Assembly: GCF_002157835.1 (NCBI RefSeq)
Contig: NZ_CP020809.1
Location: 2,232,001-2,296,000 of the forward strand
Direction of reading: 5' to 3'
Source: Mycobacterium dioxanotrophicus
GTDB taxonomy: Bacteria; Actinomycetota; Actinomycetes; Mycobacteriales; Mycobacteriaceae
DNA: 64,000 bases
The position numbers and the translations under genes were made by a program. This document shows positions 1 to 64,000 of this stretch, one piece after another (positions within the stretch are counted from its first letter, which is position 1; each line of letters starts with the position of its first letter). The notes beneath the pieces are model-generated. The model searched no databases and was not told the DNA's origin. It was given only the letters and a program-made list of their open reading frames with translations.

Positions 1-2
1 CG

Positions 3-134
3 CTCAACCTGCTGCTGGATCGGCTGCCGAACCTGCGGCTCGACCCCGGTGCCAGTGAGGCCTACATCCGCGGGCAGGCGTTCCGTTCCCCGACGTCTGT
101 GCCGGTCCTTTTCGACCCGCGAGCAGACACGTAG
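3..134 (+). CDS. Cytochrome P450, C-terminal fragment (gene starts before the window)
   Basis: The reading frame is open from the left edge and ends at the TAG at 132-134. The 43 residues end in RGQAFRSPTSVPVLF, the beta-rich tail that follows the heme-binding loop in many mycobacterial P450s, so this is the last part of a P450. Heme Cys, I-helix and ExxR motifs lie outside the window. The next P450 follows 68 bases downstream on the same strand, so the two are probably part of one run. The last codons overlap a palindromic repeat that may end transcription. Confidence 0.8.
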   Translation, partial: LNLLLDRLPNLRLDPGASEAYIRGQAFRSPTSVPVLFDPRADT

Positions 135-177
135 GTACGCGACACGCCGTGTTTCGCGGACTTTGATGTCTGCTCGC
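119..177. repeat. 59-bp palindromic intergenic repeat, copy 1
   Basis: Perfect 11-bp outer arms GCGAGCAGACA and TGTCTGCTCGC enclose a second, imperfect palindrome centred on GACACGCCGTG. The same 59-bp unit occurs inverted at 27800-27858. It overlaps the stop codon of the upstream P450 and ends 25 bases before the next start. A terminator or REP-like role is inferred from the position. Confidence 0.75.
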
Positions 178-202
178 GCAGGAAAAAGGAGCCCAACACA
201 AG

Positions 203-1471
203 ATGACCGACTTCGACCAGGTGGATTTCTTCACCGACCCGTCCCTTGTCCCTGACCCGTATCCCTACTTCGACCATCTGCGCTCGAAATGCCCAGTGAC
301 GCAGGCGACGCCGTTCCACGTCCTGGCGGTCACCGGCTACGACGAGGCGATTGCGGTGTACAAGGATCCGGCGTTCTCGTCGTGTGTGTCGGTGGCCGGC
401 CCGTTCTCCGGACTGCCGTTCGGGCCGGGGGAGAGCGACGACGTCTCGGCGTTGATCGAGCAGCACCGCGGCCAGGTTCCGATGGCCGAGCACATCACGT
501 CGCAGGACCCGCCGGTGCACACCCGCACCCGTGGTCTGCTCAGCAGGCTCATCACGCCCAAGCGCCTCAAAGAGAATGAAGAGTTCATGTGGCGGCTCGC
601 CGATCAACAGCTCGACACCTTTGTCGACAAGGGCAGCTGCGAGTTCCTCGCGGACTACGCAAAACCGTTCTCCCTGCTGGTGATCGCCGATCTGCTGGGT
701 GTGCCACCCGAGGATCACGAGGAATTCAGGGCCGTCTTCGCGCTCGAAACTGTCGGCGAATTGGGCAAGGAGGCGCCGACGTCGCACAACCCACTGGAGT
801 GGCTCAACGAGAAGTTCTACTCCTACCTCGAAGACCGCAGACGCACACCGCGCGCCGACGTGCTCACCGAACTCGCACAGGCCAAACACGAAGACGGTTC
901 GACGCCGGACATCGAAGACGTGATGAACCTGTCCACTTTCCTGTTCGCCGCGGGCACCGAGACGACGACCAAGCTGGTGAGCTCCGCGATACGGTTCATC
1001 GCCGACAATCCAGGTTTCGAAGCTCGGCTGCGTGCGGATCGCAGCAGGATCCCGGCCTTCCTCGAAGAAACCCTACGCATGGAAAGCCCGGTCAAATCGC
1101 ACTTCCGGATGGCGAGCAAGACCACGAACATCGGCGGTGTCGAGGTGCCGGCCGGAACGACCGTCATGCTGCTGCCCGGCGCGTGCAACCGCGACGAGCG
1201 GAAGTTCGCCGACCCCAACACCTTCCAGCCTGACCGAACCAACGTGCGCGAGCAGATCGCGTTCATCCGTGGCGCTCATTCCTGCCCGGGCGCGCCGCTG
1301 GCCCGGGCCGAGGGCCGAATCTCGCCGCACCGCATCCTCGACCGCTGCAGCAACATTGCGATCTCCTCCGAGCATCACGGCCCGGCGGACAACCGCGACT
1401 ACTCGTACGATCCGACGTTCATCATGCGGGGGCTCAGCGAGCTGCACATCACTTTCACACCGCTGGATTGA
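203..1471 (+). CDS. Cytochrome P450
   Basis: 422 aa, full P450 length. The I-helix oxygen-activation motif FAAGTETTTK is near residue 246, the K-helix ExxR (EETLR) near 287, and the heme-ligand loop FIRGAHSCPG has its Cys at 361. The family performs NAD(P)H-dependent mono-oxygenation with electrons from a ferredoxin. The start is supported by AAGGAG about 12 bases upstream. It heads a tight run with an SDR, a small membrane protein, an AveC-like protein and another P450, implying sequential oxidation of one substrate. It is a close paralogue of the P450 at 23157-24449; both begin with a near-identical VDPxPYFDHLRSKCPV-like segment. Substrate unknown. Confidence 0.95.
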   Translation: MTDFDQVDFFTDPSLVPDPYPYFDHLRSKCPVTQATPFHVLAVTGYDEAIAVYKDPAFSSCVSVAGPFSGLPFGPGESDDVSALIEQHRGQVPMAEHITSQDPPVHTRTRGLLSRLITPKRLKENEEFMWRLADQQLDTFVDKGSCEFLADYAKPFSLLVIADLLGVPPEDHEEFRAVFALETVGELGKEAPTSHNPLEWLNEKFYSYLEDRRRTPRADVLTELAQAKHEDGSTPDIEDVMNLSTFLFAAGTETTTKLVSSAIRFIADNPGFEARLRADRSRIPAFLEETLRMESPVKSHFRMASKTTNIGGVEVPAGTTVMLLPGACNRDERKFADPNTFQPDRTNVREQIAFIRGAHSCPGAPLARAEGRISPHRILDRCSNIAISSEHHGPADNRDYSYDPTFIMRGLSELHITFTPLD

Positions 1472-1492
1472 GTCCGAAAAGAAGGAGTACAT

Positions 1493-2371
1493 ATGGCCGG
1501 AAAGCTCGACGGCAAGGTCGCTTTCATCACAGGCGCCGCCCGCGGACAGGGCCGGGCGCACGCGATCGCGATGGCCAGGGAAGGAGCCGACATCATCGCC
1601 GTCGACATCTGCCGCGACATCCCGTCCAACCCCTATCCCCTGGCCACACCCGAGGACCTCGCGGAGACCGAACGGTCCGTCAAAGAACTCGGCCGTCGAA
1701 TCGTCGCCCGGGTTGCCGATGTCCGCGAACGGCATGAGCTGCGCGACGCAGTCGAGGCGGGCGTGGCCGACCTGGGCAAGATCGACATCGTCGTCGCCAA
1801 CGCGGGCATCCTGCCGATGGCCATGGGCAGGCCTGATCCGATGCAATTCATCGACGCCTCCGACGTCGATCTGGTCGGCGTGATGAACACCGTCGCAGTC
1901 GCCCTCGGCCACCTGCCCGACGGGTCATCGATCATCGTCACCGGCTCGACCGCAGGCATGATCCGGGGAACGACAGACAACCCCAACATGGGTCCTGGCG
2001 GTGCGGGCTACGGATGGAGCAAGCGAATCGTCATCGAGTACGTCGAGGAGATGAGCCTGCACCTGGCGTCGCGGATGATCCGGGTCAACGCCATCCACCC
2101 GACCAATTGCAACACCCACCTGCTCCAGAACGACGGCATGTACTCCATGTTCCGGCCCGATCTGACCGCCGCGGGTAAGAAAGCCACCCGCGAAGACGCC
2201 GAACCGTTGTTCACGATCTTCCAGGCCATGCCCATCCCGTACATCGAGCCCGAAGACATGGCCAACCTGGGGGTTTTCCTCGCCAGCGACGACAGTCGCT
2301 ACATCACCGGGCAGCAGATCCGCGTGGACGCAGGCTCACTGCTCAAGTGGCCCAACGGACCGGGCCGGTAA
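1493..2371 (+). CDS. Mycofactocin-coupled SDR family oxidoreductase
   Basis: 292 aa. The nucleotide-binding motif TGAARGQG is at residues 14-21 and the catalytic YxxxK is Tyr173/Lys177. The segment after beta-2, with the pattern GADIIAVDIC and YPLATPEDL, is the insertion typical of the carveol-dehydrogenase-like SDRs that keep a tightly bound nicotinamide and are thought to pass electrons to mycofactocin. The ATG has AAGGAG seven bases upstream and starts 21 bases after the P450. It probably oxidises the alcohol made by the neighbouring P450s. A second member of this subfamily is at 6573-7445. Confidence 0.9.
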   Translation: MAGKLDGKVAFITGAARGQGRAHAIAMAREGADIIAVDICRDIPSNPYPLATPEDLAETERSVKELGRRIVARVADVRERHELRDAVEAGVADLGKIDIVVANAGILPMAMGRPDPMQFIDASDVDLVGVMNTVAVALGHLPDGSSIIVTGSTAGMIRGTTDNPNMGPGGAGYGWSKRIVIEYVEEMSLHLASRMIRVNAIHPTNCNTHLLQNDGMYSMFRPDLTAAGKKATREDAEPLFTIFQAMPIPYIEPEDMANLGVFLASDDSRYITGQQIRVDAGSLLKWPNGPGR

Positions 2372-2378
2372 CGCGCAA

Positions 2379-2489
2379 ATGGGCACACTCATCATGCTGG
2401 GCACCCTCTTCGGCTTGATCGTCGTGATCGTCGGTGCCGTGTTGTATTTCGACCCAGAGACCCGTCGGGCGCCGGAGACCGATCGGTGA
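2379..2489 (+). CDS. Small single-pass membrane protein (36 aa)
   Basis: A 36-codon frame runs from ATG 2379 to TGA 2489. It encodes a start-proximal hydrophobic helix (GTLFGLIVVIVGAVLYF) followed by a short charged tail DPETRRAPETDR. It begins seven bases after the SDR stop, and its TGA overlaps the GTG of the next gene (GTGA), so translation is probably coupled on both sides. No strong ribosome site is visible. No homologue is recognised. It could be an assembly or anchoring partner of the AveC-like membrane protein or of the P450s. The reading rests on position, coupling and composition only. Confidence 0.6.
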   Translation: MGTLIMLGTLFGLIVVIVGAVLYFDPETRRAPETDR

Positions 2490-3265
2490 GCGTCGAGTTC
2501 TTGATCAAGGCCGGGGTCGCCTTCGCGTACCTCAGCGGTCTCGGCTTCCTGGCCGTCGGGATCTACCTGAGCTACCGGCGCGGGCGACTGCATCCGCTGC
2601 TGCTGATCTGCCTCTCGGCACTCTCGTTCTCGTGGATCGAGGCGCCCTACGACTGGGCGGTGTACGCCCAATTCCCGCCGGCTCTCCCGCGGATGCCGTC
2701 GTGGTGGCCGCTGAACATGACCTGGGGCGGGCTGCCGTCGGCGGTACCCGTCGGCTACATGGGATACTTCGTGCTCCCCGCGATCATCGGTGCGGCACTG
2801 GGACGTTGGGCGACGGCGCAATGGGGTTGGCGGCGACCGCAAACGCTGTTGTCGGTCGGCTTCGCCGTCGGATTCTGCTGGGCCTTCTTCTTCAACGCGA
2901 TCGTCGGTGCGCGCCTGGGCTTGTTCTACTACGGCTACGTCATCGAAGGCCTGGGGGTATGGGAAGGGACCAAACACCAGTACCCGATCTACGACGCCAT
3001 CGCGATGGGTGTACAGATGATGGTGTTCACGTATCTCCTGGGCCGCACCGATGCCAAAGGCCGCAACGTCATCGAAATGTGGGCGGACAAGGTCTCCGTG
3101 ACCCGGCTGCAGTCGGCGCTGCTGTCGGTGGTCGCCGTCATCGTGGTGGGACATCTCGTCTACGCCTCGGTGTTCGCCCCGCACCTGGCAACCAAGCTCG
3201 CGGGCTGGGTGAACTCGGGTCCCACCGAACAGTTATTCCCCGGCGTGCCAAACCAACCGAAGTAA
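2486..3265 (+). CDS. Multi-pass membrane protein, AveC-like (spirocyclase AveC family)
   Basis: 259 aa with about six to seven hydrophobic segments. Polar motifs such as WIEAPYDWAVYAQFPP and KHQYPIYDAIAMG lie between them. It resembles the actinobacterial family annotated after AveC of avermectin biosynthesis, where AveC acts in spiroketal formation. In mycobacteria such proteins occur beside P450s, and their reaction is unknown. The GTG start overlaps the stop of the preceding 36-aa gene, and a P450 starts nine bases after its stop. A membrane-bound step on an oxygenated hydrophobic substrate is inferred from context. The family name is from memory of similar sequences. Confidence 0.6.
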   Translation: MSVEFLIKAGVAFAYLSGLGFLAVGIYLSYRRGRLHPLLLICLSALSFSWIEAPYDWAVYAQFPPALPRMPSWWPLNMTWGGLPSAVPVGYMGYFVLPAIIGAALGRWATAQWGWRRPQTLLSVGFAVGFCWAFFFNAIVGARLGLFYYGYVIEGLGVWEGTKHQYPIYDAIAMGVQMMVFTYLLGRTDAKGRNVIEMWADKVSVTRLQSALLSVVAVIVVGHLVYASVFAPHLATKLAGWVNSGPTEQLFPGVPNQPK

Positions 3266-3274
3266 TGAGATGCC

Positions 3275-4471
3275 ATGACCGTTGACCCGATCACCGAGTT
3301 GTACTACGACCCTTATGATCTCGACATCGATGACGATCCGTACCCAGTGTGGAGACGGATGCGCACCGATGAGCCGTTGTATTTCAACGACAAGTACAAC
3401 TTCTACGCCCTCAGTCGCTACGAAGACGTCGCGCGCGCACTGCCCGACTGGCAGACGTACCGATCGGGCCGCGGCACCACCGCCGACATCTTGTTCAGCG
3501 GCATCGAGGTGCCGCCGGGAATCCTGCTGTTCGAAGATCCACCGCTGCACGATCTGCACCGGCGGCTGCTCTCGCGCGTCTTCACGCCACGGCGGATGCT
3601 GGCCGTCGAACACCTGGTGCGCGGGTTCTGTTCGCGGGCACTGGATCCGCTCCGGGATTCCGATGGTTTCGACTTCGTCACCGATATCGGCGCGATCATG
3701 CCGATGCGGACCATCGGGTACCTGCTGGGCATCCCCGAGGAGGGACAACAGCAGATCCGGGATGTCAGCGACAAGAACATTGCGGTCGACTCGGCAGGCG
3801 CCGACATCAGCCCGACGATCTTCCAGGACGCGATGGCGGTGTTCGCGGAGTACATCGAGTGGCGGGCGGCCCATCCTTCGGACGACCTGATGACCGACCT
3901 GCTCACAGCGGAGGTCGAGGAGGCCGACGGGACCCGGCGCCGCCTCGAGCGCACCGAGGTTCTCGCCTACACCGCGATGATCGCCGGCGCGGGCAACGAG
4001 ACCACCGCCCGGCTCATCGGATTCATGGGGCAGCTGCTCGGTGAGTACCCCGATCAACGACGCGAACTCGTGGTGGAACCGTCGCTCATCGCGTCGGCAG
4101 TGGAGGAGACGTTGCGGTATGAACCGCCCTCGCCCGTGCAGGGTCGGTGTGTGGCGCGCGACGTCGAGCTGTACGGGCACATCGTGACCGAGGGTTCCCA
4201 CATGCTGCTGCTCAACGGTTCGGCCAATCGCGATGAAACGCGGTTCACCGATCCCGATCGCTACGACATCCACCGCAAGGAAGGACACCTCAGCTTCGGG
4301 CAGGGCCTGCACTTCTGCCTCGGGTCGGCGCTGGCGCGGTTGGAGGCGCGGGTTGCCTTCGAGGAGGTCTTCAAACGATGGAGCGACTGGGAGGTGGACT
4401 ACGACACGGCGGCCCGGGCCCACACCTGCAGTGTGCGGGGCTGGGCCCGGCTGCCGGTCAACGTCAGGTGA
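3275..4471 (+). CDS. Cytochrome P450
   Basis: 398 aa. I-helix motif IAGAGNETTAR is near residue 235, ExxR (EETLR) near 276, and the heme loop SFGQGLHFCLG has its Cys at 348. Length and motifs fit a soluble class I P450 that needs a ferredoxin and reductase. It is the last gene of the run beginning at 203, nine bases behind the AveC-like gene. Sequence around the heme loop (FGxGLHFCLGSALARLE) differs clearly from the P450 at 203, so it belongs to another subfamily and probably performs a different step. It converges on a secreted protein gene whose stop is 16 bases away. Confidence 0.95.
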   Translation: MTVDPITELYYDPYDLDIDDDPYPVWRRMRTDEPLYFNDKYNFYALSRYEDVARALPDWQTYRSGRGTTADILFSGIEVPPGILLFEDPPLHDLHRRLLSRVFTPRRMLAVEHLVRGFCSRALDPLRDSDGFDFVTDIGAIMPMRTIGYLLGIPEEGQQQIRDVSDKNIAVDSAGADISPTIFQDAMAVFAEYIEWRAAHPSDDLMTDLLTAEVEEADGTRRRLERTEVLAYTAMIAGAGNETTARLIGFMGQLLGEYPDQRRELVVEPSLIASAVEETLRYEPPSPVQGRCVARDVELYGHIVTEGSHMLLLNGSANRDETRFTDPDRYDIHRKEGHLSFGQGLHFCLGSALARLEARVAFEEVFKRWSDWEVDYDTAARAHTCSVRGWARLPVNVR

Positions 4472-4487
4472 GCCCTGACGAACTGGA

Positions 4488-4823
4488 TCAGTAGTTGTTG
4501 CAGCTACCGGCGATCGAGGTGATCGGACCGAAGTACTGCGCGGCTGCCGGGCTGCCCTGCAGCTGTGTCACCGTCTGCTGGCGCTGGGCCGGCGGCGACG
4601 CCAGGAAGCTGCGCAGCGCGCCTTGCGCGAACGGCGACGCGTTGAACTCCTGCGCCAGGTCTGGCCGCTGCGCGGTGAGCGCCGCGACGACCTGCTCGTA
4701 GGTGCACGTGGTGTTGACCACCGCGTCGTACGGCGCAGCAGTTGCGACACCGACCGAAGCGGGGATTGCGACGGCGAGGCCGCCGATGGCGATCGCGAAT
4801 TTCGCGCGCGAAAACTTGATCAT
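4488..4823 (-). CDS. Secreted hemophore-related protein
   Basis: 111 aa. A Sec signal peptide runs to about residue 30 (positively charged start, hydrophobic core, AATA-type cleavage site). The mature part holds the pattern NTTCTYEQVVAAL, ASPFAQGALRSFLASPP and a C-terminal SCNNY; one Cys at each end probably forms a disulfide. This is the mycobacterial helical family annotated as hemophore-related (Rv0203-like), known for some members to bind heme outside the membrane. Whether this copy binds heme cannot be seen. It is read leftward from its own promoter region. Confidence 0.75.
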   Translation of the reverse strand: MIKFSRAKFAIAIGGLAVAIPASVGVATAAPYDAVVNTTCTYEQVVAALTAQRPDLAQEFNASPFAQGALRSFLASPPAQRQQTVTQLQGSPAAAQYFGPITSIAGSCNNY

Positions 4824-4888
4824 GTCTTCATACCCCCATCTGGTTCCGCCGACACGGCGGGGAGTTTGCTCACACGTCTGTAGAAGTG

Positions 4889-4902
4889 ACCTCAGTCGAG
4901 GT
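4889..4902. promoter_or_regulatory. Palindrome upstream of the hemophore-related gene
   Basis: ACCTC-AGTC-GAGGT, a perfect 5-4-5 inverted repeat 66 bases upstream of the leftward start at 4823. It could be an operator. It does not match the 19-base iron-box consensus of IdeR. Confidence 0.35.
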
Positions 4903-4956
4903 TAACAGGACTATCGGGCTAGGGGGCTGACCTGTTACTGGTGTGACATCCGCGGA

Positions 4957-6318
4957 TCAGTCGATGACGGCAGTTTCCTTGCGTTCGGTGATCGGCCGGG
5001 CGAGTTCCTGCTCATTGCAGATGCGCTGCAACTTCTCCAACGTCTCGTCCAGACCGGGGCCCAGCCGTTTGCCCGGAGTGAATGTGGCGGGCAGGTTCCG
5101 CATGCCCTGGATGACGCCGATGGTGTCGTAGTGCACGGTGCCCTCGGGGTCGCACACGTAGTCGGGCATGCGGTCGAGCACCGCGGTGAGCATCGACTTG
5201 AACACCGTCCGCGCCACGTTCGAACCGACGCAGCGGTGCACCCCGATACCGAAGCTGAAATGCCGGTTGCCCTTGCGGTCGAGGACGACCTCGTTGGGTT
5301 GGTCGAACACCGACGGATCCCGGTTGGCCATCGCCCAGGACAGCCAGAGGCGCTCGTACTGCTTGAACTGTTGACCTTCCACCACGACGTCTTCAGAGAA
5401 GGTCCGGCCGTCACCGGGTGCCGGGGTGAAGAAGCGAAGGAACTCCTCGGTGGCCGGGTCGAGGAGCGTGGCCCGCTCGGTGCTGAGCCGGCTGCGCTCG
5501 TCCGGGTGCTGACCGAGCCACTCCAGGGCATGCGCAGTCAACGCGGTGGTGGTGTCGAATCCGCCGCCGATGACCAGACCCAGGTTGCCCAGGATCTCGA
5601 TGTCGGGCGCAGGTTCACCGTCGATGCGCAACTGCAACATCGCATTGACCAGACCGGGCCGAGGGTTCTGCCGGATCTCCATCATGTTGTTGATGATGTC
5701 GATGCCCATCTCGCGGTGCTGCTCGTTGATCTTCTCGCGGTCGGGTGAGTGCTCCGGGGTGTACACCGATGCGTGGGTGGGCTCGCTGTAGACGTTCCAC
5801 TTCTTGAGCTCGATGCCCATCATGGCGAGGGTGAACACCGCGGGTACCACGTTGGCGAGATGCTCGACGAAATCGATCCGGCCCGATTCGATGTGCTCGT
5901 CGAGGGCGGCGCGCGTGATCTCGTCGACGAACGGCACCCACCGCTTGATCGCGGCAGGGGACAGGTAGGGGTTGAGCGCCCCGCGGTAGGCGCTGTGCTC
6001 GGGCTCGTCCATCTCGAGGATGCCGCCGCGAACGACGGTCGCGCGGCTGGCCTTCGGGATGGTGATGCCCTGGTAGGGAGTGTTCCCGCTGATGTCGTGG
6101 TGGTTGGACACCACGGGGCAGCGGGCCAACTCGAACACATGCTTGCTGTCGGCGGCCACCCAGTGGCCGTTGTAGGTGTCGGTCCACGCCATGGGGCAGC
6201 GGGACTGCATTTCCTCGGTGATCTTCTCGAACTGCCCGCGGTATTCCGGTGTGTGCCGGTCGAAGTGGTAGGTGTTCTTCTTGCGTTCGTCGTCGGTCGT
6301 GATGTCCTGCAGGCTCAC
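4957..6318 (-). CDS. Cytochrome P450
   Basis: 453 aa from a GTG at 6318. This start is chosen because AAAGGGAG precedes it, and longer frames would run into the ferredoxin gene. The I-helix has GGGFDTTTALT near residue 252, ExxR is within EEFLRFF near 292, and the heme loop FSFGIGVHRCVG has its Cys at 363. Asp-Thr replaces the more usual Glu-Thr in the I-helix. The ferredoxin gene lies 31 bases upstream in the same operon and is the likely electron donor. It is last in the leftward operon SDR-SDR-ferredoxin-P450. Confidence 0.95.
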   Translation of the reverse strand: MSLQDITTDDERKKNTYHFDRHTPEYRGQFEKITEEMQSRCPMAWTDTYNGHWVAADSKHVFELARCPVVSNHHDISGNTPYQGITIPKASRATVVRGGILEMDEPEHSAYRGALNPYLSPAAIKRWVPFVDEITRAALDEHIESGRIDFVEHLANVVPAVFTLAMMGIELKKWNVYSEPTHASVYTPEHSPDREKINEQHREMGIDIINNMMEIRQNPRPGLVNAMLQLRIDGEPAPDIEILGNLGLVIGGGFDTTTALTAHALEWLGQHPDERSRLSTERATLLDPATEEFLRFFTPAPGDGRTFSEDVVVEGQQFKQYERLWLSWAMANRDPSVFDQPNEVVLDRKGNRHFSFGIGVHRCVGSNVARTVFKSMLTAVLDRMPDYVCDPEGTVHYDTIGVIQGMRNLPATFTPGKRLGPGLDETLEKLQRICNEQELARPITERKETAVID

Positions 6319-6349
6319 GCGTTGTCTCCCTTTGGTATTCGGGTCGTCG

Positions 6350-6544
6350 TCAATCCTCGATGACGATGGCCTGCTCGGGGCAGGAGTGCGCGGCCTCGCG
6401 GACCGCGTCCTGCCGGTCGGCCGGTACCACTTCCGACACCGGGGACGCGTGACCGTCCACATCGTCGAGTTCGAACGAGTCGGGCGCGATCATCGAGCAC
6501 AGGGTGTGGCCCTGGCAGCGACCAGCATCGACCGAAACCTTCAC
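6350..6544 (-). CDS. 3Fe-4S ferredoxin, probable P450 redox partner
   Basis: 64 aa. Cysteines are arranged C-x5-C (CQGHTLC) with a distal CP (SCPEQAIV), the pattern of small 3Fe-4S ferredoxins where the second of the four usual cysteines is missing. Such proteins carry electrons from a reductase to P450s. The GTG at 6544 begins VKVSVDAGRCQG and has AAAGGGG upstream. It lies between an SDR and the P450 at 4957-6318 in one operon, which indicates its partner. No ferredoxin reductase gene is in the window. Confidence 0.92.
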   Translation of the reverse strand: MKVSVDAGRCQGHTLCSMIAPDSFELDDVDGHASPVSEVVPADRQDAVREAAHSCPEQAIVIED

Positions 6545-6572
6545 TACGCCAACCCCTTTCGAGTCAATCCGC

Positions 6573-7445
6573 TCACACGTGATAGTCGTACCACTTGAGG
6601 TAGCCGCCCGCGTCGACACGCAGCTGCATGCCGGTGACGTACCGGGCTTCATCGGAGGCGAGCCACAGCACGGCGTTGCTGATGTCGACCGGCTCGATCC
6701 AGGGCACCTTCATGGCCTGCTGGACGTAGAACACCGGTTCGGCATCGGCCTGCGTCGGGTGCTCGAGGTCGGGGCGGAAGGACCGGTACATCGGTTCGCT
6801 CTGCAGCATGTTGGTGTTGCAGTTGGTCGGGTGGATGACGTTGGCCCGGATTCCGCGCGGCGCGAGTTCGGTGGCGACGTCGTGAACGTACTGCGACAGC
6901 AGGCGTTTGGAGGTCATGTACGCCATGCCGCCGGGGTCGGCGCCCGGGTTCGGCTTGTTGTGCGCGTCCATCAGCGCGGCGGCCGACGCGGTCGCGACGA
7001 TCGAGGCGCCCTCGGTCAGGTGCGGCAGCGCCACCTGGATCGCGTTGATGGTGCCGACCAGGTTGGTGTTGATGACGTCGGTCCAGGCCTGCAGCGGCGG
7101 ATTGCCCTTCATCCCGGCGACGCCGGCCTGGGCGACCACGATGTCGACCTTGCCGAGTTCGGTGAGGCCGGCCTCCAACGCGTCCTTGAGTTGGTCGGCC
7201 ACCCGAACGTCGGCCTGTGCGGTCACGATGCGGCCGCCGGCCTTCTCGACGAAGCGGGCGGTCTCCTCGAGGTCCTCGGGCGTCGCCAACGGATACCCGA
7301 TCGAGTCGATGTTGCGGCAGAGATCGACTGCGATGATGTCGGCGCCCTCTTCGGCCAGCCGGACCGCGTGGCTGCGTCCCTGCCCGCGCGCGGCGCCGGT
7401 GACGAAGGCAACCTTGCCGGCGACTCGACCTTCTGAATTACCCAC
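6573..7445 (-). CDS. Mycofactocin-coupled SDR family oxidoreductase
   Basis: 290 aa from GTG 7445 (AAAGGAC upstream). TGAARGQG starts at residue 17, and the catalytic pair is Tyr176/Lys180 (YMTSK). The insertion GADIIAVDLC and YPLATPEDLEET marks the mycofactocin-associated subgroup, which oxidises alcohols with a non-exchanging nicotinamide. It is a paralogue of 1493-2371, sharing the IHPTNCNT segment and the VDAG end. It sits between another SDR and the ferredoxin, so it probably oxidises the product of the P450 encoded at the end of the operon. No mycofactocin biosynthesis gene is in the window. Confidence 0.92.
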   Translation of the reverse strand: MGNSEGRVAGKVAFVTGAARGQGRSHAVRLAEEGADIIAVDLCRNIDSIGYPLATPEDLEETARFVEKAGGRIVTAQADVRVADQLKDALEAGLTELGKVDIVVAQAGVAGMKGNPPLQAWTDVINTNLVGTINAIQVALPHLTEGASIVATASAAALMDAHNKPNPGADPGGMAYMTSKRLLSQYVHDVATELAPRGIRANVIHPTNCNTNMLQSEPMYRSFRPDLEHPTQADAEPVFYVQQAMKVPWIEPVDISNAVLWLASDEARYVTGMQLRVDAGGYLKWYDYHV

Positions 7446-7462
7446 TGCTCGTAGTCCTTTCG

Positions 7463-8164
7463 TTAAGTGTTGCGGCCGCCGTTGACGCCGAGGATCTGCC
7501 CGGTGATGTAGCCGGCCTCCTCGGAGACCAGGAAAGCGCACGCCGCGGCGATATCCTCGGGCCTGCCGATCCGCCGCACCGGCGTGGCTTCGATGGTCTT
7601 CTCGATATCGCCGAGGTAACCCTTGCCGGCCGCGGCGCGCAGCATCGGGGTGTCGATGAAGCCCGGTGGCACCGCGTTGACCGTGATACCTGCCGGCCCG
7701 TATTCCAGGGCCAGGGTCTTGGTGAGGCCGTTGACCGCCGACTTCGCGGCGACATACGGCGCCATATAGGGCGCGCCGGAGTGGGTGCTGGACGACGAGA
7801 TGTTGACGATGCGGCCCCAGCCGGCGTCGATCATCTCCGGTAATACCGCCTGGATGCAGTGGAAGACGCCGTTGAGATTGACGTCGATGACGCGCTGCCA
7901 GCGGTCGAAGGACACCTCGGTGAACCGCTTGAAACAGTCCAGCCCGGCCGCGTTGACGAGCACCGAGATCGGGCCGAGCTGTGCGCGCACAGCGTTGAGC
8001 GCAGTGTCGACCGCGGCGCGGTCCGTCACGTCGGCGACATGGGCGAACTCGTCGTCGGACGGCTGCAGGTCGAGGATGGCGACGTTGAGTCCGTCGGCCC
8101 GCAGGCGCGCGACGATCGCCGCGCCGATACCGGAGCCTCCGCCGGTGACGACGGCATTCTTCAC
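7463..8164 (-). CDS. SDR family oxidoreductase (classical)
   Basis: 233 aa. The Rossmann motif TGGGSGIG begins at residue 7, NISSS carries the catalytic Ser, and YVAAK gives Tyr137/Lys141. It is a classical SDR of 3-oxoacyl reductase/3-hydroxyacyl-CoA dehydrogenase appearance, without the mycofactocin-type insertion. The GTG start has GAGGGG upstream. It is first in the leftward SDR-SDR-ferredoxin-P450 operon. The promoter region is shared with the divergent aldehyde dehydrogenase and carries two copies of the ATTCTC/GAGAAT operator. Substrate unknown; dehydrogenation of a ring hydroxyl or a beta-hydroxyacyl intermediate would fit. Confidence 0.88.
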   Translation of the reverse strand: MKNAVVTGGGSGIGAAIVARLRADGLNVAILDLQPSDDEFAHVADVTDRAAVDTALNAVRAQLGPISVLVNAAGLDCFKRFTEVSFDRWQRVIDVNLNGVFHCIQAVLPEMIDAGWGRIVNISSSSTHSGAPYMAPYVAAKSAVNGLTKTLALEYGPAGITVNAVPPGFIDTPMLRAAAGKGYLGDIEKTIEATPVRRIGRPEDIAAACAFLVSEEAGYITGQILGVNGGRNT

Positions 8165-8230
8165 AGCTGTACCCCTCGCGCCGGGTCGGCCGCACGTTTA
8201 TCAGACTTCAAGAATCTTCCTTCCGATTAT

Positions 8231-8245
8231 GAGAACCGTACTCTC
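8231..8245. promoter_or_regulatory. Operator-like palindrome, 6-3-6 form
   Basis: GAGAAC-CGT-ACTCTC lies 67 bases upstream of the leftward SDR start. Same half-sites and spacing as at 32394-32408. Confidence 0.5.
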
Positions 8246-8372
8246 GTCATTGTGCACATCGCAAGGTCTGTGTGGTCGGCAGGGGGCGGTCGCGGATGGC
8301 GCGACCTGGGCCGCCACGTGCCATGACTAGCCAATCTAGCTTTCGCTTGAGTTCTCATGAAGCGAATGTATG

Positions 8373-8391
8373 ATTCGCCGGTGATGAGAAT
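8373..8391. promoter_or_regulatory. Operator-like palindrome, 6-7-6 form
   Basis: ATTCGC-CGGTGAT-GAGAAT, one mismatch from the ATTCTC-N7-GAGAAT consensus, 37 bases upstream of the aldehyde dehydrogenase start. An extra half-site GTTCTC is at 8351-8356. Confidence 0.5.
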
Positions 8392-8427
8392 GAAGTTTCC
8401 ATCACAGTCTGTAAATCGGCGAGGAGG

Positions 8428-9903
8428 ATGATGCAGGAAACGCCCACGATCACGGATACCAAGCAGGCCGACCGGAAGATGTTGATCGGCGGTGAACTGC
8501 GCGAGACGCCGCGGACGTTTCCTTCCGTCAACCCCGCGACCGGCGAGGTGTTGGGGTACGCGCCCGACGCCACCGTCGCCGATGCGGAAGCCGCCGTCGC
8601 CGCCGCGCGGGAGGCCTTCGACACCACACAGTGGGCGACCGATACCGCGTTGCGCGTGCGCTGCCTGCACCAGTTCCATGAAGCCCTGATCGAGCACCGG
8701 GACGAACTCGCCGCCCTCACCACCGCAGAGGTGGGCGCGACCGCCGCGCTGTGCGCCGGTGCTCAACTCGACCAGCCGATCGACATCGTCCGGTACTACG
8801 CCGAGCTCCTGGAGTCCTACCCGCTGACCGAGGACCTCGGCAATATCTCCAGCCGCGGCATGCAGCACCACCGGTGGGTGGAAAAAGAAGCCGCGGGCGT
8901 GGTGGCGGCCATCATCGCCTACAACTATCCCAATCAGCTGGCGCTGGCCAAGCTGGCTCCCGCACTGGCCGCCGGCTGCACGGTCGTGCTCAAAGCCGCC
9001 CCGGACACCCCACTGATCACATTGGCGCTCGGCGAGCTGATCGCCGCGCACACCGACATTCCGGCCGGTGTCGTCAACGTCATCAGCGGCGCCGATCCGG
9101 CGGTGGGCGCAGTGCTCACCACCGACCCGGCCGTCGACATGGTCACCTTCACCGGTTCGACGCCCACCGGGCGGGCCATCATGGCCGCCGCAAGCGCCAC
9201 GCTCAAGAAAGTGTTCCTCGAACTCGGCGGCAAGTCGGCCGCGATCATCCTCGACGACGCCGACTTCAACACCGCCGCACTGTTTTCCGCATTCAGCATG
9301 GTGACCCATGCCGGTCAGGGCTGTGCGCTGACCTCACGCCTGCTGGTGCCCGCCAAACACCGCGACGAGATCGTCGAGCTGATCAAGAACAACTTCGGCT
9401 TGGTGCGCTTCGGAGATCCGACCGACCCGAAGACCTACATGGGACCGCTGATCAGCGAGAAGCAGCGCGACAAGGTCGACGGCATGGTCCAGCGCGCCGT
9501 CGCGGGTGGGGCGACGCTGGTGACCGGTGGAGAGAAGGTGGACCCCGGCTTCTTCTACACCCCGACCCTGCTGGCTGATGTCGATCCCGACAGCGAGATC
9601 GCGCAGGACGAAGTCTTCGGCCCCGTCCTTGCCGTGATCGCCTACGAAGACGACGACGACGCAGTGCGCATCGCCAACAATTCGATCTACGGATTGTCCG
9701 GAGCGGTGTTCGGCAGTGAAGAGCGCGCCCTCGCTGTGGCGCGTCGCATCCGCACCGGGACGTTCTCGATCAACGGCGGCAACTACTTCAGCCCCGACAG
9801 TCCGTTCGGCGGATTCAAACAATCCGGAATCGGCCGGGAGATGGGCCGGGCCGGGCTCGAGGAGTTCTTGGAGTCCAAGACGTTTGCGACGGTGGTGTCA
9901 TGA
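8428..9903 (+). CDS. NAD(P)-dependent aldehyde dehydrogenase
   Basis: 491 aa. Catalytic Glu265 is in LELGGKSA and nucleophile Cys299 in HAGQGCALTSR; the C-terminal FGGFKQSGIGREMG is typical of the family. It oxidises an aldehyde to the acid, here probably the product of the P450 and alcohol-dehydrogenase steps. AGGAGG lies directly before the first of two consecutive ATG codons, so translation may start at 8431. Its stop overlaps the next start (ATGA), so it is coupled to the CoA-transferase, and the mce operon follows 357 bases later on the same strand. Confidence 0.95.
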   Translation: MMQETPTITDTKQADRKMLIGGELRETPRTFPSVNPATGEVLGYAPDATVADAEAAVAAAREAFDTTQWATDTALRVRCLHQFHEALIEHRDELAALTTAEVGATAALCAGAQLDQPIDIVRYYAELLESYPLTEDLGNISSRGMQHHRWVEKEAAGVVAAIIAYNYPNQLALAKLAPALAAGCTVVLKAAPDTPLITLALGELIAAHTDIPAGVVNVISGADPAVGAVLTTDPAVDMVTFTGSTPTGRAIMAAASATLKKVFLELGGKSAAIILDDADFNTAALFSAFSMVTHAGQGCALTSRLLVPAKHRDEIVELIKNNFGLVRFGDPTDPKTYMGPLISEKQRDKVDGMVQRAVAGGATLVTGGEKVDPGFFYTPTLLADVDPDSEIAQDEVFGPVLAVIAYEDDDDAVRIANNSIYGLSGAVFGSEERALAVARRIRTGTFSINGGNYFSPDSPFGGFKQSGIGREMGRAGLEEFLESKTFATVVS

Positions 9904-11108
9904 CCGGCCCGCTGGACGGCATCCGGGTCCTCGAGGTCGCCATGTACGGCTTCGTGCCGTCGGCCGGTGCGGTGCTCGGCGAGTGGGGCGCCGACGTCAT
10001 CAAGGTCGAACACGCCGTCACCGGTGATCCGCAGCGCGGGCTGCGCCAGACCGGGCCGCTGCGCGTGGAGGGCGACCCGAACCCCAACATCGAACACGCC
10101 AACCGGGGCAAACGCAGCATCGGGCTGGACATGTCGGTGCCAGAAGGTCGTGAGGTTCTGCTGGAACTGGCGCGCCGGGCCGATGTGTTCCTCACCAGCT
10201 TTCTGCCCGGGCACCGCCAGAAGTTCGGCATCGATGTCGACGACATCCGCGCGGTGAACCCGAACATCATCTACGCGCGCGGCAGCGCACTGGGGCCCCG
10301 CGGTGAGGAGTCGGTGAAAGGCGGTTACGACATGACCGCTTTCTGGTGTCGGGCCGGTACCGCGGCGACCATCACCCCGCCCGGGATCGACGGCATGATC
10401 GGCCCGCCCGGCCCGGCATATGGCGACACCATCTCGGGCACCAACCTGGCCGGCGGTATCGCGGCGGCGCTGCTCAAACGGGAACGCACCGGCGAGCCGT
10501 CGATCGTGGACGTCTCGCTGCTCGGTAGCGGACTGTGGTCCATGGGCCACACGTTCGCGCTCACCGGCCATCTCAATCAGCTCATGGTGCAACCACCTCC
10601 GGGCGTGCACGGCTCGCCGATCAACCCCCTGGTGGGGCTCTACGCGACCGCGGACGACCGCTACATCTCGTTCGTGATGATGCAGCCGACGAAGTTCTGG
10701 GCCGACGTGTGCCGGCACATGGACCTCGAGCGCTATCTCGACGATCCCCGATTCGCGACGCCCGAATCGTTCGCCGAGAACACCCCGGCTGCCGTCGAGA
10801 TCCTCAGCGAGGCAATGAAGAAGCGGACCCTTCCGGAGTGGAGCGAGCGCTTCGCGACCCTGGCCGGGCCGTGGGCTCCGGTGCAGGACACGTTGCAGGC
10901 CGCGCAGGATGCGCAGATCCGGGCCAACGAGTACCTGGTACAGGCCGGTGAACTCGAGCTCGTAGCGAACCCGGTGCAGTTCGACGTCGCCGCACCCAGC
11001 ACGGGGCCGGCGCCCGGATTCGCCGAGCAGACCGACGACATCCTCGTCGAACTCGGGCTGGACTGGGATCGCATCATCGAGCTCAAGACGGCCGGCGCCG
11101 TCACCTGA
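9900..11108 (+). CDS. Class III (CaiB/BaiF-type) CoA-transferase
   Basis: 402 aa. The N-terminus has the family pattern LDGIRVLEVA and GADVIKVEH; the GYDM segment near residue 142 is where the catalytic Asp of family III transferases lies. The family moves CoA between acids through an aspartyl-CoA thioester. Overlap with the aldehyde dehydrogenase (ATGA) suggests that the acid formed there is activated by this enzyme. The relatively rare alanine and methionine-rich DMTAFWCRAG region is like mycobacterial CaiB proteins of lipid clusters. Confidence 0.9.
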   Translation: MTGPLDGIRVLEVAMYGFVPSAGAVLGEWGADVIKVEHAVTGDPQRGLRQTGPLRVEGDPNPNIEHANRGKRSIGLDMSVPEGREVLLELARRADVFLTSFLPGHRQKFGIDVDDIRAVNPNIIYARGSALGPRGEESVKGGYDMTAFWCRAGTAATITPPGIDGMIGPPGPAYGDTISGTNLAGGIAAALLKRERTGEPSIVDVSLLGSGLWSMGHTFALTGHLNQLMVQPPPGVHGSPINPLVGLYATADDRYISFVMMQPTKFWADVCRHMDLERYLDDPRFATPESFAENTPAAVEILSEAMKKRTLPEWSERFATLAGPWAPVQDTLQAAQDAQIRANEYLVQAGELELVANPVQFDVAAPSTGPAPGFAEQTDDILVELGLDWDRIIELKTAGAVT

Positions 11109-11465
11109 GCGGCGGACACCATGCCTCGTCTCGCGTCCATCGGGAGCCACCTGCCGTGTTTACCCGTGCGGCACCGGCATAGTCCGATAGCATCGGCCCT
11201 TTGGTTGCGGTCGAGTAAGCGAGTTTGTCCGGTATCACCGTCGCAAGTGGGGAGACTCAGGTGATCCGATGTGAACGACGCGCGCGTCCGGTGCTTGTCG
11301 GCACCGCCACGGGGAGTGCCGATCGGCGCGCGCGTGTTGGAAATATCCGTTGGGGGACAGGCGAGTTCGTCGCTGCCCCACCCAACGGTGCGCGAATCGG
11401 CTTGTCACACAATGCCGGCGGCCCGACCGTGATGTCGGCAGTGGCGATCCGGGACCGGAGGGCAC
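11109..11465 (+). promoter_or_regulatory. Leader/promoter region of the mce operon
   Basis: 357 bases without a credible gene. It holds the palindrome CCGAT-AGC-ATCGG (11184-11196) and a long hairpin (11278-11335). An 83-codon frame from 11225 to 11476 overlaps the yrbE start and reads as low-complexity Arg/Ala, so it is not called. No copy of the ATTCTC/GAGAAT operator was found here. Confidence 0.45.
11278..11335 (+). promoter_or_regulatory. Long hairpin in the mce leader
   Basis: Outer arms ACGCGCGCG (11278-11286) and CGCGCGCGT (11327-11335) enclose a second stem GTCGGCAC (11297-11304) with GTGCCGAT (11316-11323), one G-T pair. If transcribed, it would form a very stable RNA hairpin about 130 bases before yrbEA. 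Role unknown. Confidence 0.5.
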
Positions 11466-12263
11466 ATGGCAGATAGATGGTCGTCGGGCATATCGCTGGG
11501 CCGCAGCCTGGCCGGCCCGATGCAGGCGGTCGGAGCATTGTTCTCGATGTCGCTGGACGCGATCCGATTCACGTTCCGCCGGCCGTTTCAGGGCCGTGAA
11601 TTCCTGGAGCAGTGCTGGTTCATCACCCGCGTGTCGATGGCTCCCACGCTGTTGGTGGCAATCCCGTTCACGGTCCTGGTGAGTTTCACCCTGAACATCC
11701 TGTTGCGTGAGCTCGGTGCCGCCGACCTGTCCGGCGCCGGTGCGGCGTTCGGCGCGGTGACCCAGATCGGGCCGATGGTCACGGTGTTGATCGTCGCCGG
11801 TGCCGGCGCCACGGCCATGTGTGCCGACCTGGGATCGCGGACGATCCGGGAAGAGATCGACGCCATGGAGGTGCTCGGGATCAATCCGGTGCAACGGTTG
11901 GTGACCCCGCGGATTCTGGCCTCCGGTCTGGTGGCGCTGCTGCTCAACAGCCTGGTTGTCATCATCGGAATCCTGGGCGGCTACACGTTTTCGGTGTTCA
12001 TCCAGGACGTCAACCCCGGTGCGTTCGCGGCCGGGATCACCCTGTTGACCGGTGTGCCCGAAGTGATCATCTCGTGCGTCAAGGCCGCGCTGTTCGGGTT
12101 GATCGCCGGACTGGTCGCCTGCTACCGCGGGTTGACGATCACCGGCGGTGGCGCCAAGGCGGTGGGGAACGCGGTCAACGAGACAGTGGTGTATGCCTTC
12201 ATGGCCTTGTTCGTCATCAACGTGGTGGTCACCGCCATCGGTATCCGCATGACGGCGCACTGA
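11466..12263 (+). CDS. yrbEA: YrbE family permease, first subunit of the Mce transporter
   Basis: 265 aa with about five to six membrane segments and the MlaE-type signature in the cytoplasmic loop (IREEIDAMEVLGINPVQRLV). YrbE proteins are the permease pair of Mce lipid importers and work with the ATPase MceG, which is not encoded here. The ATG has CGGAGGG nine bases upstream. It is first of eight genes in order yrbEA-yrbEB-mceA-B-C-D-E-F with overlaps throughout. Which of the named mycobacterial mce loci this is cannot be settled by reading. Confidence 0.95.
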   Translation: MADRWSSGISLGRSLAGPMQAVGALFSMSLDAIRFTFRRPFQGREFLEQCWFITRVSMAPTLLVAIPFTVLVSFTLNILLRELGAADLSGAGAAFGAVTQIGPMVTVLIVAGAGATAMCADLGSRTIREEIDAMEVLGINPVQRLVTPRILASGLVALLLNSLVVIIGILGGYTFSVFIQDVNPGAFAAGITLLTGVPEVIISCVKAALFGLIAGLVACYRGLTITGGGAKAVGNAVNETVVYAFMALFVINVVVTAIGIRMTAH

Positions 12264-12279
12264 GGCGGGCAGGGACGCC

Positions 12280-13137
12280 ATGGGAACGCTGACGATCCTG
12301 CGGAGCACCTATCCGCGGTTGACCCGCCAGATGAACAAGCCCGTATCGCTGTTGGGGCGCATCGGCGATCACACGTTGTTCTACGTCAAGGCCATTGCCG
12401 GTACCCCGCACGCGGCGTTGCACTACCGCCATGAGGTGATCCGGCTGATCGCCGAGATCTCCATGGGTGCGGGCACATTGGCGATGATCGGCGGCACGGT
12501 GGTGATCGTCGGGTTCCTCACCCTGGCCACCGGCGGGACGCTGGCCATCCAGGGCTACTCGTCGTTGGGCAACATCGGCATCGAAGCACTCACCGGATTC
12601 CTCGCCGCGTTCATCAACGTGCGCATCGCCGCCCCCGTGGTCGCAGGTATCGGGTTGGCGGCCACCTTCGGTGCCGGGGTCACCGCGCAGTTGGGCGCGA
12701 TGCGGATCAACGAGGAGATCGACGCGTTGGAGTCGATGGCGATCCGGCCCGTGGAATACCTGGTCTCGACGCGCATCGTGGCAGGCATGGTCGCCATCAC
12801 CCCGCTGTACTCGATCGCGGTGATCTTGTCGTTCTTGGCATCCCAGTTCACCACGGTGGTGTTGCTCGGCCAGTCAGGCGGCCTGTACGACCACTACTTC
12901 TACACCTTCCTGAATCCGATCGACCTGCTGTGGTCGTTTCTCCAGGCGATCCTGATGGCCATCACGATCCTGCTGATCCACACCTATTTCGGATACTTCG
13001 CCAGCGGCGGCCCGTCGGGTGTCGGCGTCGCCGTGGGCAACGCGGTGCGTACCTCGCTGATCGTCGTGGTGTCGGTGACGCTGCTGATCTCACTGGCCAT
13101 CTACGGCTCCAACGGCAACTTCAACCTGTCGGGATAG
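12280..13137 (+). CDS. yrbEB: YrbE family permease, second subunit of the Mce transporter
   Basis: 285 aa, multi-pass. The loop motif INEEIDALESMAIRPVEYLV matches the MlaE domain and mirrors the first subunit. It starts 16 bases after yrbEA, and mceA follows nine bases after its stop. The two YrbE subunits are expected to form the inner-membrane channel through which lipid collected by the MceA-F proteins enters the cell. Confidence 0.95.
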   Translation: MGTLTILRSTYPRLTRQMNKPVSLLGRIGDHTLFYVKAIAGTPHAALHYRHEVIRLIAEISMGAGTLAMIGGTVVIVGFLTLATGGTLAIQGYSSLGNIGIEALTGFLAAFINVRIAAPVVAGIGLAATFGAGVTAQLGAMRINEEIDALESMAIRPVEYLVSTRIVAGMVAITPLYSIAVILSFLASQFTTVVLLGQSGGLYDHYFYTFLNPIDLLWSFLQAILMAITILLIHTYFGYFASGGPSGVGVAVGNAVRTSLIVVVSVTLLISLAIYGSNGNFNLSG

Positions 13138-13146
13138 GGAGAAGAG

Positions 13147-14424
13147 TTGACACAGAACATCGGCCCGGGCCCGGCGCACCGGTCCGAAACCACCAGTGCG
13201 GCAACGCCGGTGGCGGCGCGTCCCGGACGCAGCTTCGGCGTGGGCGGCCAGGTCCGCCCGCTGGCCGGTCTGGCCACCGTGGTCGCGCTGGGCCTGGTGG
13301 TGCTCGTGGCCATCGGCATGTTCCGGGGGAGCTTCACCACGACCGAGCCGATCACCCTGATCTCGGACCGGGCCGGGCTCGTGATGAACCCAGACGCCAA
13401 GGTCAAGATGCGCGGCGTGCAGGTCGGAAAGGTCGCCTCGATCGACTATCGGTCCGACGGCAAAGCTGTGCTGCACCTGGCGATGGATCCTTCGCAGCTG
13501 CGCCTCATCCCGCAGGATGTCCAGGCGGACATCGCCTCCACCACAGTGTTCGGCGCCAAGTACGTGCAACTGGTCGTGCCGCCGAACCCGTCCACCGACA
13601 CCCTGCGTCCGGGTCAGGTGCTGCAGGGCCAGCATGTCACGGTCGAGATCAATACGGTGTTCCAACAACTCACGCGCGTGCTGGACAAGATCGACCCGGC
13701 CAAGCTCAACGAAACCCTCGGTGCCATGTCGGGGGCTTTCGGTGGCCGGGGCAAACAGATGGGGCAGACGCTGACGGACTTCGAGGCGCTGCTGGCCAAG
13801 CTGGAACCCAGCCTGCCCAACCTCTCCCATGACATCGAGTCGATGGCCCCGGTGGCCAATGCCTACGGCGATGCCGCGCCGAACCTTGTGCGCACTGTCG
13901 ACAACACGAACCGCATCAGCGACAGCATCGTCGACGAGCAGACGAATCTCGATGCGTTCCTGGTGAGCTCGATCGGCTTGGCCGACGTCGGCAACGACGT
14001 CGTCGGCGCCAATCGCCCCGCGCTGACCGATGTGCTGCACCTGCTGGTGCCGACGACCGATCTGCTCAACAAGTACGCGCCCAGCCTCAATTGCGCGCTC
14101 GAAGGCATGAACTTCATGCGGTTGCAGCCGCCCCAGATGGATCCCGGTGTGCTGGTCAACGTGGCGTTCACGCTCGGTATCGAGCGGTACCGGTACCCGC
14201 AGAACCTGCCCAAGGTGGCGGCCAAGGGCGGCCCGAACTGCATGGGGTTGCCCTACATCGGATTCGGCAACAGGGCGAAGTACCTCGTCACCGACACCAA
14301 CGCCAATCCCTGGCAGTACGGAAACCAGGGGATCCTGCTCAACTCCGACGGCCTCAAACAGATCCTGTTCGGCCCGCTGGACGGGCCACCGCGTAACACC
14401 GCACAGATCGGACAGCCGGGATGA
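13147..14424 (+). CDS. mceA: Mce family protein, A position
   Basis: 425 aa. One transmembrane segment (about residues 38-58) is followed by the MlaD/MCE domain, seen as the LVMNPDAKVKMRGVQVGKVASI stretch near residue 78 (written here only in part) and a long helical region. MceA-F form a lipid-conducting tube outside the membrane. The start is taken at TTG 13147, preceded by GGAGAAGAG, because no ATG or GTG sits nearby in frame before the conserved part. The stop overlaps mceB (ATGA). Confidence 0.93.
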   Translation: MTQNIGPGPAHRSETTSAATPVAARPGRSFGVGGQVRPLAGLATVVALGLVVLVAIGMFRGSFTTTEPITLISDRAGLVMNPDAKVKMRGVQVGKVASIDYRSDGKAVLHLAMDPSQLRLIPQDVQADIASTTVFGAKYVQLVVPPNPSTDTLRPGQVLQGQHVTVEINTVFQQLTRVLDKIDPAKLNETLGAMSGAFGGRGKQMGQTLTDFEALLAKLEPSLPNLSHDIESMAPVANAYGDAAPNLVRTVDNTNRISDSIVDEQTNLDAFLVSSIGLADVGNDVVGANRPALTDVLHLLVPTTDLLNKYAPSLNCALEGMNFMRLQPPQMDPGVLVNVAFTLGIERYRYPQNLPKVAAKGGPNCMGLPYIGFGNRAKYLVTDTNANPWQYGNQGILLNSDGLKQILFGPLDGPPRNTAQIGQPG

Positions 14425-15446
14425 CGCGCGGCAGAAGCACTTTCATCAAGTTCGCCGTCTTCGCCGTGGTGATGGCGGTCCTCACGGCGTTCCTGTTCAT
14501 GACGTTCTCGCAGTACCGCGGCGGCTCCTACAACACCTTTTCCGCCGTGTTCGGCGACGCATCGCGGCTGAAGGCCGGTGACACCGTGCGGGTCGCGGGT
14601 GTCCGGGTGGGAACGGTGAAAGACGTTTCACTGCAGCCGGACCGGTCGGTCCGCGTCGATTTCGAAGCCGACCGCAACATCGCGCTGACCACGGGAACCA
14701 AGGCCGCGGTGCGGTACCTCAACCTGGTCGGCGACCGCTACCTGGAGCTGATGGACAGTCCCGGGTCCACCAAGCTGCTGCCGGCCGGATCGCAGATCCC
14801 GAAGGACCGCACCGCCAGCGCGCTCGACCTCGACCTGCTGCTGGGCGGGCTGCGCCCGGTGATCCAGGGTCTCAACCCCCAGGACGTCAACGCGCTGACC
14901 TCGTCGTTGATCCAAATCCTGCAGGGCCAGGGCGATTCGCTCGACTCGCTGATGAACCGGACCTCGTCGTTCTCGAATACGTTGGCGGACAACGATCAGG
15001 TGATCCAGCAGTTGATCGACAACCTCAACACCGTCGTCGGTACGCTGGGTAAGGACGGCGGCAAGTTCTCCACCACGATCGACCGGCTCGAGCAGTTGGT
15101 CAGTGGGCTCTCGCAGGACCGTGATCCGATCGGCACCGCCATAACGTCCCTGGACAACGGGACTGCGTCGATCGCGAGCCTGCTCACCCAGGCCCGCCCG
15201 CCGCTGAAAGGCAGCGTCGAGCAGCTCAACCGGGTGGCCACTCTGCTCGACGACCAGAAGGCGACGCTCGACAGCGGGTTGCAGAAAGCTCCCGACAACT
15301 ACCGCAAGCTTGCGCGGCTCGGATCGTACGGCAGCTGGATCATGTACTACATCTGCGGAATCTCGCTCCGGGTGACCGATCTGCAGGGCCGCACCGCGGT
15401 GTTCCCCATGATCAAACAAGAAGGCGGAAGGTGCGGGGAGCCCTGA
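14421..15446 (+). CDS. mceB: Mce family protein, B position
   Basis: 341 aa. An N-terminal membrane anchor (residues 10-28) is followed by the MCE domain (SRLKAGDTVRVAGVRVGTV) and a coiled helical domain with repeated heptad-like DNLNTVVGTL segments. It overlaps mceA by four bases and shares one base with mceC. Shorter than its neighbours and without a Pro-rich tail, as is usual for MceB. Confidence 0.93.
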   Translation: MTRGRSTFIKFAVFAVVMAVLTAFLFMTFSQYRGGSYNTFSAVFGDASRLKAGDTVRVAGVRVGTVKDVSLQPDRSVRVDFEADRNIALTTGTKAAVRYLNLVGDRYLELMDSPGSTKLLPAGSQIPKDRTASALDLDLLLGGLRPVIQGLNPQDVNALTSSLIQILQGQGDSLDSLMNRTSSFSNTLADNDQVIQQLIDNLNTVVGTLGKDGGKFSTTIDRLEQLVSGLSQDRDPIGTAITSLDNGTASIASLLTQARPPLKGSVEQLNRVATLLDDQKATLDSGLQKAPDNYRKLARLGSYGSWIMYYICGISLRVTDLQGRTAVFPMIKQEGGRCGEP

Positions 15447-16528
15447 TGCTGAAATACCGCGAATCAAATCTCGTCAAGGCCGGCTTCATCGGCACTGTGC
15501 TGATCATTCTCGTCATCGCGGTCGGTCTGCAGCCGGAAAGGCTGATGCAGTGGGCCACGTCGTTGCGTCATCAGGCGTTGTTCACCGAGGCCGGCGGTAT
15601 CGCAGTCGGCAACGACGTCACGTTGTCGGGCATCAAGGTCGGCAAGGTCACCGATGTGTCGCTGCGCAACGGCGATGCCCTGGTCACCTTCACCACCGAC
15701 GGCAAGTATCCGTTGGGCTCGCTCACCACAGCGCACATCCGCACCGGCTCGCTGCTGGGCGAGCGAGTGCTGACCCTGGAGTCCGACGGCAGCGGGACGC
15801 TGCGCACCACCGACGTGATCCCGACGTCACGCACGTCCTCGCCGTACTCCCTCACCGATGCCGTCAGTGATCTGACGACCAATTCGGCAGGCACCGATAC
15901 GGCATCGCTGAACCAGTCGCTGGACACCCTCTCGGCGACCATCGACCAACTGGCTCCCCGGCTCGGTCCGACCTTTGACGGCCTGAGCCGCTTGTCGCGT
16001 TCGATCAACAGCCGCAACGAGAGCCTGTCCACACTGCTCAAGAGTGCCGGCGACGTCACCACCGTGCTGGCGCAGCGCAGCGATCAGCTCAACACCCTGA
16101 TCCTCAACGCCAACGACCTGGTGGGCGTCCTCAACGAACGTCGCGAAGCCATCGTGGACCTGCTCGCCAATACCGCTGCGGTGTCCCAACAACTCAGTGG
16201 GTTGGTGGCCGACAACGAGGCACAACTGGCGCCGACATTGGAGCGGCTCAACCGGGTGACCACGGTGCTGGAGAACAACCGGGACAACATCGCCAAGGCG
16301 CTGCCCAACATCAAGAAGTTCATGCTGTCGCAGGGCGAAACCCTGGCCAACGGGCCGTATTACAACGCCTACGTGCCCAACCTCAACCCCGCGCAGATCC
16401 TGCAGCCGTTCCTGGACTACGCATTCGGCTTCCGCCGCGGCGTCAATGCCGGGCAGCCGCCCGACAACGCCGGGCCTCGCGCCGAGCTTCCCTTGCCGTA
16501 CAACGGGATTCCCGGGGGGTCGCGCTGA
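15446..16528 (+). CDS. mceC: Mce family protein, C position
   Basis: 360 aa from ATG 15446, which overlaps the mceB stop (TGATG) and has GGGGAG six bases upstream; an in-frame GTG at 15431 is less likely because that ribosome site would then lie inside the gene. Anchor helix near residues 10-27, MCE domain with GIAVGNDVTLSGIKVGKV, then a long helical domain. Its TGA overlaps the mceD start. Confidence 0.92.
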   Translation: MLKYRESNLVKAGFIGTVLIILVIAVGLQPERLMQWATSLRHQALFTEAGGIAVGNDVTLSGIKVGKVTDVSLRNGDALVTFTTDGKYPLGSLTTAHIRTGSLLGERVLTLESDGSGTLRTTDVIPTSRTSSPYSLTDAVSDLTTNSAGTDTASLNQSLDTLSATIDQLAPRLGPTFDGLSRLSRSINSRNESLSTLLKSAGDVTTVLAQRSDQLNTLILNANDLVGVLNERREAIVDLLANTAAVSQQLSGLVADNEAQLAPTLERLNRVTTVLENNRDNIAKALPNIKKFMLSQGETLANGPYYNAYVPNLNPAQILQPFLDYAFGFRRGVNAGQPPDNAGPRAELPLPYNGIPGGSR

Positions 16529-18003
16529 TGAACCGAAACCGGATGGCAAAGTTGCTGGCGGTGGCGCTGGTGGCGTTGCTCGTCGTCGGCGCCGGATTCC
16601 TGGTCCGCCAGCTGTATTTCGCCCCGAAGACGATATCGGCGTTGTTCACGTCGGCAACCGGTATCTACCCGGGCGACGACGTGCGGGTATCGGGAGTCAA
16701 GGTGGGCACGATCGCGTCCATCGCACCCGAGGGCACGCAAACCAGGCTGACGCTCAAGGTGAACCGCGACGTGCCGGTGCCTGCCGATGCCAAGGCCGTG
16801 ATCGTCGCGCAGAACCTGGTCGCGGCGCGGTACGTGCAACTGGCACCGGCCTACCGGTCGAGCGGCCCGACGCTGCCCGACAACGCGGTGATCGGCCTGG
16901 ACCACACCGCGGTGCCCGTGGAATGGGACCAGGTCAAAGAACAGCTCATGCGGCTGGCCACGGACCTGGGTCCGAAGAGCGGTGTCGACGGCACCTCGGT
17001 GTCCCGCTTCATCGACAGCGCCGCCAACGCGATGGACGGCAACGGAGACAAGTTGCGCCAGACCATAACTCAGCTCTCCGGTGTCGCTCGCATCCTGGCC
17101 GAAGGCAGCGGCAACATCGTCGACATCATCAAGAACCTGCAGACCTTCGTCACCGCATTGCGGGACAGCAACGAGCAGGTGGTGTCGTTCCAGAACCGGT
17201 TGGCCACGCTCACCAGCGTCATCGACGGCAGTCGGTCCGACCTGGACGCGGCCCTGAAGAACCTGTCGGTCGCGGTCGTCGAGGTGGAGCGGTTCGTCGC
17301 GGGCACCCGCAACCAGACCTCCGAGCAGGTCCAGCGATTGGCCAACGTGACGCAGAACCTCGTCGATCACAAGATCGACGTAGAGAACATCCTGCACATC
17401 GCGCCGAACGCGTTCATCAACGGCTACAACATCTACAACCCGGACACCGGCAGCGCGGTGGGCCAGTTCGTGCTGAACAACTTCTCCAACCCGGTCCAGT
17501 TCATCTGCGGCGCAATCGGAGCCATCGAGAACACCACTGCGCCCGAGACCGCGAAACTGTGCTCGCAGTACATGGGACCGGCCCTGCGGCTGCTGAACTT
17601 CAACTACCTGCCGTTCCCGATCGCGCCCTACCTGATGCCGTCGGCCAACCCCGCGAACATCCTCTACTCCGAGCCAGGTCTGGCACCCGGCGGCGAAGGC
17701 GGGGCGCCCACCGCGCCGGAGGTTCCGCCGACGCTCTCGGCGTACAACCCGGGTCCGCCTCCGCCGGCACCGTATACGGGCCGGCCACCAGGGACGCCGC
17801 CGCCCGGCGCGCAGCAGATGCTGCCCGAAGGGCGTCCTGTCGAGCAGCCCAATGTGCCGTCCTCCGTGCGGGACATGCTCACCCCGGCAGGCCCCGCGGA
17901 CGGTGCCGCGACGGGGCCGGCGCCGGGCCCCGAAAACCCGCCGGCGGGAACGCCGTTGCCTGCCGAAGCGCCGCAACCGGCAGAAGGGACGCCACCAGCA
18001 TGA
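16528..18003 (+). CDS. mceD: Mce family protein, D position, with Pro-rich tail
   Basis: 491 aa. Membrane anchor at residues 7-25, MCE domain with TGIYPGDDVRVSGVKVGTI, helical domain to about residue 380, then about 110 residues rich in Pro, Gly and Ala. Such tails are common in mycobacterial MceD and MceF and probably cross or contact the cell wall. It overlaps both neighbours by one to four bases. Confidence 0.93.
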   Translation: MNRNRMAKLLAVALVALLVVGAGFLVRQLYFAPKTISALFTSATGIYPGDDVRVSGVKVGTIASIAPEGTQTRLTLKVNRDVPVPADAKAVIVAQNLVAARYVQLAPAYRSSGPTLPDNAVIGLDHTAVPVEWDQVKEQLMRLATDLGPKSGVDGTSVSRFIDSAANAMDGNGDKLRQTITQLSGVARILAEGSGNIVDIIKNLQTFVTALRDSNEQVVSFQNRLATLTSVIDGSRSDLDAALKNLSVAVVEVERFVAGTRNQTSEQVQRLANVTQNLVDHKIDVENILHIAPNAFINGYNIYNPDTGSAVGQFVLNNFSNPVQFICGAIGAIENTTAPETAKLCSQYMGPALRLLNFNYLPFPIAPYLMPSANPANILYSEPGLAPGGEGGAPTAPEVPPTLSAYNPGPPPPAPYTGRPPGTPPPGAQQMLPEGRPVEQPNVPSSVRDMLTPAGPADGAATGPAPGPENPPAGTPLPAEAPQPAEGTPPA

Positions 18004-19313
18004 GCAGGCCAAAACCGGTGCGGCTGGCGATCGCCGTCGGGTCGTGCGTCGCGTTGACCGCGAGCGGCTGCGCCTTCCAGGGAGTGAACTCGCTGCCGTT
18101 GCCAGGCGCGGTCGGACGTGGCTCCGAAGCCACCGTCTATCACGTCGAGATCGCGAATGTGGCGACGCTGGAACCGAACTCACCGGTCATGATGAACGAC
18201 GTCGTGGTGGGCAGCGTGCGCTCGCTCGGGGTCCGGGACTGGCATGCCGATGTCGAGTTCTCGGTGCAGCCGGGCACGGTGGTACCTGCCAACGCCATCG
18301 CCAGCATCGGGCAGACCAGCCTGCTGGGCTCGATGCACCTGGCCATCAATCCGCCTGTGGGTCAACCGCCGGAAGGCAAACTTCCAGCGGGCGCGACCAT
18401 TCCGTTGAACGACTCGTCGACCTATCCGACCACCGAGCAGACTCTGGGGTCGCTCGCAGCGGTGGTCAACGGCGGCGGGCTCGGACAGGTCGGCGATGTC
18501 ATCCACAACTTCAGTGCCGCGCTGAACGGACGGGAGGGCGACATCCGTTCTCTGATCACGCGGCTCGACACGTTCGTCGGCACCCTGGATGCCCAGCGGG
18601 ACAACATCGTCGCGAGCATCCAGGGGCTCAACAGGCTGGCGACGACGTTCGCCGGTCAGCGCGACGTCATCACCCGGGCGTTGGACAAGATTCCACCGGC
18701 CCTCGACGTACTGATCAGGGAACGGCCCCGGCTGACGACGGCACTGCAGAAACTGGGGACGTTCAGCGACACCGCGAACCGGTTCGTCAACGATTCGCAG
18801 GCCGACCTGGTCGCGAATCTGAAGAACATGGAACCGGCGTTCAAAGCGCTGGCCGATGTCGGCCCCGACCTCGCGGCGGTCCTGGAATACGCGGTGCACT
18901 TCCCGTTCACCCAGAGCTTCATGGACCGGGCCATCCGCGGCGACTACTACAACCTGTTCGCCACCATCGACCTCACCGTCCCGCGGCTGAAGCACACCTT
19001 GATGCTGGGCACGCGCTGGGCGCAGGAGGATGCGGGACTGGTTCCGGCGCCGGGTGATCCGCAATATCTGAACTACACCTACGATCCGCTCAAGACCGGC
19101 GTGAATCCGCCACCGCCGGGGGCCTTCCCGCCGGCGCCGGACGCCCCGCCGCCCGGCGAAGCACCGCCACCACCGCCGCCTGCCGCGACCGGACCGATCC
19201 TGCCGGTGGCGCCGCCTGCGCCGCTGCCGATCCCCGGCGCCCCGGCTCCGGACGCGGCGCCGGCACCGGGTACACCGGCTCCGATATTCGCCGGACCTTA
19301 TGGGGGGCACTGA
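18000..19313 (+). CDS. mceE: Mce family lipoprotein, E position
   Basis: 437 aa. A lipoprotein signal ends in LTASGC with the lipidated Cys at residue 24, which is the normal feature of the E subunit (LprK-like). MCE domain follows (VMMNDVVVGSVRSLGV), then a helical domain and a very Pro-rich C-terminus with runs of PPPP. It overlaps mceD by four bases and mceF by one. Confidence 0.93.
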   Translation: MSRPKPVRLAIAVGSCVALTASGCAFQGVNSLPLPGAVGRGSEATVYHVEIANVATLEPNSPVMMNDVVVGSVRSLGVRDWHADVEFSVQPGTVVPANAIASIGQTSLLGSMHLAINPPVGQPPEGKLPAGATIPLNDSSTYPTTEQTLGSLAAVVNGGGLGQVGDVIHNFSAALNGREGDIRSLITRLDTFVGTLDAQRDNIVASIQGLNRLATTFAGQRDVITRALDKIPPALDVLIRERPRLTTALQKLGTFSDTANRFVNDSQADLVANLKNMEPAFKALADVGPDLAAVLEYAVHFPFTQSFMDRAIRGDYYNLFATIDLTVPRLKHTLMLGTRWAQEDAGLVPAPGDPQYLNYTYDPLKTGVNPPPPGAFPPAPDAPPPGEAPPPPPPAATGPILPVAPPAPLPIPGAPAPDAAPAPGTPAPIFAGPYGGH

Positions 19314-21040
19314 TGCTCACACGTTTCGTCCGGACCCAGCTGGTCCTCTTCACGGTTGCCTCGATCGTGGGGGTCGCGGTGATGCTGTTCGCCTACATGC
19401 AGGTGCCGACGCTGGTGGGCCTCGGCCGGATCACCGTCAAGGTGGAGTTGCCGGCCACCGGGGGGCTCTATCAGTTCAGCAACGTCACCTACCGTGGCTC
19501 CCAGATCGGCAAGGTCACGTCGGTCGATCTGACCGACAAGGGTGCGGTGGCGACGTTGTCGCTGGACCGGTCGCCGAAGGTGCCCGCCGATCTGCAGGCG
19601 CAGGTCCGCAGCATGTCGGCGGTGGGGGAGCAGTACATCGACCTGCTGCCGCGCACGGACTCACCGCCCTACCTTCAGGACGGATCGGTTGTCGCCATGT
19701 CCGACACCACGATTCCGCAGCAGGTCGGCCCGATGCTGGATCAGCTCAGCGCTCTGGTGGACACCATTCCCAAGGACAAACTGAGCCAATTGCTCGATGA
19801 GTCCTTCAACGCCTTCAATGGCACCGGATACGACTTCGGCTCGCTGCTGGATTCGGCGTCGACCATCACCCGCGACTCCAACGCGGTGTCGGACCACACG
19901 CGCACGTTGATCGACGACTCCGGTCCATTCCTCGACGCGCAAGCACAGACCACCGATTCGATCCGGACGTGGGCGGCGAGCCTGGCCGGCGTCACCGATC
20001 AGGTTTCCAACAATGACCCGCAGTTCCGGTCGATCCTGCGCAACGGGCCGGGATTCGCCAGCGAGACATCGCAATTGCTGCAGCAGATCAAACCGACACT
20101 GCCGGTGCTGTTGGCGAACCTGTCCACCTTCGGTCAGATCGCGGTGACCTACAACCCGTCGCTCGAGCAGATCCTGGTGCTGCTGCCGCCATACGTCGCC
20201 CAGATACAGACCTATGCGCCGACCAACAATCCAACGGGTCTGCCCAACGGCGACTTCTCACTGGGTCTCGGCGACCCCCCGGCCTGTACCGTCGGATTCC
20301 TTCCGCCGTCGGCATGGCGGTCACCGTCGGACACCTCGGTGATCGACACCCCGGACAACATCTATTGCAAGCTGCCGCAGGATTCTCCGATCGGTGTGCG
20401 CGGCGCACGTAACTACCCGTGCATGGGGCATCCGGGCAAACGGGCGCCGACCGTCGAATTATGTGACGATCCAAGGGGATTCCAGCCCCTTGCGCAGCGG
20501 CAACACGCGCTCGGCCCGTATCCGATCGACCCGAACCTGATATCGCAGGGTATTCCGCTGGATCAGCGGGTGTTGCCCGACAACAACATCTTCGGCCCGC
20601 TGGGAGGCACGCCATTGCCGCCCGGGGTTGCCGCGCCGCCTCCCGGCGCCGCGCCGCAGCCGCAGCCGCCGGCCAGCTTCCCCGGCATGCCTCCGGGTCC
20701 GTTGTTGCCCGGTCAGCCGATCTACACCGAGCCCCCGGTGCCCGGGCAACCTGCGCCACCTGTGCCCGACCCGAATGCGGTTCCGCTGGCTCCCGCGCAG
20801 CGTCCAGAGGCCTCCGAGGTCCCGGTGCCGCACGGACCCGCGTTGCCCGGGCCGGAACCGGACGGCGGCACACCGGCCGCAGCGCCGAGCGCGTACCACG
20901 GCAGCTCATCGGGGCCGTCGGTGGCGATCGCCAAGTACGACCCGCGCACCGGTCAGTACATGGGCAGCGACGGCAAGCTGTACCAGCAGGCCAACCTCGC
21001 CACGACGCCGAAGTCGTGGCAGGACCTCATGCCCAATTGA
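19313..21040 (+). CDS. mceF: Mce family protein, F position, with long tail
   Basis: 575 aa, the longest of the set. Anchor helix at residues 9-29, MCE domain with LYQFSNVTYRGSQIGKV, helical domain to about residue 300, a segment with four cysteines (ACTVGF, IYCKLP, YPCMGH, VELCDD) near 325-385, and a Pro-rich tail that ends in a short ordered motif (KYDPRTGQYMGSDGKLYQQ). The tail end resembles conserved ends of other mycobacterial Mce F proteins. It is the last gene of the operon; the next gene is convergent, 24 bases away. Confidence 0.93.
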   Translation: MLTRFVRTQLVLFTVASIVGVAVMLFAYMQVPTLVGLGRITVKVELPATGGLYQFSNVTYRGSQIGKVTSVDLTDKGAVATLSLDRSPKVPADLQAQVRSMSAVGEQYIDLLPRTDSPPYLQDGSVVAMSDTTIPQQVGPMLDQLSALVDTIPKDKLSQLLDESFNAFNGTGYDFGSLLDSASTITRDSNAVSDHTRTLIDDSGPFLDAQAQTTDSIRTWAASLAGVTDQVSNNDPQFRSILRNGPGFASETSQLLQQIKPTLPVLLANLSTFGQIAVTYNPSLEQILVLLPPYVAQIQTYAPTNNPTGLPNGDFSLGLGDPPACTVGFLPPSAWRSPSDTSVIDTPDNIYCKLPQDSPIGVRGARNYPCMGHPGKRAPTVELCDDPRGFQPLAQRQHALGPYPIDPNLISQGIPLDQRVLPDNNIFGPLGGTPLPPGVAAPPPGAAPQPQPPASFPGMPPGPLLPGQPIYTEPPVPGQPAPPVPDPNAVPLAPAQRPEASEVPVPHGPALPGPEPDGGTPAAAPSAYHGSSSGPSVAIAKYDPRTGQYMGSDGKLYQQANLATTPKSWQDLMPN

Positions 21041-21064
21041 TCAGTGGCCGAGCGCTTTGTGCCG

Positions 21065-21574
21065 TCAGAGCCTTTTCATGTAGAACGGCATCCGGATCAC
21101 CGGCCACTGGTTGCGGCCGCACGAGCCGCTGGCGCCCACGGTGATGCTCTCCCCGGTGTACTCGGTGGATGCCAGGTCCACGTGCGCGTCGGCACCGACG
21201 GGATACAGCTTGTGGGTCTCCAGACCCTCGATGGGTGTGCCGTCGGCGCAGAACCGCCACTGGGGCACAACGCGTTTGACGTACCACAGGCCATTCGTGG
21301 TGTAGATGGGCGCGGTCCAGCCCTCGTCGCTGCTGACCGTGCCCGCGCAGTCGGTGGGCGATGTGCACGACGTGCTCACGGTCCAGGTGCTCCGTACCGA
21401 AGGCTGGTTCTCGTAGCGCTCGTTGATCTTGGCCCAGTCTCCGTTGGCCGATGTGGCGAACGTGCCGTTGATGCCCCATTCGTCCGATGCGCCGGCCGGT
21501 GCGGCCCCGCTCAGGCCGACCCATGCTGTCACGGCCACCACTGCCGCGGTCGCGCTTACCTTCGACGCCGACAT
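21065..21574 (-). CDS. Small secreted protein of unknown function
   Basis: 169 aa. Sec signal peptide to about residue 29 (AAPAGAS cleavage region). The mature part has six cysteines, among them STSCTSPTDCAG, WRFCADG and SGSCGRNQW, suggesting disulfides, and is rich in Trp, Tyr and Thr. No family recognised. ATG 21574 has AAAGGAG upstream. An ATTCTC/GAGAAT operator lies 30 bases upstream at 21604-21622, as for the divergent secreted protein gene, so it is probably co-regulated with the catabolic genes. It converges on mceF. Confidence 0.8.
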   Translation of the reverse strand: MSASKVSATAAVVAVTAWVGLSGAAPAGASDEWGINGTFATSANGDWAKINERYENQPSVRSTWTVSTSCTSPTDCAGTVSSDEGWTAPIYTTNGLWYVKRVVPQWRFCADGTPIEGLETHKLYPVGADAHVDLASTEYTGESITVGASGSCGRNQWPVIRMPFYMKRL

Positions 21575-21603
21575 GGAGCCACTCCTTTGGCAGTGGAAGT
21601 CAC

Positions 21604-21622
21604 GTTCTCAATCAGCGAGAAT
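21604..21622. promoter_or_regulatory. Operator-like palindrome, 6-7-6 form
   Basis: GTTCTC-AATCAGC-GAGAAT; read on the minus strand it is ATTCTC-GCTGATT-GAGAAC. 30 bases upstream of the leftward secreted-protein gene. Confidence 0.65.
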
Positions 21623-21675
21623 AACACTATCGACGCCACGTCAATCGCTGATCGTCAGAGGCGATGCGTAGTAAT

Positions 21676-21694
21676 ATTCTCGGAAACTGAGAGC
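21676..21694. promoter_or_regulatory. Operator-like palindrome, 6-7-6 form
   Basis: ATTCTC-GGAAACT-GAGAGC, 30 bases upstream of the rightward secreted-protein gene at 21724. Confidence 0.6.
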
Positions 21695-21723
21695 TTCATT
21701 TCCACCTGTGCGAGGGTAGATAC

Positions 21724-22110
21724 GTGCGTGTGACCGTGATCGCGGCCGCTTCGGCAATTGTCGCCGCAACAATGGCTGCGCCGCAGGCGAATGCGGGGCC
21801 GCAGACCTGCAACGACGCCTTCTGTGTACCCGGTATCGACGGGAATGCCGAGCTTGGGGCGCCGTGCGGGAACACGTCCTATTACGTCTTCGGTGTCGAC
21901 GGTCGCAACGGATGGGGCCGGTTGCTGTTCTGCGGCTCGCCGCGCCGGTATGACCCGCGGTGGTTCCGGTCGCCGCCGATGGCCGGTATTCGTGACGAGG
22001 GCAGCCTCTGCACGACCGAGATGGATCAGGTGGCACAGGCGCCCGACGGCCTGTTCCTGACTTGTGTTCCGATGAACGGTGATTCGCGTTGGCGGCGCGG
22101 CGACGCTTAG
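21724..22110 (+). CDS. Small secreted protein of unknown function
   Basis: 128 aa. A signal peptide ends near residue 24 (PQANAG). The mature chain contains six cysteines (TCNDAFC, APCGN, LLFCGS, SLCTTE, LTCVP), probably paired. The GTG start has GAGGG about seven bases upstream. It is divergent from 21065-21574 and converges on the gene ending at 22121. No family recognised. An operator lies 30 bases upstream. Confidence 0.75.
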   Translation: MRVTVIAAASAIVAATMAAPQANAGPQTCNDAFCVPGIDGNAELGAPCGNTSYYVFGVDGRNGWGRLLFCGSPRRYDPRWFRSPPMAGIRDEGSLCTTEMDQVAQAPDGLFLTCVPMNGDSRWRRGDA

Positions 22111-22120
22111 CCGCCTCGGG

Positions 22121-22537
22121 TCACCAGTTGCGAATCGAGCAGAGCACGCCCTTGGGGCCGCTACTGGTCTTGACGACCGTACCGTCCACGGCCAGTTCAC
22201 AATTGAAGCCGGGCGCGGGCGTATTTGGTGACTCGCCGCTTTGCACCAGCACCATCGCCCACAGATCAGGGTCGGCGAGCATCGCGTCGAACACCCAGGG
22301 CTGGTTCGGCGCGAGATCGGCCTCGGCGCGCGGGCTGAACTCATAGGGATTGTGGCTGTAGTCCGACCACGTCGGCGGATCGGTGTCGCGGTAGTAGATG
22401 TGGGCGTAGAACGGGGCATTCGCGGTCACGGTGTATCGGACCTGGTGCAGCACCGGATCGTCGTCGGCCGACGCCGGCGCCGCGCCGGTGCCCACCGCGA
22501 GGGCGAGCGCTGTGGTCACGGCCAATGTCGCGCGCAT
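22121..22537 (-). CDS. Small secreted protein, MmpS-like fold suspected
   Basis: 138 aa with a signal peptide ending near AAPASA (residue 24). The mature part has the pattern HQVRYTVTANAPFYAHIYY, then a late FNCELAVDGTVV and GVLCSIRNW pair of cysteines. This resembles the beta-rich extracytoplasmic domain of MmpS-type transport accessory proteins, but the usual N-terminal membrane helix is replaced by a cleavable signal. The start is the ATG at 22537, two bases after the stop of the upstream gene, so the two form an operon. Confidence 0.75.
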   Translation of the reverse strand: MRATLAVTTALALAVGTGAAPASADDDPVLHQVRYTVTANAPFYAHIYYRDTDPPTWSDYSHNPYEFSPRAEADLAPNQPWVFDAMLADPDLWAMVLVQSGESPNTPAPGFNCELAVDGTVVKTSSGPKGVLCSIRNW

Positions 22538-22539
22538 CG

Positions 22540-23010
22540 TCACATCCTGGTCAGGGTGAACGGATAGGTCAGTGTCCCGCCCGGCGCGCCGTCGCACCCG
22601 GCGTCGAAGGTCGACACCATCTCGCCGGCAAGAGTGTTTGCGTCCCAGGTGTAGACATCGTGGGTGGGGATCGTGGGCCCGTAATAGATGTCCCCGCAAC
22701 GTAATCCGAACGGGTCGTCGACGAGCATGGTGTAGCGCCCGTCCGCCAGATTGGCCTCAACATGTGAATACGCGGCCTTGGCGACCGGCTGCGGAGTCGT
22801 GACGACGCTGATGCAGCTGTACCTGTCCGGGGCGCCCAGCGTCTGGCACGGCGCCAAGGCCGACCAGATCCAGGTGTGGAAGTCCCGCCGATCCGGCATG
22901 TTGAGCATGTAGTTGCCGTAGTACATCGCCGAGGCTGGGGGAGCCAGCACGACCGCCACCGCAACACCCAGTGCGGCGGCCGCCACGGTGGTCGACGAAC
23001 GTGACTTCAC
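22540..23010 (-). CDS. Small secreted protein of unknown function
   Basis: 156 aa from GTG 23010, chosen because GGAGGAG lies five bases before it; a longer frame from 23022 would contain that ribosome site. Signal peptide to about residue 28 (APPASA). The mature part has four cysteines (APCQT, YSCIS, LRCGD, AGCDG) and many Tyr/Asp/Thr. First gene of a two-gene operon. A good -10 (TATAGT, 23048-23043) and the operator at 23111-23128 lie upstream. No family recognised. Confidence 0.78.
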   Translation of the reverse strand: MKSRSSTTVAAAALGVAVAVVLAPPASAMYYGNYMLNMPDRRDFHTWIWSALAPCQTLGAPDRYSCISVVTTPQPVAKAAYSHVEANLADGRYTMLVDDPFGLRCGDIYYGPTIPTHDVYTWDANTLAGEMVSTFDAGCDGAPGGTLTYPFTLTRM

Positions 23011-23042
23011 AGGCTCCTCCACGCGTCCGGCGCTGCTCAGTG

Positions 23043-23048
23043 ACTATA
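23043..23048 (-). promoter_or_regulatory. Probable -10 element
   Basis: TATAGT on the minus strand, 33 bases before the GTG at 23010. No clear -35 element is visible, and the operator at 23111-23128 is 63 bases further upstream. Confidence 0.4.
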
Positions 23049-23110
23049 GAACGAGACCCCGCCTCGGCGGCCCGAAACCGGGAATCTCGTCTTCGTCGTT
23101 CGAGATCGTT

Positions 23111-23128
23111 ATTCTCGCAAATGAGAAT
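23111..23128. promoter_or_regulatory. Operator-like palindrome, 6-6-6 form
   Basis: ATTCTC-GCAAAT-GAGAAT has perfect half-sites with a spacer one base shorter than elsewhere. It lies between the secreted-protein operon and the end of the P450 gene. Confidence 0.65.
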
Positions 23129-23156
23129 AGCAGTACAGATCCGCGTCGCCGGACCA

Positions 23157-24449
23157 TCAGCGGACCGGGGTGAACCGGATGTTCAGTGCGGTGAGCCCGC
23201 GCAGGATGAAGGTCGGCTCATAGGTGTAGCGACGATCGTCGGCGGGGCCGTGGTGCTCCTCGTCGATGGTGATCTCGCTCATCCGGTCGAGGATCCGCTC
23301 GAGGGAGACGCGACCCTCGACGCGGGCCAGCGGACCACCCGGGCAGCTGTGCACGCCACGGCCGAAGGCGATGTGCTCACGGACGTTCTTGCGGTCAAGG
23401 CTGAACGTGTGCGGATCCTCGAACCGCACCGGATCACGATTGACCGCACCGGGGCACACCATCAGCGTGGTGCCGGCCGGCACGTCGACCCCGCCCAGTT
23501 CGGTGTGCTTCTTGGCGAGCCGGAACTGGCTCTTGACCGGTGCGTCCATGCGCAACGCCTCCTCGACGAACGTCGGGATGCGGCTGCGGTCCTGGCGCAG
23601 TGCGGCCTGCACATCCGGGCGGTCACCCAACACCCGCAGTGAGGCCGACAGCAGCTTTGTCGTGGTCTCCTGGCCTGCGGCGAACAAGAAGGTCGCCGAG
23701 CGGACGACGTCGATGACCTCCGGCGTCGACCCGTCCGGGTATTTCGCGGTGGCCAGCGCCGTCAGCACGTCGTCACGCGGGTTCTCCCGCCGATCTTGCA
23801 GGTACCCGACGAACTTCTCGTCGAGCCAGGCCAGTGGGTTCATCGCGAGCTGATCGCCGTCGAGTGAGCCGACGATGGCACCCGGGCGCGGCGCACCGAG
23901 CACGTGGCGGAATTCGTCGTGGTCCGACTCCGGCACGCCGAGCAGGTCGGCGATCACCAACAGGGAGAACGGCTTGGCGTAGGCGGACAGGAACTCGCAG
24001 CGCCCGTCGGCCAGGAAATCGTCGAGGCACTCATCGGCGAGCCGCCACATGAAGTCCTCGTTCTCCTTGAGCCGGCGCGGCGTCAGCAGTCGGTTGAGCA
24101 GCGAGCGCGCATGGGTGTGCTGCGGCGGGTCCATGGTGACCATGTGCTCGAACATCGGCAGCTGAGAGCGGTGGGCCTCGATCTGGTCGGTGATGTCCTC
24201 GCCTTCGGGCGTGAACGGCAGTGGCGGAAACGGTCCGCCGACCGCGATGCACGACGAGAAGGTGTCGGTGTCTTTGAGGACCGTGGTCGCCTCGTCGAAG
24301 CTCGTGACGGCAAGGACGCCGTAGTGGGGCTCGCGGACGACGGGGCATTTGCTGCGCAGGTGATCGAAGTATGGATGCGGGTCGGGCACCAGAGATTGGT
24401 CGGTGAAGTAGTCGACCGTGTCGAAGTCGGTCGTCGGTGAATCGGCCAT
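23157..24449 (-). CDS. Cytochrome P450
   Basis: 430 aa. I-helix motif FAAGQETTTK is near residue 253 (Gln where most have Asp/Thr/Asn), ExxR (EEALR) near 296, heme loop FGRGVHSCPG with Cys369. Close paralogue of the P450 at 203-1471 across the whole length. GGGAGGTAG precedes the ATG. It is transcribed away from the tetR gene, and a 20-bp palindrome lies between the two starts, so the TetR protein may control it. Confidence 0.95.
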   Translation of the reverse strand: MADSPTTDFDTVDYFTDQSLVPDPHPYFDHLRSKCPVVREPHYGVLAVTSFDEATTVLKDTDTFSSCIAVGGPFPPLPFTPEGEDITDQIEAHRSQLPMFEHMVTMDPPQHTHARSLLNRLLTPRRLKENEDFMWRLADECLDDFLADGRCEFLSAYAKPFSLLVIADLLGVPESDHDEFRHVLGAPRPGAIVGSLDGDQLAMNPLAWLDEKFVGYLQDRRENPRDDVLTALATAKYPDGSTPEVIDVVRSATFLFAAGQETTTKLLSASLRVLGDRPDVQAALRQDRSRIPTFVEEALRMDAPVKSQFRLAKKHTELGGVDVPAGTTLMVCPGAVNRDPVRFEDPHTFSLDRKNVREHIAFGRGVHSCPGGPLARVEGRVSLERILDRMSEITIDEEHHGPADDRRYTYEPTFILRGLTALNIRFTPVR

Positions 24450-24530
24450 GGTGTGCGCTACCTCCCGAAATCAATGTGCGCGCTGATGGTTTCGCGGCAG
24501 GCTGGGCCGCGCGACGAAAAGGGCCAAAAG

Positions 24531-24550
24531 TGCTGAGCACTTGCTTAGCA
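24531..24550. promoter_or_regulatory. Palindrome between P450 and tetR
   Basis: TGCTGAGCAC-TTGCTTAGCA: two 10-base half-sites, 8 of 10 positions matching. It lies 82 bases before the P450 start and 86 before tetR. Typical size and place for a TetR operator. Confidence 0.6.
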
Positions 24551-24635
24551 TGGCGGTAGAGTCGTGGTCAAGATCACTCGGCGCGGCGCGGTTACGATTT
24601 GCGTGCCGTTTTGTGTGGTGGGAAAGGAGCCTGGC

Positions 24636-25241
24636 ATGGCATCGGCGCGGAGGATCGGGGCGCCGGACGCGAAGAACCGCATCGTGCTGCTGGAGGCTGC
24701 CGAACAGCTGATGGTCGAAGGGGGCTACGCCGCGGTGACCTCGCGCCGGGTGGCCGACAAGGCCGGGCTCAAGCCGCAGTTGGTGCACTACTACTTCCGG
24801 ACGATGGACGATCTGTTCCTGGCGGTGTTCCGCAGACGCGCCGAGGAGGGCCTGGTCGAGCAGGCGCGCGCGCTGGATTCCGCTCAGCCGTTGTGGGCCT
24901 TGTGGCGGTTCGGCACGGACCCCGCGGCCACTCGTCTCACGATGGAGATCATGGGTCTGGCCAATCACCGCAAGGCGCTGCGGACAGAGATCGCGCACTA
25001 TGCCGAGCGGTTCCGGGAGGAGCAGACCAAAGCGATGACGGCCGCGCTGCACCGCTACGGTGTCGACGTCTCCGAGGTCCCGCCCATCGTCTGGACCATC
25101 TTCGCGACCAGCGTCTCCCGGGTGATGGTCATGGAGCAGGCGCTCGGGATGTCCTCGGGTCATGACGAGGTGATCGAGTTCTGTGAGGGCTGGCTGCGGC
25201 GCCTGGAGGGCGAGCCGCAGCCGGTCGAGGCGTCCGCCTGA
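24636..25241 (+). CDS. TetR/AcrR family transcriptional regulator
   Basis: 201 aa. The N-terminal helix-turn-helix domain spans about residues 15-62, with the family pattern ILLEAAEQLMVEGGYAAVTSRRVA, written here in part, and LVHYYFRTMDDLF at the recognition end. The C-terminal domain would bind a ligand, most likely an acyl-CoA or substrate of the cluster. GGAAAGGAG precedes the ATG. It is divergent from the P450 at 23157. Because its own promoter carries TGCTGAGCAC rather than the ATTCTC/GAGAAT motif, it may not be the regulator of that wider motif. Confidence 0.93.
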   Translation: MASARRIGAPDAKNRIVLLEAAEQLMVEGGYAAVTSRRVADKAGLKPQLVHYYFRTMDDLFLAVFRRRAEEGLVEQARALDSAQPLWALWRFGTDPAATRLTMEIMGLANHRKALRTEIAHYAERFREEQTKAMTAALHRYGVDVSEVPPIVWTIFATSVSRVMVMEQALGMSSGHDEVIEFCEGWLRRLEGEPQPVEASA

Positions 25242-25311
25242 CGTCACCACCCGATCGGCGCTCGTATGCCTGGAAACATCATTTACAAATCATAGAACGT
25301 CATTTCCGCAT

Positions 25312-25344
25312 CCGAGCACATCTTTTGCGCGCAGGTGTGCTCGG
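25312..25344 (+). terminator. Hairpin downstream of tetR
   Basis: CCGAGCACA (25312-25320) pairs with TGTGCTCGG (25336-25344), a 9-bp perfect stem with a 15-base loop, 70 bases after the tetR stop. There is no T-run, which is common for mycobacterial terminators; an operator role is also possible. Confidence 0.4.
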
Positions 25345-25386
25345 GCCCGTTGACGTCGGCTAGCCGTGCGGCTACCGTCGCCAAAG

Positions 25387-25400
25387 TAGCCGATCGGCTA
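25387..25400. promoter_or_regulatory. Perfect 14-bp palindrome upstream of the membrane-protein operon
   Basis: TAGCCGATCGGCTA is 34 bases before the ATG at 25435, preceded by a partial copy GGCTAGCC near 25358. Probable operator. Confidence 0.5.
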
Positions 25401-25434
25401 GTTCGGTCCCCTGGGCGGAAGGGCGTGCGTTTCG

Positions 25435-26145
25435 ATGAACACCAGGGCGCAGTGGATCAGCCTCTGGATCACCCCGTTCTTCGCGTGCCTGCTCCTCGCG
25501 GCCCTGATCGCGTTCCCCGGGTTCTGGCCGCCGATGTCACCGAACCTGAGCGCCGAGCACGTTGCGGAGTTCTACCGGCACAACGGCGCGATGATCCGGT
25601 TCAGCATGATCACGGTCAACCTGTGCGCGATCATGCTGATCCCGTTCTTCATGGTCATCGTGGTGCAGATGAAACGGATGGCCACACCGAGTCACGTGTT
25701 GGCCTACTGCTACCTTGCCGCGGCCGCCAACGGCGCGACGCTGCTGGCCATCGCCGACATCTTCTGGCTGGTCGCAGCGTTCCGTCCCGACCGCAATCCT
25801 CAACTGACCCAACTACTCAACGATCTGGCTTGGCTGGTCTTCATCGCGCCGGTCGGCATGATCGTCGTCGCGAATCTCTGCCTGGCCCTGGCAGTGTGGC
25901 TCGACGCGCGTGCCCAACCCGTGTTCCCGCGGTGGGTGGCGCCCTTCAGTCTGGTGATCGCCGCCGCCATGGCGCCGGCCGCATGCGCCGTCGTCTTCCG
26001 GACCGGACCGCTGGCGTGGGACGGTGCCATCTCCTTCTGGCTGCGCAACATCGCCTTCGTGCTCTACATCGCGGTGATGTTCGTCGTGTTGCGATCCGCC
26101 ATCGCCAGGCAGGCTGCCGAGCCGATCGCTGGGGCGGCGATATGA
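25435..26145 (+). CDS. Multi-pass membrane protein, unknown family (paralogue A)
   Basis: 236 aa with about six membrane helices. Marked motifs are AEFYRHNGAMIRFSM after helix 1, FRPDRNPQLTQLLNDLAWLVF in the middle, and FRTGPLAWDGAISFW near the end. The next gene product repeats the last two in altered form, so the pair arose by duplication. The start overlaps the following gene (ATGA). First of four genes, followed by oxidase subunit III- and IV-like proteins, which suggests a membrane complex. No family recognised. Confidence 0.85.
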   Translation: MNTRAQWISLWITPFFACLLLAALIAFPGFWPPMSPNLSAEHVAEFYRHNGAMIRFSMITVNLCAIMLIPFFMVIVVQMKRMATPSHVLAYCYLAAAANGATLLAIADIFWLVAAFRPDRNPQLTQLLNDLAWLVFIAPVGMIVVANLCLALAVWLDARAQPVFPRWVAPFSLVIAAAMAPAACAVVFRTGPLAWDGAISFWLRNIAFVLYIAVMFVVLRSAIARQAAEPIAGAAI

Positions 26146-26897
26146 GCACGACGACAACGGTATTGGACTCCCGGCCGGGCGGACCGGCCTGGATGCGGCG
26201 CCCCAAGATCGATCAGTGGATCTGCTGGTGGACCATCCCGGTGTTCTACAACATCTTCGGACTGATCTTCGTGGTGCTCACCCGGGTGATGCCACCGCCG
26301 CGGCCTGACGTCGGCCTGGATCAGATCGTGGCCTTCTTCGCCGAACACTCGCTGAGTATCCGCGTCGGCTTCGGCCTGCTGATGATCTTCATCGGCTTCA
26401 CCGGATTCGCCAACGGGCTCATCGCTTTCCAGATCAAGCGGATGTCCGTGGCGCCGGTGTTCGCCTACTCCTACATCGCCTCGCTGGCGGTCGGAGCGGT
26501 GCCGGGCTGCCTGTTCGCCGCGTTCGCCTTCATCGCCGCGGCTTACCGCCCCGACCGGGATCCGGGCCTCACCGCGTTGCTCTACGACCTCGGGCTGCTG
26601 TCCTTCGTCGGGTCGCTGGGGTGTTTCGCCACCCAGAACATGGTGCTGGCCCTTGCCATCTTCCTGGACCGCAACGATGTGCTGCCGAAATGGCTTGCGT
26701 ACATGTCGATCTGGATGATCGTGACCGAACTGCTCGCCGGCCCGGTGTTCGTCTTCAAATCCGGCCCGCTGGCCTGGAACGGATCGATCAGCTTCTATGT
26801 CGGCACTGTGGTTTTCGTGGTGTGGGAGATCAGCATCATCTACCTGCTGTACCAGACGATCAAAAAGCAGGCGCCGAACGGACGCGTGCAGGACTGA
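26142..26897 (+). CDS. Multi-pass membrane protein, unknown family (paralogue B)
   Basis: 251 aa with about six membrane helices. It shares YRPDRDPGLTALLYDLGLLSF-type and FKSGPLAWNGSISFY motifs with paralogue A (quoted separately, aligned order kept). The ATG overlaps the stop of A by four bases and its stop overlaps the next ATG by one (TGATG), so all four genes are translationally coupled. Function unknown. The acidic and aromatic loops could contact a quinone or lipid, but this is speculation. Confidence 0.85.
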   Translation: MSTTTTVLDSRPGGPAWMRRPKIDQWICWWTIPVFYNIFGLIFVVLTRVMPPPRPDVGLDQIVAFFAEHSLSIRVGFGLLMIFIGFTGFANGLIAFQIKRMSVAPVFAYSYIASLAVGAVPGCLFAAFAFIAAAYRPDRDPGLTALLYDLGLLSFVGSLGCFATQNMVLALAIFLDRNDVLPKWLAYMSIWMIVTELLAGPVFVFKSGPLAWNGSISFYVGTVVFVVWEISIIYLLYQTIKKQAPNGRVQD

Positions 26898-27484
26898 TGG
26901 CGCTCGTCGAGCGGCCCCGCAAGCCGGCCGATGCCGCGCCGCATCTCCCCGCCGACGGTGGCATGTGGGTCTTCGTGCTCGGTGACCTCGTCATCTTCTC
27001 CAGCTATTTCGTCATTTTCATGATCTACCGCGCGCAGCAGCCCGAGCTGTTCCTCGCCTCGCAGCAGCATCTGAGCATCAACTTCGGTGTGATCAACACC
27101 CTGGCGTTGCTCACCAGTTCATGGTTCATCGCCCGCAGCGTGCTCGCCGCCAGGGTGGGTGACAGTTGCCGCGCCATGAAACTGACGCTCTGCGGCGGCC
27201 TGTGCGGCGTGTTGTTCATCGCGATCAAGGCGTTCGAGTGGTCGGCGAAGATCAGCCAGGGGCTGACCTTCGGAAGCAACGACTTCTTCATGTTCTATTA
27301 CCTGCTCACGGGCGTGCATCTGTTCCACGTCGCGCTCGGCCTGGTGTTCTTGGGTGTCAACTACTTTGAGCTGCGCAACCCGCAGGGTCGCCGTATCTCG
27401 ATGGTCGAGACCGGAGCCATGTACTGGCACCTGGTCGACATGCTCTGGATCGTCATTTTCACGCTGCTCTACGTGCTGAGGTGA
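26897..27484 (+). CDS. Heme-copper oxidase subunit III-like protein (NorE-like)
   Basis: 195 aa with five membrane helices. The segment GGMWVFVLGDLVIFSSYF and the late GVHLFHVALGLVFLG and YWHLVDMLWIVIF are signatures of the short five-helix subunit III/NorE group. Subunit III stabilises the catalytic subunit I of oxidases or nitric oxide reductases. No subunit I or II gene is present anywhere in the window, so this copy works with a distant oxidase or in another complex. It overlaps the gene before by one base. Confidence 0.88.
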   Translation: MALVERPRKPADAAPHLPADGGMWVFVLGDLVIFSSYFVIFMIYRAQQPELFLASQQHLSINFGVINTLALLTSSWFIARSVLAARVGDSCRAMKLTLCGGLCGVLFIAIKAFEWSAKISQGLTFGSNDFFMFYYLLTGVHLFHVALGLVFLGVNYFELRNPQGRRISMVETGAMYWHLVDMLWIVIFTLLYVLR

Positions 27485-27488
27485 GGCT

Positions 27489-27788
27489 GTGACACCGACC
27501 GATACCGCGTCCGATGCGCGACGCCGGGGCAGGGCGCTCACCTGTGTGTGGCTGATCCTCAGCGCGCTGACGGTCACGTCGTGGTGGATCGGGCCGGTCC
27601 GGTCGCCAGGGGTGCCGCACCCGAGCGTGCCGATCACCGTCGTGGTGTTGGCATTGGGTGCGGTGAAGTGCCGCATGGTGATTCGCCACTTCATGGAAGT
27701 GCGTTGCGCGCCGCTGTGGTTGCGTGTCGTCACCGACGCGTGGCTGGTGCTGCTCTGGGGTGCCGTGCTCGCCATCTACTTGTGGTGA
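27489..27788 (+). CDS. Prokaryotic cytochrome c oxidase subunit IV-like protein (NorF-like)
   Basis: 99 aa with three membrane helices. The sequence VKCRMVIRHFMEVRCAPLW is typical of the small COX4_pro/NorF family, which pairs with NorE-like subunit III proteins. It starts with GTG five bases after the previous stop. The last gene of the four-gene operon; a palindromic repeat lies 12 bases after its stop, before a convergent gene. Confidence 0.85.
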   Translation: MTPTDTASDARRRGRALTCVWLILSALTVTSWWIGPVRSPGVPHPSVPITVVVLALGAVKCRMVIRHFMEVRCAPLWLRVVTDAWLVLLWGAVLAIYLW

Positions 27789-27799
27789 CGGTTTCTCCG

Positions 27800-27858
27800 G
27801 CGAGCAGACATGCGGGTCCGCGAAACACGGCGTGTCGCGGACCTACATGTCTGCTCGC
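27800..27858. repeat. 59-bp palindromic intergenic repeat, copy 2 (inverted)
   Basis: Perfect arms GCGAGCAGACA and TGTCTGCTCGC with inner palindrome ACACGGCGTGT. Its reverse complement matches copy 1 (119-177) at nearly all positions. It fills the gap between two convergent genes, where a two-way terminator would be expected. Confidence 0.78.
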
Positions 27859-27880
27859 GGGGAGAACTCGCGGGAAAACG

Positions 27881-29023
27881 CTAGAGCGACAGGATGGTTG
27901 CGGACGCGGTGCCGGGCGCGCCGTACACCTGTGCCAGGCCGACGCGGGGATTACCCGGCACCTGGCGGTCGCCGGCCTCGCCGCGCAACTGCCGCACCAG
28001 CTCGTGCATCTGGCGCAGACCCGACGCTCCGATGGGTTCACCGTTGGCGATCAAGCCGCCGTCGGTGTTGACGGGGATGGAACCGTGGATCTCGGTGGCG
28101 CCGTCGGCCAGCAGCTTCTCCTGCTCGCCGTCGGCGCACAGGCCCGTCTCGGCCATGTGGATGACCTCGGCGCCCGCGTCGGTGTCCTGCAGCTGTGCGA
28201 TGTCGACGTCCTCGGGTCCGATACCGGCCGCTTCGTAGGCGGCCTTGGCCGCGTACACCGTCGGCGACGCATCCTCGTCGAGCGGCGCAGAGGTGGCGTG
28301 CACCTCGTAGGCGCCGAACGTCCGGGTCCGGATCTCACTGGCCCGCACATACACGGGCTTGTCGGTGTATTTGTGGGCGATGTCGGCGCGACACATGATC
28401 ACCGCGGCCGCGCCTTCGTCGGGAGCGCAGAACATGTACTGGGTCAGCGGGTAGTTGAGCACCGCCGAGCTCAGGATCTCATCGACGGAAATCTCCTTGC
28501 GTCGGAAGGCATTCGGGTTGAGCGCGCCGTTGCGGAAGTTCTTGTTGGCGACCCGCGCGAGCGTCTCCTGCGAGATGTTGTGCTTGTGGATGTAGTGATT
28601 GGCCTTCATCCCGAAGAACTTGGTGGTGACGAACTGACCGTTCTCGGCGTACCACTGGGGCAGGGCGAGCTTGGCCGGGTCGTCGGTGAACGCCCCACGC
28701 GGATGCTTGTCCAGGCCGATCGCGATACCGATGTCGTACTTGCCCAGCCGGATGGTATCGGCGGTCTGCTGAATCGCGCTCGCCGCCGTGGCGCAGGCAT
28801 TGAAGACGTTGGTGAACGTGATGCCCGTCAGGCCCACGAGCCGGGTGACCGCATCCGGGTTGGATACCTCATAGCTGCCGCCGAACCCGAATTGGATGTC
28901 TTTCCAGGCGATCCCGGCGTCGTCGAGGGCGAGCTGGATGGCCTCGGCGCCCATCTGCATCGCGGTCTTGTCAAAGCGGCCGAAGGGATGCAGACCCACG
29001 CCGATGATGGCTACGTCGTTCAT
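27881..29023 (-). CDS. Thiolase-like (lipid-transfer/SCP2-thiolase) protein, probable aldolase or thiolase subunit
   Basis: 380 aa, thiolase fold. The nucleophile position is Cys77 in FNACATAASA. However, the canonical GHP motif reads GEP (GGLIANGEPIGASG), and the second catalytic Cys motif is replaced by VYGAPG. So a standard beta-ketothiolase mechanism is doubtful. Thiolase-like proteins paired with DUF35 proteins include Ltp2, which performs retro-aldol cleavage of steroid side-chain intermediates. The DUF35 gene lies eight bases upstream in the same operon. A side-chain or ring-cleavage aldol step is therefore inferred. Confidence 0.85.
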   Translation of the reverse strand: MNDVAIIGVGLHPFGRFDKTAMQMGAEAIQLALDDAGIAWKDIQFGFGGSYEVSNPDAVTRLVGLTGITFTNVFNACATAASAIQQTADTIRLGKYDIGIAIGLDKHPRGAFTDDPAKLALPQWYAENGQFVTTKFFGMKANHYIHKHNISQETLARVANKNFRNGALNPNAFRRKEISVDEILSSAVLNYPLTQYMFCAPDEGAAAVIMCRADIAHKYTDKPVYVRASEIRTRTFGAYEVHATSAPLDEDASPTVYAAKAAYEAAGIGPEDVDIAQLQDTDAGAEVIHMAETGLCADGEQEKLLADGATEIHGSIPVNTDGGLIANGEPIGASGLRQMHELVRQLRGEAGDRQVPGNPRVGLAQVYGAPGTASATILSL

Positions 29024-29031
29024 GTCGTTCC

Positions 29032-29451
29032 TCAGATCGGCCGGAAGGCGAACGTGACAACCTCGTTGCCGTCGTCGTCGGTGGTGAAGGGGATCATGGT
29101 GAGTTCGACGTCCTGGCCGAATTGCAGTCTGGCCGGATCGTTTTCGGTGAGCCGGCCTTCGACGCGGATGACGTCGCCGAGTTGGATGAGCCCGACGCCG
29201 AAGGGCACGAAGTCTTTACCCGTCGGGCCTTTGTACGGGGCGCCGGGCGGGAAACCCTGGGTGGTCCATGCGATCAGCGTGCCGCGGCGGGGCAGCAGCA
29301 TCTCGGAGGTGTTGGCGCCGCTGCATTTCGGGCAGCGGTCCTGGGTGGGGAAGGTGGTGGCCTGGCAATCGGCGCAATGGCTGCCGATCAGCTGCGGGTC
29401 GGCCTCCGGCCACGTCGAGATCTCCGGCGCGAGAGCAATCTGTGTTGGCAC
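29032..29451 (-). CDS. Zn-ribbon/OB-fold (DUF35) protein, partner of the thiolase-like protein
   Basis: 139 aa. A rubredoxin-like zinc ribbon has Cys26, 29, 40 and 43 (CADC, CPKC), followed by an OB-fold (GTLIAWTTQ, VGLIQLGDVIRVEGRL). DUF35 proteins bind thiolase-like partners and acyl-CoA, and in steroid catabolism they are needed for Ltp2 aldolase activity. GTG start at 29451. The operator at 29477-29495 lies between it and the divergent VOC gene. Confidence 0.92.
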   Translation of the reverse strand: MPTQIALAPEISTWPEADPQLIGSHCADCQATTFPTQDRCPKCSGANTSEMLLPRRGTLIAWTTQGFPPGAPYKGPTGKDFVPFGVGLIQLGDVIRVEGRLTENDPARLQFGQDVELTMIPFTTDDDGNEVVTFAFRPI

Positions 29452-29476
29452 GTCGCTGACGATAACCGGAAATGGA

Positions 29477-29495
29477 ATTCTCGTCCAGTGAGAAC
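29477..29495. promoter_or_regulatory. Operator-like palindrome, 6-7-6 form
   Basis: ATTCTC-GTCCAGT-GAGAAC in the 68-base gap between two divergent starts. Confidence 0.7.
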
Positions 29496-29519
29496 GCTAT
29501 ACCGATAAGCTGCCTGACC

Positions 29520-30038
29520 ATGAACCCCGCCCTGCCCGGAGTGGTCCGTCAGATCGGCTATGTCGTCGACGACCTCGACGGGTCCCTGGACCGGTGGCTG
29601 CAGCTGGGGGTGGGGCCGTGGTTCGTCATGCGAGGGATCGGGCAGACGGTGTGCTACCGCGGCCAACCGTGCACTGTCACCGTGTCGTTGGCGCTGGCCA
29701 ACACCGGCGATCTGCAAGTCGAGGTCATTCAGCAGACCTGTGCCACCCCGAGTGTCTTCACCGAATTCCTGGCCGCGACCGGCGGCGGATTTCACCAACT
29801 CGCCTATTGGGCAGAGGACTTCGATGCCGCCATGGCGCGACTGGAGATGGCCGGCTGGCCGAAGGTGTGGTCCGGCGGCGACGCCCAAGGAGTCAGGTTC
29901 GCGTACTTCGAGCCGCCGATCGGTGCGACAGTCGTGGAGATCACCGAACTCACCGACGTCATGGCCGGCATGGCCGACTTCGTGCGGCGGGCGGCCCTGG
30001 AATGGAACGGCGACGACCCGATTCGTGAACTGGGGTGA
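29520..30038 (+). CDS. VOC/glyoxalase superfamily protein
   Basis: 172 aa. Two beta-alpha-beta-beta-beta units are visible (VRQIGYVVDDLDGSLDRW at the start, FHQLAYWAEDFDAAMARLE in the middle, VVEITEL at the end). One metal-binding position holds Gln instead of His; His and Glu are present at two others. The superfamily covers epimerases, dioxygenases and lyases, so the reaction is open; a methylmalonyl-CoA-epimerase-like role is possible. Start at ATG 29520 because a longer frame would run through the operator; TAAGCT eight bases before the ATG suggests leaderless mRNA. Confidence 0.82.
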   Translation: MNPALPGVVRQIGYVVDDLDGSLDRWLQLGVGPWFVMRGIGQTVCYRGQPCTVTVSLALANTGDLQVEVIQQTCATPSVFTEFLAATGGGFHQLAYWAEDFDAAMARLEMAGWPKVWSGGDAQGVRFAYFEPPIGATVVEITELTDVMAGMADFVRRAALEWNGDDPIRELG

Positions 30039-30044
30039 GCCGGG

Positions 30045-30761
30045 CTACTTGGCTTTCTTCATGACGGCCTCGGCGGCCGTCCAGTGCTCGTCGGACGCCC
30101 AGAGGCGGGCGAACGCGCTGACGGCTTCGGTCGCCGGAACGCCGCCTAGGACCCGCTTGATTTCACCGGCTGGTCGACGCGCCAGCAGTGTCGCTGTCGT
30201 GCGCCAACTCTCGGCGAACTCGGCCCGTGGCACCACCTGATCGACCAGGCCGATGTGCAGTGCCGCGTCGGCGTCGAGGACCTGTCCCGTTCCGGCCAGC
30301 AGCAGCGCGCGGCTGCGGCCCACCAGGGCGCCAAGGCGTTCGGCGCCGCCCCAGGCCGGCATGATCGCCAGCGACGCCTGATTGAAGCCGATCCTGATGT
30401 CGTCGGCCGCGATACGGATGTCGGCGGCGACCGCGACCTCGGCGCCCCCGCCGAGAGCATGACCGTTGAGTGCTGCGATCACCGGGCCGCCGAAGCCGGC
30501 GATGCGATCGCAGATCGTGCGCATCCGCCAGGCCATCTGTGACGCTTCGAGTTCGGTGCGCAGTGCGGCGAGCTCCTTGAGGTCTCCGCCAGAGACAAAG
30601 GCTCGATCGCCGCCGCCGGTGATGACCAGTGCCCGTGCGTCGGCGGCCCCGTCGAGAGCTTTGTCGAGCTCGTCCATGGTGCCCAGCGATATGGCGTTGC
30701 GGGCGTGCGGCCGGTCGATGGTGATGACGGCCAGGCCGTCGGCGATGTCCAGGTCGACCAT
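30045..30761 (-). CDS. Enoyl-CoA hydratase/isomerase family protein
   Basis: 238 aa crotonase. Features are ITIDRPHARNAI at the start, the oxyanion-hole segment SGGDLKEL, and ALGGGAEVAVAADIRIA with MPAWGGAERL. The family hydrates or rearranges acyl-CoA intermediates in beta-oxidation-like steps. The ATG at 30761 is preceded by GTGGAGAG; an earlier in-frame ATG at 30791 lies inside the operator palindrome and is rejected. It is divergent from the acyl-CoA ligase gene and converges on the VOC gene, seven bases apart. Confidence 0.92.
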   Translation of the reverse strand: MVDLDIADGLAVITIDRPHARNAISLGTMDELDKALDGAADARALVITGGGDRAFVSGGDLKELAALRTELEASQMAWRMRTICDRIAGFGGPVIAALNGHALGGGAEVAVAADIRIAADDIRIGFNQASLAIMPAWGGAERLGALVGRSRALLLAGTGQVLDADAALHIGLVDQVVPRAEFAESWRTTATLLARRPAGEIKRVLGGVPATEAVSAFARLWASDEHWTAAEAVMKKAK

Positions 30762-30789
30762 AACCGCGCTCTCCACTTCCGATATTGGC

Positions 30790-30808
30790 ATTCTCGCTGC
30801 GTGAGAAT
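30790..30808. promoter_or_regulatory. Operator-like palindrome, 6-7-6 form, next to a leaderless promoter
   Basis: ATTCTC-GCTGCGT-GAGAAT, perfect half-sites. Its last base begins the probable -10 TAACAT (30808-30813), which ends seven bases before GTG 30821. A bound repressor would cover this promoter. Confidence 0.75.
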
Positions 30809-30820
30809 AACATCACCACC

Positions 30821-32401
30821 GTGCGCGACATCCCCGTTGAGCTGACCAAACGGTACGTCGAGGAAGGGTGGTGGCGCCCCGAGACGCTGGGAGAAATGCT
30901 GGCCGAAGGGTTGGCCGCGAGTCCGGACGCCGGCTTTCACGCGCACTCCGAGATACGTCCCTACGCGGGAACATTCGCCGACGTCGAACGCACCGCGCGG
31001 CGACTGGCCGCGGGCCTGGCCGAACGCGGTGTCGGCCCCGGCGACGTGGTGGCGTTGCAGCTGCCCAACTGGATGGAAGCTGCGGCCGCATTCTGGGCGT
31101 CGGCGTTCCTCGGCGCCGTCACCGTACCGATCGTGCACTTCTACGGTCGCAAGGAACTCGCGCACATCATGACGACCGCGAAGCCGAAGGTCTTCATCAC
31201 CACCGAACACTTCGGCCGCATGACGTTTCAGCCGGACCTGTGCGTCGACGTGCCGATCGTGGGTCTGGTCGGTGGCCAGAGTTTCGACGACTTGCTGGCC
31301 GACCAACCGATGGCCGCCACCCTGCCTGCCGACCCGGCCGGGCCCGCGCTCATCGCGTTCACATCGGGCACCACCCGAGCGCCCAAAGGGGTCATCCACA
31401 GTCATCAGACGCTGGCATTCGAGACCCGCCAGCTGCTGGAGAACTATCCGCCCAACCGGGGCCGCCAGCTCACCGCCACCCCGGTCGGGCACTTCATCGG
31501 CATGGTCGGCGCGTTTCTGATCCCAGTGCTCGAGGGCGCCCCGATCGACCTGTGCGATGTGTGGGATCCCGGCAAGGTGCTGAAACTCCTTGATGCCGAG
31601 GGGATGTCGATCGGCGGCGGCCCGCCGTACTTCGTCACCAGCCTGCTCGACCACCCGGACTGCACCGAGGCACACCGGTCACGGTTCACCACGGTGGGGC
31701 TGGGTGGGTCCACCGTGCCCGCCGCGGTCACGCGTCGGCTGGCCGACCTCGGCATGTTCGTCTTCCGTGCGTACGGCAGCACCGAGCACCCGTCGATAAC
31801 CGGGTCGGGGCCGTCGGCGCCGGAGGCCAAGCGGCTGTTCACCGATGGCAACCCGCGGCCCGGCGTCGAGATCCGGCTCGGTCCGGACGGCGAGATCTTC
31901 AGCCGTGGGCCGGATCTGTGTCTGGGTTACACCGACGACGAGCTGACGGCCAGGTGTTTCGACGCCGATGGCTGGTACCGCACCGGGGACATCGGCGTGC
32001 TCGACGACGAGGGTTACCTGACCATCACCGATCGCACTGCCGACCTGATCATTCGCGGCGGCGAGAACATCAGCGCCATCGAGGTCGAGGACGTGCTGCT
32101 GACGCTGCCCGAAGTGGTCGAGGCGGTGGTGGTGGCCGCGCCCGACGACCGGCTCGGCGAACGCGTCGCCGCCGTGCTGCGGGTCCGGGCCGGGCATGCC
32201 ATGCCGACCCTGGAACGGGTCCGCGCGCACTTCGAACAGGCCGGGGTGGCGCGCCAGAAATGGCCGGAGGTACTCCACGAGATTCCCGACGGACAGGACT
32301 ATCCGCGCACGGCGAGCGGCAAGGTGCAGAAGTTCGTCATCCGGCGTGAGCTCGCATCCGACGCGAGGGGCGGCATTGCGACATCCGCAAAGGGAGAATA
32401 A
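30821..32401 (+). CDS. Acyl-CoA synthetase / AMP-dependent CoA ligase
   Basis: 526 aa. The AMP-binding motif FTSGTTRAPKGVIHSH is near residue 185, the YGSTEHPS motif near 320, YRTGDIG near 388, and the C-terminal catalytic Lys is in ASGKVQKF. It activates a carboxylic acid as acyl-AMP and then acyl-CoA. The N-terminus resembles cyclohexanecarboxylate-CoA-ligase-type enzymes. GTG 30821 is taken as start: no ribosome site is seen, but TAACAT seven bases upstream fits a leaderless mycobacterial transcript. Its stop overlaps the next operator. Confidence 0.92.
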   Translation: MRDIPVELTKRYVEEGWWRPETLGEMLAEGLAASPDAGFHAHSEIRPYAGTFADVERTARRLAAGLAERGVGPGDVVALQLPNWMEAAAAFWASAFLGAVTVPIVHFYGRKELAHIMTTAKPKVFITTEHFGRMTFQPDLCVDVPIVGLVGGQSFDDLLADQPMAATLPADPAGPALIAFTSGTTRAPKGVIHSHQTLAFETRQLLENYPPNRGRQLTATPVGHFIGMVGAFLIPVLEGAPIDLCDVWDPGKVLKLLDAEGMSIGGGPPYFVTSLLDHPDCTEAHRSRFTTVGLGGSTVPAAVTRRLADLGMFVFRAYGSTEHPSITGSGPSAPEAKRLFTDGNPRPGVEIRLGPDGEIFSRGPDLCLGYTDDELTARCFDADGWYRTGDIGVLDDEGYLTITDRTADLIIRGGENISAIEVEDVLLTLPEVVEAVVVAAPDDRLGERVAAVLRVRAGHAMPTLERVRAHFEQAGVARQKWPEVLHEIPDGQDYPRTASGKVQKFVIRRELASDARGGIATSAKGE

Positions 32402-32408
32402 TATTCTC
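32394..32408. promoter_or_regulatory. Operator-like palindrome, 6-3-6 form
   Basis: GAGAAT-AAT-ATTCTC overlaps the ligase stop codon and lies 22 bases before the amidohydrolase ATG. A weaker 6-7-6 reading (ATTCTC-GTGAACT-GAAAAG) starts at 32403. Confidence 0.65.
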
Positions 32409-32430
32409 GTGAACTGAAAAGGAGCATTCC

Positions 32431-33621
32431 ATGGGGCAACTGTCGCACCGCGTCGACATTCCGTTTCCGCTGTTCGATGCGGACAACCACCTCTATGAGC
32501 CGCCAGAGGCGTTGCTGACCTACCTGCCCAAGGAGTACCAAGACGTCGTCCAGTACGTCGAGGTCAAGGGCCGCACCAAGATCGCGATCAAGGGTCAGAT
32601 CAGCAACTACATCCCCAACCCGACGTTCTCGGTGGTCGCCAAGCCCGGCGCGTGGGAGGAGTACTTCAAGTTCGGCAACCCCGACGGCAAGAGCAAGCGT
32701 GAGCTGTTCGGCGAACCGATGAAGTCCATCCCGGCGTTCTTCGAGCCGGGTCCGCGCCTCGAGCTGATGGACCAGCTGGGTGTCGATCGCTCGCTGATGT
32801 TCCCGACCCTGGCCAGCCTCATCGAGGAGCGGCTGCGCGACGATCCGATCGCCATCCACGTCCTGATTCATTCGCTCAACCAGTGGCTCGACGAGGTCTG
32901 GGGCTTCAACTACAAGAACCGCATCTTCACCACGCCTGTCATCACGCTGCCGATCGTGGAGAAGGCCATCGAGGAACTCGACTGGGCCGTGAAGCGCGGG
33001 GCGCGCGCCATCCTGGTCCGGCCTGCGCCGGTGCCCGGCTTCCGGGGCCCACGATCCTTCGCGCTGCCCGAGTTCGACCCGTTCTGGCAGAAGTGCGTCG
33101 AATACGACGTGTTCGTCGGCATGCACTCATCCGACAGCGGCTATTCGCGCTACACCTCCGAATGGGACGGCGCCGCACAGGAGATGCTGCCCTTCCAGAC
33201 CAATGCCATGTCGATCCTCAACGAATGGCGCCCGATCCAGGACGCGGTGGCCTCGTGGGTCATTCACGGCGCGCTGTTCCGCTTCCCGAAGCTCAAGGTA
33301 GGGATCGTCGAGGCCGGCTCGAAATGGATGTTCCCCCTGCTCGATTCGATGACCGAGGTATACAAGAAGGCACCCGAGGCGTTCCTGGGCAACCCCATGG
33401 AGGAGATCAAGAACCGCATCTTCGTCAGCCCCTTCTACGAAGAGGGCATCGACGATCTGATCAACCTCATCGGTGTGGACCAGGTGCTCTACGGATCGGA
33501 CTGGCCGCACCCCGAGGGGCTGGCCGAGCCGACGCACTACGTCACCGCGCTCGAGCATCTGTCGATGGAGGACCAGGCCAAGATCATGGGCGGCAACCTC
33601 GGTCGTCTAGTCACGGTGTGA
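32431..33621 (+). CDS. Amidohydrolase family 2 (TIM-barrel metal hydrolase/decarboxylase)
   Basis: 396 aa. The first metal motif is atypical: FDADNHLYE instead of HxH. A C-terminal YGSDWPHPEG carries the catalytic Asp and His. This is the ACMSD/resorcylate-decarboxylase-like group, which performs C-C bond hydrolysis or decarboxylation; mycobacteria have many copies of unknown substrate. AAAAGGAG precedes the ATG. It sits between two acyl-CoA ligases on the same strand and behind its own operator. Confidence 0.88.
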   Translation: MGQLSHRVDIPFPLFDADNHLYEPPEALLTYLPKEYQDVVQYVEVKGRTKIAIKGQISNYIPNPTFSVVAKPGAWEEYFKFGNPDGKSKRELFGEPMKSIPAFFEPGPRLELMDQLGVDRSLMFPTLASLIEERLRDDPIAIHVLIHSLNQWLDEVWGFNYKNRIFTTPVITLPIVEKAIEELDWAVKRGARAILVRPAPVPGFRGPRSFALPEFDPFWQKCVEYDVFVGMHSSDSGYSRYTSEWDGAAQEMLPFQTNAMSILNEWRPIQDAVASWVIHGALFRFPKLKVGIVEAGSKWMFPLLDSMTEVYKKAPEAFLGNPMEEIKNRIFVSPFYEEGIDDLINLIGVDQVLYGSDWPHPEGLAEPTHYVTALEHLSMEDQAKIMGGNLGRLVTV

Positions 33622-33679
33622 CACAAAGCCGCGCTGTGATGTTCAAGGGCGCCCTGCGCCCGTTGAGGAGCAGCGTCAG

Positions 33680-35167
33680 ATGACGCAGTGGCGGACCATC
33701 CCCGAGATGGTCCTGAGCGCAGCGGACCGGTTCGGCGACGCCGAAGCCGTCGTCGACTACGGCGACAATCCGGCCGGGACCGACGGTCCGCTGCGCCTGT
33801 CCTTCGCCGAAGTCGCCGAACGCATCCGCACCGCCTCGGGCGCATTCTCCCGATTCGGGGTCGGCAAGGGGGACCGGGTCGCGCTGTGGGCGCCCAACTC
33901 CGCGGAATGGATCATCGCGGCGTTCGGGCTGATGACCGCGGGCGGAGTGCTCGTCCCGGTGAACACCCGGTTCAAGCCCGATGAGGCCGCCGACGTGATC
34001 GCCCGCAGCGGCGCCAAGGCGGTACTGGCCCAAAAAGGCTTCCTGGGACAGGATTTCGACATCCCGGGCGTTCCCACGATCGATCTGAAGTCGGACTTCC
34101 TCAGTGGTGGTACGCCATTCGAGGGTGCGGTCGATGGCGGCGACATCTCGGATGTCATTTACACCAGCGGCACGACCGGGCGTCCCAAGGGCGCCATGAT
34201 GAATCACAGCCAGACCCTTCGGATGTACGAGGAATGGGCGACCCTCGCGGACCTGCGCGAGGGCGACCGCTACCTGATGATCAACCCGTATTTTCACACC
34301 TTCGGGCTGAAGGCAGGTCTGGTGGCGTCGTTCCTGCGGGGTGCGACGATGCTGCCGGTAGCGGTGTTCGATATCGACCGCGTAGTGGATTTGATTGCCG
34401 TCGAACGGATCACGATGCTTCCCGGGCCGCCGACGCTGTACCACTCGCTGCTGACGGTCGCTGACAAGAACAGGCTGGCGACGTTGCGGGCCGGGGTCAC
34501 CGGCGCCGCCGACATCCCGGTCGAACTCGTCCGCCGGATCCACGACGAATTGCCGTTCCAGACCTTGATGACGGGATACGGGCTCACCGAGGCAGGCAAT
34601 GTCACGCTGTCGCGGCCGGGAGATTCGTCGGTGGATGTCGCGACGACGGCGGGCCTGCCGTGTGAAGGCGTCGAGGTGCGGGTGGCCGACGACGGTGAGG
34701 TGCTGGTCCGCGGGTACAGCGTCATGCAGGGGTACCTCGACGATCCCGTTGCGACCGCCGAGGCGATCGACACCGACGGCTGGCTGCACACCGGGGACCT
34801 CGGGGAGTTCACCGAGTCGGGCCGGCTGAGGATCGTCGGACGTAAGAAGGACATGTTCATCGTCGGCGGCTTCAACGCCTACCCGGCCGAGATCGAGGGA
34901 TATCTGCTGGAACATCCCGCCGTCGCGCAGGTGGCCGTCATCGGCGTCGCCGACGACAGGCTCGGGCAGGTTGGGAAGGCGTTCGTCGTGCTCGACGAAA
35001 ACCCTGGTGCCGCAGGAACTTCCGCCGATGAGTTGCTCGCCTGGAGTCGCGAGCGCATGGCGGGCTACAAGGTACCGCGCTACCTGGCGTTCCTCGACGA
35101 GCTACCCCTCAATGCGACAGGCAAGGTCATGAAAGATCGGCTCGGGACGCGACTCGGTGCCGGTTAA
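33680..35167 (+). CDS. Acyl-CoA synthetase, FadD3-like
   Basis: 495 aa. Motifs in order: YTSGTTGRPKGAMMNHS near residue 157, GYGLTEAGNV near 300, HTGDLGEF near 373, GRKKDMFIVGGFNAYP near 392, and NATGKVMK with the catalytic Lys near the end. Size and sequence style are close to FadD3, which activates the steroid-derived propanoate HIP in the cholesterol pathway, but this is only a resemblance. GAGGAGC precedes the ATG. It lies 58 bases after the amidohydrolase gene and probably belongs to the same transcript. Confidence 0.9.
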   Translation: MTQWRTIPEMVLSAADRFGDAEAVVDYGDNPAGTDGPLRLSFAEVAERIRTASGAFSRFGVGKGDRVALWAPNSAEWIIAAFGLMTAGGVLVPVNTRFKPDEAADVIARSGAKAVLAQKGFLGQDFDIPGVPTIDLKSDFLSGGTPFEGAVDGGDISDVIYTSGTTGRPKGAMMNHSQTLRMYEEWATLADLREGDRYLMINPYFHTFGLKAGLVASFLRGATMLPVAVFDIDRVVDLIAVERITMLPGPPTLYHSLLTVADKNRLATLRAGVTGAADIPVELVRRIHDELPFQTLMTGYGLTEAGNVTLSRPGDSSVDVATTAGLPCEGVEVRVADDGEVLVRGYSVMQGYLDDPVATAEAIDTDGWLHTGDLGEFTESGRLRIVGRKKDMFIVGGFNAYPAEIEGYLLEHPAVAQVAVIGVADDRLGQVGKAFVVLDENPGAAGTSADELLAWSRERMAGYKVPRYLAFLDELPLNATGKVMKDRLGTRLGAG

Positions 35168-35204
35168 GCACAGTGCTGACACAACTCGTAAATAACATTT
35201 CCGC

Positions 35205-35224
35205 AGATAAATAGGCATTTATCT
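35205..35224. promoter_or_regulatory. 20-bp palindrome between fadD-like gene and mam genes
   Basis: AGATAAAT-AGGC-ATTTATCT has perfect 8-base arms, in an AT-rich gap. A second imperfect repeat GGGTA...TACCC follows at about 35239-35260. Could be an operator for the Mce-associated genes or a terminator. Confidence 0.45.
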
Positions 35225-35315
35225 ACCCTCTGCAGATGGGGTACTGTCGGGGCACTACCCAAAACTGATAACGTGATTCTCGTTAAGCAGGCTGCTGAAC
35301 GGACAGGAGGTCGAC

Positions 35316-36143
35316 ATGCCGTCCCGCAAGCCTTCAGCGTCGCTACTCGATAGTAGCCAAGACGACCCGTCTCCGGAGGACGCATTGGCGCTGGCCGAAC
35401 AGGCCGAGGCCGAAGCCGAGGAAGCCGAGGCGGTCGCGGCGGCAGCACGCGCCAGAGCGCGTGCGATCCGGCTCCGCAACCAGGCTGCCGCCCGGGAACT
35501 GCTGGCCGGCAACGACACCGAGGCCGAGACCTCGTCGGCCGAGTCGACCGTGACAGAGCAGGCTGAGCCGACCGAGACTGCCGGCGCAGAAGATGCGGAC
35601 GAAGCGGAAGAAAAAGAAGAAGAGGCGACGGCGCGGCGTCGGCGGCTGCACATCCCGCGGCTGTTCTGGAAAGTCCTGGCGAGCTGCCTGGCGATCATCG
35701 CCATCTGTGCGCTGCTGGGTGCCAGCGGATTCATGATCTGGAAGCACGGACAGGCCGATCATCGGCGCCAACTCACGGCGGAATTCACCGCGGCGGCCCG
35801 GCAGAGTGTCGTGACGCTGATGTCGCTGGACTTCAACCACGTTCAGGACGACGTGAAAAACATCCTGGACAACTCCACCGGCGACTTCAAGAAGGACTTC
35901 GAAGCGCAGCAGAACGATTTCATCAAGCTCGCTCAGCAATCCAAGGTCGTGACCGAGTCGACCGTGAACGCCGCAGCGGTCGACACCATGAGCGACGACA
36001 ATGCCGTGGTCCTGATCGCCGCCACCACGCGGGTCACCAACACCGCGGGCGCCCAACAGCAGCCGCGCTCCTGGCGGGTCGCGGTGAGCCTGACCAGGGA
36101 GGGCGGCCAGATCAAGCTGGCGAAAGTCGAGTTCGTACCGTGA
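35316..36143 (+). CDS. Mce-associated membrane protein (first of a pair)
   Basis: 275 aa. The first 110 residues are charged, with Ala/Glu-rich coiled-coil-like segments (AEQAEAEAEEAEAVAAAARA) and an acidic stretch EAEEKEEE-like before RRRR. One membrane helix follows (about 120-142), then an extracytoplasmic domain with FTAAARQSVVTLMSLDFNHV. This is the Mam architecture; Mam proteins stabilise Mce transporters. ACAGGAGG precedes the ATG. Normally such genes follow mceF directly, but here they are 14 kb away. Confidence 0.88.
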   Translation: MPSRKPSASLLDSSQDDPSPEDALALAEQAEAEAEEAEAVAAAARARARAIRLRNQAAARELLAGNDTEAETSSAESTVTEQAEPTETAGAEDADEAEEKEEEATARRRRLHIPRLFWKVLASCLAIIAICALLGASGFMIWKHGQADHRRQLTAEFTAAARQSVVTLMSLDFNHVQDDVKNILDNSTGDFKKDFEAQQNDFIKLAQQSKVVTESTVNAAAVDTMSDDNAVVLIAATTRVTNTAGAQQQPRSWRVAVSLTREGGQIKLAKVEFVP

Positions 36144-36733
36144 CCGTGAAGACTGACAACGAAGAAGTCGACGTATTCGACCTGGTCGGAACAGCCGACG
36201 CCGAAGACGTACGCGTCGAGGCAGGGAAGCGTCGGTGGTGGACACCCTTGCAGCGCCGCTGGTTTCCGCTGACGCTGGCATTCGCACTGGTGCTGTCGGC
36301 GGCGTTGGCCGGCTGGCTGTACTTCGCGCAGTACCGGCCGGACCGCGCGACCGATCAGGCTGTGCAGCAGACGGTTCTCAAGGCCGCGACGGACGGCACC
36401 GTGGCGCTGCTGTCGTACAAACCGGACAGCCTCGATCACGACTTCACCACCGCCAAGTCGCATCTGACCGGCGACTTCCTGTCGTATTACAACAAGTTCA
36501 CCCAGGAGATCGTCACACCCGCCGCCAAGCAGAAGGCGGTGTCCACCTCGGCGGCCGTGGTACGCAGCGCGGTCATGGAGATGCACCCCGATTCGGCGGT
36601 GGTGATGGTCTTCGTCAATCAAGCCACCACGAGTAACCAGAATCCCGACGGCAGCTTCGCGGCCAGCACAGTCAAGGTCGGACTGACCAAGGTCGACGGT
36701 AGCTGGCTGATCTCGTCCTTCGACCCGGTCTGA
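36140..36733 (+). CDS. Mce-associated membrane protein (second of a pair)
   Basis: 197 aa with one membrane helix at about residues 44-63, followed by an extracytoplasmic domain with AATDGTVALLSYKPDSLDHDF, quoted in part, and a C-terminal VDGSWLISSFDPV. It has the same layout as the preceding protein, without the long N-terminal acidic region. GTG overlaps the previous stop (GTGA). Such pairs (MamA/MamB-like) accompany mce operons. Confidence 0.87.
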   Translation: MTVKTDNEEVDVFDLVGTADAEDVRVEAGKRRWWTPLQRRWFPLTLAFALVLSAALAGWLYFAQYRPDRATDQAVQQTVLKAATDGTVALLSYKPDSLDHDFTTAKSHLTGDFLSYYNKFTQEIVTPAAKQKAVSTSAAVVRSAVMEMHPDSAVVMVFVNQATTSNQNPDGSFAASTVKVGLTKVDGSWLISSFDPV

Positions 36734-36809
36734 CCGGCGCCGCCAAGCGGTGGAATGCCGGCCGCCCCGGTACCGTCAGCGTCGACACCGACCGGGAGGA
36801 CGCTGATAC

Positions 36810-38081
36810 GTGACCGAGGGCGATTCGAATTCGCCGGTGCAGACCCACCGGATCCGCCGCATGTCGGGACGCGATCCCCATGAACGGCACCGGGTGTCCT
36901 CGCCGCTGGAGTTGTTGTTCGACCTGACGTTCGCCATCGCATTCGGGGTGGCGGCCTCACAGTTCGCGCATCTGCTGGCCGAGGGACACGTGGGTGACGG
37001 GCTGTGGGGCTTCGGCTTCGCGGTGTTCGCCATCTGGTGGGCGTGGATGAACTTCAGCTGGTTCGCCTCGGCATACGACACCGACGACTGGATCTACCGG
37101 CTGACGACCATGGTGCAGATGGTCGGCGTCATCATCCTGGCGCTGGGACTCCCGCAGACCTTCGCCTCCATCGAGCACGGCGGTCACGTGAACAACACCG
37201 TCATGGTCGCCGGCTATGTGGTGATGCGGATTGCCATGGTGACGCAGTGGTTGCGCGCCGCGCGCCAGGATCCGGACCGGCGGGCCGCCTGCCTGACGTA
37301 CGCGACCGTCATCGTCGTCGCGCAAATCGGCTGGATCGCCCAGATCCTGGTGAGCACGTCGGTGTGGGTGTTCGCGGCGGGCGCCCTGGTGCTGATGGCC
37401 CTGGAGATCTCCGGGCCGTTCCTCGCCGAGCGCCGCATGGGTGGCACGCCGTGGCACGCGCACCACATCGCCGAGCGGTACAGCCTGCTGGCCATCATCG
37501 CGCTCGGCGAGGGTGTGGTCGGGACGGTGGCATCGCTGTCGGCCGCGGTCGGTGAACACGGCTGGTCTGCCGATGCGGTCGTGCTCGCCGTGGCAGGCAC
37601 GGGCCTCACCTTCGGCATGTGGTGGGTGTATTTCCTGGTGCCCGCCGCGGAGTTGCTGCACGCCCACCGCGAGGTGTCGTTCCTGTACGGGTACCTGCAC
37701 CTGTTCGTGTTCGGCGCGATCGTGGCGACCGGCGCCGGGCTGCACGTCGCCGCGTACTACGTCGAAGAACAGTCCGAGTTGAGCACTGTGGCCACCGTGC
37801 TGTCGGTCGCGATCCCGGTCGCCGTGTATGTCACCGCGATGTTCGTCATCTACTCGATGCTGGTCGGCACATTCGACGTCTTCCACACCGGACTGCTGGT
37901 GATCGCCGGCGCCGTACTGGCCGCCGCCGTGGCGATGGCCGCCGCCGACATCCCGTTGGCGCCGTGCCTGCTGGTGGTGACCGCGGCGCCGATGGTCATC
38001 GTGGCGGGCTTCGAGCTCGTGGGCCACCGGCACGCCAGAGAGATCGTCGCCAGACGGCTGGCCGATCAGCGCGGCGGGTGA
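36810..38081 (+). CDS. Low temperature requirement protein A (LtrA) family membrane protein
   Basis: 423 aa with about eleven to twelve membrane helices. The N-terminal VSSPLELLFDLTFAIAFG and the central HHIAERYSLLAIIALGEGVVG are signatures of LtrA, a family first linked to growth of Listeria in the cold; molecular function is unknown. GGGAGGACG lies upstream of the GTG. It converges on the MFS gene with a 16-base overlap of the coding ends. Confidence 0.9.
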   Translation: MTEGDSNSPVQTHRIRRMSGRDPHERHRVSSPLELLFDLTFAIAFGVAASQFAHLLAEGHVGDGLWGFGFAVFAIWWAWMNFSWFASAYDTDDWIYRLTTMVQMVGVIILALGLPQTFASIEHGGHVNNTVMVAGYVVMRIAMVTQWLRAARQDPDRRAACLTYATVIVVAQIGWIAQILVSTSVWVFAAGALVLMALEISGPFLAERRMGGTPWHAHHIAERYSLLAIIALGEGVVGTVASLSAAVGEHGWSADAVVLAVAGTGLTFGMWWVYFLVPAAELLHAHREVSFLYGYLHLFVFGAIVATGAGLHVAAYYVEEQSELSTVATVLSVAIPVAVYVTAMFVIYSMLVGTFDVFHTGLLVIAGAVLAAAVAMAAADIPLAPCLLVVTAAPMVIVAGFELVGHRHAREIVARRLADQRGG

Positions 38082-39388
38082 GCCTCGAAGCCTTCCAGCA
38101 GCATTCGCTCCTGCTCGACCCGCATCAGCTTCCTGGCTTTGCTACGGGTGATGAGAATGCCGACGGTGGCCAGCACCCAGACTGCGTACTGCACTGCCCA
38201 GGCCACCCGGAACGAGGCGGCCGAGTAGTCGCCGGCATGGGCGAGGATGAGCCCCATGGACTGCATGACCAGCAGCGCTGCCAGGAAGCCGCCCATGTTC
38301 ACCATGCCCTGAGCGGTCCCGAGCGTGGCGCTCGGATTGAAGGTGCGGGCGAAGTCGAAGCCGACCATCGAACCTGGCCCGCCCACCGAGATGATCACGA
38401 TGAGCGTCACCAGCAACCACAGCGGGGCGCGGCCGGGTAGCGCGAGAACGACCGTCCAGATCAGGGCATTGCTGGCGATGATGGCGAGCACCAGACGCGA
38501 TCGCCGGTGCGGATGGCGGCCCGTGAAGATCCCGATCGCGATGCCCGCGGTGATCGCCACGACGACCGAGAGCGTCAGCAGGGAGCCGGCGACCGTGGTG
38601 GAGAGTCCCTGCGCGACGGTCAGATACGGCACGCCCCACATGAGCGCGAACACCGTCACCGAGAACTGGGTGCCCATGTGGGTGAAGAAGCCCAGCCGGG
38701 TGCCGGGGCGCAGCCACACCGTTTTCACGCTCGCGAGGATGTCGTGGACGGTGGTGGTCTCGGCTGCGACGACCCGCCCGTGTGGCGTATTGCGGACCAG
38801 CGCGAGCGCGAGCGCCATCGCAACGACGCCGAACACGGCGACGGACAGATATGCCGGCGTCCAGCCGGAGCCGGTGAGCAGCGCCAGGAAGGGCACCGCG
38901 GACAACACCTGACCGAGCTGCCCACAGATGCCGGTCAACTGGGTGACCAACGGGACCTGCGAGGGCTTGAACCAATGCGGTACCAGCCGGAGCACCGATA
39001 TGAACGTCACCGCGTCGCCGAGGCCGACGACCGCACGTGCGGCGAAGGCCGCGGGCAAGGACTCGCTGAGTGCCAGCACCAGCTGCCCGGTGGCCATCAG
39101 CCCCGCGCCGGAGACGATGAGTATGCGCGAGCCGAATCGGTCGAGCAGCAGGCCGGCAGGCACCTGTGCGCCGGCGTAGACGATCACCTGCAGCACCACG
39201 AAGCTCGACAGCACACTCGGATTGGCGGCAAACCGGTCGGCGGCCTGCAAACCGGAGACGCCGAGGGTGGTGCGGTCGAGTACCGCGACGATGTACGCGA
39301 GCAGTCCGGTGGCCCAGACGATCCAGGGACGCACTCGCGGCCTTTCGTCGAACGGATTGTCTTGATGTCTTGCAACATGGTCGCGCAC
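38066..39388 (-). CDS. Major facilitator superfamily transporter
   Basis: 440 aa with twelve membrane helices. It has the MFS loop pattern LLLDRFGSRILI after helix 2 and a family-typical VLDRTTLGVSG at helix 1, as in anion:cation or nitrate/sugar-acid-type symporters. Substrate unknown. The start is taken at GTG 39388. It is divergent from the MerR-like regulator, which may control it. Confidence 0.85.
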   Translation of the reverse strand: MRDHVARHQDNPFDERPRVRPWIVWATGLLAYIVAVLDRTTLGVSGLQAADRFAANPSVLSSFVVLQVIVYAGAQVPAGLLLDRFGSRILIVSGAGLMATGQLVLALSESLPAAFAARAVVGLGDAVTFISVLRLVPHWFKPSQVPLVTQLTGICGQLGQVLSAVPFLALLTGSGWTPAYLSVAVFGVVAMALALALVRNTPHGRVVAAETTTVHDILASVKTVWLRPGTRLGFFTHMGTQFSVTVFALMWGVPYLTVAQGLSTTVAGSLLTLSVVVAITAGIAIGIFTGRHPHRRSRLVLAIIASNALIWTVVLALPGRAPLWLLVTLIVIISVGGPGSMVGFDFARTFNPSATLGTAQGMVNMGGFLAALLVMQSMGLILAHAGDYSAASFRVAWAVQYAVWVLATVGILITRSKARKLMRVEQERMLLEGFEAHPPR

Positions 39389-39642
39389 CTGGGCTGTTGC
39401 TTTCCAATTCTGGCCGGGTGAATTGACTCACCGCATTGCGTCCTCGCCCCGGTGGTAGTTGGCTGTGATTGCAGGGGCGGGTGTGTATTACTGTCGCTCG
39501 ATCGGCATATCTGCAGATGAAAGCTTTGATAGCTCATTCAACAAATGATTCGGCGGTGACGGCAAAACTTCGCTCCGAGCTGTTCAGCCGGGGTAGGGTG
39601 AAGCAATGTATCGCTGTCCGGTTCGGTGCAGGGACGGCCAGA
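39389..39642. promoter_or_regulatory. Divergent promoter region of MFS transporter and MerR-like regulator
   Basis: Contains GGTGA-ATTGAC-TCACC (39417-39432), 29 bases upstream of the MFS start, and the perfect ATCTGCAGAT (39509-39518). MerR-type regulators usually bind such dyads inside long promoter spacers. No gene is called in it. Confidence 0.4.
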
Positions 39643-40251
39643 TTGACTGAGTATCGGTTGGACGATCTGGCGCGAATCTCCGGCATCAGCGCCCGGAACA
39701 TCCGCGCCTACCGTGAGCGCGGGCTGCTCGATCCGCCCCGTCGGGTCGGTCGTTCGGCGTACTACGGGGATGCCCACCTGGCTCAACTGGCGGCCATCAG
39801 CCAGCTTCTGGGCAAAGGGTTCAGCTCCGCACACATCGCCGAGTTTTTCGACGGGCTGCGCGGCGGCCGCAGCCTGGTCGACGTGCTCGGCATCCCCCCG
39901 ACGGCGGTGGGTCGACAAATGCGTCGGCTGCAGATCGCCCCATCGCATCCCGACGTCGCCATCCTCGTCTCGCGCGGTCTGGCGCGGATCGTGGAGGGCG
40001 CCGTGGCATTGACTGACCCGGTGCTCGCCGAGATCGTCGACCAGGTAGCTGATCAGCGGCTCTGGGTCCACACCATCGCGCAGGTGGTCGCGGCGACCGA
40101 CGCGGCGATCGACGCACTCGCTGAATCGGCGGTCGGGACGGTCTCCGAGAACTTGACCGCCCTGCCTGAGTCGGACAACCGCGAGTTGGCGCGTGCCGTG
40201 CTGTCGGACCTGCTCGACCAGGCGGTCAAACAGGCTGCCGCAATCGCCTGA
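39643..40251 (+). CDS. MerR-family-like transcriptional regulator
   Basis: 202 aa if started at TTG 39643 (AGGGAC upstream); an in-frame GTG at 39598 and an ATG at 39517 are alternatives. The winged-helix domain is clear: YRLDDLARISGISARNIRAYRERGLL, quoted in two overlapping parts in family texts, then GRSAYYGDAHLAQL. The C-terminal part is helical with no recognised ligand site. It is divergent from the MFS transporter and ends three bases before the convergent potC stop. Confidence 0.85.
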   Translation: MTEYRLDDLARISGISARNIRAYRERGLLDPPRRVGRSAYYGDAHLAQLAAISQLLGKGFSSAHIAEFFDGLRGGRSLVDVLGIPPTAVGRQMRRLQIAPSHPDVAILVSRGLARIVEGAVALTDPVLAEIVDQVADQRLWVHTIAQVVAATDAAIDALAESAVGTVSENLTALPESDNRELARAVLSDLLDQAVKQAAAIA

Positions 40252-40254
40252 GCG

Positions 40255-41058
40255 TCACACCCGCGACGTTGCGGGATCACCGCCGAAGCGCCCGGCCAGC
40301 CACACCGGGATGATGGCCAGCACGGTAAGGGCGGCGGCGACCACATTGATGACCGGTGCCTGATTCGGGCGGAACAAGTTGGCGAAGATCCAGATCGGCA
40401 GGGTCTGCACTGTCGGGCCCGCGGTGAACGTGGTGACGACGATCTCGTCGAACGACAGCGCGAAAGCCAGGATCGCCCCGGCCAGCAGCGCCCCGCGCAT
40501 CAACGGGAAGGTGACGAGGCGAAACGTCTGCCAGTCCGAGGCGCCGAGGTCGGCTGATGCGTCTTCGAGGTTGGTGCCCATCTGACGCAGCCTGGCCTGA
40601 ACGTTGTTGAACACGATGACGATGCAGAACGTGGCGTGGCCGATGATGACCGTCGCCAGCCCGAGCGTCATCGCCAAGGTCGAGGTGAACGTCGCGTTCA
40701 AGGCGATGCCCGTGACGATACCGGGCAGCGTGATCGGCAGGACCACAAGGAAACTCACGGTGTTGCGGCCGAAGAACCGGTACCGCTGGACGGCGAACGC
40801 CACCATGGTGCCGAGCACCAGGGCGATGACCGTGGCGGCCAGGCCCACCACGACGGAGTTGGCGAGCGCCTGCCACATGCCCGTGCTGTGTGCGGCGGCC
40901 GACCACCACGCCAGGGTGAAACCGGTGGGAGGGAACGCGAACGTGCGTGAGGCGTTGAACGCGTTGAGTACCACCAGAATCAGTGGGGTGTAGAGGAACA
41001 CCATGACCGCGACGGTCCAGATGCGAAGCCCGCGTCGTCCTGCGCTGGAGAACATCAC
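40255..41058 (-). CDS. potC: ABC transporter permease, spermidine/putrescine type
   Basis: 267 aa with six membrane helices. The permease EAA loop is visible as NLEDASADLGASDWQTFRLVTFP, quoted from its middle. Together with PotB it forms the channel of a polyamine-type importer. It overlaps potB by four bases (ATGA). Last gene of the leftward operon potA-potD-potB-potC. Polyamine specificity is by family only. Confidence 0.88.
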   Translation of the reverse strand: MMFSSAGRRGLRIWTVAVMVFLYTPLILVVLNAFNASRTFAFPPTGFTLAWWSAAAHSTGMWQALANSVVVGLAATVIALVLGTMVAFAVQRYRFFGRNTVSFLVVLPITLPGIVTGIALNATFTSTLAMTLGLATVIIGHATFCIVIVFNNVQARLRQMGTNLEDASADLGASDWQTFRLVTFPLMRGALLAGAILAFALSFDEIVVTTFTAGPTVQTLPIWIFANLFRPNQAPVINVVAAALTVLAIIPVWLAGRFGGDPATSRV

Positions 41059-41894
41059 ACGTTCTCCAGCGCGCCGGTGCGCCGCATCGCGAGCAGGTAG
41101 GCGACGATCGCGACCAGCGGGATGGCCGACAGCGCCGCGGCCAGCGGCTGGTTGTTGGCGGTGACGAGTTGCCCGTAGATGATGTTGCCGAGCATTTGGG
41201 TCTTGCCGCCGACGATGGTCACCGCGATGTAGTCGCCCAGGGACAGGGAGAAGGTGAAGATGGAACCTGCCGCGATGCCCGGGAACACCAAGGGCGCCAA
41301 GATCAGTCGCAACGTGGTCAGGTCAGAGGAGCCGAGATCGGCACTGGCGTCGATCAGCGAGTCCGGGACGCGTTCGAACGCCGCATAGACCGGCATCACC
41401 ATGTACGGCAACCACAGGTAGGTCAGCGTGATGATCGTGGCGACCAGCCCGTAGCCGGGGGTGAAGCCCGTCGCCCAGGACAACGGGCCCGCCGGCGACA
41501 GCAGCATGCGCCACGCGTAGGCCTTCACCAGGTAGCTCGCCCACAGCGGCGTGGTCACGGCGACCACCAGGGCCAGTCGCACCCGTCGAGAGGCGACCTT
41601 GGCCATGTAGAGCGCCAGTGGTACGGCCAGCGCCGCGCAGCACACAGTGACCGTGGCCGCCACCGCCAGGGTGCGCAACGTCGCGATCCGGAACACCTCG
41701 TCGGTCAGCACCCGCACGATGTTGTCGCCGGTGAAGGTGCGCACCACCGCGCCGGTGAACTCGTCGGTGCTCCAGAACGCCGAAACCAGAAGAACGGCAA
41801 GCGAACCCAGATACGCCACCACCAGCCAGGTGAGCGGCGGCGCCAGCAGGAACGCCAGCCGCACCCGACGGGTCAGCCCTTGACCTGCTGCCAC
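41055..41894 (-). CDS. potB: ABC transporter permease, spermidine/putrescine type
   Basis: 279 aa from GTG 41894 (overlapping the potD end by 22 bases). GTG 41864, eight bases after the potD stop, is an equally possible start and begins at the first helix (VRLAFLLAPPLTW). Six membrane helices; the EAA loop reads LIDASADLGSSDLTTLRLILAP. Coupled to potD upstream and potC downstream. Confidence 0.87.
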   Translation of the reverse strand: MAAGQGLTRRVRLAFLLAPPLTWLVVAYLGSLAVLLVSAFWSTDEFTGAVVRTFTGDNIVRVLTDEVFRIATLRTLAVAATVTVCCAALAVPLALYMAKVASRRVRLALVVAVTTPLWASYLVKAYAWRMLLSPAGPLSWATGFTPGYGLVATIITLTYLWLPYMVMPVYAAFERVPDSLIDASADLGSSDLTTLRLILAPLVFPGIAAGSIFTFSLSLGDYIAVTIVGGKTQMLGNIIYGQLVTANNQPLAAALSAIPLVAIVAYLLAMRRTGALENV

Positions 41895-43072
41895 TTGTCG
41901 ACCCACTGGCTGTAGGCCGTGCAGTTGTTGCCGCTGCCGTCGACGCACTGGGTCTGCGGCGTGGTCCAGTAGTGGATCTGTGCGGCGTAGTCGGCGTCGG
42001 TGGCGTGGTAGATGTCGCAGAAATCCTTCTGCGTGGTGTGCTCACAGGCCTTCGTCTGCGCCGGTGCCTCACCGAAGTACTCCGCCACCTGGGCGTTGAT
42101 TTCGGGCGAGGTGATCCAGTTCATCCACTTGTACATGCAGTTGGGGTGGGCGGCTTTCGACGAGATCATCCAGGTGTCCGACCAGCCCGTCGACCCTTCC
42201 TTGGGCAGCACGGTGTTGACCTGGACCTTGTTGTCACCGCCGATGGTGTTGGCGATCACCTGCCACGTGGTGCCGATGACCGTGGTGCCGGATTCGAAGG
42301 CCTGGACTTCCTTGGTGTAGTCCGACCAGTATTCGCCGATGTTCTCGCGCTGGGCCTTGAGCAGATCCGTTGCGGCGTCGAGTTGTTCGCTGGTCAGCGA
42401 GTACGGGTCCTTGATGCCCAGCTCCGGTTTCGTCTTGGACAGGTACAACGCGGCGTCGGCGATGTAGATCGGGTTGTCGTAGGCGGTGACCTTGCCCTTG
42501 TACTTGCCTGCGTCGGTGAACACCGCCGCCCAGGAGTTGGGTGCGTCGCGCACGGCATCGATGTTGTACATCAACAGATTTGCGCCCCAGCCGTGCGGGA
42601 TCCCGTACATCTGCTTGTCCACGGAATTCCACGGCTTGTCCTTGAGGAACGGTGAGATCGTGGCGTAGTTGGGCACCAGGTCGGTGTTCACCGGTGACAC
42701 GTCACCGGCGTAGATGAGCCGCAGCGTGGCATCTCCGGACGCCGAGACACCGTCGTACTGCCCGCTGCGCATCAGCTGCACCATCTCGTCCGAGGTGTTG
42801 CCGATCTTGACGTTGACCTGGCAGCCGGTCTGCTGCTGGAACGGCGTGACCCAGTCGACTTTCTTGTCGTTCGAGCCGTTTTCGGCATAGCCCGCCCACG
42901 CGATGAGGTTCAACTGTCCTTCGCCGTTGCCGACCGAACTCAGCGGTTCGAGCTTCGGTGGCGCGTTTCCGGTGGTTCCCGGGGTCTTGGACCCGGAGCA
43001 TGCCACGACCAGCGTGACGCACGCGGCGATCACCAATCCCGCACGCAGAGCTCGGATTCTCTGAGTTCTCAC
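41873..43072 (-). CDS. potD: Polyamine-type ABC transporter substrate-binding lipoprotein
   Basis: 399 aa. A lipoprotein signal ends in LVVAC with Cys25. The mature part has the PotD pattern LNLIAWAGY, TSDEMVQLMRSGQYDGVSAS and a Trp/Asp-rich pocket; four cysteines lie near the C-terminus. The GTG start is partly made by the insertion element: G is the terminal base of the IS and TG comes from the target duplication. Without the IS, the start would be ATG with AAGGAG six bases upstream (now at 44762-44776), and the protein sequence would be the same. Its native ribosome site and potA-linked transcript are thus cut off. Confidence 0.9.
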   Translation of the reverse strand: MRTQRIRALRAGLVIAACVTLVVACSGSKTPGTTGNAPPKLEPLSSVGNGEGQLNLIAWAGYAENGSNDKKVDWVTPFQQQTGCQVNVKIGNTSDEMVQLMRSGQYDGVSASGDATLRLIYAGDVSPVNTDLVPNYATISPFLKDKPWNSVDKQMYGIPHGWGANLLMYNIDAVRDAPNSWAAVFTDAGKYKGKVTAYDNPIYIADAALYLSKTKPELGIKDPYSLTSEQLDAATDLLKAQRENIGEYWSDYTKEVQAFESGTTVIGTTWQVIANTIGGDNKVQVNTVLPKEGSTGWSDTWMISSKAAHPNCMYKWMNWITSPEINAQVAEYFGEAPAQTKACEHTTQKDFCDIYHATDADYAAQIHYWTTPQTQCVDGSGNNCTAYSQWVDKWQQVKG

Positions 43073-43115
43073 CCAGATTTTTCGGGGATTATCGCTGGTG
43101 ACGGCGTGTAGATAA

Positions 43116-43189
43116 GCGAAAGTGCCTGTCCTGCAAGGGATAATTGGACTTCTCTAGGGTTCAACCATCCTGACGGGAAGGCACTTCGC
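43116..43189 (+). promoter_or_regulatory. Subterminal inverted repeat before the transposase start
   Basis: GCGAAAGTGCC (43116-43126) pairs with GGCACTTCGC (43180-43189), ending two bases before the GTG. The same arrangement exists in the second IS copy (60005-60075 region). In RNA it would hide the ribosome site of the transposase. Confidence 0.5.
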
Positions 43190-43191
43190 AG

Positions 43192-44591
43192 GTGAAGAGT
43201 ATCGCGGCCGCATCGCGGGTGAAAGTGTCAGCCGACGGCCACGGGGTCGTGTCGCACGCCGGGATGGGCCTACTGCGGGAACTGGCCGACCGGACCGGGT
43301 TATCAGCGCAGGTCACCGGGGCTTTGGCCGACACCTACCGCGGGCCGTGGAGCTACGCACCCGGCGAGGTGTTCGCTGATCTGGCCGCGGCGGTCGCCGA
43401 CGGCGCGGACTGCATTGACGGGGTCGGCCAACTGTGCGGCGACCGTGAGCACGCGTTCGGCGCGAAAGCCTCCACGACCACGATGTGGCGGCTGGTCAAT
43501 GAGCGCATCGACGCTGCACACCTGCCTGCGGTGCGCGCGGCCCGCGCCAGCGCGCGGGCGGCGGCCTGGGCCGCCGGTGCGGCCCCGAACCGGGTGGCTG
43601 GCTGCACATCGACATCGACGCCACCCTGGTGATCGATCACTCCGACAACAAACACGGCGCGACGCCGACCTGGAAGAAGTCGTTCGGGCACCATCCGCTG
43701 CTGGCGTTCCTGGACCGCCCGAGATCGCCGGCGGGAAGCCCTGGCCGGGCTGCTGCGCAGCGGCAACGCGGGCTCCAACACCGCCAGCGACCACGTCATC
43801 GTCCTGGCCCAGGCGCTGGCAGCGCTGCCCGCGCCGTGGCGGCCCGACTCGAGTCGTGGCGGTGATCCCGACCGGCCCAGGTGCTGGTGCGTTGCGACAC
43901 CGCCGGAGCCACCCACCGATTCGCCGACGCCTGCCGTGAGCAGGGGTCGGATTCTCCTTCGGCTACCCGTCGACGCCCGCGTCCAGGACGCCGTGGACAC
44001 ACTCAACCTTGCCGAGGGCTGGTACCCGGCCATCGACACCGACGGTGGGCTGCGCGACGGCGCCTGGGTCGCCGAGGCCACCACCTTGGTCAACCTCAAC
44101 AGCTGGCCGCCGGGCACCCGGCTGATCCTGCGCAAAGAGAGACCGCATCCCGGCGCCCAGCTGCGGTTCACCGACACCGACGGGATGCGCGTCACCGCGT
44201 TCATCACCGACACACCGCCCGGTGTCGTGGCCGGCCAAGTCGCCGGCCTGGAGTTGCGGCACCGCCAGCACGCCCGCGTCGAGGACCGCATCCGCGAACT
44301 CAAGAACGCCGGCCTGCGCAACCTGCCGTGTCACGGCTTCTGGGCCAACGCCGCCTGGCTCGAGATCGTCCTGGCCGCCGCCGACCTGGTCATCTGGGCA
44401 CGGCTCATCGGATTCACCAGTGATCCGACGCTGGCCCGCGCCGAGATCGCCACGTTCCGCTACCGCGTGCTGCACGTCGCGGCCCGCATCACCCGCGGCG
44501 CCGCCAACTCCGGCTGCGCATCGACGCCACCTGGCGCTGGGCCACCTCGATCGCGACCGCCTGGCAGACGATCCGCACCGCCTTCGGATAA
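43192..44591 (+). pseudogene. IS1380-family transposase, frameshifted
   Basis: Comparison with the copy at 60077-61482 shows the same protein, but broken at several places. There is a -1 frame change near 43590 (shared with the other copy), loss of one C in a C-run and one G in a G-run near 43719-43735, a further deletion near 43930, and another frame change near 44505. Conserved pieces remain readable: TWKKSFGHHPLLAFLDRP, RCDTAGAT, LNLAEGWYPAI, RHRQHARVEDRIREL. Changes in homopolymers could partly be sequencing errors, but their number argues for a dead gene. Confidence 0.88.
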
Positions 44592-44787
44592 CAGCCGGCC
44601 TCCTGACCGATCGATCACGAAAGACATACCGGCCCTAGGAAAGCCCGCCCCACCCGGCGACACGGGACCAACCCACCATGCCCTGTGACCGCAGACGTCA
44701 CCCGACCAACCATCACGCCCTACAGATCCACCGCCATCACCATCGACGAAAAATCCGGGCTCATCGTCGGCTCCTTGATCTCGTGAC

Positions 44788-45876
44788 TCAACCGTCGAGG
44801 TGGTGGACTGCGGATTCCGGCCAGGTCAGGGTGATCGCCGAACCGTGCGCCAGATCGCTGGGCAGACCGGCGGTGGCCGTGAGGACGTTGGCCGCCAACG
44901 AGACTCCGGTGGCGGTTCGTGCCGCGACGCGGGTCAGCGGACCGGCATAGATGATCTCGGTCACCGTGGCGTCTACGGCGCGGTACCCCGGCGCTGCGGG
45001 TGTGTTGTTGTGCTGCACCGAGATTCGTTCGGGCCGCACAGCAAGCGTCCCGGATCTGCCGAACACGGTCTCGGCATCGGCGCCCTCGAGGACGTTGGAG
45101 GTGCCGACGAAATCGGCGACGAACCGGTTGGCGGGCCGGTCATAGACGTCGCGCGCGGCGCCCACCTGTTCGATGCGGCCGGCGTTGAACACCGCGAGCC
45201 GGTCGCACAGGGTGAGGGCCTCATCCTGGTCGTGGGTGACGATGACGAAGGTGATGCCGACCTCACGCTGGATCGCCTTCAGCTCGACCTGCATCTGCTC
45301 GCGCAGCTTGAGATCCAGCGCACCGAGCGGCTCGTCGAGCAGCAACACGCGTGGCCGGCCGACGAGAGCCCGGGCCAGCGCCACCCGCTGGCGCTGACCG
45401 CCGGACAACTGGGCCGGCCGGCGCGGCGCCTGGTCGGTCAGCCGCACCATGTCCAGCGCGTCGGCGGTGCGCCTGCGCCGTTCGGCTTTGGGCACGCCCT
45501 TGACCCGCAGACCGTATTCGACGTTCTGGGCGACAGTCAGGTGGGGAAACAGCGCGTATTCCTGGAAAACGGTGTTGACGTCGCGTTTTCGCGCCGGTAC
45601 CGAGGTGACGTCGAGGCCACCGAGCCGAATGGTGCCTGCGGTGGGTTCCTCGAAACCGGCGATCATCCGCAGCACGGTGGATTTCCCCGAACCGGATGGG
45701 CCGAGGATCGCGAACAGTTCTCCATCGGCGATCGACAGGTCGGCCGACTCGACCGCGACCACGGAGTGCCGGGCATCGCCGAACACCTTGCGCACGCCGA
45801 CGAGTTCGATGCGCGGTTCGGTGCCGGAGGGCGCGCCGGGGGTATCGGGCGGTGAGCTGACCATCCCCGAGGACAT
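44788..45876 (-). CDS. potA: Polyamine-type ABC transporter ATP-binding protein
   Basis: 362 aa. Walker [10 protein letters not shown] is near residue 60, Q-loop [10 protein letters not shown] near 104, signature [15 protein letters not shown] near 157, Walker [12 protein letters not shown] near 178, switch His in VTHDQDEA, and a C-terminal TOBE-type regulatory domain. First gene of the operon, but now separated from potD by the 1.7-kb IS. TACGAT eight bases before the ATG (45890-45885) fits a leaderless promoter. Originally its stop lay 23 bases before the potD ATG. Confidence 0.93.
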
Positions 45877-45884
45877 GGTGGGTC

Positions 45885-45890
45885 ATCGTA
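45885..45890 (-). promoter_or_regulatory. Probable -10 element of potA (leaderless)
   Basis: TACGAT on the minus strand, eight bases before the ATG at 45876, with no ribosome site between. Two direct copies of TGTGAATA (45977-45984 and 46013-46020) lie further upstream in the shared gap. Confidence 0.4.
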
Positions 45891-46035
45891 GGGATTCGTC
45901 GGTCCTGGCGGGGCGCCATTGCCGATTTCGTACCACGGAGCCCCTGTCGCGACGGATTCGGTGCCTTCGGCCCGGGTGTGAATACTGAAAGAGATGTGGC
46001 CAGTGGCGTTGATGTGAATATTGGGACACCTGTCG

Positions 46036-46041
46036 TAATCT
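46036..46041 (+). promoter_or_regulatory. Probable -10 element of the DUF1906 gene (leaderless)
   Basis: TAATCT followed by seven bases and the GTG at 46049; no ribosome site is present. This is the standard layout of mycobacterial leaderless genes. Confidence 0.5.
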
Positions 46042-46048
46042 GAGCTGC

Positions 46049-46762
46049 GTGTCGATGTCCCGGCGCGAGCTGCTCAGATGTGCCGCCGCTGCACCCGCGC
46101 TGCTCGGGCTGGGCGAGCTGGCTGCCGCGCCACCGGCTGCCGCCGCGCCGTTGGGCGTCCTGCTCGACTACGCCGCCGGCGTCATCAAGGCCTCCGACAT
46201 CCGATCGGCGGGCGCTCTCGGTGCGATCCGCTACGTGTCCGATCGCCGCCCGGGCGGGGCCTGGATGCTCGGCAAGCCGATCCAGCTGCCAGAGGCTCGG
46301 GACCTCTATCAGGGTGGTCTGAAGATCGTGTCCTGCTACCAGTACGGCAAGCAGGACAGTGCCGACTGGCTCGGCGGGCAGGCTGCGGGCGTGCAGCATG
46401 CCAAACGGGGTTGGGATCTGCACGTTGCTGCGGGTGGTTCCTACGGCGCCCCGATCTACGCGTCCATTGACGACGACCCGACACCCCAGCAGTACAAAGA
46501 GCAGGTCGCACCGTATCTCCGGGGCTGGGAATCGGTGATCGGCCACCAGCGCACCGGGGTCTACGCGAATTCCAAGACCATCGAATGGGCGTTGCAGGAT
46601 GGGCTCGGCTCGTACTTCTGGCAGCACAACTGGGGATCGCCGGGAGGCGTCGCGCACCCGGCGGCGCATCTGCATCAGATCGAGATCGACAAGCGCAGCG
46701 TCGGGGGAGTTGGTGTCGACATCAACAACATCCTCAAGCCCCAGTTCGGCCAGTGGGACTAA
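46049..46762 (+). CDS. Tat-exported DUF1906 (glycoside-hydrolase-like) protein, Rv2525c homologue
   Basis: 237 aa. The N-terminus MSMSRRELLR followed by an Ala/Leu-rich core is a twin-arginine signal. The mature domain (GVLLDYAAGVIKASDI, AIRYVSDRRPGGAWMLGKP, YASIDDDPT, GVYANSKTIEWAL) is DUF1906, a TIM-barrel related to glycoside hydrolases. It matches the gene next to fas in M. tuberculosis, whose product is secreted by Tat and affects the cell wall. GTG start with a leaderless-type -10. Confidence 0.93.
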   Translation: MSMSRRELLRCAAAAPALLGLGELAAAPPAAAAPLGVLLDYAAGVIKASDIRSAGALGAIRYVSDRRPGGAWMLGKPIQLPEARDLYQGGLKIVSCYQYGKQDSADWLGGQAAGVQHAKRGWDLHVAAGGSYGAPIYASIDDDPTPQQYKEQVAPYLRGWESVIGHQRTGVYANSKTIEWALQDGLGSYFWQHNWGSPGGVAHPAAHLHQIEIDKRSVGGVGVDINNILKPQFGQWD

Positions 46763-47279
46763 ACATTACTGACTGGTAAGGTTTTCCAGCAAACTTTTTC
46801 GGTTCAGCCGTACGCTTCGCTTGACACTTTTGGTGCCATTGTCGACTGGCAACGTGCCGCTCGACGGCGTTTCGCGAGTCCTGAAATTTAGATAACGATT
46901 TGGTAACAATACTGCTTTGATCTGCACTGTTGGCCCTACTCGGCCGTAACCACCTGCCAGCAGGATGTTTGTACCGAATGCGTTCTGTCACTGTCGAACG
47001 CGGTGTTACGTCGCCGACGGTTACCCACGCGTAGAACTCGCCAGTAACCGATCTGCTGCGGAAATGCCCGCTAGTTCTTATGACAGTCTTAGTACGGCAG
47101 GGATGCACGCCCACCGTCCGGGTCCGAACTGGATGGGAGGCCATCCTTGGCCGGATTCGACGCTGAATCGCCGATGGCCTGACGCCTAGGGGGACACCCT
47201 CTGGGACCCCGACAGACATGGCAGGCATACGGCCACCCGTACGCGACAACACCCCAGCAGCACCGAGGAGATAGCGCCA
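46763..47279 (+). promoter_or_regulatory. Upstream region of fas
   Basis: 517 bases without a credible gene and more AT-rich than its surroundings. It holds TTGACA at 46821-46826 without a good -10 at standard spacing, and the inverted repeat GGATGG-GAGG-CCATCC (47131-47146). Mycobacterial fas is known to be controlled by the activator FasR; I cannot point to its site with certainty. Confidence 0.4.
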
Positions 47280-50200
47280 GTGACGATCTACGAACACGAC
47301 CGAGTGTCCGCCGACCGGAACGACGAGTCTGGATCCGACGGACGGACGGCCGATTCCGCTCAGGCACTCGTCGACCGCCTCAACGCTGGCGAGCCCTACG
47401 CGGTCGCCTTCGGCGGCCAGGGCAGCGCTTGGCTGGAGACCCTTGAAGAACTGGTGTCCTCGGCCGGTATCGAGGCCGAACTGGCGACCCTGGCCGGCGA
47501 GGCCGAGCTGATGCTCGAGCCGATCGCCGCCGAACTCGTCGTGGTCCGCCCCATCGGCTTCGAGCCGTTGCAGTGGGTCCGCGCGCTGGCCTCCGAGGAG
47601 CCGGTGCCCTCGGCCAAGCAGCTGACGTCGGCCGCAGTATCCGTGCCGGGCGTCCTGCTGACCCAGATGGCCGCCATCCGTGCGCTGGCCCGCCAGGGTA
47701 TGGACCTGACCGCCACGCCGCCGGTGGCGGTTGTCGGGCACTCGCAGGGCGTGCTGGCCGTCGAGGCCCTCAAGGCCGCCGGCGCCAAGGACGTCGAAAT
47801 GCTGGCCCTGGCGCAGCTGATCGGTGCCGCGGGCACGCTCGTGGCCCGCCGTCGCGGTATCACCGTGCTCGGCGACCGTCCGCCGATGGTCTCGGTCACC
47901 AACGCCGAGCCCGAGCGCATCTACGAACTGCTCGAAGAGTTCTCCCAGGACGTCCGCACCGTGCTGCCGCCGGTGCTGTCCATCCGCAATGGCCGTCGTT
48001 CGGTCGTCATCACCGGCACGCCCGAGCAGCTGTCCCGGTTCGAGCTGTACTGCACCCAGATCGCCGAGAAGGAAGAAGCGGAGCGCAAGAGCAAAGTTCG
48101 CGGCGGCGCGGTCTTCGCCCCGATCTTCGATCCGGTGCAGGTCGAGGTCGGCTTCCACACCCCGCGGCTGTCCGACGGCATCGAGATCGTCGGCCGGTGG
48201 GCCGAGGCCGTCGGCCTCGACGTCACGCTCGCCAAGGCGATGACCGAGGCGATCCTGGTCGAGCAGGTGGACTGGGTCGACGAGATCACCGAGGTGCACG
48301 AGGCAGGCGCCCGCTGGATCCTCGACCTGGGCCCCGGCGACATCCTCACCCGCCTCACCGCTCCCGTCATCCGCGGACTCGGGGTGGGCATCGTGCCCGC
48401 CGCCACCCGCGGCGGCCAGCGCAACCTCTTCACCATCGGCGCGGTGCCCGAGGTGGCCCGCCCGTGGTCCAGCTACACCCCGACCCTGGTCACGCTGCCC
48501 GACGGCTCGGTCAAGCTCGAGACCAAGTTCACCCGGCTCACCGGACGCTCGCCGATCCTGCTCGCCGGTATGACCCCGACGACCGTCGACGCCAAGATCG
48601 TCGCGGCCGCCGCCAACGCAGGCCACTGGGCCGAACTGGCCGGTGGTGGTCAGGTCACCGAGCCCATCTTCAACGACCGCATGACCGAGCTCACCACGCT
48701 GCTGGAGCCCGGCCGCGCCATCCAGTTCAACACCCTGTTCCTCGACCCCTACCTGTGGAAGCTTCAGGTCGGCGGCAAGCGACTGGTCCAGAAGGCCCGG
48801 CAGTCCGGCGCCCCGATCGACGGCGTGGTCGTCAGCGCGGGCATCCCCGATCTGGAAGAGGCCGTCGAACTGATCGACGAGCTCAACGACGCAGGCATCA
48901 GCCATGTGGTCTTCAAGCCGGGCACCGTCGAGCAAATCCGCTCGGTGATCCGCATCGCCGCCGAGGCACCCACCAAGCCGGTGATCGTGCACATCGAGGG
49001 CGGTCGCGCCGGTGGCCACCACTCGTGGGAGGACCTCGACGACCTCCTGCTGACCACCTACTCCGAGCTGCGCAGCCGCTCCAACATCACCATCTGCGTC
49101 GGCGGTGGCATCGGCACGCCTGAGCAGGCCGCCGACTACCTGTCCGGCCGTTGGTCGGCCGGCCACGGCTACCCGCTGATGCCGGTCGACGGCATCCTCG
49201 TCGGCACCGCCGCGATGGCCGCGCTCGAGGCCACCACCAGCCCGCAGGTCAAGGAGCTGCTGGTCGCCACCCAGGGCACCGATCAGTGGGTGGGCGCCGG
49301 AAAGGCCCAGGGCGGCATGGCTTCCGGGCGCAGCCAGCTCGGTGCCGACATCCACGAGATCGACAACACCGCGTCGCGCTGCGGCCGGCTGCTCGACGAG
49401 GTCGCCGGTGACGCCGACGCCGTCGCGGCCCGCCGCGACGAGATCATCGCGGCCATGGCCGACACCGCCAAGCCCTACTTCGGCGATGTCGCCGAGATGA
49501 CCTACCTGCAGTGGCTGCGCCGCTACGTGGAGCTGGCCATCGGTGACGGCAACAGCACCGCCGACACCAAGCGCGATCACTCGCCGTGGCTCGACATCAC
49601 CTGGCGTGACCGCTTCGAGCAGATGCTCAAGCGTGCCGAGGCACGTTTGCACGCACAGGATTTCGGTCCGATCGAGACGCTGTTCGACAACGAGGAGCTG
49701 CTGGAGGATCCGAAGGGTGCGCTGGCCGCTCTCGTCGGCGCCTACCCGGATGCCGCGTCGGTGCAGCTGCACCCCGCCGACGTCCCGTTCTTCACCGAGC
49801 TGTGCAAGACGCTGGGCAAGCCGGTCAACTTCGTGCCGGTCATCGACAAGGACGTGCGCCGCTGGTGGCGCAGCGACTCGCTGTGGCAGGCGCATGACGC
49901 CCGCTACGCGGCCGACCAGGTGTGCGTCATCCCCGGCACCGCAGCCGTCGCCGGCATCACCCGCGTCGACGAGCCCGTCGGCGAGCTGCTGGACCGCTTC
50001 GAGCAGGCCGCCGTCGACGAAGCGCTGACCGCCGGAGTCCAGCCGGTGCCGGTGCTGTCCCGCCGGGCCCGTCGGGCCGGGGTCAGCGGCCCGCTGGCCG
50101 TCCTGCTCGACGCCCCCGACGTGCTGTGGGCCGGGCGTACCGCCACTAACCCGGTGCACCGCATCGCCCCGCCCGCCGACTGGCAGGTCCGCGAAGGGTC

Positions 50201-53200
50201 TGCAAACCGTTCCGCTTCGCATCCTTCGACCGGAGCCCGGCTCGAGGTCCTCGACGACACGCACGTCGTGCTCTCGGTGCCGCTTTCGGGCACCTGGATC
50301 GAGATCAAGTTCAGCCTGACCGACGCCGTGCGCAGCGGCGGCGCGCCGATCGTCTCCGTCGAGGACGCCTCGACCGCGATGCGGTCGGTGCTGGCCATCG
50401 CTGCCGGGGTCAGCGGCCCCGACGCGCTGCCGCCGGTGGTCGACTCGACCGCCACCGTGACGGTCGCCTGGGATCCGGAGACGGTCGCCGACCACACCGG
50501 TGTGACCGCCACTTTCGGCGCCCCGCTGGCCCCGACGTTGACCGTGGTTCCCGACGCACTGGTCGGCCGGTGCTGGCCCGCGGTGTTCGCCGCCATCGGA
50601 TCGGCGGTCACCGAGGACGGATTCCCGGTCGTCGAGGGCCTGCTGAGCCTGGTGCATCTGGACCACGCCGCGCAGCTGCTCGCTGCGCTGCCCACCGAGA
50701 ACGCCGAATTGACCGTCTCTGCAACGGCTTTGGCTGCCTACGACACCGAGGTCGGCCGGGTTGTCCCGGTTGAGGTGGTCGTGAAGTCGGCTGACGGAAC
50801 CGTGCTGGCCACGCTCGAAGAGCGCTTCGCCATCCGCGGGCGCACCGGTGATGCCGAGCTGACGGACCCGATCAAGGCCGGCGGCGCGATCTCCGACAAC
50901 GCCACCGACACCCCGCGTCGCCGTCGCCGCGACATCACCATCGGCGCACCGGTCGACATGCGGCCGTTCGCCGTGGTCTCCGGTGACCACAACCCGATCC
51001 ACACCGATCGGGCCGCCGCCCTGCTCGCCGGGCTGGAATCGCCCATCGTGCACGGCATGTGGCTCTCGGCCGCGGCTCAGCACGTGGCCACCGCCACCGA
51101 CGGCAAGCCGGCTCCGCCGGCCAAGCTGGTCGGCTGGACCGCCCGCTTCCTGGGCATGGTCAAGCCCGGTGACCAGGTCGACTTCCGCGTCGACCGGGTC
51201 GGAATCGACGTCGGCGCAGAGGTTCTCGAAGTGCAGGCGCGCATCGGCTCCGATCTGGTGATGTCGGCGACCGCACGGCTGGCCGCGCCCAAGACCGTCT
51301 ACGCATTCCCCGGCCAGGGCATTCAGCACAAGGGCATGGGCATGGAGGTCCGGGCCCGGTCCAAGGCGGCCCGCAAGGTGTGGGACTCGGCGGACAAGTT
51401 CACGCGCCAGACCCTCGGCTTCTCGGTGCTGCACGTGGTGCGGGACAACCCGACCAGCCTGATCGCCTCCGGCGTGCACTACCACCACCCGGACGGCGTG
51501 CTGTTCCTGACGCAGTTCACCCAGGTGGCCATGGCCACGGTGGCGGCGGCTCAGGTCGCCGAGATGCGTGAGCAGGGCGCCTTCGTCGAGGGTGCGATCG
51601 CCTGCGGTCACTCCGTCGGTGAGTACACCGCGCTGGCGTGCGTGTCGGGCGTGTACGAGCTCGAGGCGCTGCTTGAGGTGGTTTTCGCCCGCGGCGGCAA
51701 GATGCATGACATCGTCGAGCGTGACGCGCAGGGCCGGTCGGACTACCGACTGGCCGCCATCCGGCCGTCGCAGATCGACCTCGACGACGCAGACGTCAAG
51801 GACTTCGTCGCCGAGATCGCCGAGCGCACAGGCGAATTCCTGCAGATCGTGAACTTCAACCTCCGTGGTTCGCAGTACGCGATCGCCGGTACGGTGCGCG
51901 GTCTGGAAGCGCTGGAGGAAGAGGTCGAGCGGCGTCGCGAGCTTTCGGGCGGTCGCCGGTCGTTCATCCTGGTGCCCGGCATCGACGTGCCGTTCCACTC
52001 CAGCGTGCTGCGGGTGGGCGTCGACGACTTCCGTCGCAGCCTCGAGCGCGTGATGCCCAGCGACAAGGATCCGTCGCTGATCGTCGGCAAGTACATCCCG
52101 AACCTGGTGCCGCGGCCGTTCACCCTGGACAAGGACTTCATCCAGGAGATCCGCGACCTGGTCCCGGCCGAGCCGCTCGACGAGATCCTCGCCGACTACG
52201 ACACCTGGCGGAACGAGAAGCCGAAGGAGCTGTGCCGCAAGATCGTCATCGAGCTGCTGGCCTGGCAGTTCGCCAGCCCGGTGCGCTGGATCGAGACGCA
52301 GGACCTGCTGTTCATCGAGGAGGCCGCAGGCGGTCTCGGTGTCGAGCGGTTCGTCGAGATCGGCGTGAAGTCGGCCCCGACGGTCGCCGGCCTGGCCACC
52401 AACACGCTCAAGCTGCCCGAGTACTCGCACAGCACCGTCGAGGTGCTCAACAGCGAGCGCGACGCGGCCGTGCTGTTCGCCACCGACACCGATCCGGAAC
52501 CGGAACCTGAGGTCGACGAGGCCCCCGCGGCTCCGGCCGCCACCGAGGCGGCTCCCGCGGCCGCTGCGGCAGCCCCGGCTCCGGTCGCCGCATCCGGTGG
52601 TCCGCGTCCCGACGACATCACGTTCGATGCCTCCGATGCGACCGTGGCGCTCATCGCGCTCTCGGCCAAGATGCGCATCGACCAGATCGAGGCGCTGGAC
52701 TCCATCGAGCACATCACCGACGGTGCCTCGTCGCGCCGCAACCAGTTGCTGGTCGACCTGGGCTCCGAGCTGAACCTCGGCGCCATCGACGGCGCCGCGG
52801 AAGCCGACCTGGGCGCGCTGAAGGGACAGGTGAGCAAGCTCGCCCGTACCTACAAGCCGTTCGGCCCGGTGCTCTCGGATGCCATCAACGACCAGCTGCG
52901 GACCGTGTTCGGGCCGTCGGGCAAGCGTCCGGCCTACATCACCGAGCGGGTCACCAAGACCTGGGAGCTGGGTGCCGGCTGGGCCAAGCACGTCACCGTC
53001 GAGGTCGCGCTGGGAACCCGCGAGGGCAGCAGCGTGCGCGGTGGCGATCTGGGTGGTCTGCACCCGGGTGCGCTGGCCGACGCCGCCAGTGTCGACAAGG
53101 TGATCGACGCGGCCGTGGCCGCGGTCGGTGCCCGGCGCGGTGTGCCGGTGTCTCTGCCGTCGGCCGGCGGTGCCGGTGGCGGCGTGGTGGATTCGGCCGC

Positions 53201-56200
53201 GCTCAGCGAATTCGCCGAGAAGGTCACCGGACGTGACGGCGTGCTGGCCTCGACGGCCCGGACCATTCTGGGGCAGCTCGGGCTCGACAACGCCGTCACC
53301 GCCCCGGAGGCGGCCACCGACGCCGAGCTGATCGACCTCGTGACCACCGAACTCGGTTCGGACTGGCCGCGACTCGTGGCCCCGGCGTTCGACGCCAAGA
53401 AGGCCGTCGTGTTCGACGACCGGTGGGCCAGTGCCCGTGAGGACCTGGTCAAGCTGTGGCTGGCCGACGAGAACGAAATCGACGCGGACTGGCCGCGACT
53501 ATCCGAGCGCTTCGAAGGTGCCGGGCATGTGGTTGGCACGCAGGCGAATTGGTGGCAGGGCAAGGCCCTGGCCGCGGGCCGCAACGTGCATGCGTCGCTG
53601 TTCGGTCGCATCGCGGCGGGCGCCGAGAACCCGGGCGTGGGCCGCTACCGCGACGAGATCGCGGTCGTGACCGGTGCGTCGAAGGGTTCGATCGCCTCCG
53701 CGGTGGTCGGGCAGCTGCTCGACGGCGGTGCCACCGTCATCGCCACCACCTCGCGTCTGGACGACGACCGGTTGGCCTTCTACAAGAAGCTCTACCGCGA
53801 CAACGCCCGCTTCGGTGCCACGCTGTGGGTGGTCCCGGCCAACATGGCGTCCTACTCCGACATCGACAAGCTGGTGGAGTGGGTCGGTAGCGATCAGGTC
53901 GAAAGCCTTGGGCCGCAATCCATCCACCTCAAGGACGCGCAGACCCCGACGCTGCTGTTCCCGTTCGCCGCGCCACGTGTGGCCGGTGACCTGTCGGAGG
54001 CCGGTTCGCGGTCCGAGATGGAGATGAAGGTGCTGCTGTGGGCCGTGCAGCGGCTCATCGGTGGGCTCTCCACGATCGGTGCCGAGCGGGACATCGCCTC
54101 GCGCCTGCACGTGGTGCTGCCGGGCTCGCCCAACCGCGGCATGTTCGGCGGCGACGGTGCCTACGGCGAGTCCAAGGCGGCACTCGACGCGCTGGTCAAC
54201 CGCTGGAGCGCCGAGACGTCGTGGGCCGAACGGGTCACCCTGGCGCACGCGCTGATCGGCTGGACCAAGGGCACGGGCCTGATGGGTCACAACGACGCCA
54301 TCGTCAGCGCCGTCGAAGAGGCAGGCGTGACCACCTACACCACTGCGGAGATGGCGGCCATGCTGCTGGACCTGTGCACGGTGGAATCCAAGGTGGCTGC
54401 GGCGAATTCGCCGGTGAAGGTCGACCTGACCGGTGGCCTGGGCGACATCAAGATCGACATGGCCGAGCTGGCTGCCAAGGCTCGCGAGGAAATGTCCTCG
54501 GGCGCAGCGGGTTCCGACGACGCCACGGCCGAGGGCATCATCGCCGCACTGCCGTCGCCGCCGCGCGGATACGCCCCGGCACCCGCGCCGGTCTTCGAAG
54601 ACCTCGACGTCGACCCGGCTGATCTGGTGGTCATCGTCGGCGGTGCCGAGCTCGGCCCGTACGGCTCCTCGCGTACCCGCTACGAGATGGAGGTCTCCGG
54701 CGAGCTGTCGGCGGCAGGCGTGCTGGAACTGGCGTGGACGACCGGACTGGTCAAGTGGGAGGACGATCCCAAGGCCGGCTGGTACGACACCGAAACCGGT
54801 GAGCTGGTCGACGAATCGGAGATCGTGGAGCGTTACCACGACACCGTCGTCGAGCGCTGCGGCATCCGTGAATTCGTCGACGACGGTGCGATCGATCCCG
54901 ATCACGCCTCGCCGCTGCTGGTCAGCGTCTTCCTGGACAAGGACTTCTCGTTCGTCGTGTCCAGCGAGGCCGACGCCCGGGCGTTCGTGTCCTTCGACCC
55001 CGAGCACACCGTGGCCCGGCCGGTGCCGGACTCCGGTGACTGGCAGGTGATCCGCAAGGCGGGCACCGAGATTCGGGTACCGCGCAAGACCAAGCTGTCG
55101 CGGACCGTCGGCGCCCAGATCCCCACCGGGTTCGACCCGACGGTGTGGGGCATCACCCCGGACATGGCGAGCTCCATCGACCGGGTGGCGCTGTGGAACA
55201 TCGTGGCGACCGTGGATGCGTTCCTGTCCTCGGGCTTCACGCCGACCGAGCTGATGCGCTGGGTGCACCCGAGCCTGGTGGCCTCCACGCAGGGCACCGG
55301 CATGGGCGGCATGACCTCGATGCAGACCATGTACCACGGCAACCTGCTGGGCCGGGCCAAGCCGAACGACATCCTGCAGGAGGTGCTGCCGAACGTTGTT
55401 GCGGCACACGTCATGCAGAGCTATGTCGGCGGTTACGGCGCGATGGTCCACCCGGTCGGCGCCTGCGCCACCGCGGCCGTCTCGGTCGAGGAAGGTGTGG
55501 ACAAGATCCGCCTCGGCAAGGCCGACCTGGTGGTGGCCGGCGGCTTCGACGATCTGACCCTGGAAGCCATCATCGGCTTCGGTGACATGGCGGCCACCGC
55601 CGACACCGAGATGATGCGGGCCAAGGGCATCAGCGACTCGAAGTTCTCCCGCGCCAACGACCGGCGCCGGCTCGGGTTCCTCGAGGCGCAGGGTGGTGGC
55701 ACCATCCTGCTGGCTCGCGGTGACCTGGCCGCCAAGATGGGTCTGCCGGTGCTGGCCGTGGTCGGCTACGCGCAGAGCTTCGCCGACGGTGTGCACACCT
55801 CGATCCCGGCCCCTGGCCTGGGTGCCCTGGGTGCGGGCCGTGGCGGCAAGGACTCGGCGCTGTCGCGTTCGCTGGCCAAGCTGGGTGTGGGTGCCGACGA
55901 CATCGCGGTGATCTCCAAGCACGACACCTCGACGTTGGCCAACGATCCCAACGAGACCGAGCTGCACGAGCGGCTGGCTGATTCGATGGGCCGCTCGGCG
56001 GGTGCGCCGCTGTTCATCGTCAGCCAGAAGTCGCTGACCGGGCACGCCAAGGGCGGCGCGGCCGTGTTCCAGATGATGGGTCTGTGCCAGATCCTGCGCG
56101 ACGGCGTCATTCCGCCGAACCGCAGCCTGGACTGCGTCGACGACGAGCTGGCCACCTCCGGCCACTTCGTCTGGGTGCGCGAGCCCCTCGACCTGCGCGG

Positions 56201-56516
56201 CAAGTTCCCGCTCAAGGCCGGTCTGGTGACCAGTCTCGGGTTCGGGCACGTGTCGGGCCTGGTCGCGCTGGTCCACCCGGAGGCGTTCATCGCGTCCATG
56301 GATCCCGCTGAGCGGGAGAGCTACCGTAAGCGGGCCGAGCAGCGCACGCTGGCAGGTCAGCGCCGGTTGGCCTCGGCCATCGCCGGTGGGCGTCCGATGT
56401 ACGAGAAGCCCGCCGACCGCCGGTTCGACCACGACGGGCCGGAGAAGCCTCAGGAAGCGGCCATGCTGCTCGACGCAGATGCCCGACTTGGCGATGGCGA
56501 TCTCTATGTCCGCTAA
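47280..56516 (+). CDS. fas: Type I fatty-acid synthase, single polypeptide
   Basis: 3078 aa, the usual size of mycobacterial FAS-I. Domains in order: acetyl transferase (GHSQG, Ser155), enoyl reductase (about 420-800), hydratase hot-dog (SGDHNPIHTD near 1233), malonyl/palmitoyl transferase (GHSVG, Ser1445), acyl carrier (TDGASSRRNQ near 1812), ketoreductase (VTGASKGSIASA near 2129), ketosynthase (VGACATAA with Cys2729, His2881 in KHDTS, His2922 in TGHAKGG). It makes C16-C26 acyl-CoA for mycolic acid and membrane synthesis. GTG start with GAGGAG upstream. acpS follows nine bases after the stop. Confidence 0.98.
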   Translation: MTIYEHDRVSADRNDESGSDGRTADSAQALVDRLNAGEPYAVAFGGQGSAWLETLEELVSSAGIEAELATLAGEAELMLEPIAAELVVVRPIGFEPLQWVRALASEEPVPSAKQLTSAAVSVPGVLLTQMAAIRALARQGMDLTATPPVAVVGHSQGVLAVEALKAAGAKDVEMLALAQLIGAAGTLVARRRGITVLGDRPPMVSVTNAEPERIYELLEEFSQDVRTVLPPVLSIRNGRRSVVITGTPEQLSRFELYCTQIAEKEEAERKSKVRGGAVFAPIFDPVQVEVGFHTPRLSDGIEIVGRWAEAVGLDVTLAKAMTEAILVEQVDWVDEITEVHEAGARWILDLGPGDILTRLTAPVIRGLGVGIVPAATRGGQRNLFTIGAVPEVARPWSSYTPTLVTLPDGSVKLETKFTRLTGRSPILLAGMTPTTVDAKIVAAAANAGHWAELAGGGQVTEPIFNDRMTELTTLLEPGRAIQFNTLFLDPYLWKLQVGGKRLVQKARQSGAPIDGVVVSAGIPDLEEAVELIDELNDAGISHVVFKPGTVEQIRSVIRIAAEAPTKPVIVHIEGGRAGGHHSWEDLDDLLLTTYSELRSRSNITICVGGGIGTPEQAADYLSGRWSAGHGYPLMPVDGILVGTAAMAALEATTSPQVKELLVATQGTDQWVGAGKAQGGMASGRSQLGADIHEIDNTASRCGRLLDEVAGDADAVAARRDEIIAAMADTAKPYFGDVAEMTYLQWLRRYVELAIGDGNSTADTKRDHSPWLDITWRDRFEQMLKRAEARLHAQDFGPIETLFDNEELLEDPKGALAALVGAYPDAASVQLHPADVPFFTELCKTLGKPVNFVPVIDKDVRRWWRSDSLWQAHDARYAADQVCVIPGTAAVAGITRVDEPVGELLDRFEQAAVDEALTAGVQPVPVLSRRARRAGVSGPLAVLLDAPDVLWAGRTATNPVHRIAPPADWQVREGSANRSASHPSTGARLEVLDDTHVVLSVPLSGTWIEIKFSLTDAVRSGGAPIVSVEDASTAMRSVLAIAAGVSGPDALPPVVDSTATVTVAWDPETVADHTGVTATFGAPLAPTLTVVPDALVGRCWPAVFAAIGSAVTEDGFPVVEGLLSLVHLDHAAQLLAALPTENAELTVSATALAAYDTEVGRVVPVEVVVKSADGTVLATLEERFAIRGRTGDAELTDPIKAGGAISDNATDTPRRRRRDITIGAPVDMRPFAVVSGDHNPIHTDRAAALLAGLESPIVHGMWLSAAAQHVATATDGKPAPPAKLVGWTARFLGMVKPGDQVDFRVDRVGIDVGAEVLEVQARIGSDLVMSATARLAAPKTVYAFPGQGIQHKGMGMEVRARSKAARKVWDSADKFTRQTLGFSVLHVVRDNPTSLIASGVHYHHPDGVLFLTQFTQVAMATVAAAQVAEMREQGAFVEGAIACGHSVGEYTALACVSGVYELEALLEVVFARGGKMHDIVERDAQGRSDYRLAAIRPSQIDLDDADVKDFVAEIAERTGEFLQIVNFNLRGSQYAIAGTVRGLEALEEEVERRRELSGGRRSFILVPGIDVPFHSSVLRVGVDDFRRSLERVMPSDKDPSLIVGKYIPNLVPRPFTLDKDFIQEIRDLVPAEPLDEILADYDTWRNEKPKELCRKIVIELLAWQFASPVRWIETQDLLFIEEAAGGLGVERFVEIGVKSAPTVAGLATNTLKLPEYSHSTVEVLNSERDAAVLFATDTDPEPEPEVDEAPAAPAATEAAPAAAAAAPAPVAASGGPRPDDITFDASDATVALIALSAKMRIDQIEALDSIEHITDGASSRRNQLLVDLGSELNLGAIDGAAEADLGALKGQVSKLARTYKPFGPVLSDAINDQLRTVFGPSGKRPAYITERVTKTWELGAGWAKHVTVEVALGTREGSSVRGGDLGGLHPGALADAASVDKVIDAAVAAVGARRGVPVSLPSAGGAGGGVVDSAALSEFAEKVTGRDGVLASTARTILGQLGLDNAVTAPEAATDAELIDLVTTELGSDWPRLVAPAFDAKKAVVFDDRWASAREDLVKLWLADENEIDADWPRLSERFEGAGHVVGTQANWWQGKALAAGRNVHASLFGRIAAGAENPGVGRYRDEIAVVTGASKGSIASAVVGQLLDGGATVIATTSRLDDDRLAFYKKLYRDNARFGATLWVVPANMASYSDIDKLVEWVGSDQVESLGPQSIHLKDAQTPTLLFPFAAPRVAGDLSEAGSRSEMEMKVLLWAVQRLIGGLSTIGAERDIASRLHVVLPGSPNRGMFGGDGAYGESKAALDALVNRWSAETSWAERVTLAHALIGWTKGTGLMGHNDAIVSAVEEAGVTTYTTAEMAAMLLDLCTVESKVAAANSPVKVDLTGGLGDIKIDMAELAAKAREEMSSGAAGSDDATAEGIIAALPSPPRGYAPAPAPVFEDLDVDPADLVVIVGGAELGPYGSSRTRYEMEVSGELSAAGVLELAWTTGLVKWEDDPKAGWYDTETGELVDESEIVERYHDTVVERCGIREFVDDGAIDPDHASPLLVSVFLDKDFSFVVSSEADARAFVSFDPEHTVARPVPDSGDWQVIRKAGTEIRVPRKTKLSRTVGAQIPTGFDPTVWGITPDMASSIDRVALWNIVATVDAFLSSGFTPTELMRWVHPSLVASTQGTGMGGMTSMQTMYHGNLLGRAKPNDILQEVLPNVVAAHVMQSYVGGYGAMVHPVGACATAAVSVEEGVDKIRLGKADLVVAGGFDDLTLEAIIGFGDMAATADTEMMRAKGISDSKFSRANDRRRLGFLEAQGGGTILLARGDLAAKMGLPVLAVVGYAQSFADGVHTSIPAPGLGALGAGRGGKDSALSRSLAKLGVGADDIAVISKHDTSTLANDPNETELHERLADSMGRSAGAPLFIVSQKSLTGHAKGGAAVFQMMGLCQILRDGVIPPNRSLDCVDDELATSGHFVWVREPLDLRGKFPLKAGLVTSLGFGHVSGLVALVHPEAFIASMDPAERESYRKRAEQRTLAGQRRLASAIAGGRPMYEKPADRRFDHDGPEKPQEAAMLLDADARLGDGDLYVR

Positions 56517-56525
56517 GGTCGCTGC

Positions 56526-56924
56526 GTGGCGGTAGTCGGAGTAGGCATCGATCTGGTTTCCATACCGGATTTCGCTGAGCAGGTTGATCGGCCAGGCACG
56601 GTTTTCGCCGAGACGTTCACGCCAGGTGAGCGCCGGGACGCCGCGGACAAGAGTTCGTCGGCGGCCCGGCACCTGGCGGCCCGGTGGGCCGCCAAGGAGG
56701 CGGTGATCAAGGCCTGGTCGGGGTCGCGGTTCTCCAAGCGTCCGGTGCTGCCGGAGGACATCCACCGCGACATCGAGGTAGTGACCGACATGTGGGGCCG
56801 TCCGAAGGTCCGGCTGTCGGGCGAGATCGCCCGGCACCTGGAGAACACGACCATCCACGTGTCGCTCACCCACGAGGCGGACACCGCCGCCGCCGTCGCG
56901 ATCATCGAGGAGCTCGAGCCCTAG
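56526..56924 (+). CDS. acpS: Holo-[acyl-carrier-protein] synthase
   Basis: 132 aa. The first motif GIDLVSI (catalytic Asp) and the second RWAAKEAVIKA (Glu and Lys) are those of AcpS, which transfers phosphopantetheine from CoA to the acyl-carrier domain, here of FAS-I next door. GTG start, nine bases after fas; the two are probably one operon, as in other mycobacteria. Confidence 0.96.
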   Translation: MAVVGVGIDLVSIPDFAEQVDRPGTVFAETFTPGERRDAADKSSSAARHLAARWAAKEAVIKAWSGSRFSKRPVLPEDIHRDIEVVTDMWGRPKVRLSGEIARHLENTTIHVSLTHEADTAAAVAIIEELEP

Positions 56925-56939
56925 CACCACCTCAGCACC

Positions 56940-57000
56940 GCGAGCGTGCGCGTCTGTTGCCCGACACGCCGTGCCTGGTCAGCATTTCGCGCACGCTCGC
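56940..57000. repeat. 61-bp palindromic intergenic repeat, related core
   Basis: Perfect 13-bp arms GCGAGCGTGCGCG and CGCGCACGCTCGC enclose CGACACGCCGTG, the same core as the repeats at 119 and 27800, though the outer arms differ. It starts 15 bases after the acpS stop and may end the fas-acpS transcript. Confidence 0.65.
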
Positions 57001-57031
57001 TGGGCTCGACGGTGACGCTAGTGTCATCACC

Positions 57032-58369
57032 ATGAGTGACGTGGTGCAGCGGGTGCAACAGGTATTGCCGTCGGTGCGGGCCGATCTGGAGGATCTGGTC
57101 CGCATTCCCTCGGTGTGGGCTGACCCGGCCCGCCGCGACGAGGTCGCCCGCAGCGCCGAAGCCGTCGCAAAGCTGTTGTCCGATGCGGGTTTTCCCGACG
57201 TCAAGATCGTCAGCGAAGGCGGCGCGCCGGCCGTCATCGCCCACTACCCGGCCCCGGCGGGAGCGCCCACGGTCCTGCTGTACGCCCACCATGACGTGCA
57301 GCCCGAAGGCGATCCCGCTCAATGGAACTCCGCGCCGTTCGAACCGCAGGAGCGCGACGGCCGGCTCTACGGCCGCGGTACCGCCGACGACAAGGCGGGT
57401 ATCGCAACGCATCTGGCCGCGATCAGAGCCTTCGACGGCACACCGCCGGTCGGTGTGACCGTGTTCGTCGAAGGGGAAGAAGAATCGGGTTCCCCGTCAT
57501 TGGGTGCCCTGTTGGAGGCCCATCGTGATGCCTTGGCCGCCGACGTCATCGTCATCGCCGACTCGGACAACTGGAGCACCGAAACCCCGGCCCTGACGGT
57601 GTCATTGCGAGGGCTTGCGGATTGCGTCGTCGAGGTCGCGACCCTGGACCATGGATTGCATTCGGGCCTGTGGGGCGGAGTGGTGCCAGACGCGCTGAGC
57701 GTGCTGGTGCGGCTGCTGGCCAGCCTGCACGACGACGCGGGCAACGTCGCAGTCGCCGGCCTGCACGAGGCGTCCGCCGCGGACGTCGACCGCGGCGAGG
57801 GCTGGGTCCGCCAGGAATCCGGACTGCTCGACGGCGTATCCGAAATCGGTTCGGGCTCAGTGGTCCAACGCATGTGGGCCAAGCCCGCCATCACCGTGAT
57901 CGGTATCGACACCACGCCGATCGGCAAGTCCTCCAACACCCTCATCCCGCGCGCCCGCGCCAAGATCAGCATGCGGGTGGCGCCCGGCGGTGACGCCCGT
58001 GCGCACCTCGATGCGCTGACGCGTCATCTCCAGCAGCACACCCCGTGGGGCGCGCAACTGACCGTCACACCCGGTGACGTCGGGCAGCCGTACGCCATCG
58101 ACGCCAGCGGCCCGGTGTACGACGCGGCCCGCGCCGCGTTCCGGCAGGCCTGGGGCACCGATCCGGTGGACATGGGCATGGGTGGCTCGATCCCGTTCAT
58201 CGCCGAGTTCGCCGCGGCGTTCCCCGCCGCGACGATCCTCGTCACCGGAGTCGAAGATCCCGGCACCCAGGCCCACAGCATCAACGAGAGCCTGCACCTC
58301 GGCGTGTTCGAGAAGGCGGCCACCGCCGAGGCGCTGCTGCTGGAGCGGCTCGGTCAGCTAGACCGATAG
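57032..58369 (+). CDS. M20 family metallopeptidase (dipeptidase-like), Rv2522c homologue
   Basis: 445 aa. Zinc-site motifs are YAHHDVQPEG (His near 87), GRGTADDKAG, and EGEEESGSP with the catalytic and metal Glu; a dimerisation lid follows (LDHGLHSGLWGG). M20 enzymes cleave dipeptides or acylated amino acids. ATG 57032 is the first start that gives the normal N-terminus (MSDVVQRVQQVLPSV). Gene order matches M. tuberculosis. Its end overlaps the convergent bcp by 12 bases. Confidence 0.92.
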   Translation: MSDVVQRVQQVLPSVRADLEDLVRIPSVWADPARRDEVARSAEAVAKLLSDAGFPDVKIVSEGGAPAVIAHYPAPAGAPTVLLYAHHDVQPEGDPAQWNSAPFEPQERDGRLYGRGTADDKAGIATHLAAIRAFDGTPPVGVTVFVEGEEESGSPSLGALLEAHRDALAADVIVIADSDNWSTETPALTVSLRGLADCVVEVATLDHGLHSGLWGGVVPDALSVLVRLLASLHDDAGNVAVAGLHEASAADVDRGEGWVRQESGLLDGVSEIGSGSVVQRMWAKPAITVIGIDTTPIGKSSNTLIPRARAKISMRVAPGGDARAHLDALTRHLQQHTPWGAQLTVTPGDVGQPYAIDASGPVYDAARAAFRQAWGTDPVDMGMGGSIPFIAEFAAAFPAATILVTGVEDPGTQAHSINESLHLGVFEKAATAEALLLERLGQLDR

Positions 58370-58831
58370 GTCACGGCGCAGCTTGGCGACGTGGCCGGTC
58401 GCCCGCACGTTGTACTGCGCGACGGCGATCTTGCCCTTCTCGTCGACGACGAACGTCGAGCGGATCACGCCTTGAACGGTCTTGCCGTACATGGTCTTTT
58501 CGCCGTACGCGCCCCACTCGGTCAGCACCTTGCGATCCAGATCCGACAACAGCGGGAAGGTGAGGCCTTCGTTGTCGCGGAACTTCGCGAGCTTCTCGGG
58601 TTTGTCCGGCGAAATCCCGATCACGTCGAGACCCGCGCCGTTGAGCTCGGCGAGGCTGTCGCGGAAATCGCAGGCCTGTTTGGTGCAGCCTGGCGTCGAC
58701 GCGGCAGGGTAGAAGTACACGATGACCTTGCGGCCCTTGTAGTCGGAAAGCTTGACGATGTTGCCATCGGCGTCGGGCAGGCTGAACGCGGGGGCGGTGG
58801 CACCCACCTCGAGACGCGGGGTTGGCGGCAT
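58358..58831 (-). CDS. bcp: Thioredoxin-dependent peroxiredoxin (Bcp/PrxQ type)
   Basis: 157 aa, exactly the expected length. Peroxidatic Cys49 and resolving Cys54 are in STPGCTKQACDF, the PrxQ spacing of four residues. It reduces peroxides, including lipid hydroperoxides, with thioredoxin. AAGGGA precedes the ATG at 58831. Cytosolic. Confidence 0.96.
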   Translation of the reverse strand: MPPTPRLEVGATAPAFSLPDADGNIVKLSDYKGRKVIVYFYPAASTPGCTKQACDFRDSLAELNGAGLDVIGISPDKPEKLAKFRDNEGLTFPLLSDLDRKVLTEWGAYGEKTMYGKTVQGVIRSTFVVDEKGKIAVAQYNVRATGHVAKLRRDLSV

Positions 58832-58934
58832 GCGCGAAATTCCCTTCTGGTCGACCGGTGCCGTTGATATGGAGCAGGCTGATCTAGGGTAGTTCGGCAG
58901 GGCAGCACGACACGGAGCGGCTTGGAGGAGCACA

Positions 58935-59162
58935 GTGGCGAACCGGGACCCGGAGAGCATCAAGCGCGAGATCGATCAGGCTCGCGATCAGTTGGCGCTG
59001 ACTGTCGACTCCCTGGCCGAGCGGGCCAATCCGCAACGGCTCGCCGACGATGCCAAGGCCGCGGTGATCGGATTCCTGCGCAAGCCCGCCGTGACGGCTT
59101 CGCTGGCCGGGGCCGGCCTACTGGTGGTCTTCGTCGTCATCCGCCGGGTCAAGAACCGCTGA
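58935..59162 (+). CDS. DUF3618 small membrane protein, Rv2520c homologue
   Basis: 75 aa. The N-terminal DPESIKREIDQARDQLALTVDSL is the DUF3618 signature, partly quoted; one membrane helix at about residues 52-70 is followed by a short basic end VIRRVKNR. GGAGGAG precedes the GTG. Divergent from bcp with 103 bases between. Function unknown; such proteins may shape or tether the membrane. Confidence 0.92.
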   Translation: MANRDPESIKREIDQARDQLALTVDSLAERANPQRLADDAKAAVIGFLRKPAVTASLAGAGLLVVFVVIRRVKNR

Positions 59163-59956
59163 CGCCTTGCGGCCCGGCTGACGCACCGCGTGGCGGTGCG
59201 GGAGTTCGGCTCAAGCCGATTCGCCGCTCAGCGGCCCAAAGCTAACTCGCCGCTCAGCGGCGGCGGCCCGGGAGGAGCCAGTCTGCCAACGAAAAACCCG
59301 GCGGATTGGCGGTGCGGCCGAGGCGACTGCAGCTATGCACCATCAGGGGACGTTGCGCAGCAACATCGGAACGATGCGAGGGGTGGGCATTGTCCGCACC
59401 GGCACTCGTGGGCATAGCTAACACCTCGCTTTCTCGCAATCTGCGCCGATGTCTCGTGATGTCGGCAGTTCAGCTAATTACAGGCTAGCAGCATTCTCGC
59501 CCTCTGACCAGCGAATCAGCGCACTGCCGATTGTCAAACAGTAACTATCGCCAGCGTCAACACTCGGTTGTATGGAGCGCCGCTAGGTAATGTTCTCCGC
59601 GCGATAGCACATTTGCGATGCCGGCAAGGGCATCAGATGGAGGCTCGTGGTATGTCGCTATTCGCAATCGTCGGCTGATTGCTGACAACTGGCACGCAGG
59701 CGTCGGACCTGATCTGGCCACCGATTGGCGCATCATGATCGATTTTGCTGTGAGATTGCTCTGGGTCTGATGCTCGGGTTCAGAATTGATCCGTCAGCTA
59801 CGTGAACCGGCAGCGTCAATTTGTATTTCCGCTGCTGCGCAAGGTAATTCCGCTGATTCTCCGGCGAACGGCGTGAGGCTCTCGAACTGAACCCAGGGTG
59901 TGTCGTGAACGGCTCTTATTGTCCAAGTGGTTGCTACCGCATGGGTCGCCAGCTAA
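59163..59956. other. Gene-poor region left of IS copy 2
   Basis: 794 bases in which no frame shows a convincing protein. It begins with a perfect hairpin CGCACCGC-GTG-GCGGTGCG (59183-59201), probably the terminator of the DUF3618 gene, and a 15-base direct repeat TCGCCGCTCAGCGGC (59221-59235, 59247-59261). The second half is clearly lower in G+C than the rest of the window and could be a decayed gene or foreign remnant. In M. tuberculosis a PE gene lies in the matching place, but no PE-like frame is seen. Confidence 0.5.
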
Positions 59957-60076
59957 CCCGAATTTTTCGCGGAATGTTGCCTTTGGCGGTGTGTAGATAA
60001 GCGAAAGTGCCTGTCCTGCAAGGGATAATTGGACTTCTCTACGGTTCAAAGATCCTGACGGGAAGGCACTTCGCAG

Positions 60077-60517
60077 GTGAAGAATATCGCGGCCGCATCG
60101 CGGGTGAAAGTGTCGGCCGACGGCCATGGCGTCGTGTCGCATGCCGGGATGGGCCTGCTACGTGAACTGGCCGATCGGACCGGGTTATCGGCGCAGGTCA
60201 CGGCTGCTTTGGCCGACACCTACCGCGGGCCGTGGGTGTATGCGCCCGGAGACGTGTTCGCTGATCTGGCGGCTGCGGTTGCTGACGGGGCGGACTGCAT
60301 CGACGGGGTCGGCCAGCTCTGCGGCGACCGTGAGCACGCCTTCGGTGCGAAAGCCTCGACGACCACGATGTGGCGGCTGGTCGATGAGCGCATCGACGCC
60401 GCACACCTACCCGCGGTGCGGGCGGCCCGAGCGGGCGCGCGGGCGGCGGCCTGGGCCGCCGGTGCCGCCCCGCTCCGGGTGACTGGCTGCACATCGACAT
60501 CGACGCCACCCTGGTGA
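60077..60517 (+). CDS. IS1380-family transposase, N-terminal frame
   Basis: 146 codons from GTG 60077. Residues 1-135 are normal transposase (VKVSADGHGVVSHAGMGLL, TTTMWRLVDERIDAAHL). The last part TGCTSTSTPPW is a wrong-frame reading of the conserved DWLHIDIDATLVIDHSDNK. A -1 change at about 60478 would join it to the next frame. The same break exists in copy 1. Confidence 0.85.
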   Translation: MKNIAAASRVKVSADGHGVVSHAGMGLLRELADRTGLSAQVTAALADTYRGPWVYAPGDVFADLAAAVADGADCIDGVGQLCGDREHAFGAKASTTTMWRLVDERIDAAHLPAVRAARAGARAAAWAAGAAPLRVTGCTSTSTPPW

Positions 60518-61482
60518 TCGATCACTCCGACAACAAAGGCGGTGCGACGCCGACCTGGAAGAAGTCGTTCGGGCACCATCCGCTGCTGGCATTTCTGGAC
60601 CGCCCCGAGATCGCCGGCGGGGAAGCCCTGGCCGGGCTGCTACGCACCGGCAACGCCGGCTCCAACACCGCCAGCGACCACGTCATCGTGCTGGCCCAAG
60701 CGCTGGCAGCGCTGCCCGCGGCCTGGCGACCCGACCCCAGGGCTGGCGATCATCCCGACAAGCCCAAGGTGCTGGTGCGCTGCGACACCGCCGGAGCCAC
60801 CCACACCTTCGCCGACGCCTGCCGGGCCGCCGGGGTGGGGTTCTCCTTCGGTTACCCCGTCGACTGGCGCGTCCAAGACGCGGTGGACACCCTCAACCTC
60901 GCCGAGGGCTGGTACCCGGCGATCGGCACCGCCGGCGGTCTCCGCGACGGCGCCTGGATCGCCGAAGCCACCACCCTGGTCAACCTGTCGTCGTGGCCAC
61001 CGGGCACGCGGCTGATCCTGCGCAAAGAAAGGCCGCATCCGGGCGCCCAGCTGCGATTCACCGACGCCGACGGGATGCGGATCACAGCGTTCATCACCGA
61101 CACACCACCCGGCGTCGTGTCAGGACAGGTCGCCGGCCTGGAACTGCGCCACCGTCAGCACGCCCGCGTCGAAGACCGCATCCGCGAACTCAAAGCCACC
61201 GGCCTGCGCAACCTGCCCTGCCACTCATTTTGGGCCAACGCCGCATGGCTGGAAATCGCCCTCACCGCCGCCGACCTGGTCACCTGGTGCCGACTCATCG
61301 GATTCCGCACCCACCCGGGCCTGGCCCGCACCGAGATCGCCACCTTCCGCTACCGGGTCCTCCACGTCGCCGCCCGCATCACCCGCAGCGCCCGCCAAAC
61401 ATGCCTACGTCTCGACGCCACCTGGCGATGGGCCGCCCAGATCGCGACCGCCTGGCAGCACATCCGCACCGCCTTCGACTGA
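60514..61482 (+). CDS. IS1380-family transposase, C-terminal frame
   Basis: 322 codons to the stop at 61482. It contains TWKKSFGHHPLLAFLDRPEI, VRCDTAGATHTF (second catalytic Asp), RHRQHARVEDRIREL (Glu) and the end ATWRWAAQIATAW. The first catalytic Asp (DIDATL) lies just upstream in the same frame, so only a fusion with the preceding frame gives a full DDE enzyme of about 470 aa. An independent start at GTG 60514 (overlap GTGA) would lack it. Confidence 0.85.
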   Translation: MIDHSDNKGGATPTWKKSFGHHPLLAFLDRPEIAGGEALAGLLRTGNAGSNTASDHVIVLAQALAALPAAWRPDPRAGDHPDKPKVLVRCDTAGATHTFADACRAAGVGFSFGYPVDWRVQDAVDTLNLAEGWYPAIGTAGGLRDGAWIAEATTLVNLSSWPPGTRLILRKERPHPGAQLRFTDADGMRITAFITDTPPGVVSGQVAGLELRHRQHARVEDRIRELKATGLRNLPCHSFWANAAWLEIALTAADLVTWCRLIGFRTHPGLARTEIATFRYRVLHVAARITRSARQTCLRLDATWRWAAQIATAWQHIRTAFD

Positions 61483-61743
61483 TCCACAGCTCATCTGATC
61501 CAACTGACGAAAGGCCCACTGGCCCTGGGAAAGCCCGCCCAGCCCGGCGATAAGGGACCACCCCGCCACGCCCCGTGACCGCAGAAGCCACCTCACGGCC
61601 CATCTTGCCCCAACGCTCCACCGCAATCACCTTGGACGAAAAATCGAGGCTAAGGTCAAAAGCGGATCTTGGCCGGGGGAGACGCGCCGGGATTCGAGCG
61701 GAATCGCAACACGGGCCTGCCGTGTGACAAGGGGAGATCTGCA

Positions 61744-62457
61744 ATGCAGCAAACATATTTGAGATTTGCCGGCATCATCGCACTTGCCGCTACTGGCGCT
61801 CTTGGCGTCGGGTGTTCGAACAATTCGACGGGTTCGGGGAGCGAGACCAGCCGACCTGCCAGCGAAGCCACCACCGGAGCGGAATCCGGTAGTGCAACTC
61901 CGGGCGAGTCGGTTGCCCCGGGTGCCGACGGGACCGCCACCCCAGGTGCGCCCGCCGCCGAACCCGGCGCGCCAGGCAATGCAGGAACTCCGGGTGCCCC
62001 TGGTGCTCCCGGTGAGCCGGGCGCTCCCGGTGTCCCTGGCGAACCTGGCGCCCCCGGCGGCCCCGCACCCGGTGCGCCGAATACCGGTCCTGCGGACAGC
62101 ACGACGATCGTCACGCCCAACGGCTCCTTCGTCGTGCAGGGCATCATCCTGCAGAAGTACAACGCGACCGGCGGCGCGAGCAGCCCGCTCGGTCTACCGA
62201 CCGCGAGCGAGGCGGCCGCGCCCAACGGCGGTCAGTTCAGCACCTTCAATGGCGGTGCGATCTACTGGACGCCGCAGACCGGGGCACACATCGTCTGGGG
62301 CGGTATCCGCGACGCGTGGGAGCGCGACGGCGGCGCAGGCGGCCGCCTGGGGTATCCCACATCGGACGAGGCGACGATCCCCGGCGGATGGCAGTCGCAG
62401 TTCCAACACGGGACCATCACCTATACCGACGGTCAGGCCAAGGTCGAGGCTCGCTGA
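61744..62457 (+). CDS. Lipoprotein with collagen-like stretch and LGFP repeats
   Basis: 237 aa. Lipobox ALGVGC with Cys24. A Ser/Thr/Gly linker is followed by about a dozen G-x-y triplets (GAPGAPGEPGAPG, residues about 95-125), then two LGFP-type repeats (SPLGLPTASE, GRLGYPTSDE) with aromatic segments between (GGAIYWTPQTGAHIVWGGI, HGTITYT). LGFP repeats are found in actinobacterial envelope proteins and may hold them to the cell wall. AAGGGGAG precedes the ATG. It starts 94 bases from IS copy 2, so its native promoter may be displaced. Confidence 0.9.
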   Translation: MQQTYLRFAGIIALAATGALGVGCSNNSTGSGSETSRPASEATTGAESGSATPGESVAPGADGTATPGAPAAEPGAPGNAGTPGAPGAPGEPGAPGVPGEPGAPGGPAPGAPNTGPADSTTIVTPNGSFVVQGIILQKYNATGGASSPLGLPTASEAAAPNGGQFSTFNGGAIYWTPQTGAHIVWGGIRDAWERDGGAGGRLGYPTSDEATIPGGWQSQFQHGTITYTDGQAKVEAR

Positions 62458-62544
62458 CCGTCTTCTGACACCTTCTGACGACTCGCATCGGTGCGCCAGT
62501 GGTGCCGGTGCGAGTCGTCGTTCACCCACCCACCTGGAGGTCAC

Positions 62545-62715
62545 ATGGCGCACGTGAGTGACGAAACCCTCAATGAGCTACGCCGAGAGCTCAATCGTTT
62601 CAAGAGTGAGCAGTATCGCGACCGCGGCTATGCCGCAGCCCATCTCGCCGGCGCTGTGGAAATGCTGCTTGAGGAAGCCGAGCAGAGTATCAGCGAGCGC
62701 TATCAGGCCGGCTGA
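62545..62715 (+). CDS. Small conserved-looking helical protein (56 aa), function unknown
   Basis: 56 aa beginning MAHVSDETLNELRREL, highly charged and helical, with AAHLAGAVEMLLEEAEQ. TGGAGGTCAC precedes the ATG closely (GGAGG six bases upstream). No family recognised. It ends just before a strong terminator. Confidence 0.72.
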   Translation: MAHVSDETLNELRRELNRFKSEQYRDRGYAAAHLAGAVEMLLEEAEQSISERYQAG

Positions 62716-62722
62716 TGTCCGC

Positions 62723-62760
62723 AAACGAAAAAGCCCCAGGATCACTGGGGCTTTTCGTTT
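62723..62760. terminator. Bidirectional Rho-independent terminator
   Basis: An 11-bp perfect stem AAAAGCCCCAG/CTGGGGCTTTT with loop GATCA, flanked on both sides by A- and T-runs. It serves the small protein gene on the plus strand and the tRNA on the minus strand. Confidence 0.92.
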
Positions 62761-62761
62761 G

Positions 62762-62834
<73 letters not shown>

Positions 62835-62843
62835 GCGCATGGA

Positions 62844-62872
62844 ACGATAACAGGCCATGCGCCCAAGGTGAA
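62844..62872 (-). promoter_or_regulatory. Probable tRNA-Lys promoter
   Basis: TATCGT as -10 (62849-62844) is ten bases before the tRNA; TTCACC 17 bases further upstream is a weak -35. An 8-bp inverted repeat GCGCATGG/CCATGCGC (62835-62862) spans the same region. Confidence 0.4.
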
Positions 62873-62988
62873 ATCCGCTGGCCCGTGTCGCTCGTTCGAG
62901 ACCGTGCGTAAGTCCTCGATCAGACGTTCCCTTAGACTATTGCCAGAATTCGTCGGTTTGCTGACGTCATGTGAGGTGGAACGAGAAA

Positions 62989-64000
62989 TGTGGCAGGTGC
63001 AGGCATTGACCCGGCCGGGGCGAAAACGGCTCCGCCGCGCGGCCGTTGCCCTGGCTCCGGCTGTGATCTTCGGCATATCGGCATGCACGGGTGCCGTCTC
63101 GGCGCCCCCACCGCCTGTGATCGCCGACAAGGGCACGCCATTCGGTGATCTGCTGGTGCCGAGGGTGAATGCCTCGGTGGCCGACGGAGCGGTCGGCGTG
63201 GCGGTCGACGCCCCGGTGACCGTGAGTGCGGAGAACGGCGTGCTTGGCAGCGTCAGCATGGCCGACGCCAACGGCACCCCGGTGGCGGGCAAGCTCAGCG
63301 CCGACGGCCTGACGTGGTCCAGCACTGATCCGCTCGACTTCAACGAGCGGTACACCCTCAGCGCTCAATCACTCGGTCTCGGTGGGGTGGCCAACCGGCG
63401 CATCACCTTTCAGACGCATTCCCCGGCGAACCTGACCATGCCCTACGTGCTGCCCAACGACGGCGAGGTCGTCGGCATCGGCCAACCGATCGCGGTGCGG
63501 TTCGACGAGAACATCACCGACCGGCTGGCCGCGCAGCGCGCCATCACCGTCAAGACCGATCCGCCCGTCGAGGGCGCCTTCTACTGGCTGAGCAATCGCG
63601 AGGTGCGTTGGCGCCCAGCCACATACTGGAAGCCCGGCACTGCGGTGGACGTGACGGTGAACACCTATGGTGTGCGGTTGGGTGACGGGCTGTTCGGGCA
63701 GAAGAACGTCGCCAACCACTTCACCATCGGCGACGAGGTGATCGCGACCGCGGACGACAACACCAAGACCCTGACCATCCGGCGCAACGGCGAGGTCGTC
63801 AAGACCATGCCGATCTCGATGGGCAAGAACAGCACGCCGACCAACAACGGCACCTACATCATCGGCGACCGCTTCAGTCACCTGATCATGGACTCGTCGA
63901 CCTACGGCGTTCCGGTCAACTCGCCCAACGGGTATCGCACCGAGGTCGACTTCGCCACCCAGATGTCCTACAGCGGCATCTACGTGCACGCGGCACCGTG
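62989..64000 (+). CDS. ldtB: L,D-transpeptidase, LdtB/LdtMt2 type (3' end outside the window)
   Basis: The first 337 residues are present. Lipoprotein signal with ISAC, Cys33. Two Ig-like domains follow ([25 protein letters not shown] start, quoted in part, then [15 protein letters not shown]), and the YkuD catalytic domain begins near 250 ([19 protein letters not shown]). The catalytic SHGCxN motif would lie after the window end. It forms 3-3 peptidoglycan cross-links and is a carbapenem target in mycobacteria. Closest to LppS/LdtMt2 of M. tuberculosis by remembered sequence. GAGGTGG precedes the ATG. Confidence 0.95.

Follow-up and report, generated by a model that had tools for sequence, protein, structure and literature searches.

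The pot operon of Mycobacterium dioxanotrophicus carries an insertion sequence of the IS1380 family within the start codon of potD, the gene for the binding protein. The window analysed here is a stretch of 64,000 nucleotides of contig NZ_CP020809.1; the features of interest are compiled in Table 1. The first base of the present potD start codon, a GTG, belongs to the element, and the reading frame of the gene remains complete. In the reading that we consider probable, the element arrived recently, and the resulting separation of potDBC from potA has strongly reduced the expression of potDBC.

Table 1. Features of the potA-potD junction and its surroundings (window coordinates).
Feature	Position	Strand	Remark
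potC (permease)	40255..41058	-	
potB (permease)	41055..41948	-	
potD (binding protein, 399 aa)	41873..43072	-	closer to YdcS than to PotD in NCBIfam
Target duplication CTCA, potD side	43068..43071		equal 4-bp flanks
Present GTG start codon of potD	43070..43072	-	G from element, TG from duplication
IS1380-family element	43072..44759	+ (transposase strand)	antisense to pot genes; transposase frame broken in this copy
Left terminal repeat	43072..43089		18 nt
GATAAT, near-consensus -10 facing potD	43088..43093	-	15 nt ahead of GTG
14-codon frame (plus stop)	44720..44764	-	opened by native ATG; runs into right end of element
Right terminal repeat	44742..44759		18 nt
Target duplication CTCA, potA side	44760..44763		equal 4-bp flanks
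Surviving native ATG	44762..44764	-	potA side
Surviving native AAGGAG	44771..44776	-	potA side
potA (ATPase)	44788..45876	-	

The insertion and the rebuilt start codon

On the minus strand, potD now begins with GTG AGA ACT CAG. The target CTCA is the complement of bases 2-5 of the potD sequence ATGAG, and both sides of the element read TGAG on this strand. The base preceding TGAG is the element's terminal G on the potD side and the native A on the potA side. Because TGAG was duplicated and only the copy next to potD abuts the G of the element, potD received a GTG, while the native ATG persists on the potA side. Whenever an element with a terminal G inserts between the first and the second base of a start codon, the result is GTG. 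As the codon follows automatically from this geometry, neither selection nor a special mechanism is needed: The rebuilding is a geometric accident and involves no precision on the part of the element. A preliminary description of the locus had called it a precise and rare start-codon swap. The precision has to be given up, since geometry sets the outcome; the rarity holds within the sample presented below. Its other statements on the site agree with the window sequence. These are the CTCA duplication on both sides of the element, the composition of the GTG, the succession of potA stop codon, AAGGAG and six-base spacing, and the distance of 1.7 kb that now separates the native ribosome site from potD.

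The uninterrupted potA-potD junction that had been predicted for relatives was found in three of them. A sequence pattern taken from the potD start led to three contigs, in a search that may omit records of the own genome. In M. brisbanense JCM15654, M. aquaticum RW6 and Mycobacterium sp. 852013-50091, the potA stop codon is followed by AAGGAG, six bases and ATGAGAACTCA, and the junction is free of the element. Their alignments to the window stop at 43071 and restart at 44760 with an overlap of four bases and identities of 92.8-95.7%; the host is closely related to the three species. As all three keep the junction uninterrupted, the arrangement in the window is an insertion into a native ATG. 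A native GTG without insertion was considered as well and is ruled out by the ATG at the uninterrupted junction of the three relatives.

The element is 1,688 bp long, and the complementarity of its terminal inverted repeats (18 nt) is 83%. For membership of the transposase in the IS1380 family, we used the model NF033539 with its cut-off of 180 bits. In the window copy, the transposase is split into two pieces, which scored 77 and 143 bits and are thus both below the cut-off. An intact copy in the same genome (L007) covers the whole model with 353 bits, which confirms the family assignment made in the preliminary description. A 97% identical copy in genome G152 also covers the whole model (359 bits), and each of these two copies encodes a transposase of 468 aa; the longest stop-free stretch spans 351 codons in the window copy versus 474 in L007 and in the G152 copy.

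The host genome (8.08 Mb, five contigs) contains seven near-identical copies of the element (L001-L007) and five copies of a subfamily with 86% identity; together, these copies are spread over the large contig and three of the smaller contigs. The presence of near-identical copies at separate sites of one genome suggests recent transposition. An alignment of the seven has nine variable columns, all of which are single gaps at G or C, and shows no substitutions. This pattern probably reflects recent spread together with assembly noise in repeats, and some of the gaps may be real frameshifts. Note that these gaps call for caution with frameshift calls in the repeats of this assembly. A second IS1380-type copy is located in the window at 59957-61649 (L010); it belongs to the 86% identical subfamily and has CTAA on both flanks. 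The left ends of 92 copies possess an inner stretch (e.g. 43103-43130; outward CTTTCGC.TATCTACAC) which is conserved across distant subfamilies and is perhaps a transposase-binding or a promoter site. The 25 nt closer to the tip are variable among the 92 copies.

Consequences for expression of potDBC

The genes potA, potD, potB and potC are all open frames. When compared with NCBIfam, the product of potD scored 372 bits with YdcS (cut-off 725), 57 bits with PotF (636) and 53 bits with PotD (582). All values are below the respective cut-off, and the product is assigned to neither PotD nor PotF; its top PDB sequence match is 6nlp. For this transporter, "polyamine" is a label only. Strong matches to potD (E < 1e-200) occur in 61 of 198 genomes of the genus, the own genome included; the pot system is thus dispensable across the genus. 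The sole other match in the own genome is 28% identical (E 6.8e-4), and the host possesses no close second copy of potD. The promoter of the operon is probably located just before potA, because an open frame divergent from potA lies upstream at 46049 (+).

The probable course of events is as follows. An IS1380-family element, having recently spread in this genome, transposed into a CTCA at the start of potD. Owing to the four-base duplication, bases 2-5 stayed with potD; the A gave way to the G at the tip of the element, and both a legal start codon and the entire PotD protein were preserved. At the same time, potDBC lost its connection to potA, to the native AAGGAG and to the probable promoter of the operon, where operon and promoter are suggested by the gene order. 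A transcript from potA would have to traverse 1.7 kb antisense to the transposase; the read-through product would then present a GTG which has weak ribosome-site pairing and which adjoins a repeat predicted to pair with the opposite end of the element.

In agreement with the poor ribosome site noticed earlier at the GTG, the computed pairing with the anti-ribosome-site is -2.0 kcal/mol at this codon versus -8.2 kcal/mol in the relatives. Of 3000 random 21-mers, 81% match or exceed the pairing of the sequence upstream of the GTG, and 8% match or exceed that of the native site. For the two ends of the element, a pairing energy of -20.2 kcal/mol was computed. Two weak terminator-like sites directed against the pot genes were found within the element (43667 and 44645, minus strand); such sites are few, as the 3-kb region, both strands considered, has three versus 0.9 expected.

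Alternatively, the left end of the element could serve as promoter of potDBC: Transcription driven by GATAAT would yield a short leader, the GTG would be translated in a leaderless-like manner, and potDBC would be independent of potA. Judged from the usual spacing, the predicted leader is about 7-10 nt long; our criterion for leaderless transcripts is a leader of at most 5 nt before ATG or GTG. Near-consensus -10 hexamers are scarce, as the window contains only 11 on both strands; three of these belong to the window's pair of IS1380 copies, and two of the three lie at the expected transposase promoter. When the bases of the element end were shuffled, 567 of 20,000 shuffles had a hexamer of this kind 6-20 nt ahead of the terminus; the corresponding count for sampled window positions is 24 of 18,270. 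Moreover, PMC6448022 states for M. smegmatis that about a quarter of the transcripts are leaderless and that ATG or GTG suffices. However, a promoter scan gave no two-hexamer match. Among the 36 distinct left ends, only 2, found in 8 of the 92 copies, have GATAAT at the same place, and it is therefore not a conserved part of the family. In addition, the outward promoters of IS1380 elements described in PMC9330008 are tied to the DNA at the 3' end, which here faces potA; potD lies at the opposite end. We regard an element-driven potDBC as the less likely reading, but as a serious rival.

More doubtful still is the general proposition that elements of this IS1380 subfamily have a portable gene start at their left end, with a near-consensus -10 hexamer about 15 nt from the terminal G and a GTG arising at targets that begin with TG in outward direction, which would make potDBC a separate operon. 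If it were true, a single insertion would equip a gene with a promoter as well as a start codon, both of them new, and potDBC would be expressed from a short-leader or leaderless transcript, uncoupled from potA.

The element might also be of little effect, given read-through from upstream of potA and adequate translation from the GTG. In this context, weak ribosome-site pairing is not peculiar to the GTG of potD: At the other starts as called, the values are -0.7 (potA), -3.0 (potB) and -6.4 kcal/mol (potC), so that potA and potB have weak sites, too. For M. smegmatis, PMC6448022 reports a canonical site in only 47% of leadered genes. A search for strong intrinsic terminators directed against the pot genes found none. 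Nevertheless, the 1.7 kb of antisense sequence, the two weak terminator-like sites and the loss of a strong native site make an inconsequential insertion improbable, and strongly reduced expression is the outcome that we favour.

Target preference and recurrence

In order to characterise the targets, 93 copies from 32 genomes were surveyed, these being the best-scoring copies only. Both ends, comparable to those of the window element, were located in 89 copies; the remaining four were set aside due to masked flanks (two) or a missing end (two). The 4-bp flanks are equal in 73 of the 89 copies and unequal in 16, 10 of which differ by one base. The equal-flank targets are CTAG (36), CTAA (16), TTAG (5), GTAG (5), CTAC (3), CTCA (2), TTAA (2) and four further sequences that occur once each. 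The element disfavours CTCA as a target, because this sequence is far commoner in the window than CTAG (324 sites on both strands versus 18) and yet makes up only 2 of 73 targets. At CTAG and CTAA targets, a boundary GTG is impossible.

For boundary GTGs, 396 genomes of the genus were searched with a 15-letter pattern consisting of the element end followed by TG; no mismatch was allowed, and divergent ends would be missed. The 13 matches are distributed among 12 genomes. According to the left-end motif and blastn comparison with the element, three of them are real element ends, namely those in the window, in G139 and in G030. The site in G139 (L106/L133; G139:C1:1867779-1867793) is the only other equal-flank CTCA insertion and likewise has a boundary GTG, which opens a 174-aa frame containing part of a response regulator. 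Relatives of this regulator in 20 other genomes align from query residue 10 or later, and the GTG is likely upstream of the regulator's start. The boundary GTG of G030 opens a frame of 67 codons that looks like the interior of a membrane transporter. As far as could be told, the GTG in the window is the only one of the three that falls on a gene start. This exact-match search of the 396 genomes revealed no second clear start-codon swap; in this sample, the swap is rare and represents one event. In 2 of the 89 surveyed copies (L064 and L079), the duplication's final base is at the same time the initial base of a possible start codon, and the corresponding frames comprise 267 and 257 aa.

These data bear on the idea that the IS1380 family habitually targets start codons for insertion. 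L064 and L079 are in line with it, as are the preferred targets CTAG and CTAA, which are expected chiefly at gene ends and between genes because they contain a stop codon. On the other hand, exactly these targets exclude a boundary GTG, CTCA accounts for only two of the equal-flank sites, the second CTCA insertion (L106) lies outside the aligned region of its response regulator, and a single start-codon instance makes no trend. Such targeting is thus very improbable. An assembly artefact with wrong junctions or a misplaced element is hardly credible: The single G/C gaps among the seven copies do resemble uncorrected long-read noise in repeats, but the equal 4-bp flanks match the single CTCA of the relatives on both sides, which a mis-joined repeat would rarely accomplish.

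Relation to known systems

In the literature searched, we found no precedent for a start codon that is made by an insertion sequence, and no paper on a CTAG target site of IS1380 or on ISMav7. The "new start codon" mentioned in PMC5678879 concerns a transposase gene, and PMC8485053 provides promoter background only. The locus offers a clean natural case of a transposon inside a start codon where both the reading frame and a legal start are preserved, and the reasons for this can be given exactly. It is also a direct test case for the translation, in a mycobacterium, of a gene that has the end of an insertion sequence as its leader. Note that gene-finding programs would report an intact potD despite the lost ribosome site and the lost operon link.

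The gene cluster resembles ABC operons of the potABCD and ydcSTUV type in the consecutive arrangement of ATPase, binding protein and two permeases; it differs in that the binding protein is closer to YdcS than to PotF or PotD. With the IS1380 family (ISMav7-like mycobacterial elements, ISPme1, ISEcp1, IS1247), the element shares the transposase model, the terminal repeats and the short target duplication of 4-5 bp, here CTCA on both sides. Its DNA is up to 84% identical to plasmid copies, one of which is annotated as ISMav7 family. The duplication comprises four bases here and five in IS1247, according to PMC3281130. As in insertions that place a promoter before a neighbouring gene, the element is located directly upstream of an intact gene and has an outward -10-like hexamer; the differences are that it additionally contributes the G of the GTG start codon and that its promoter is only a candidate. 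The insertion is a familiar type of event with a neat geometry.
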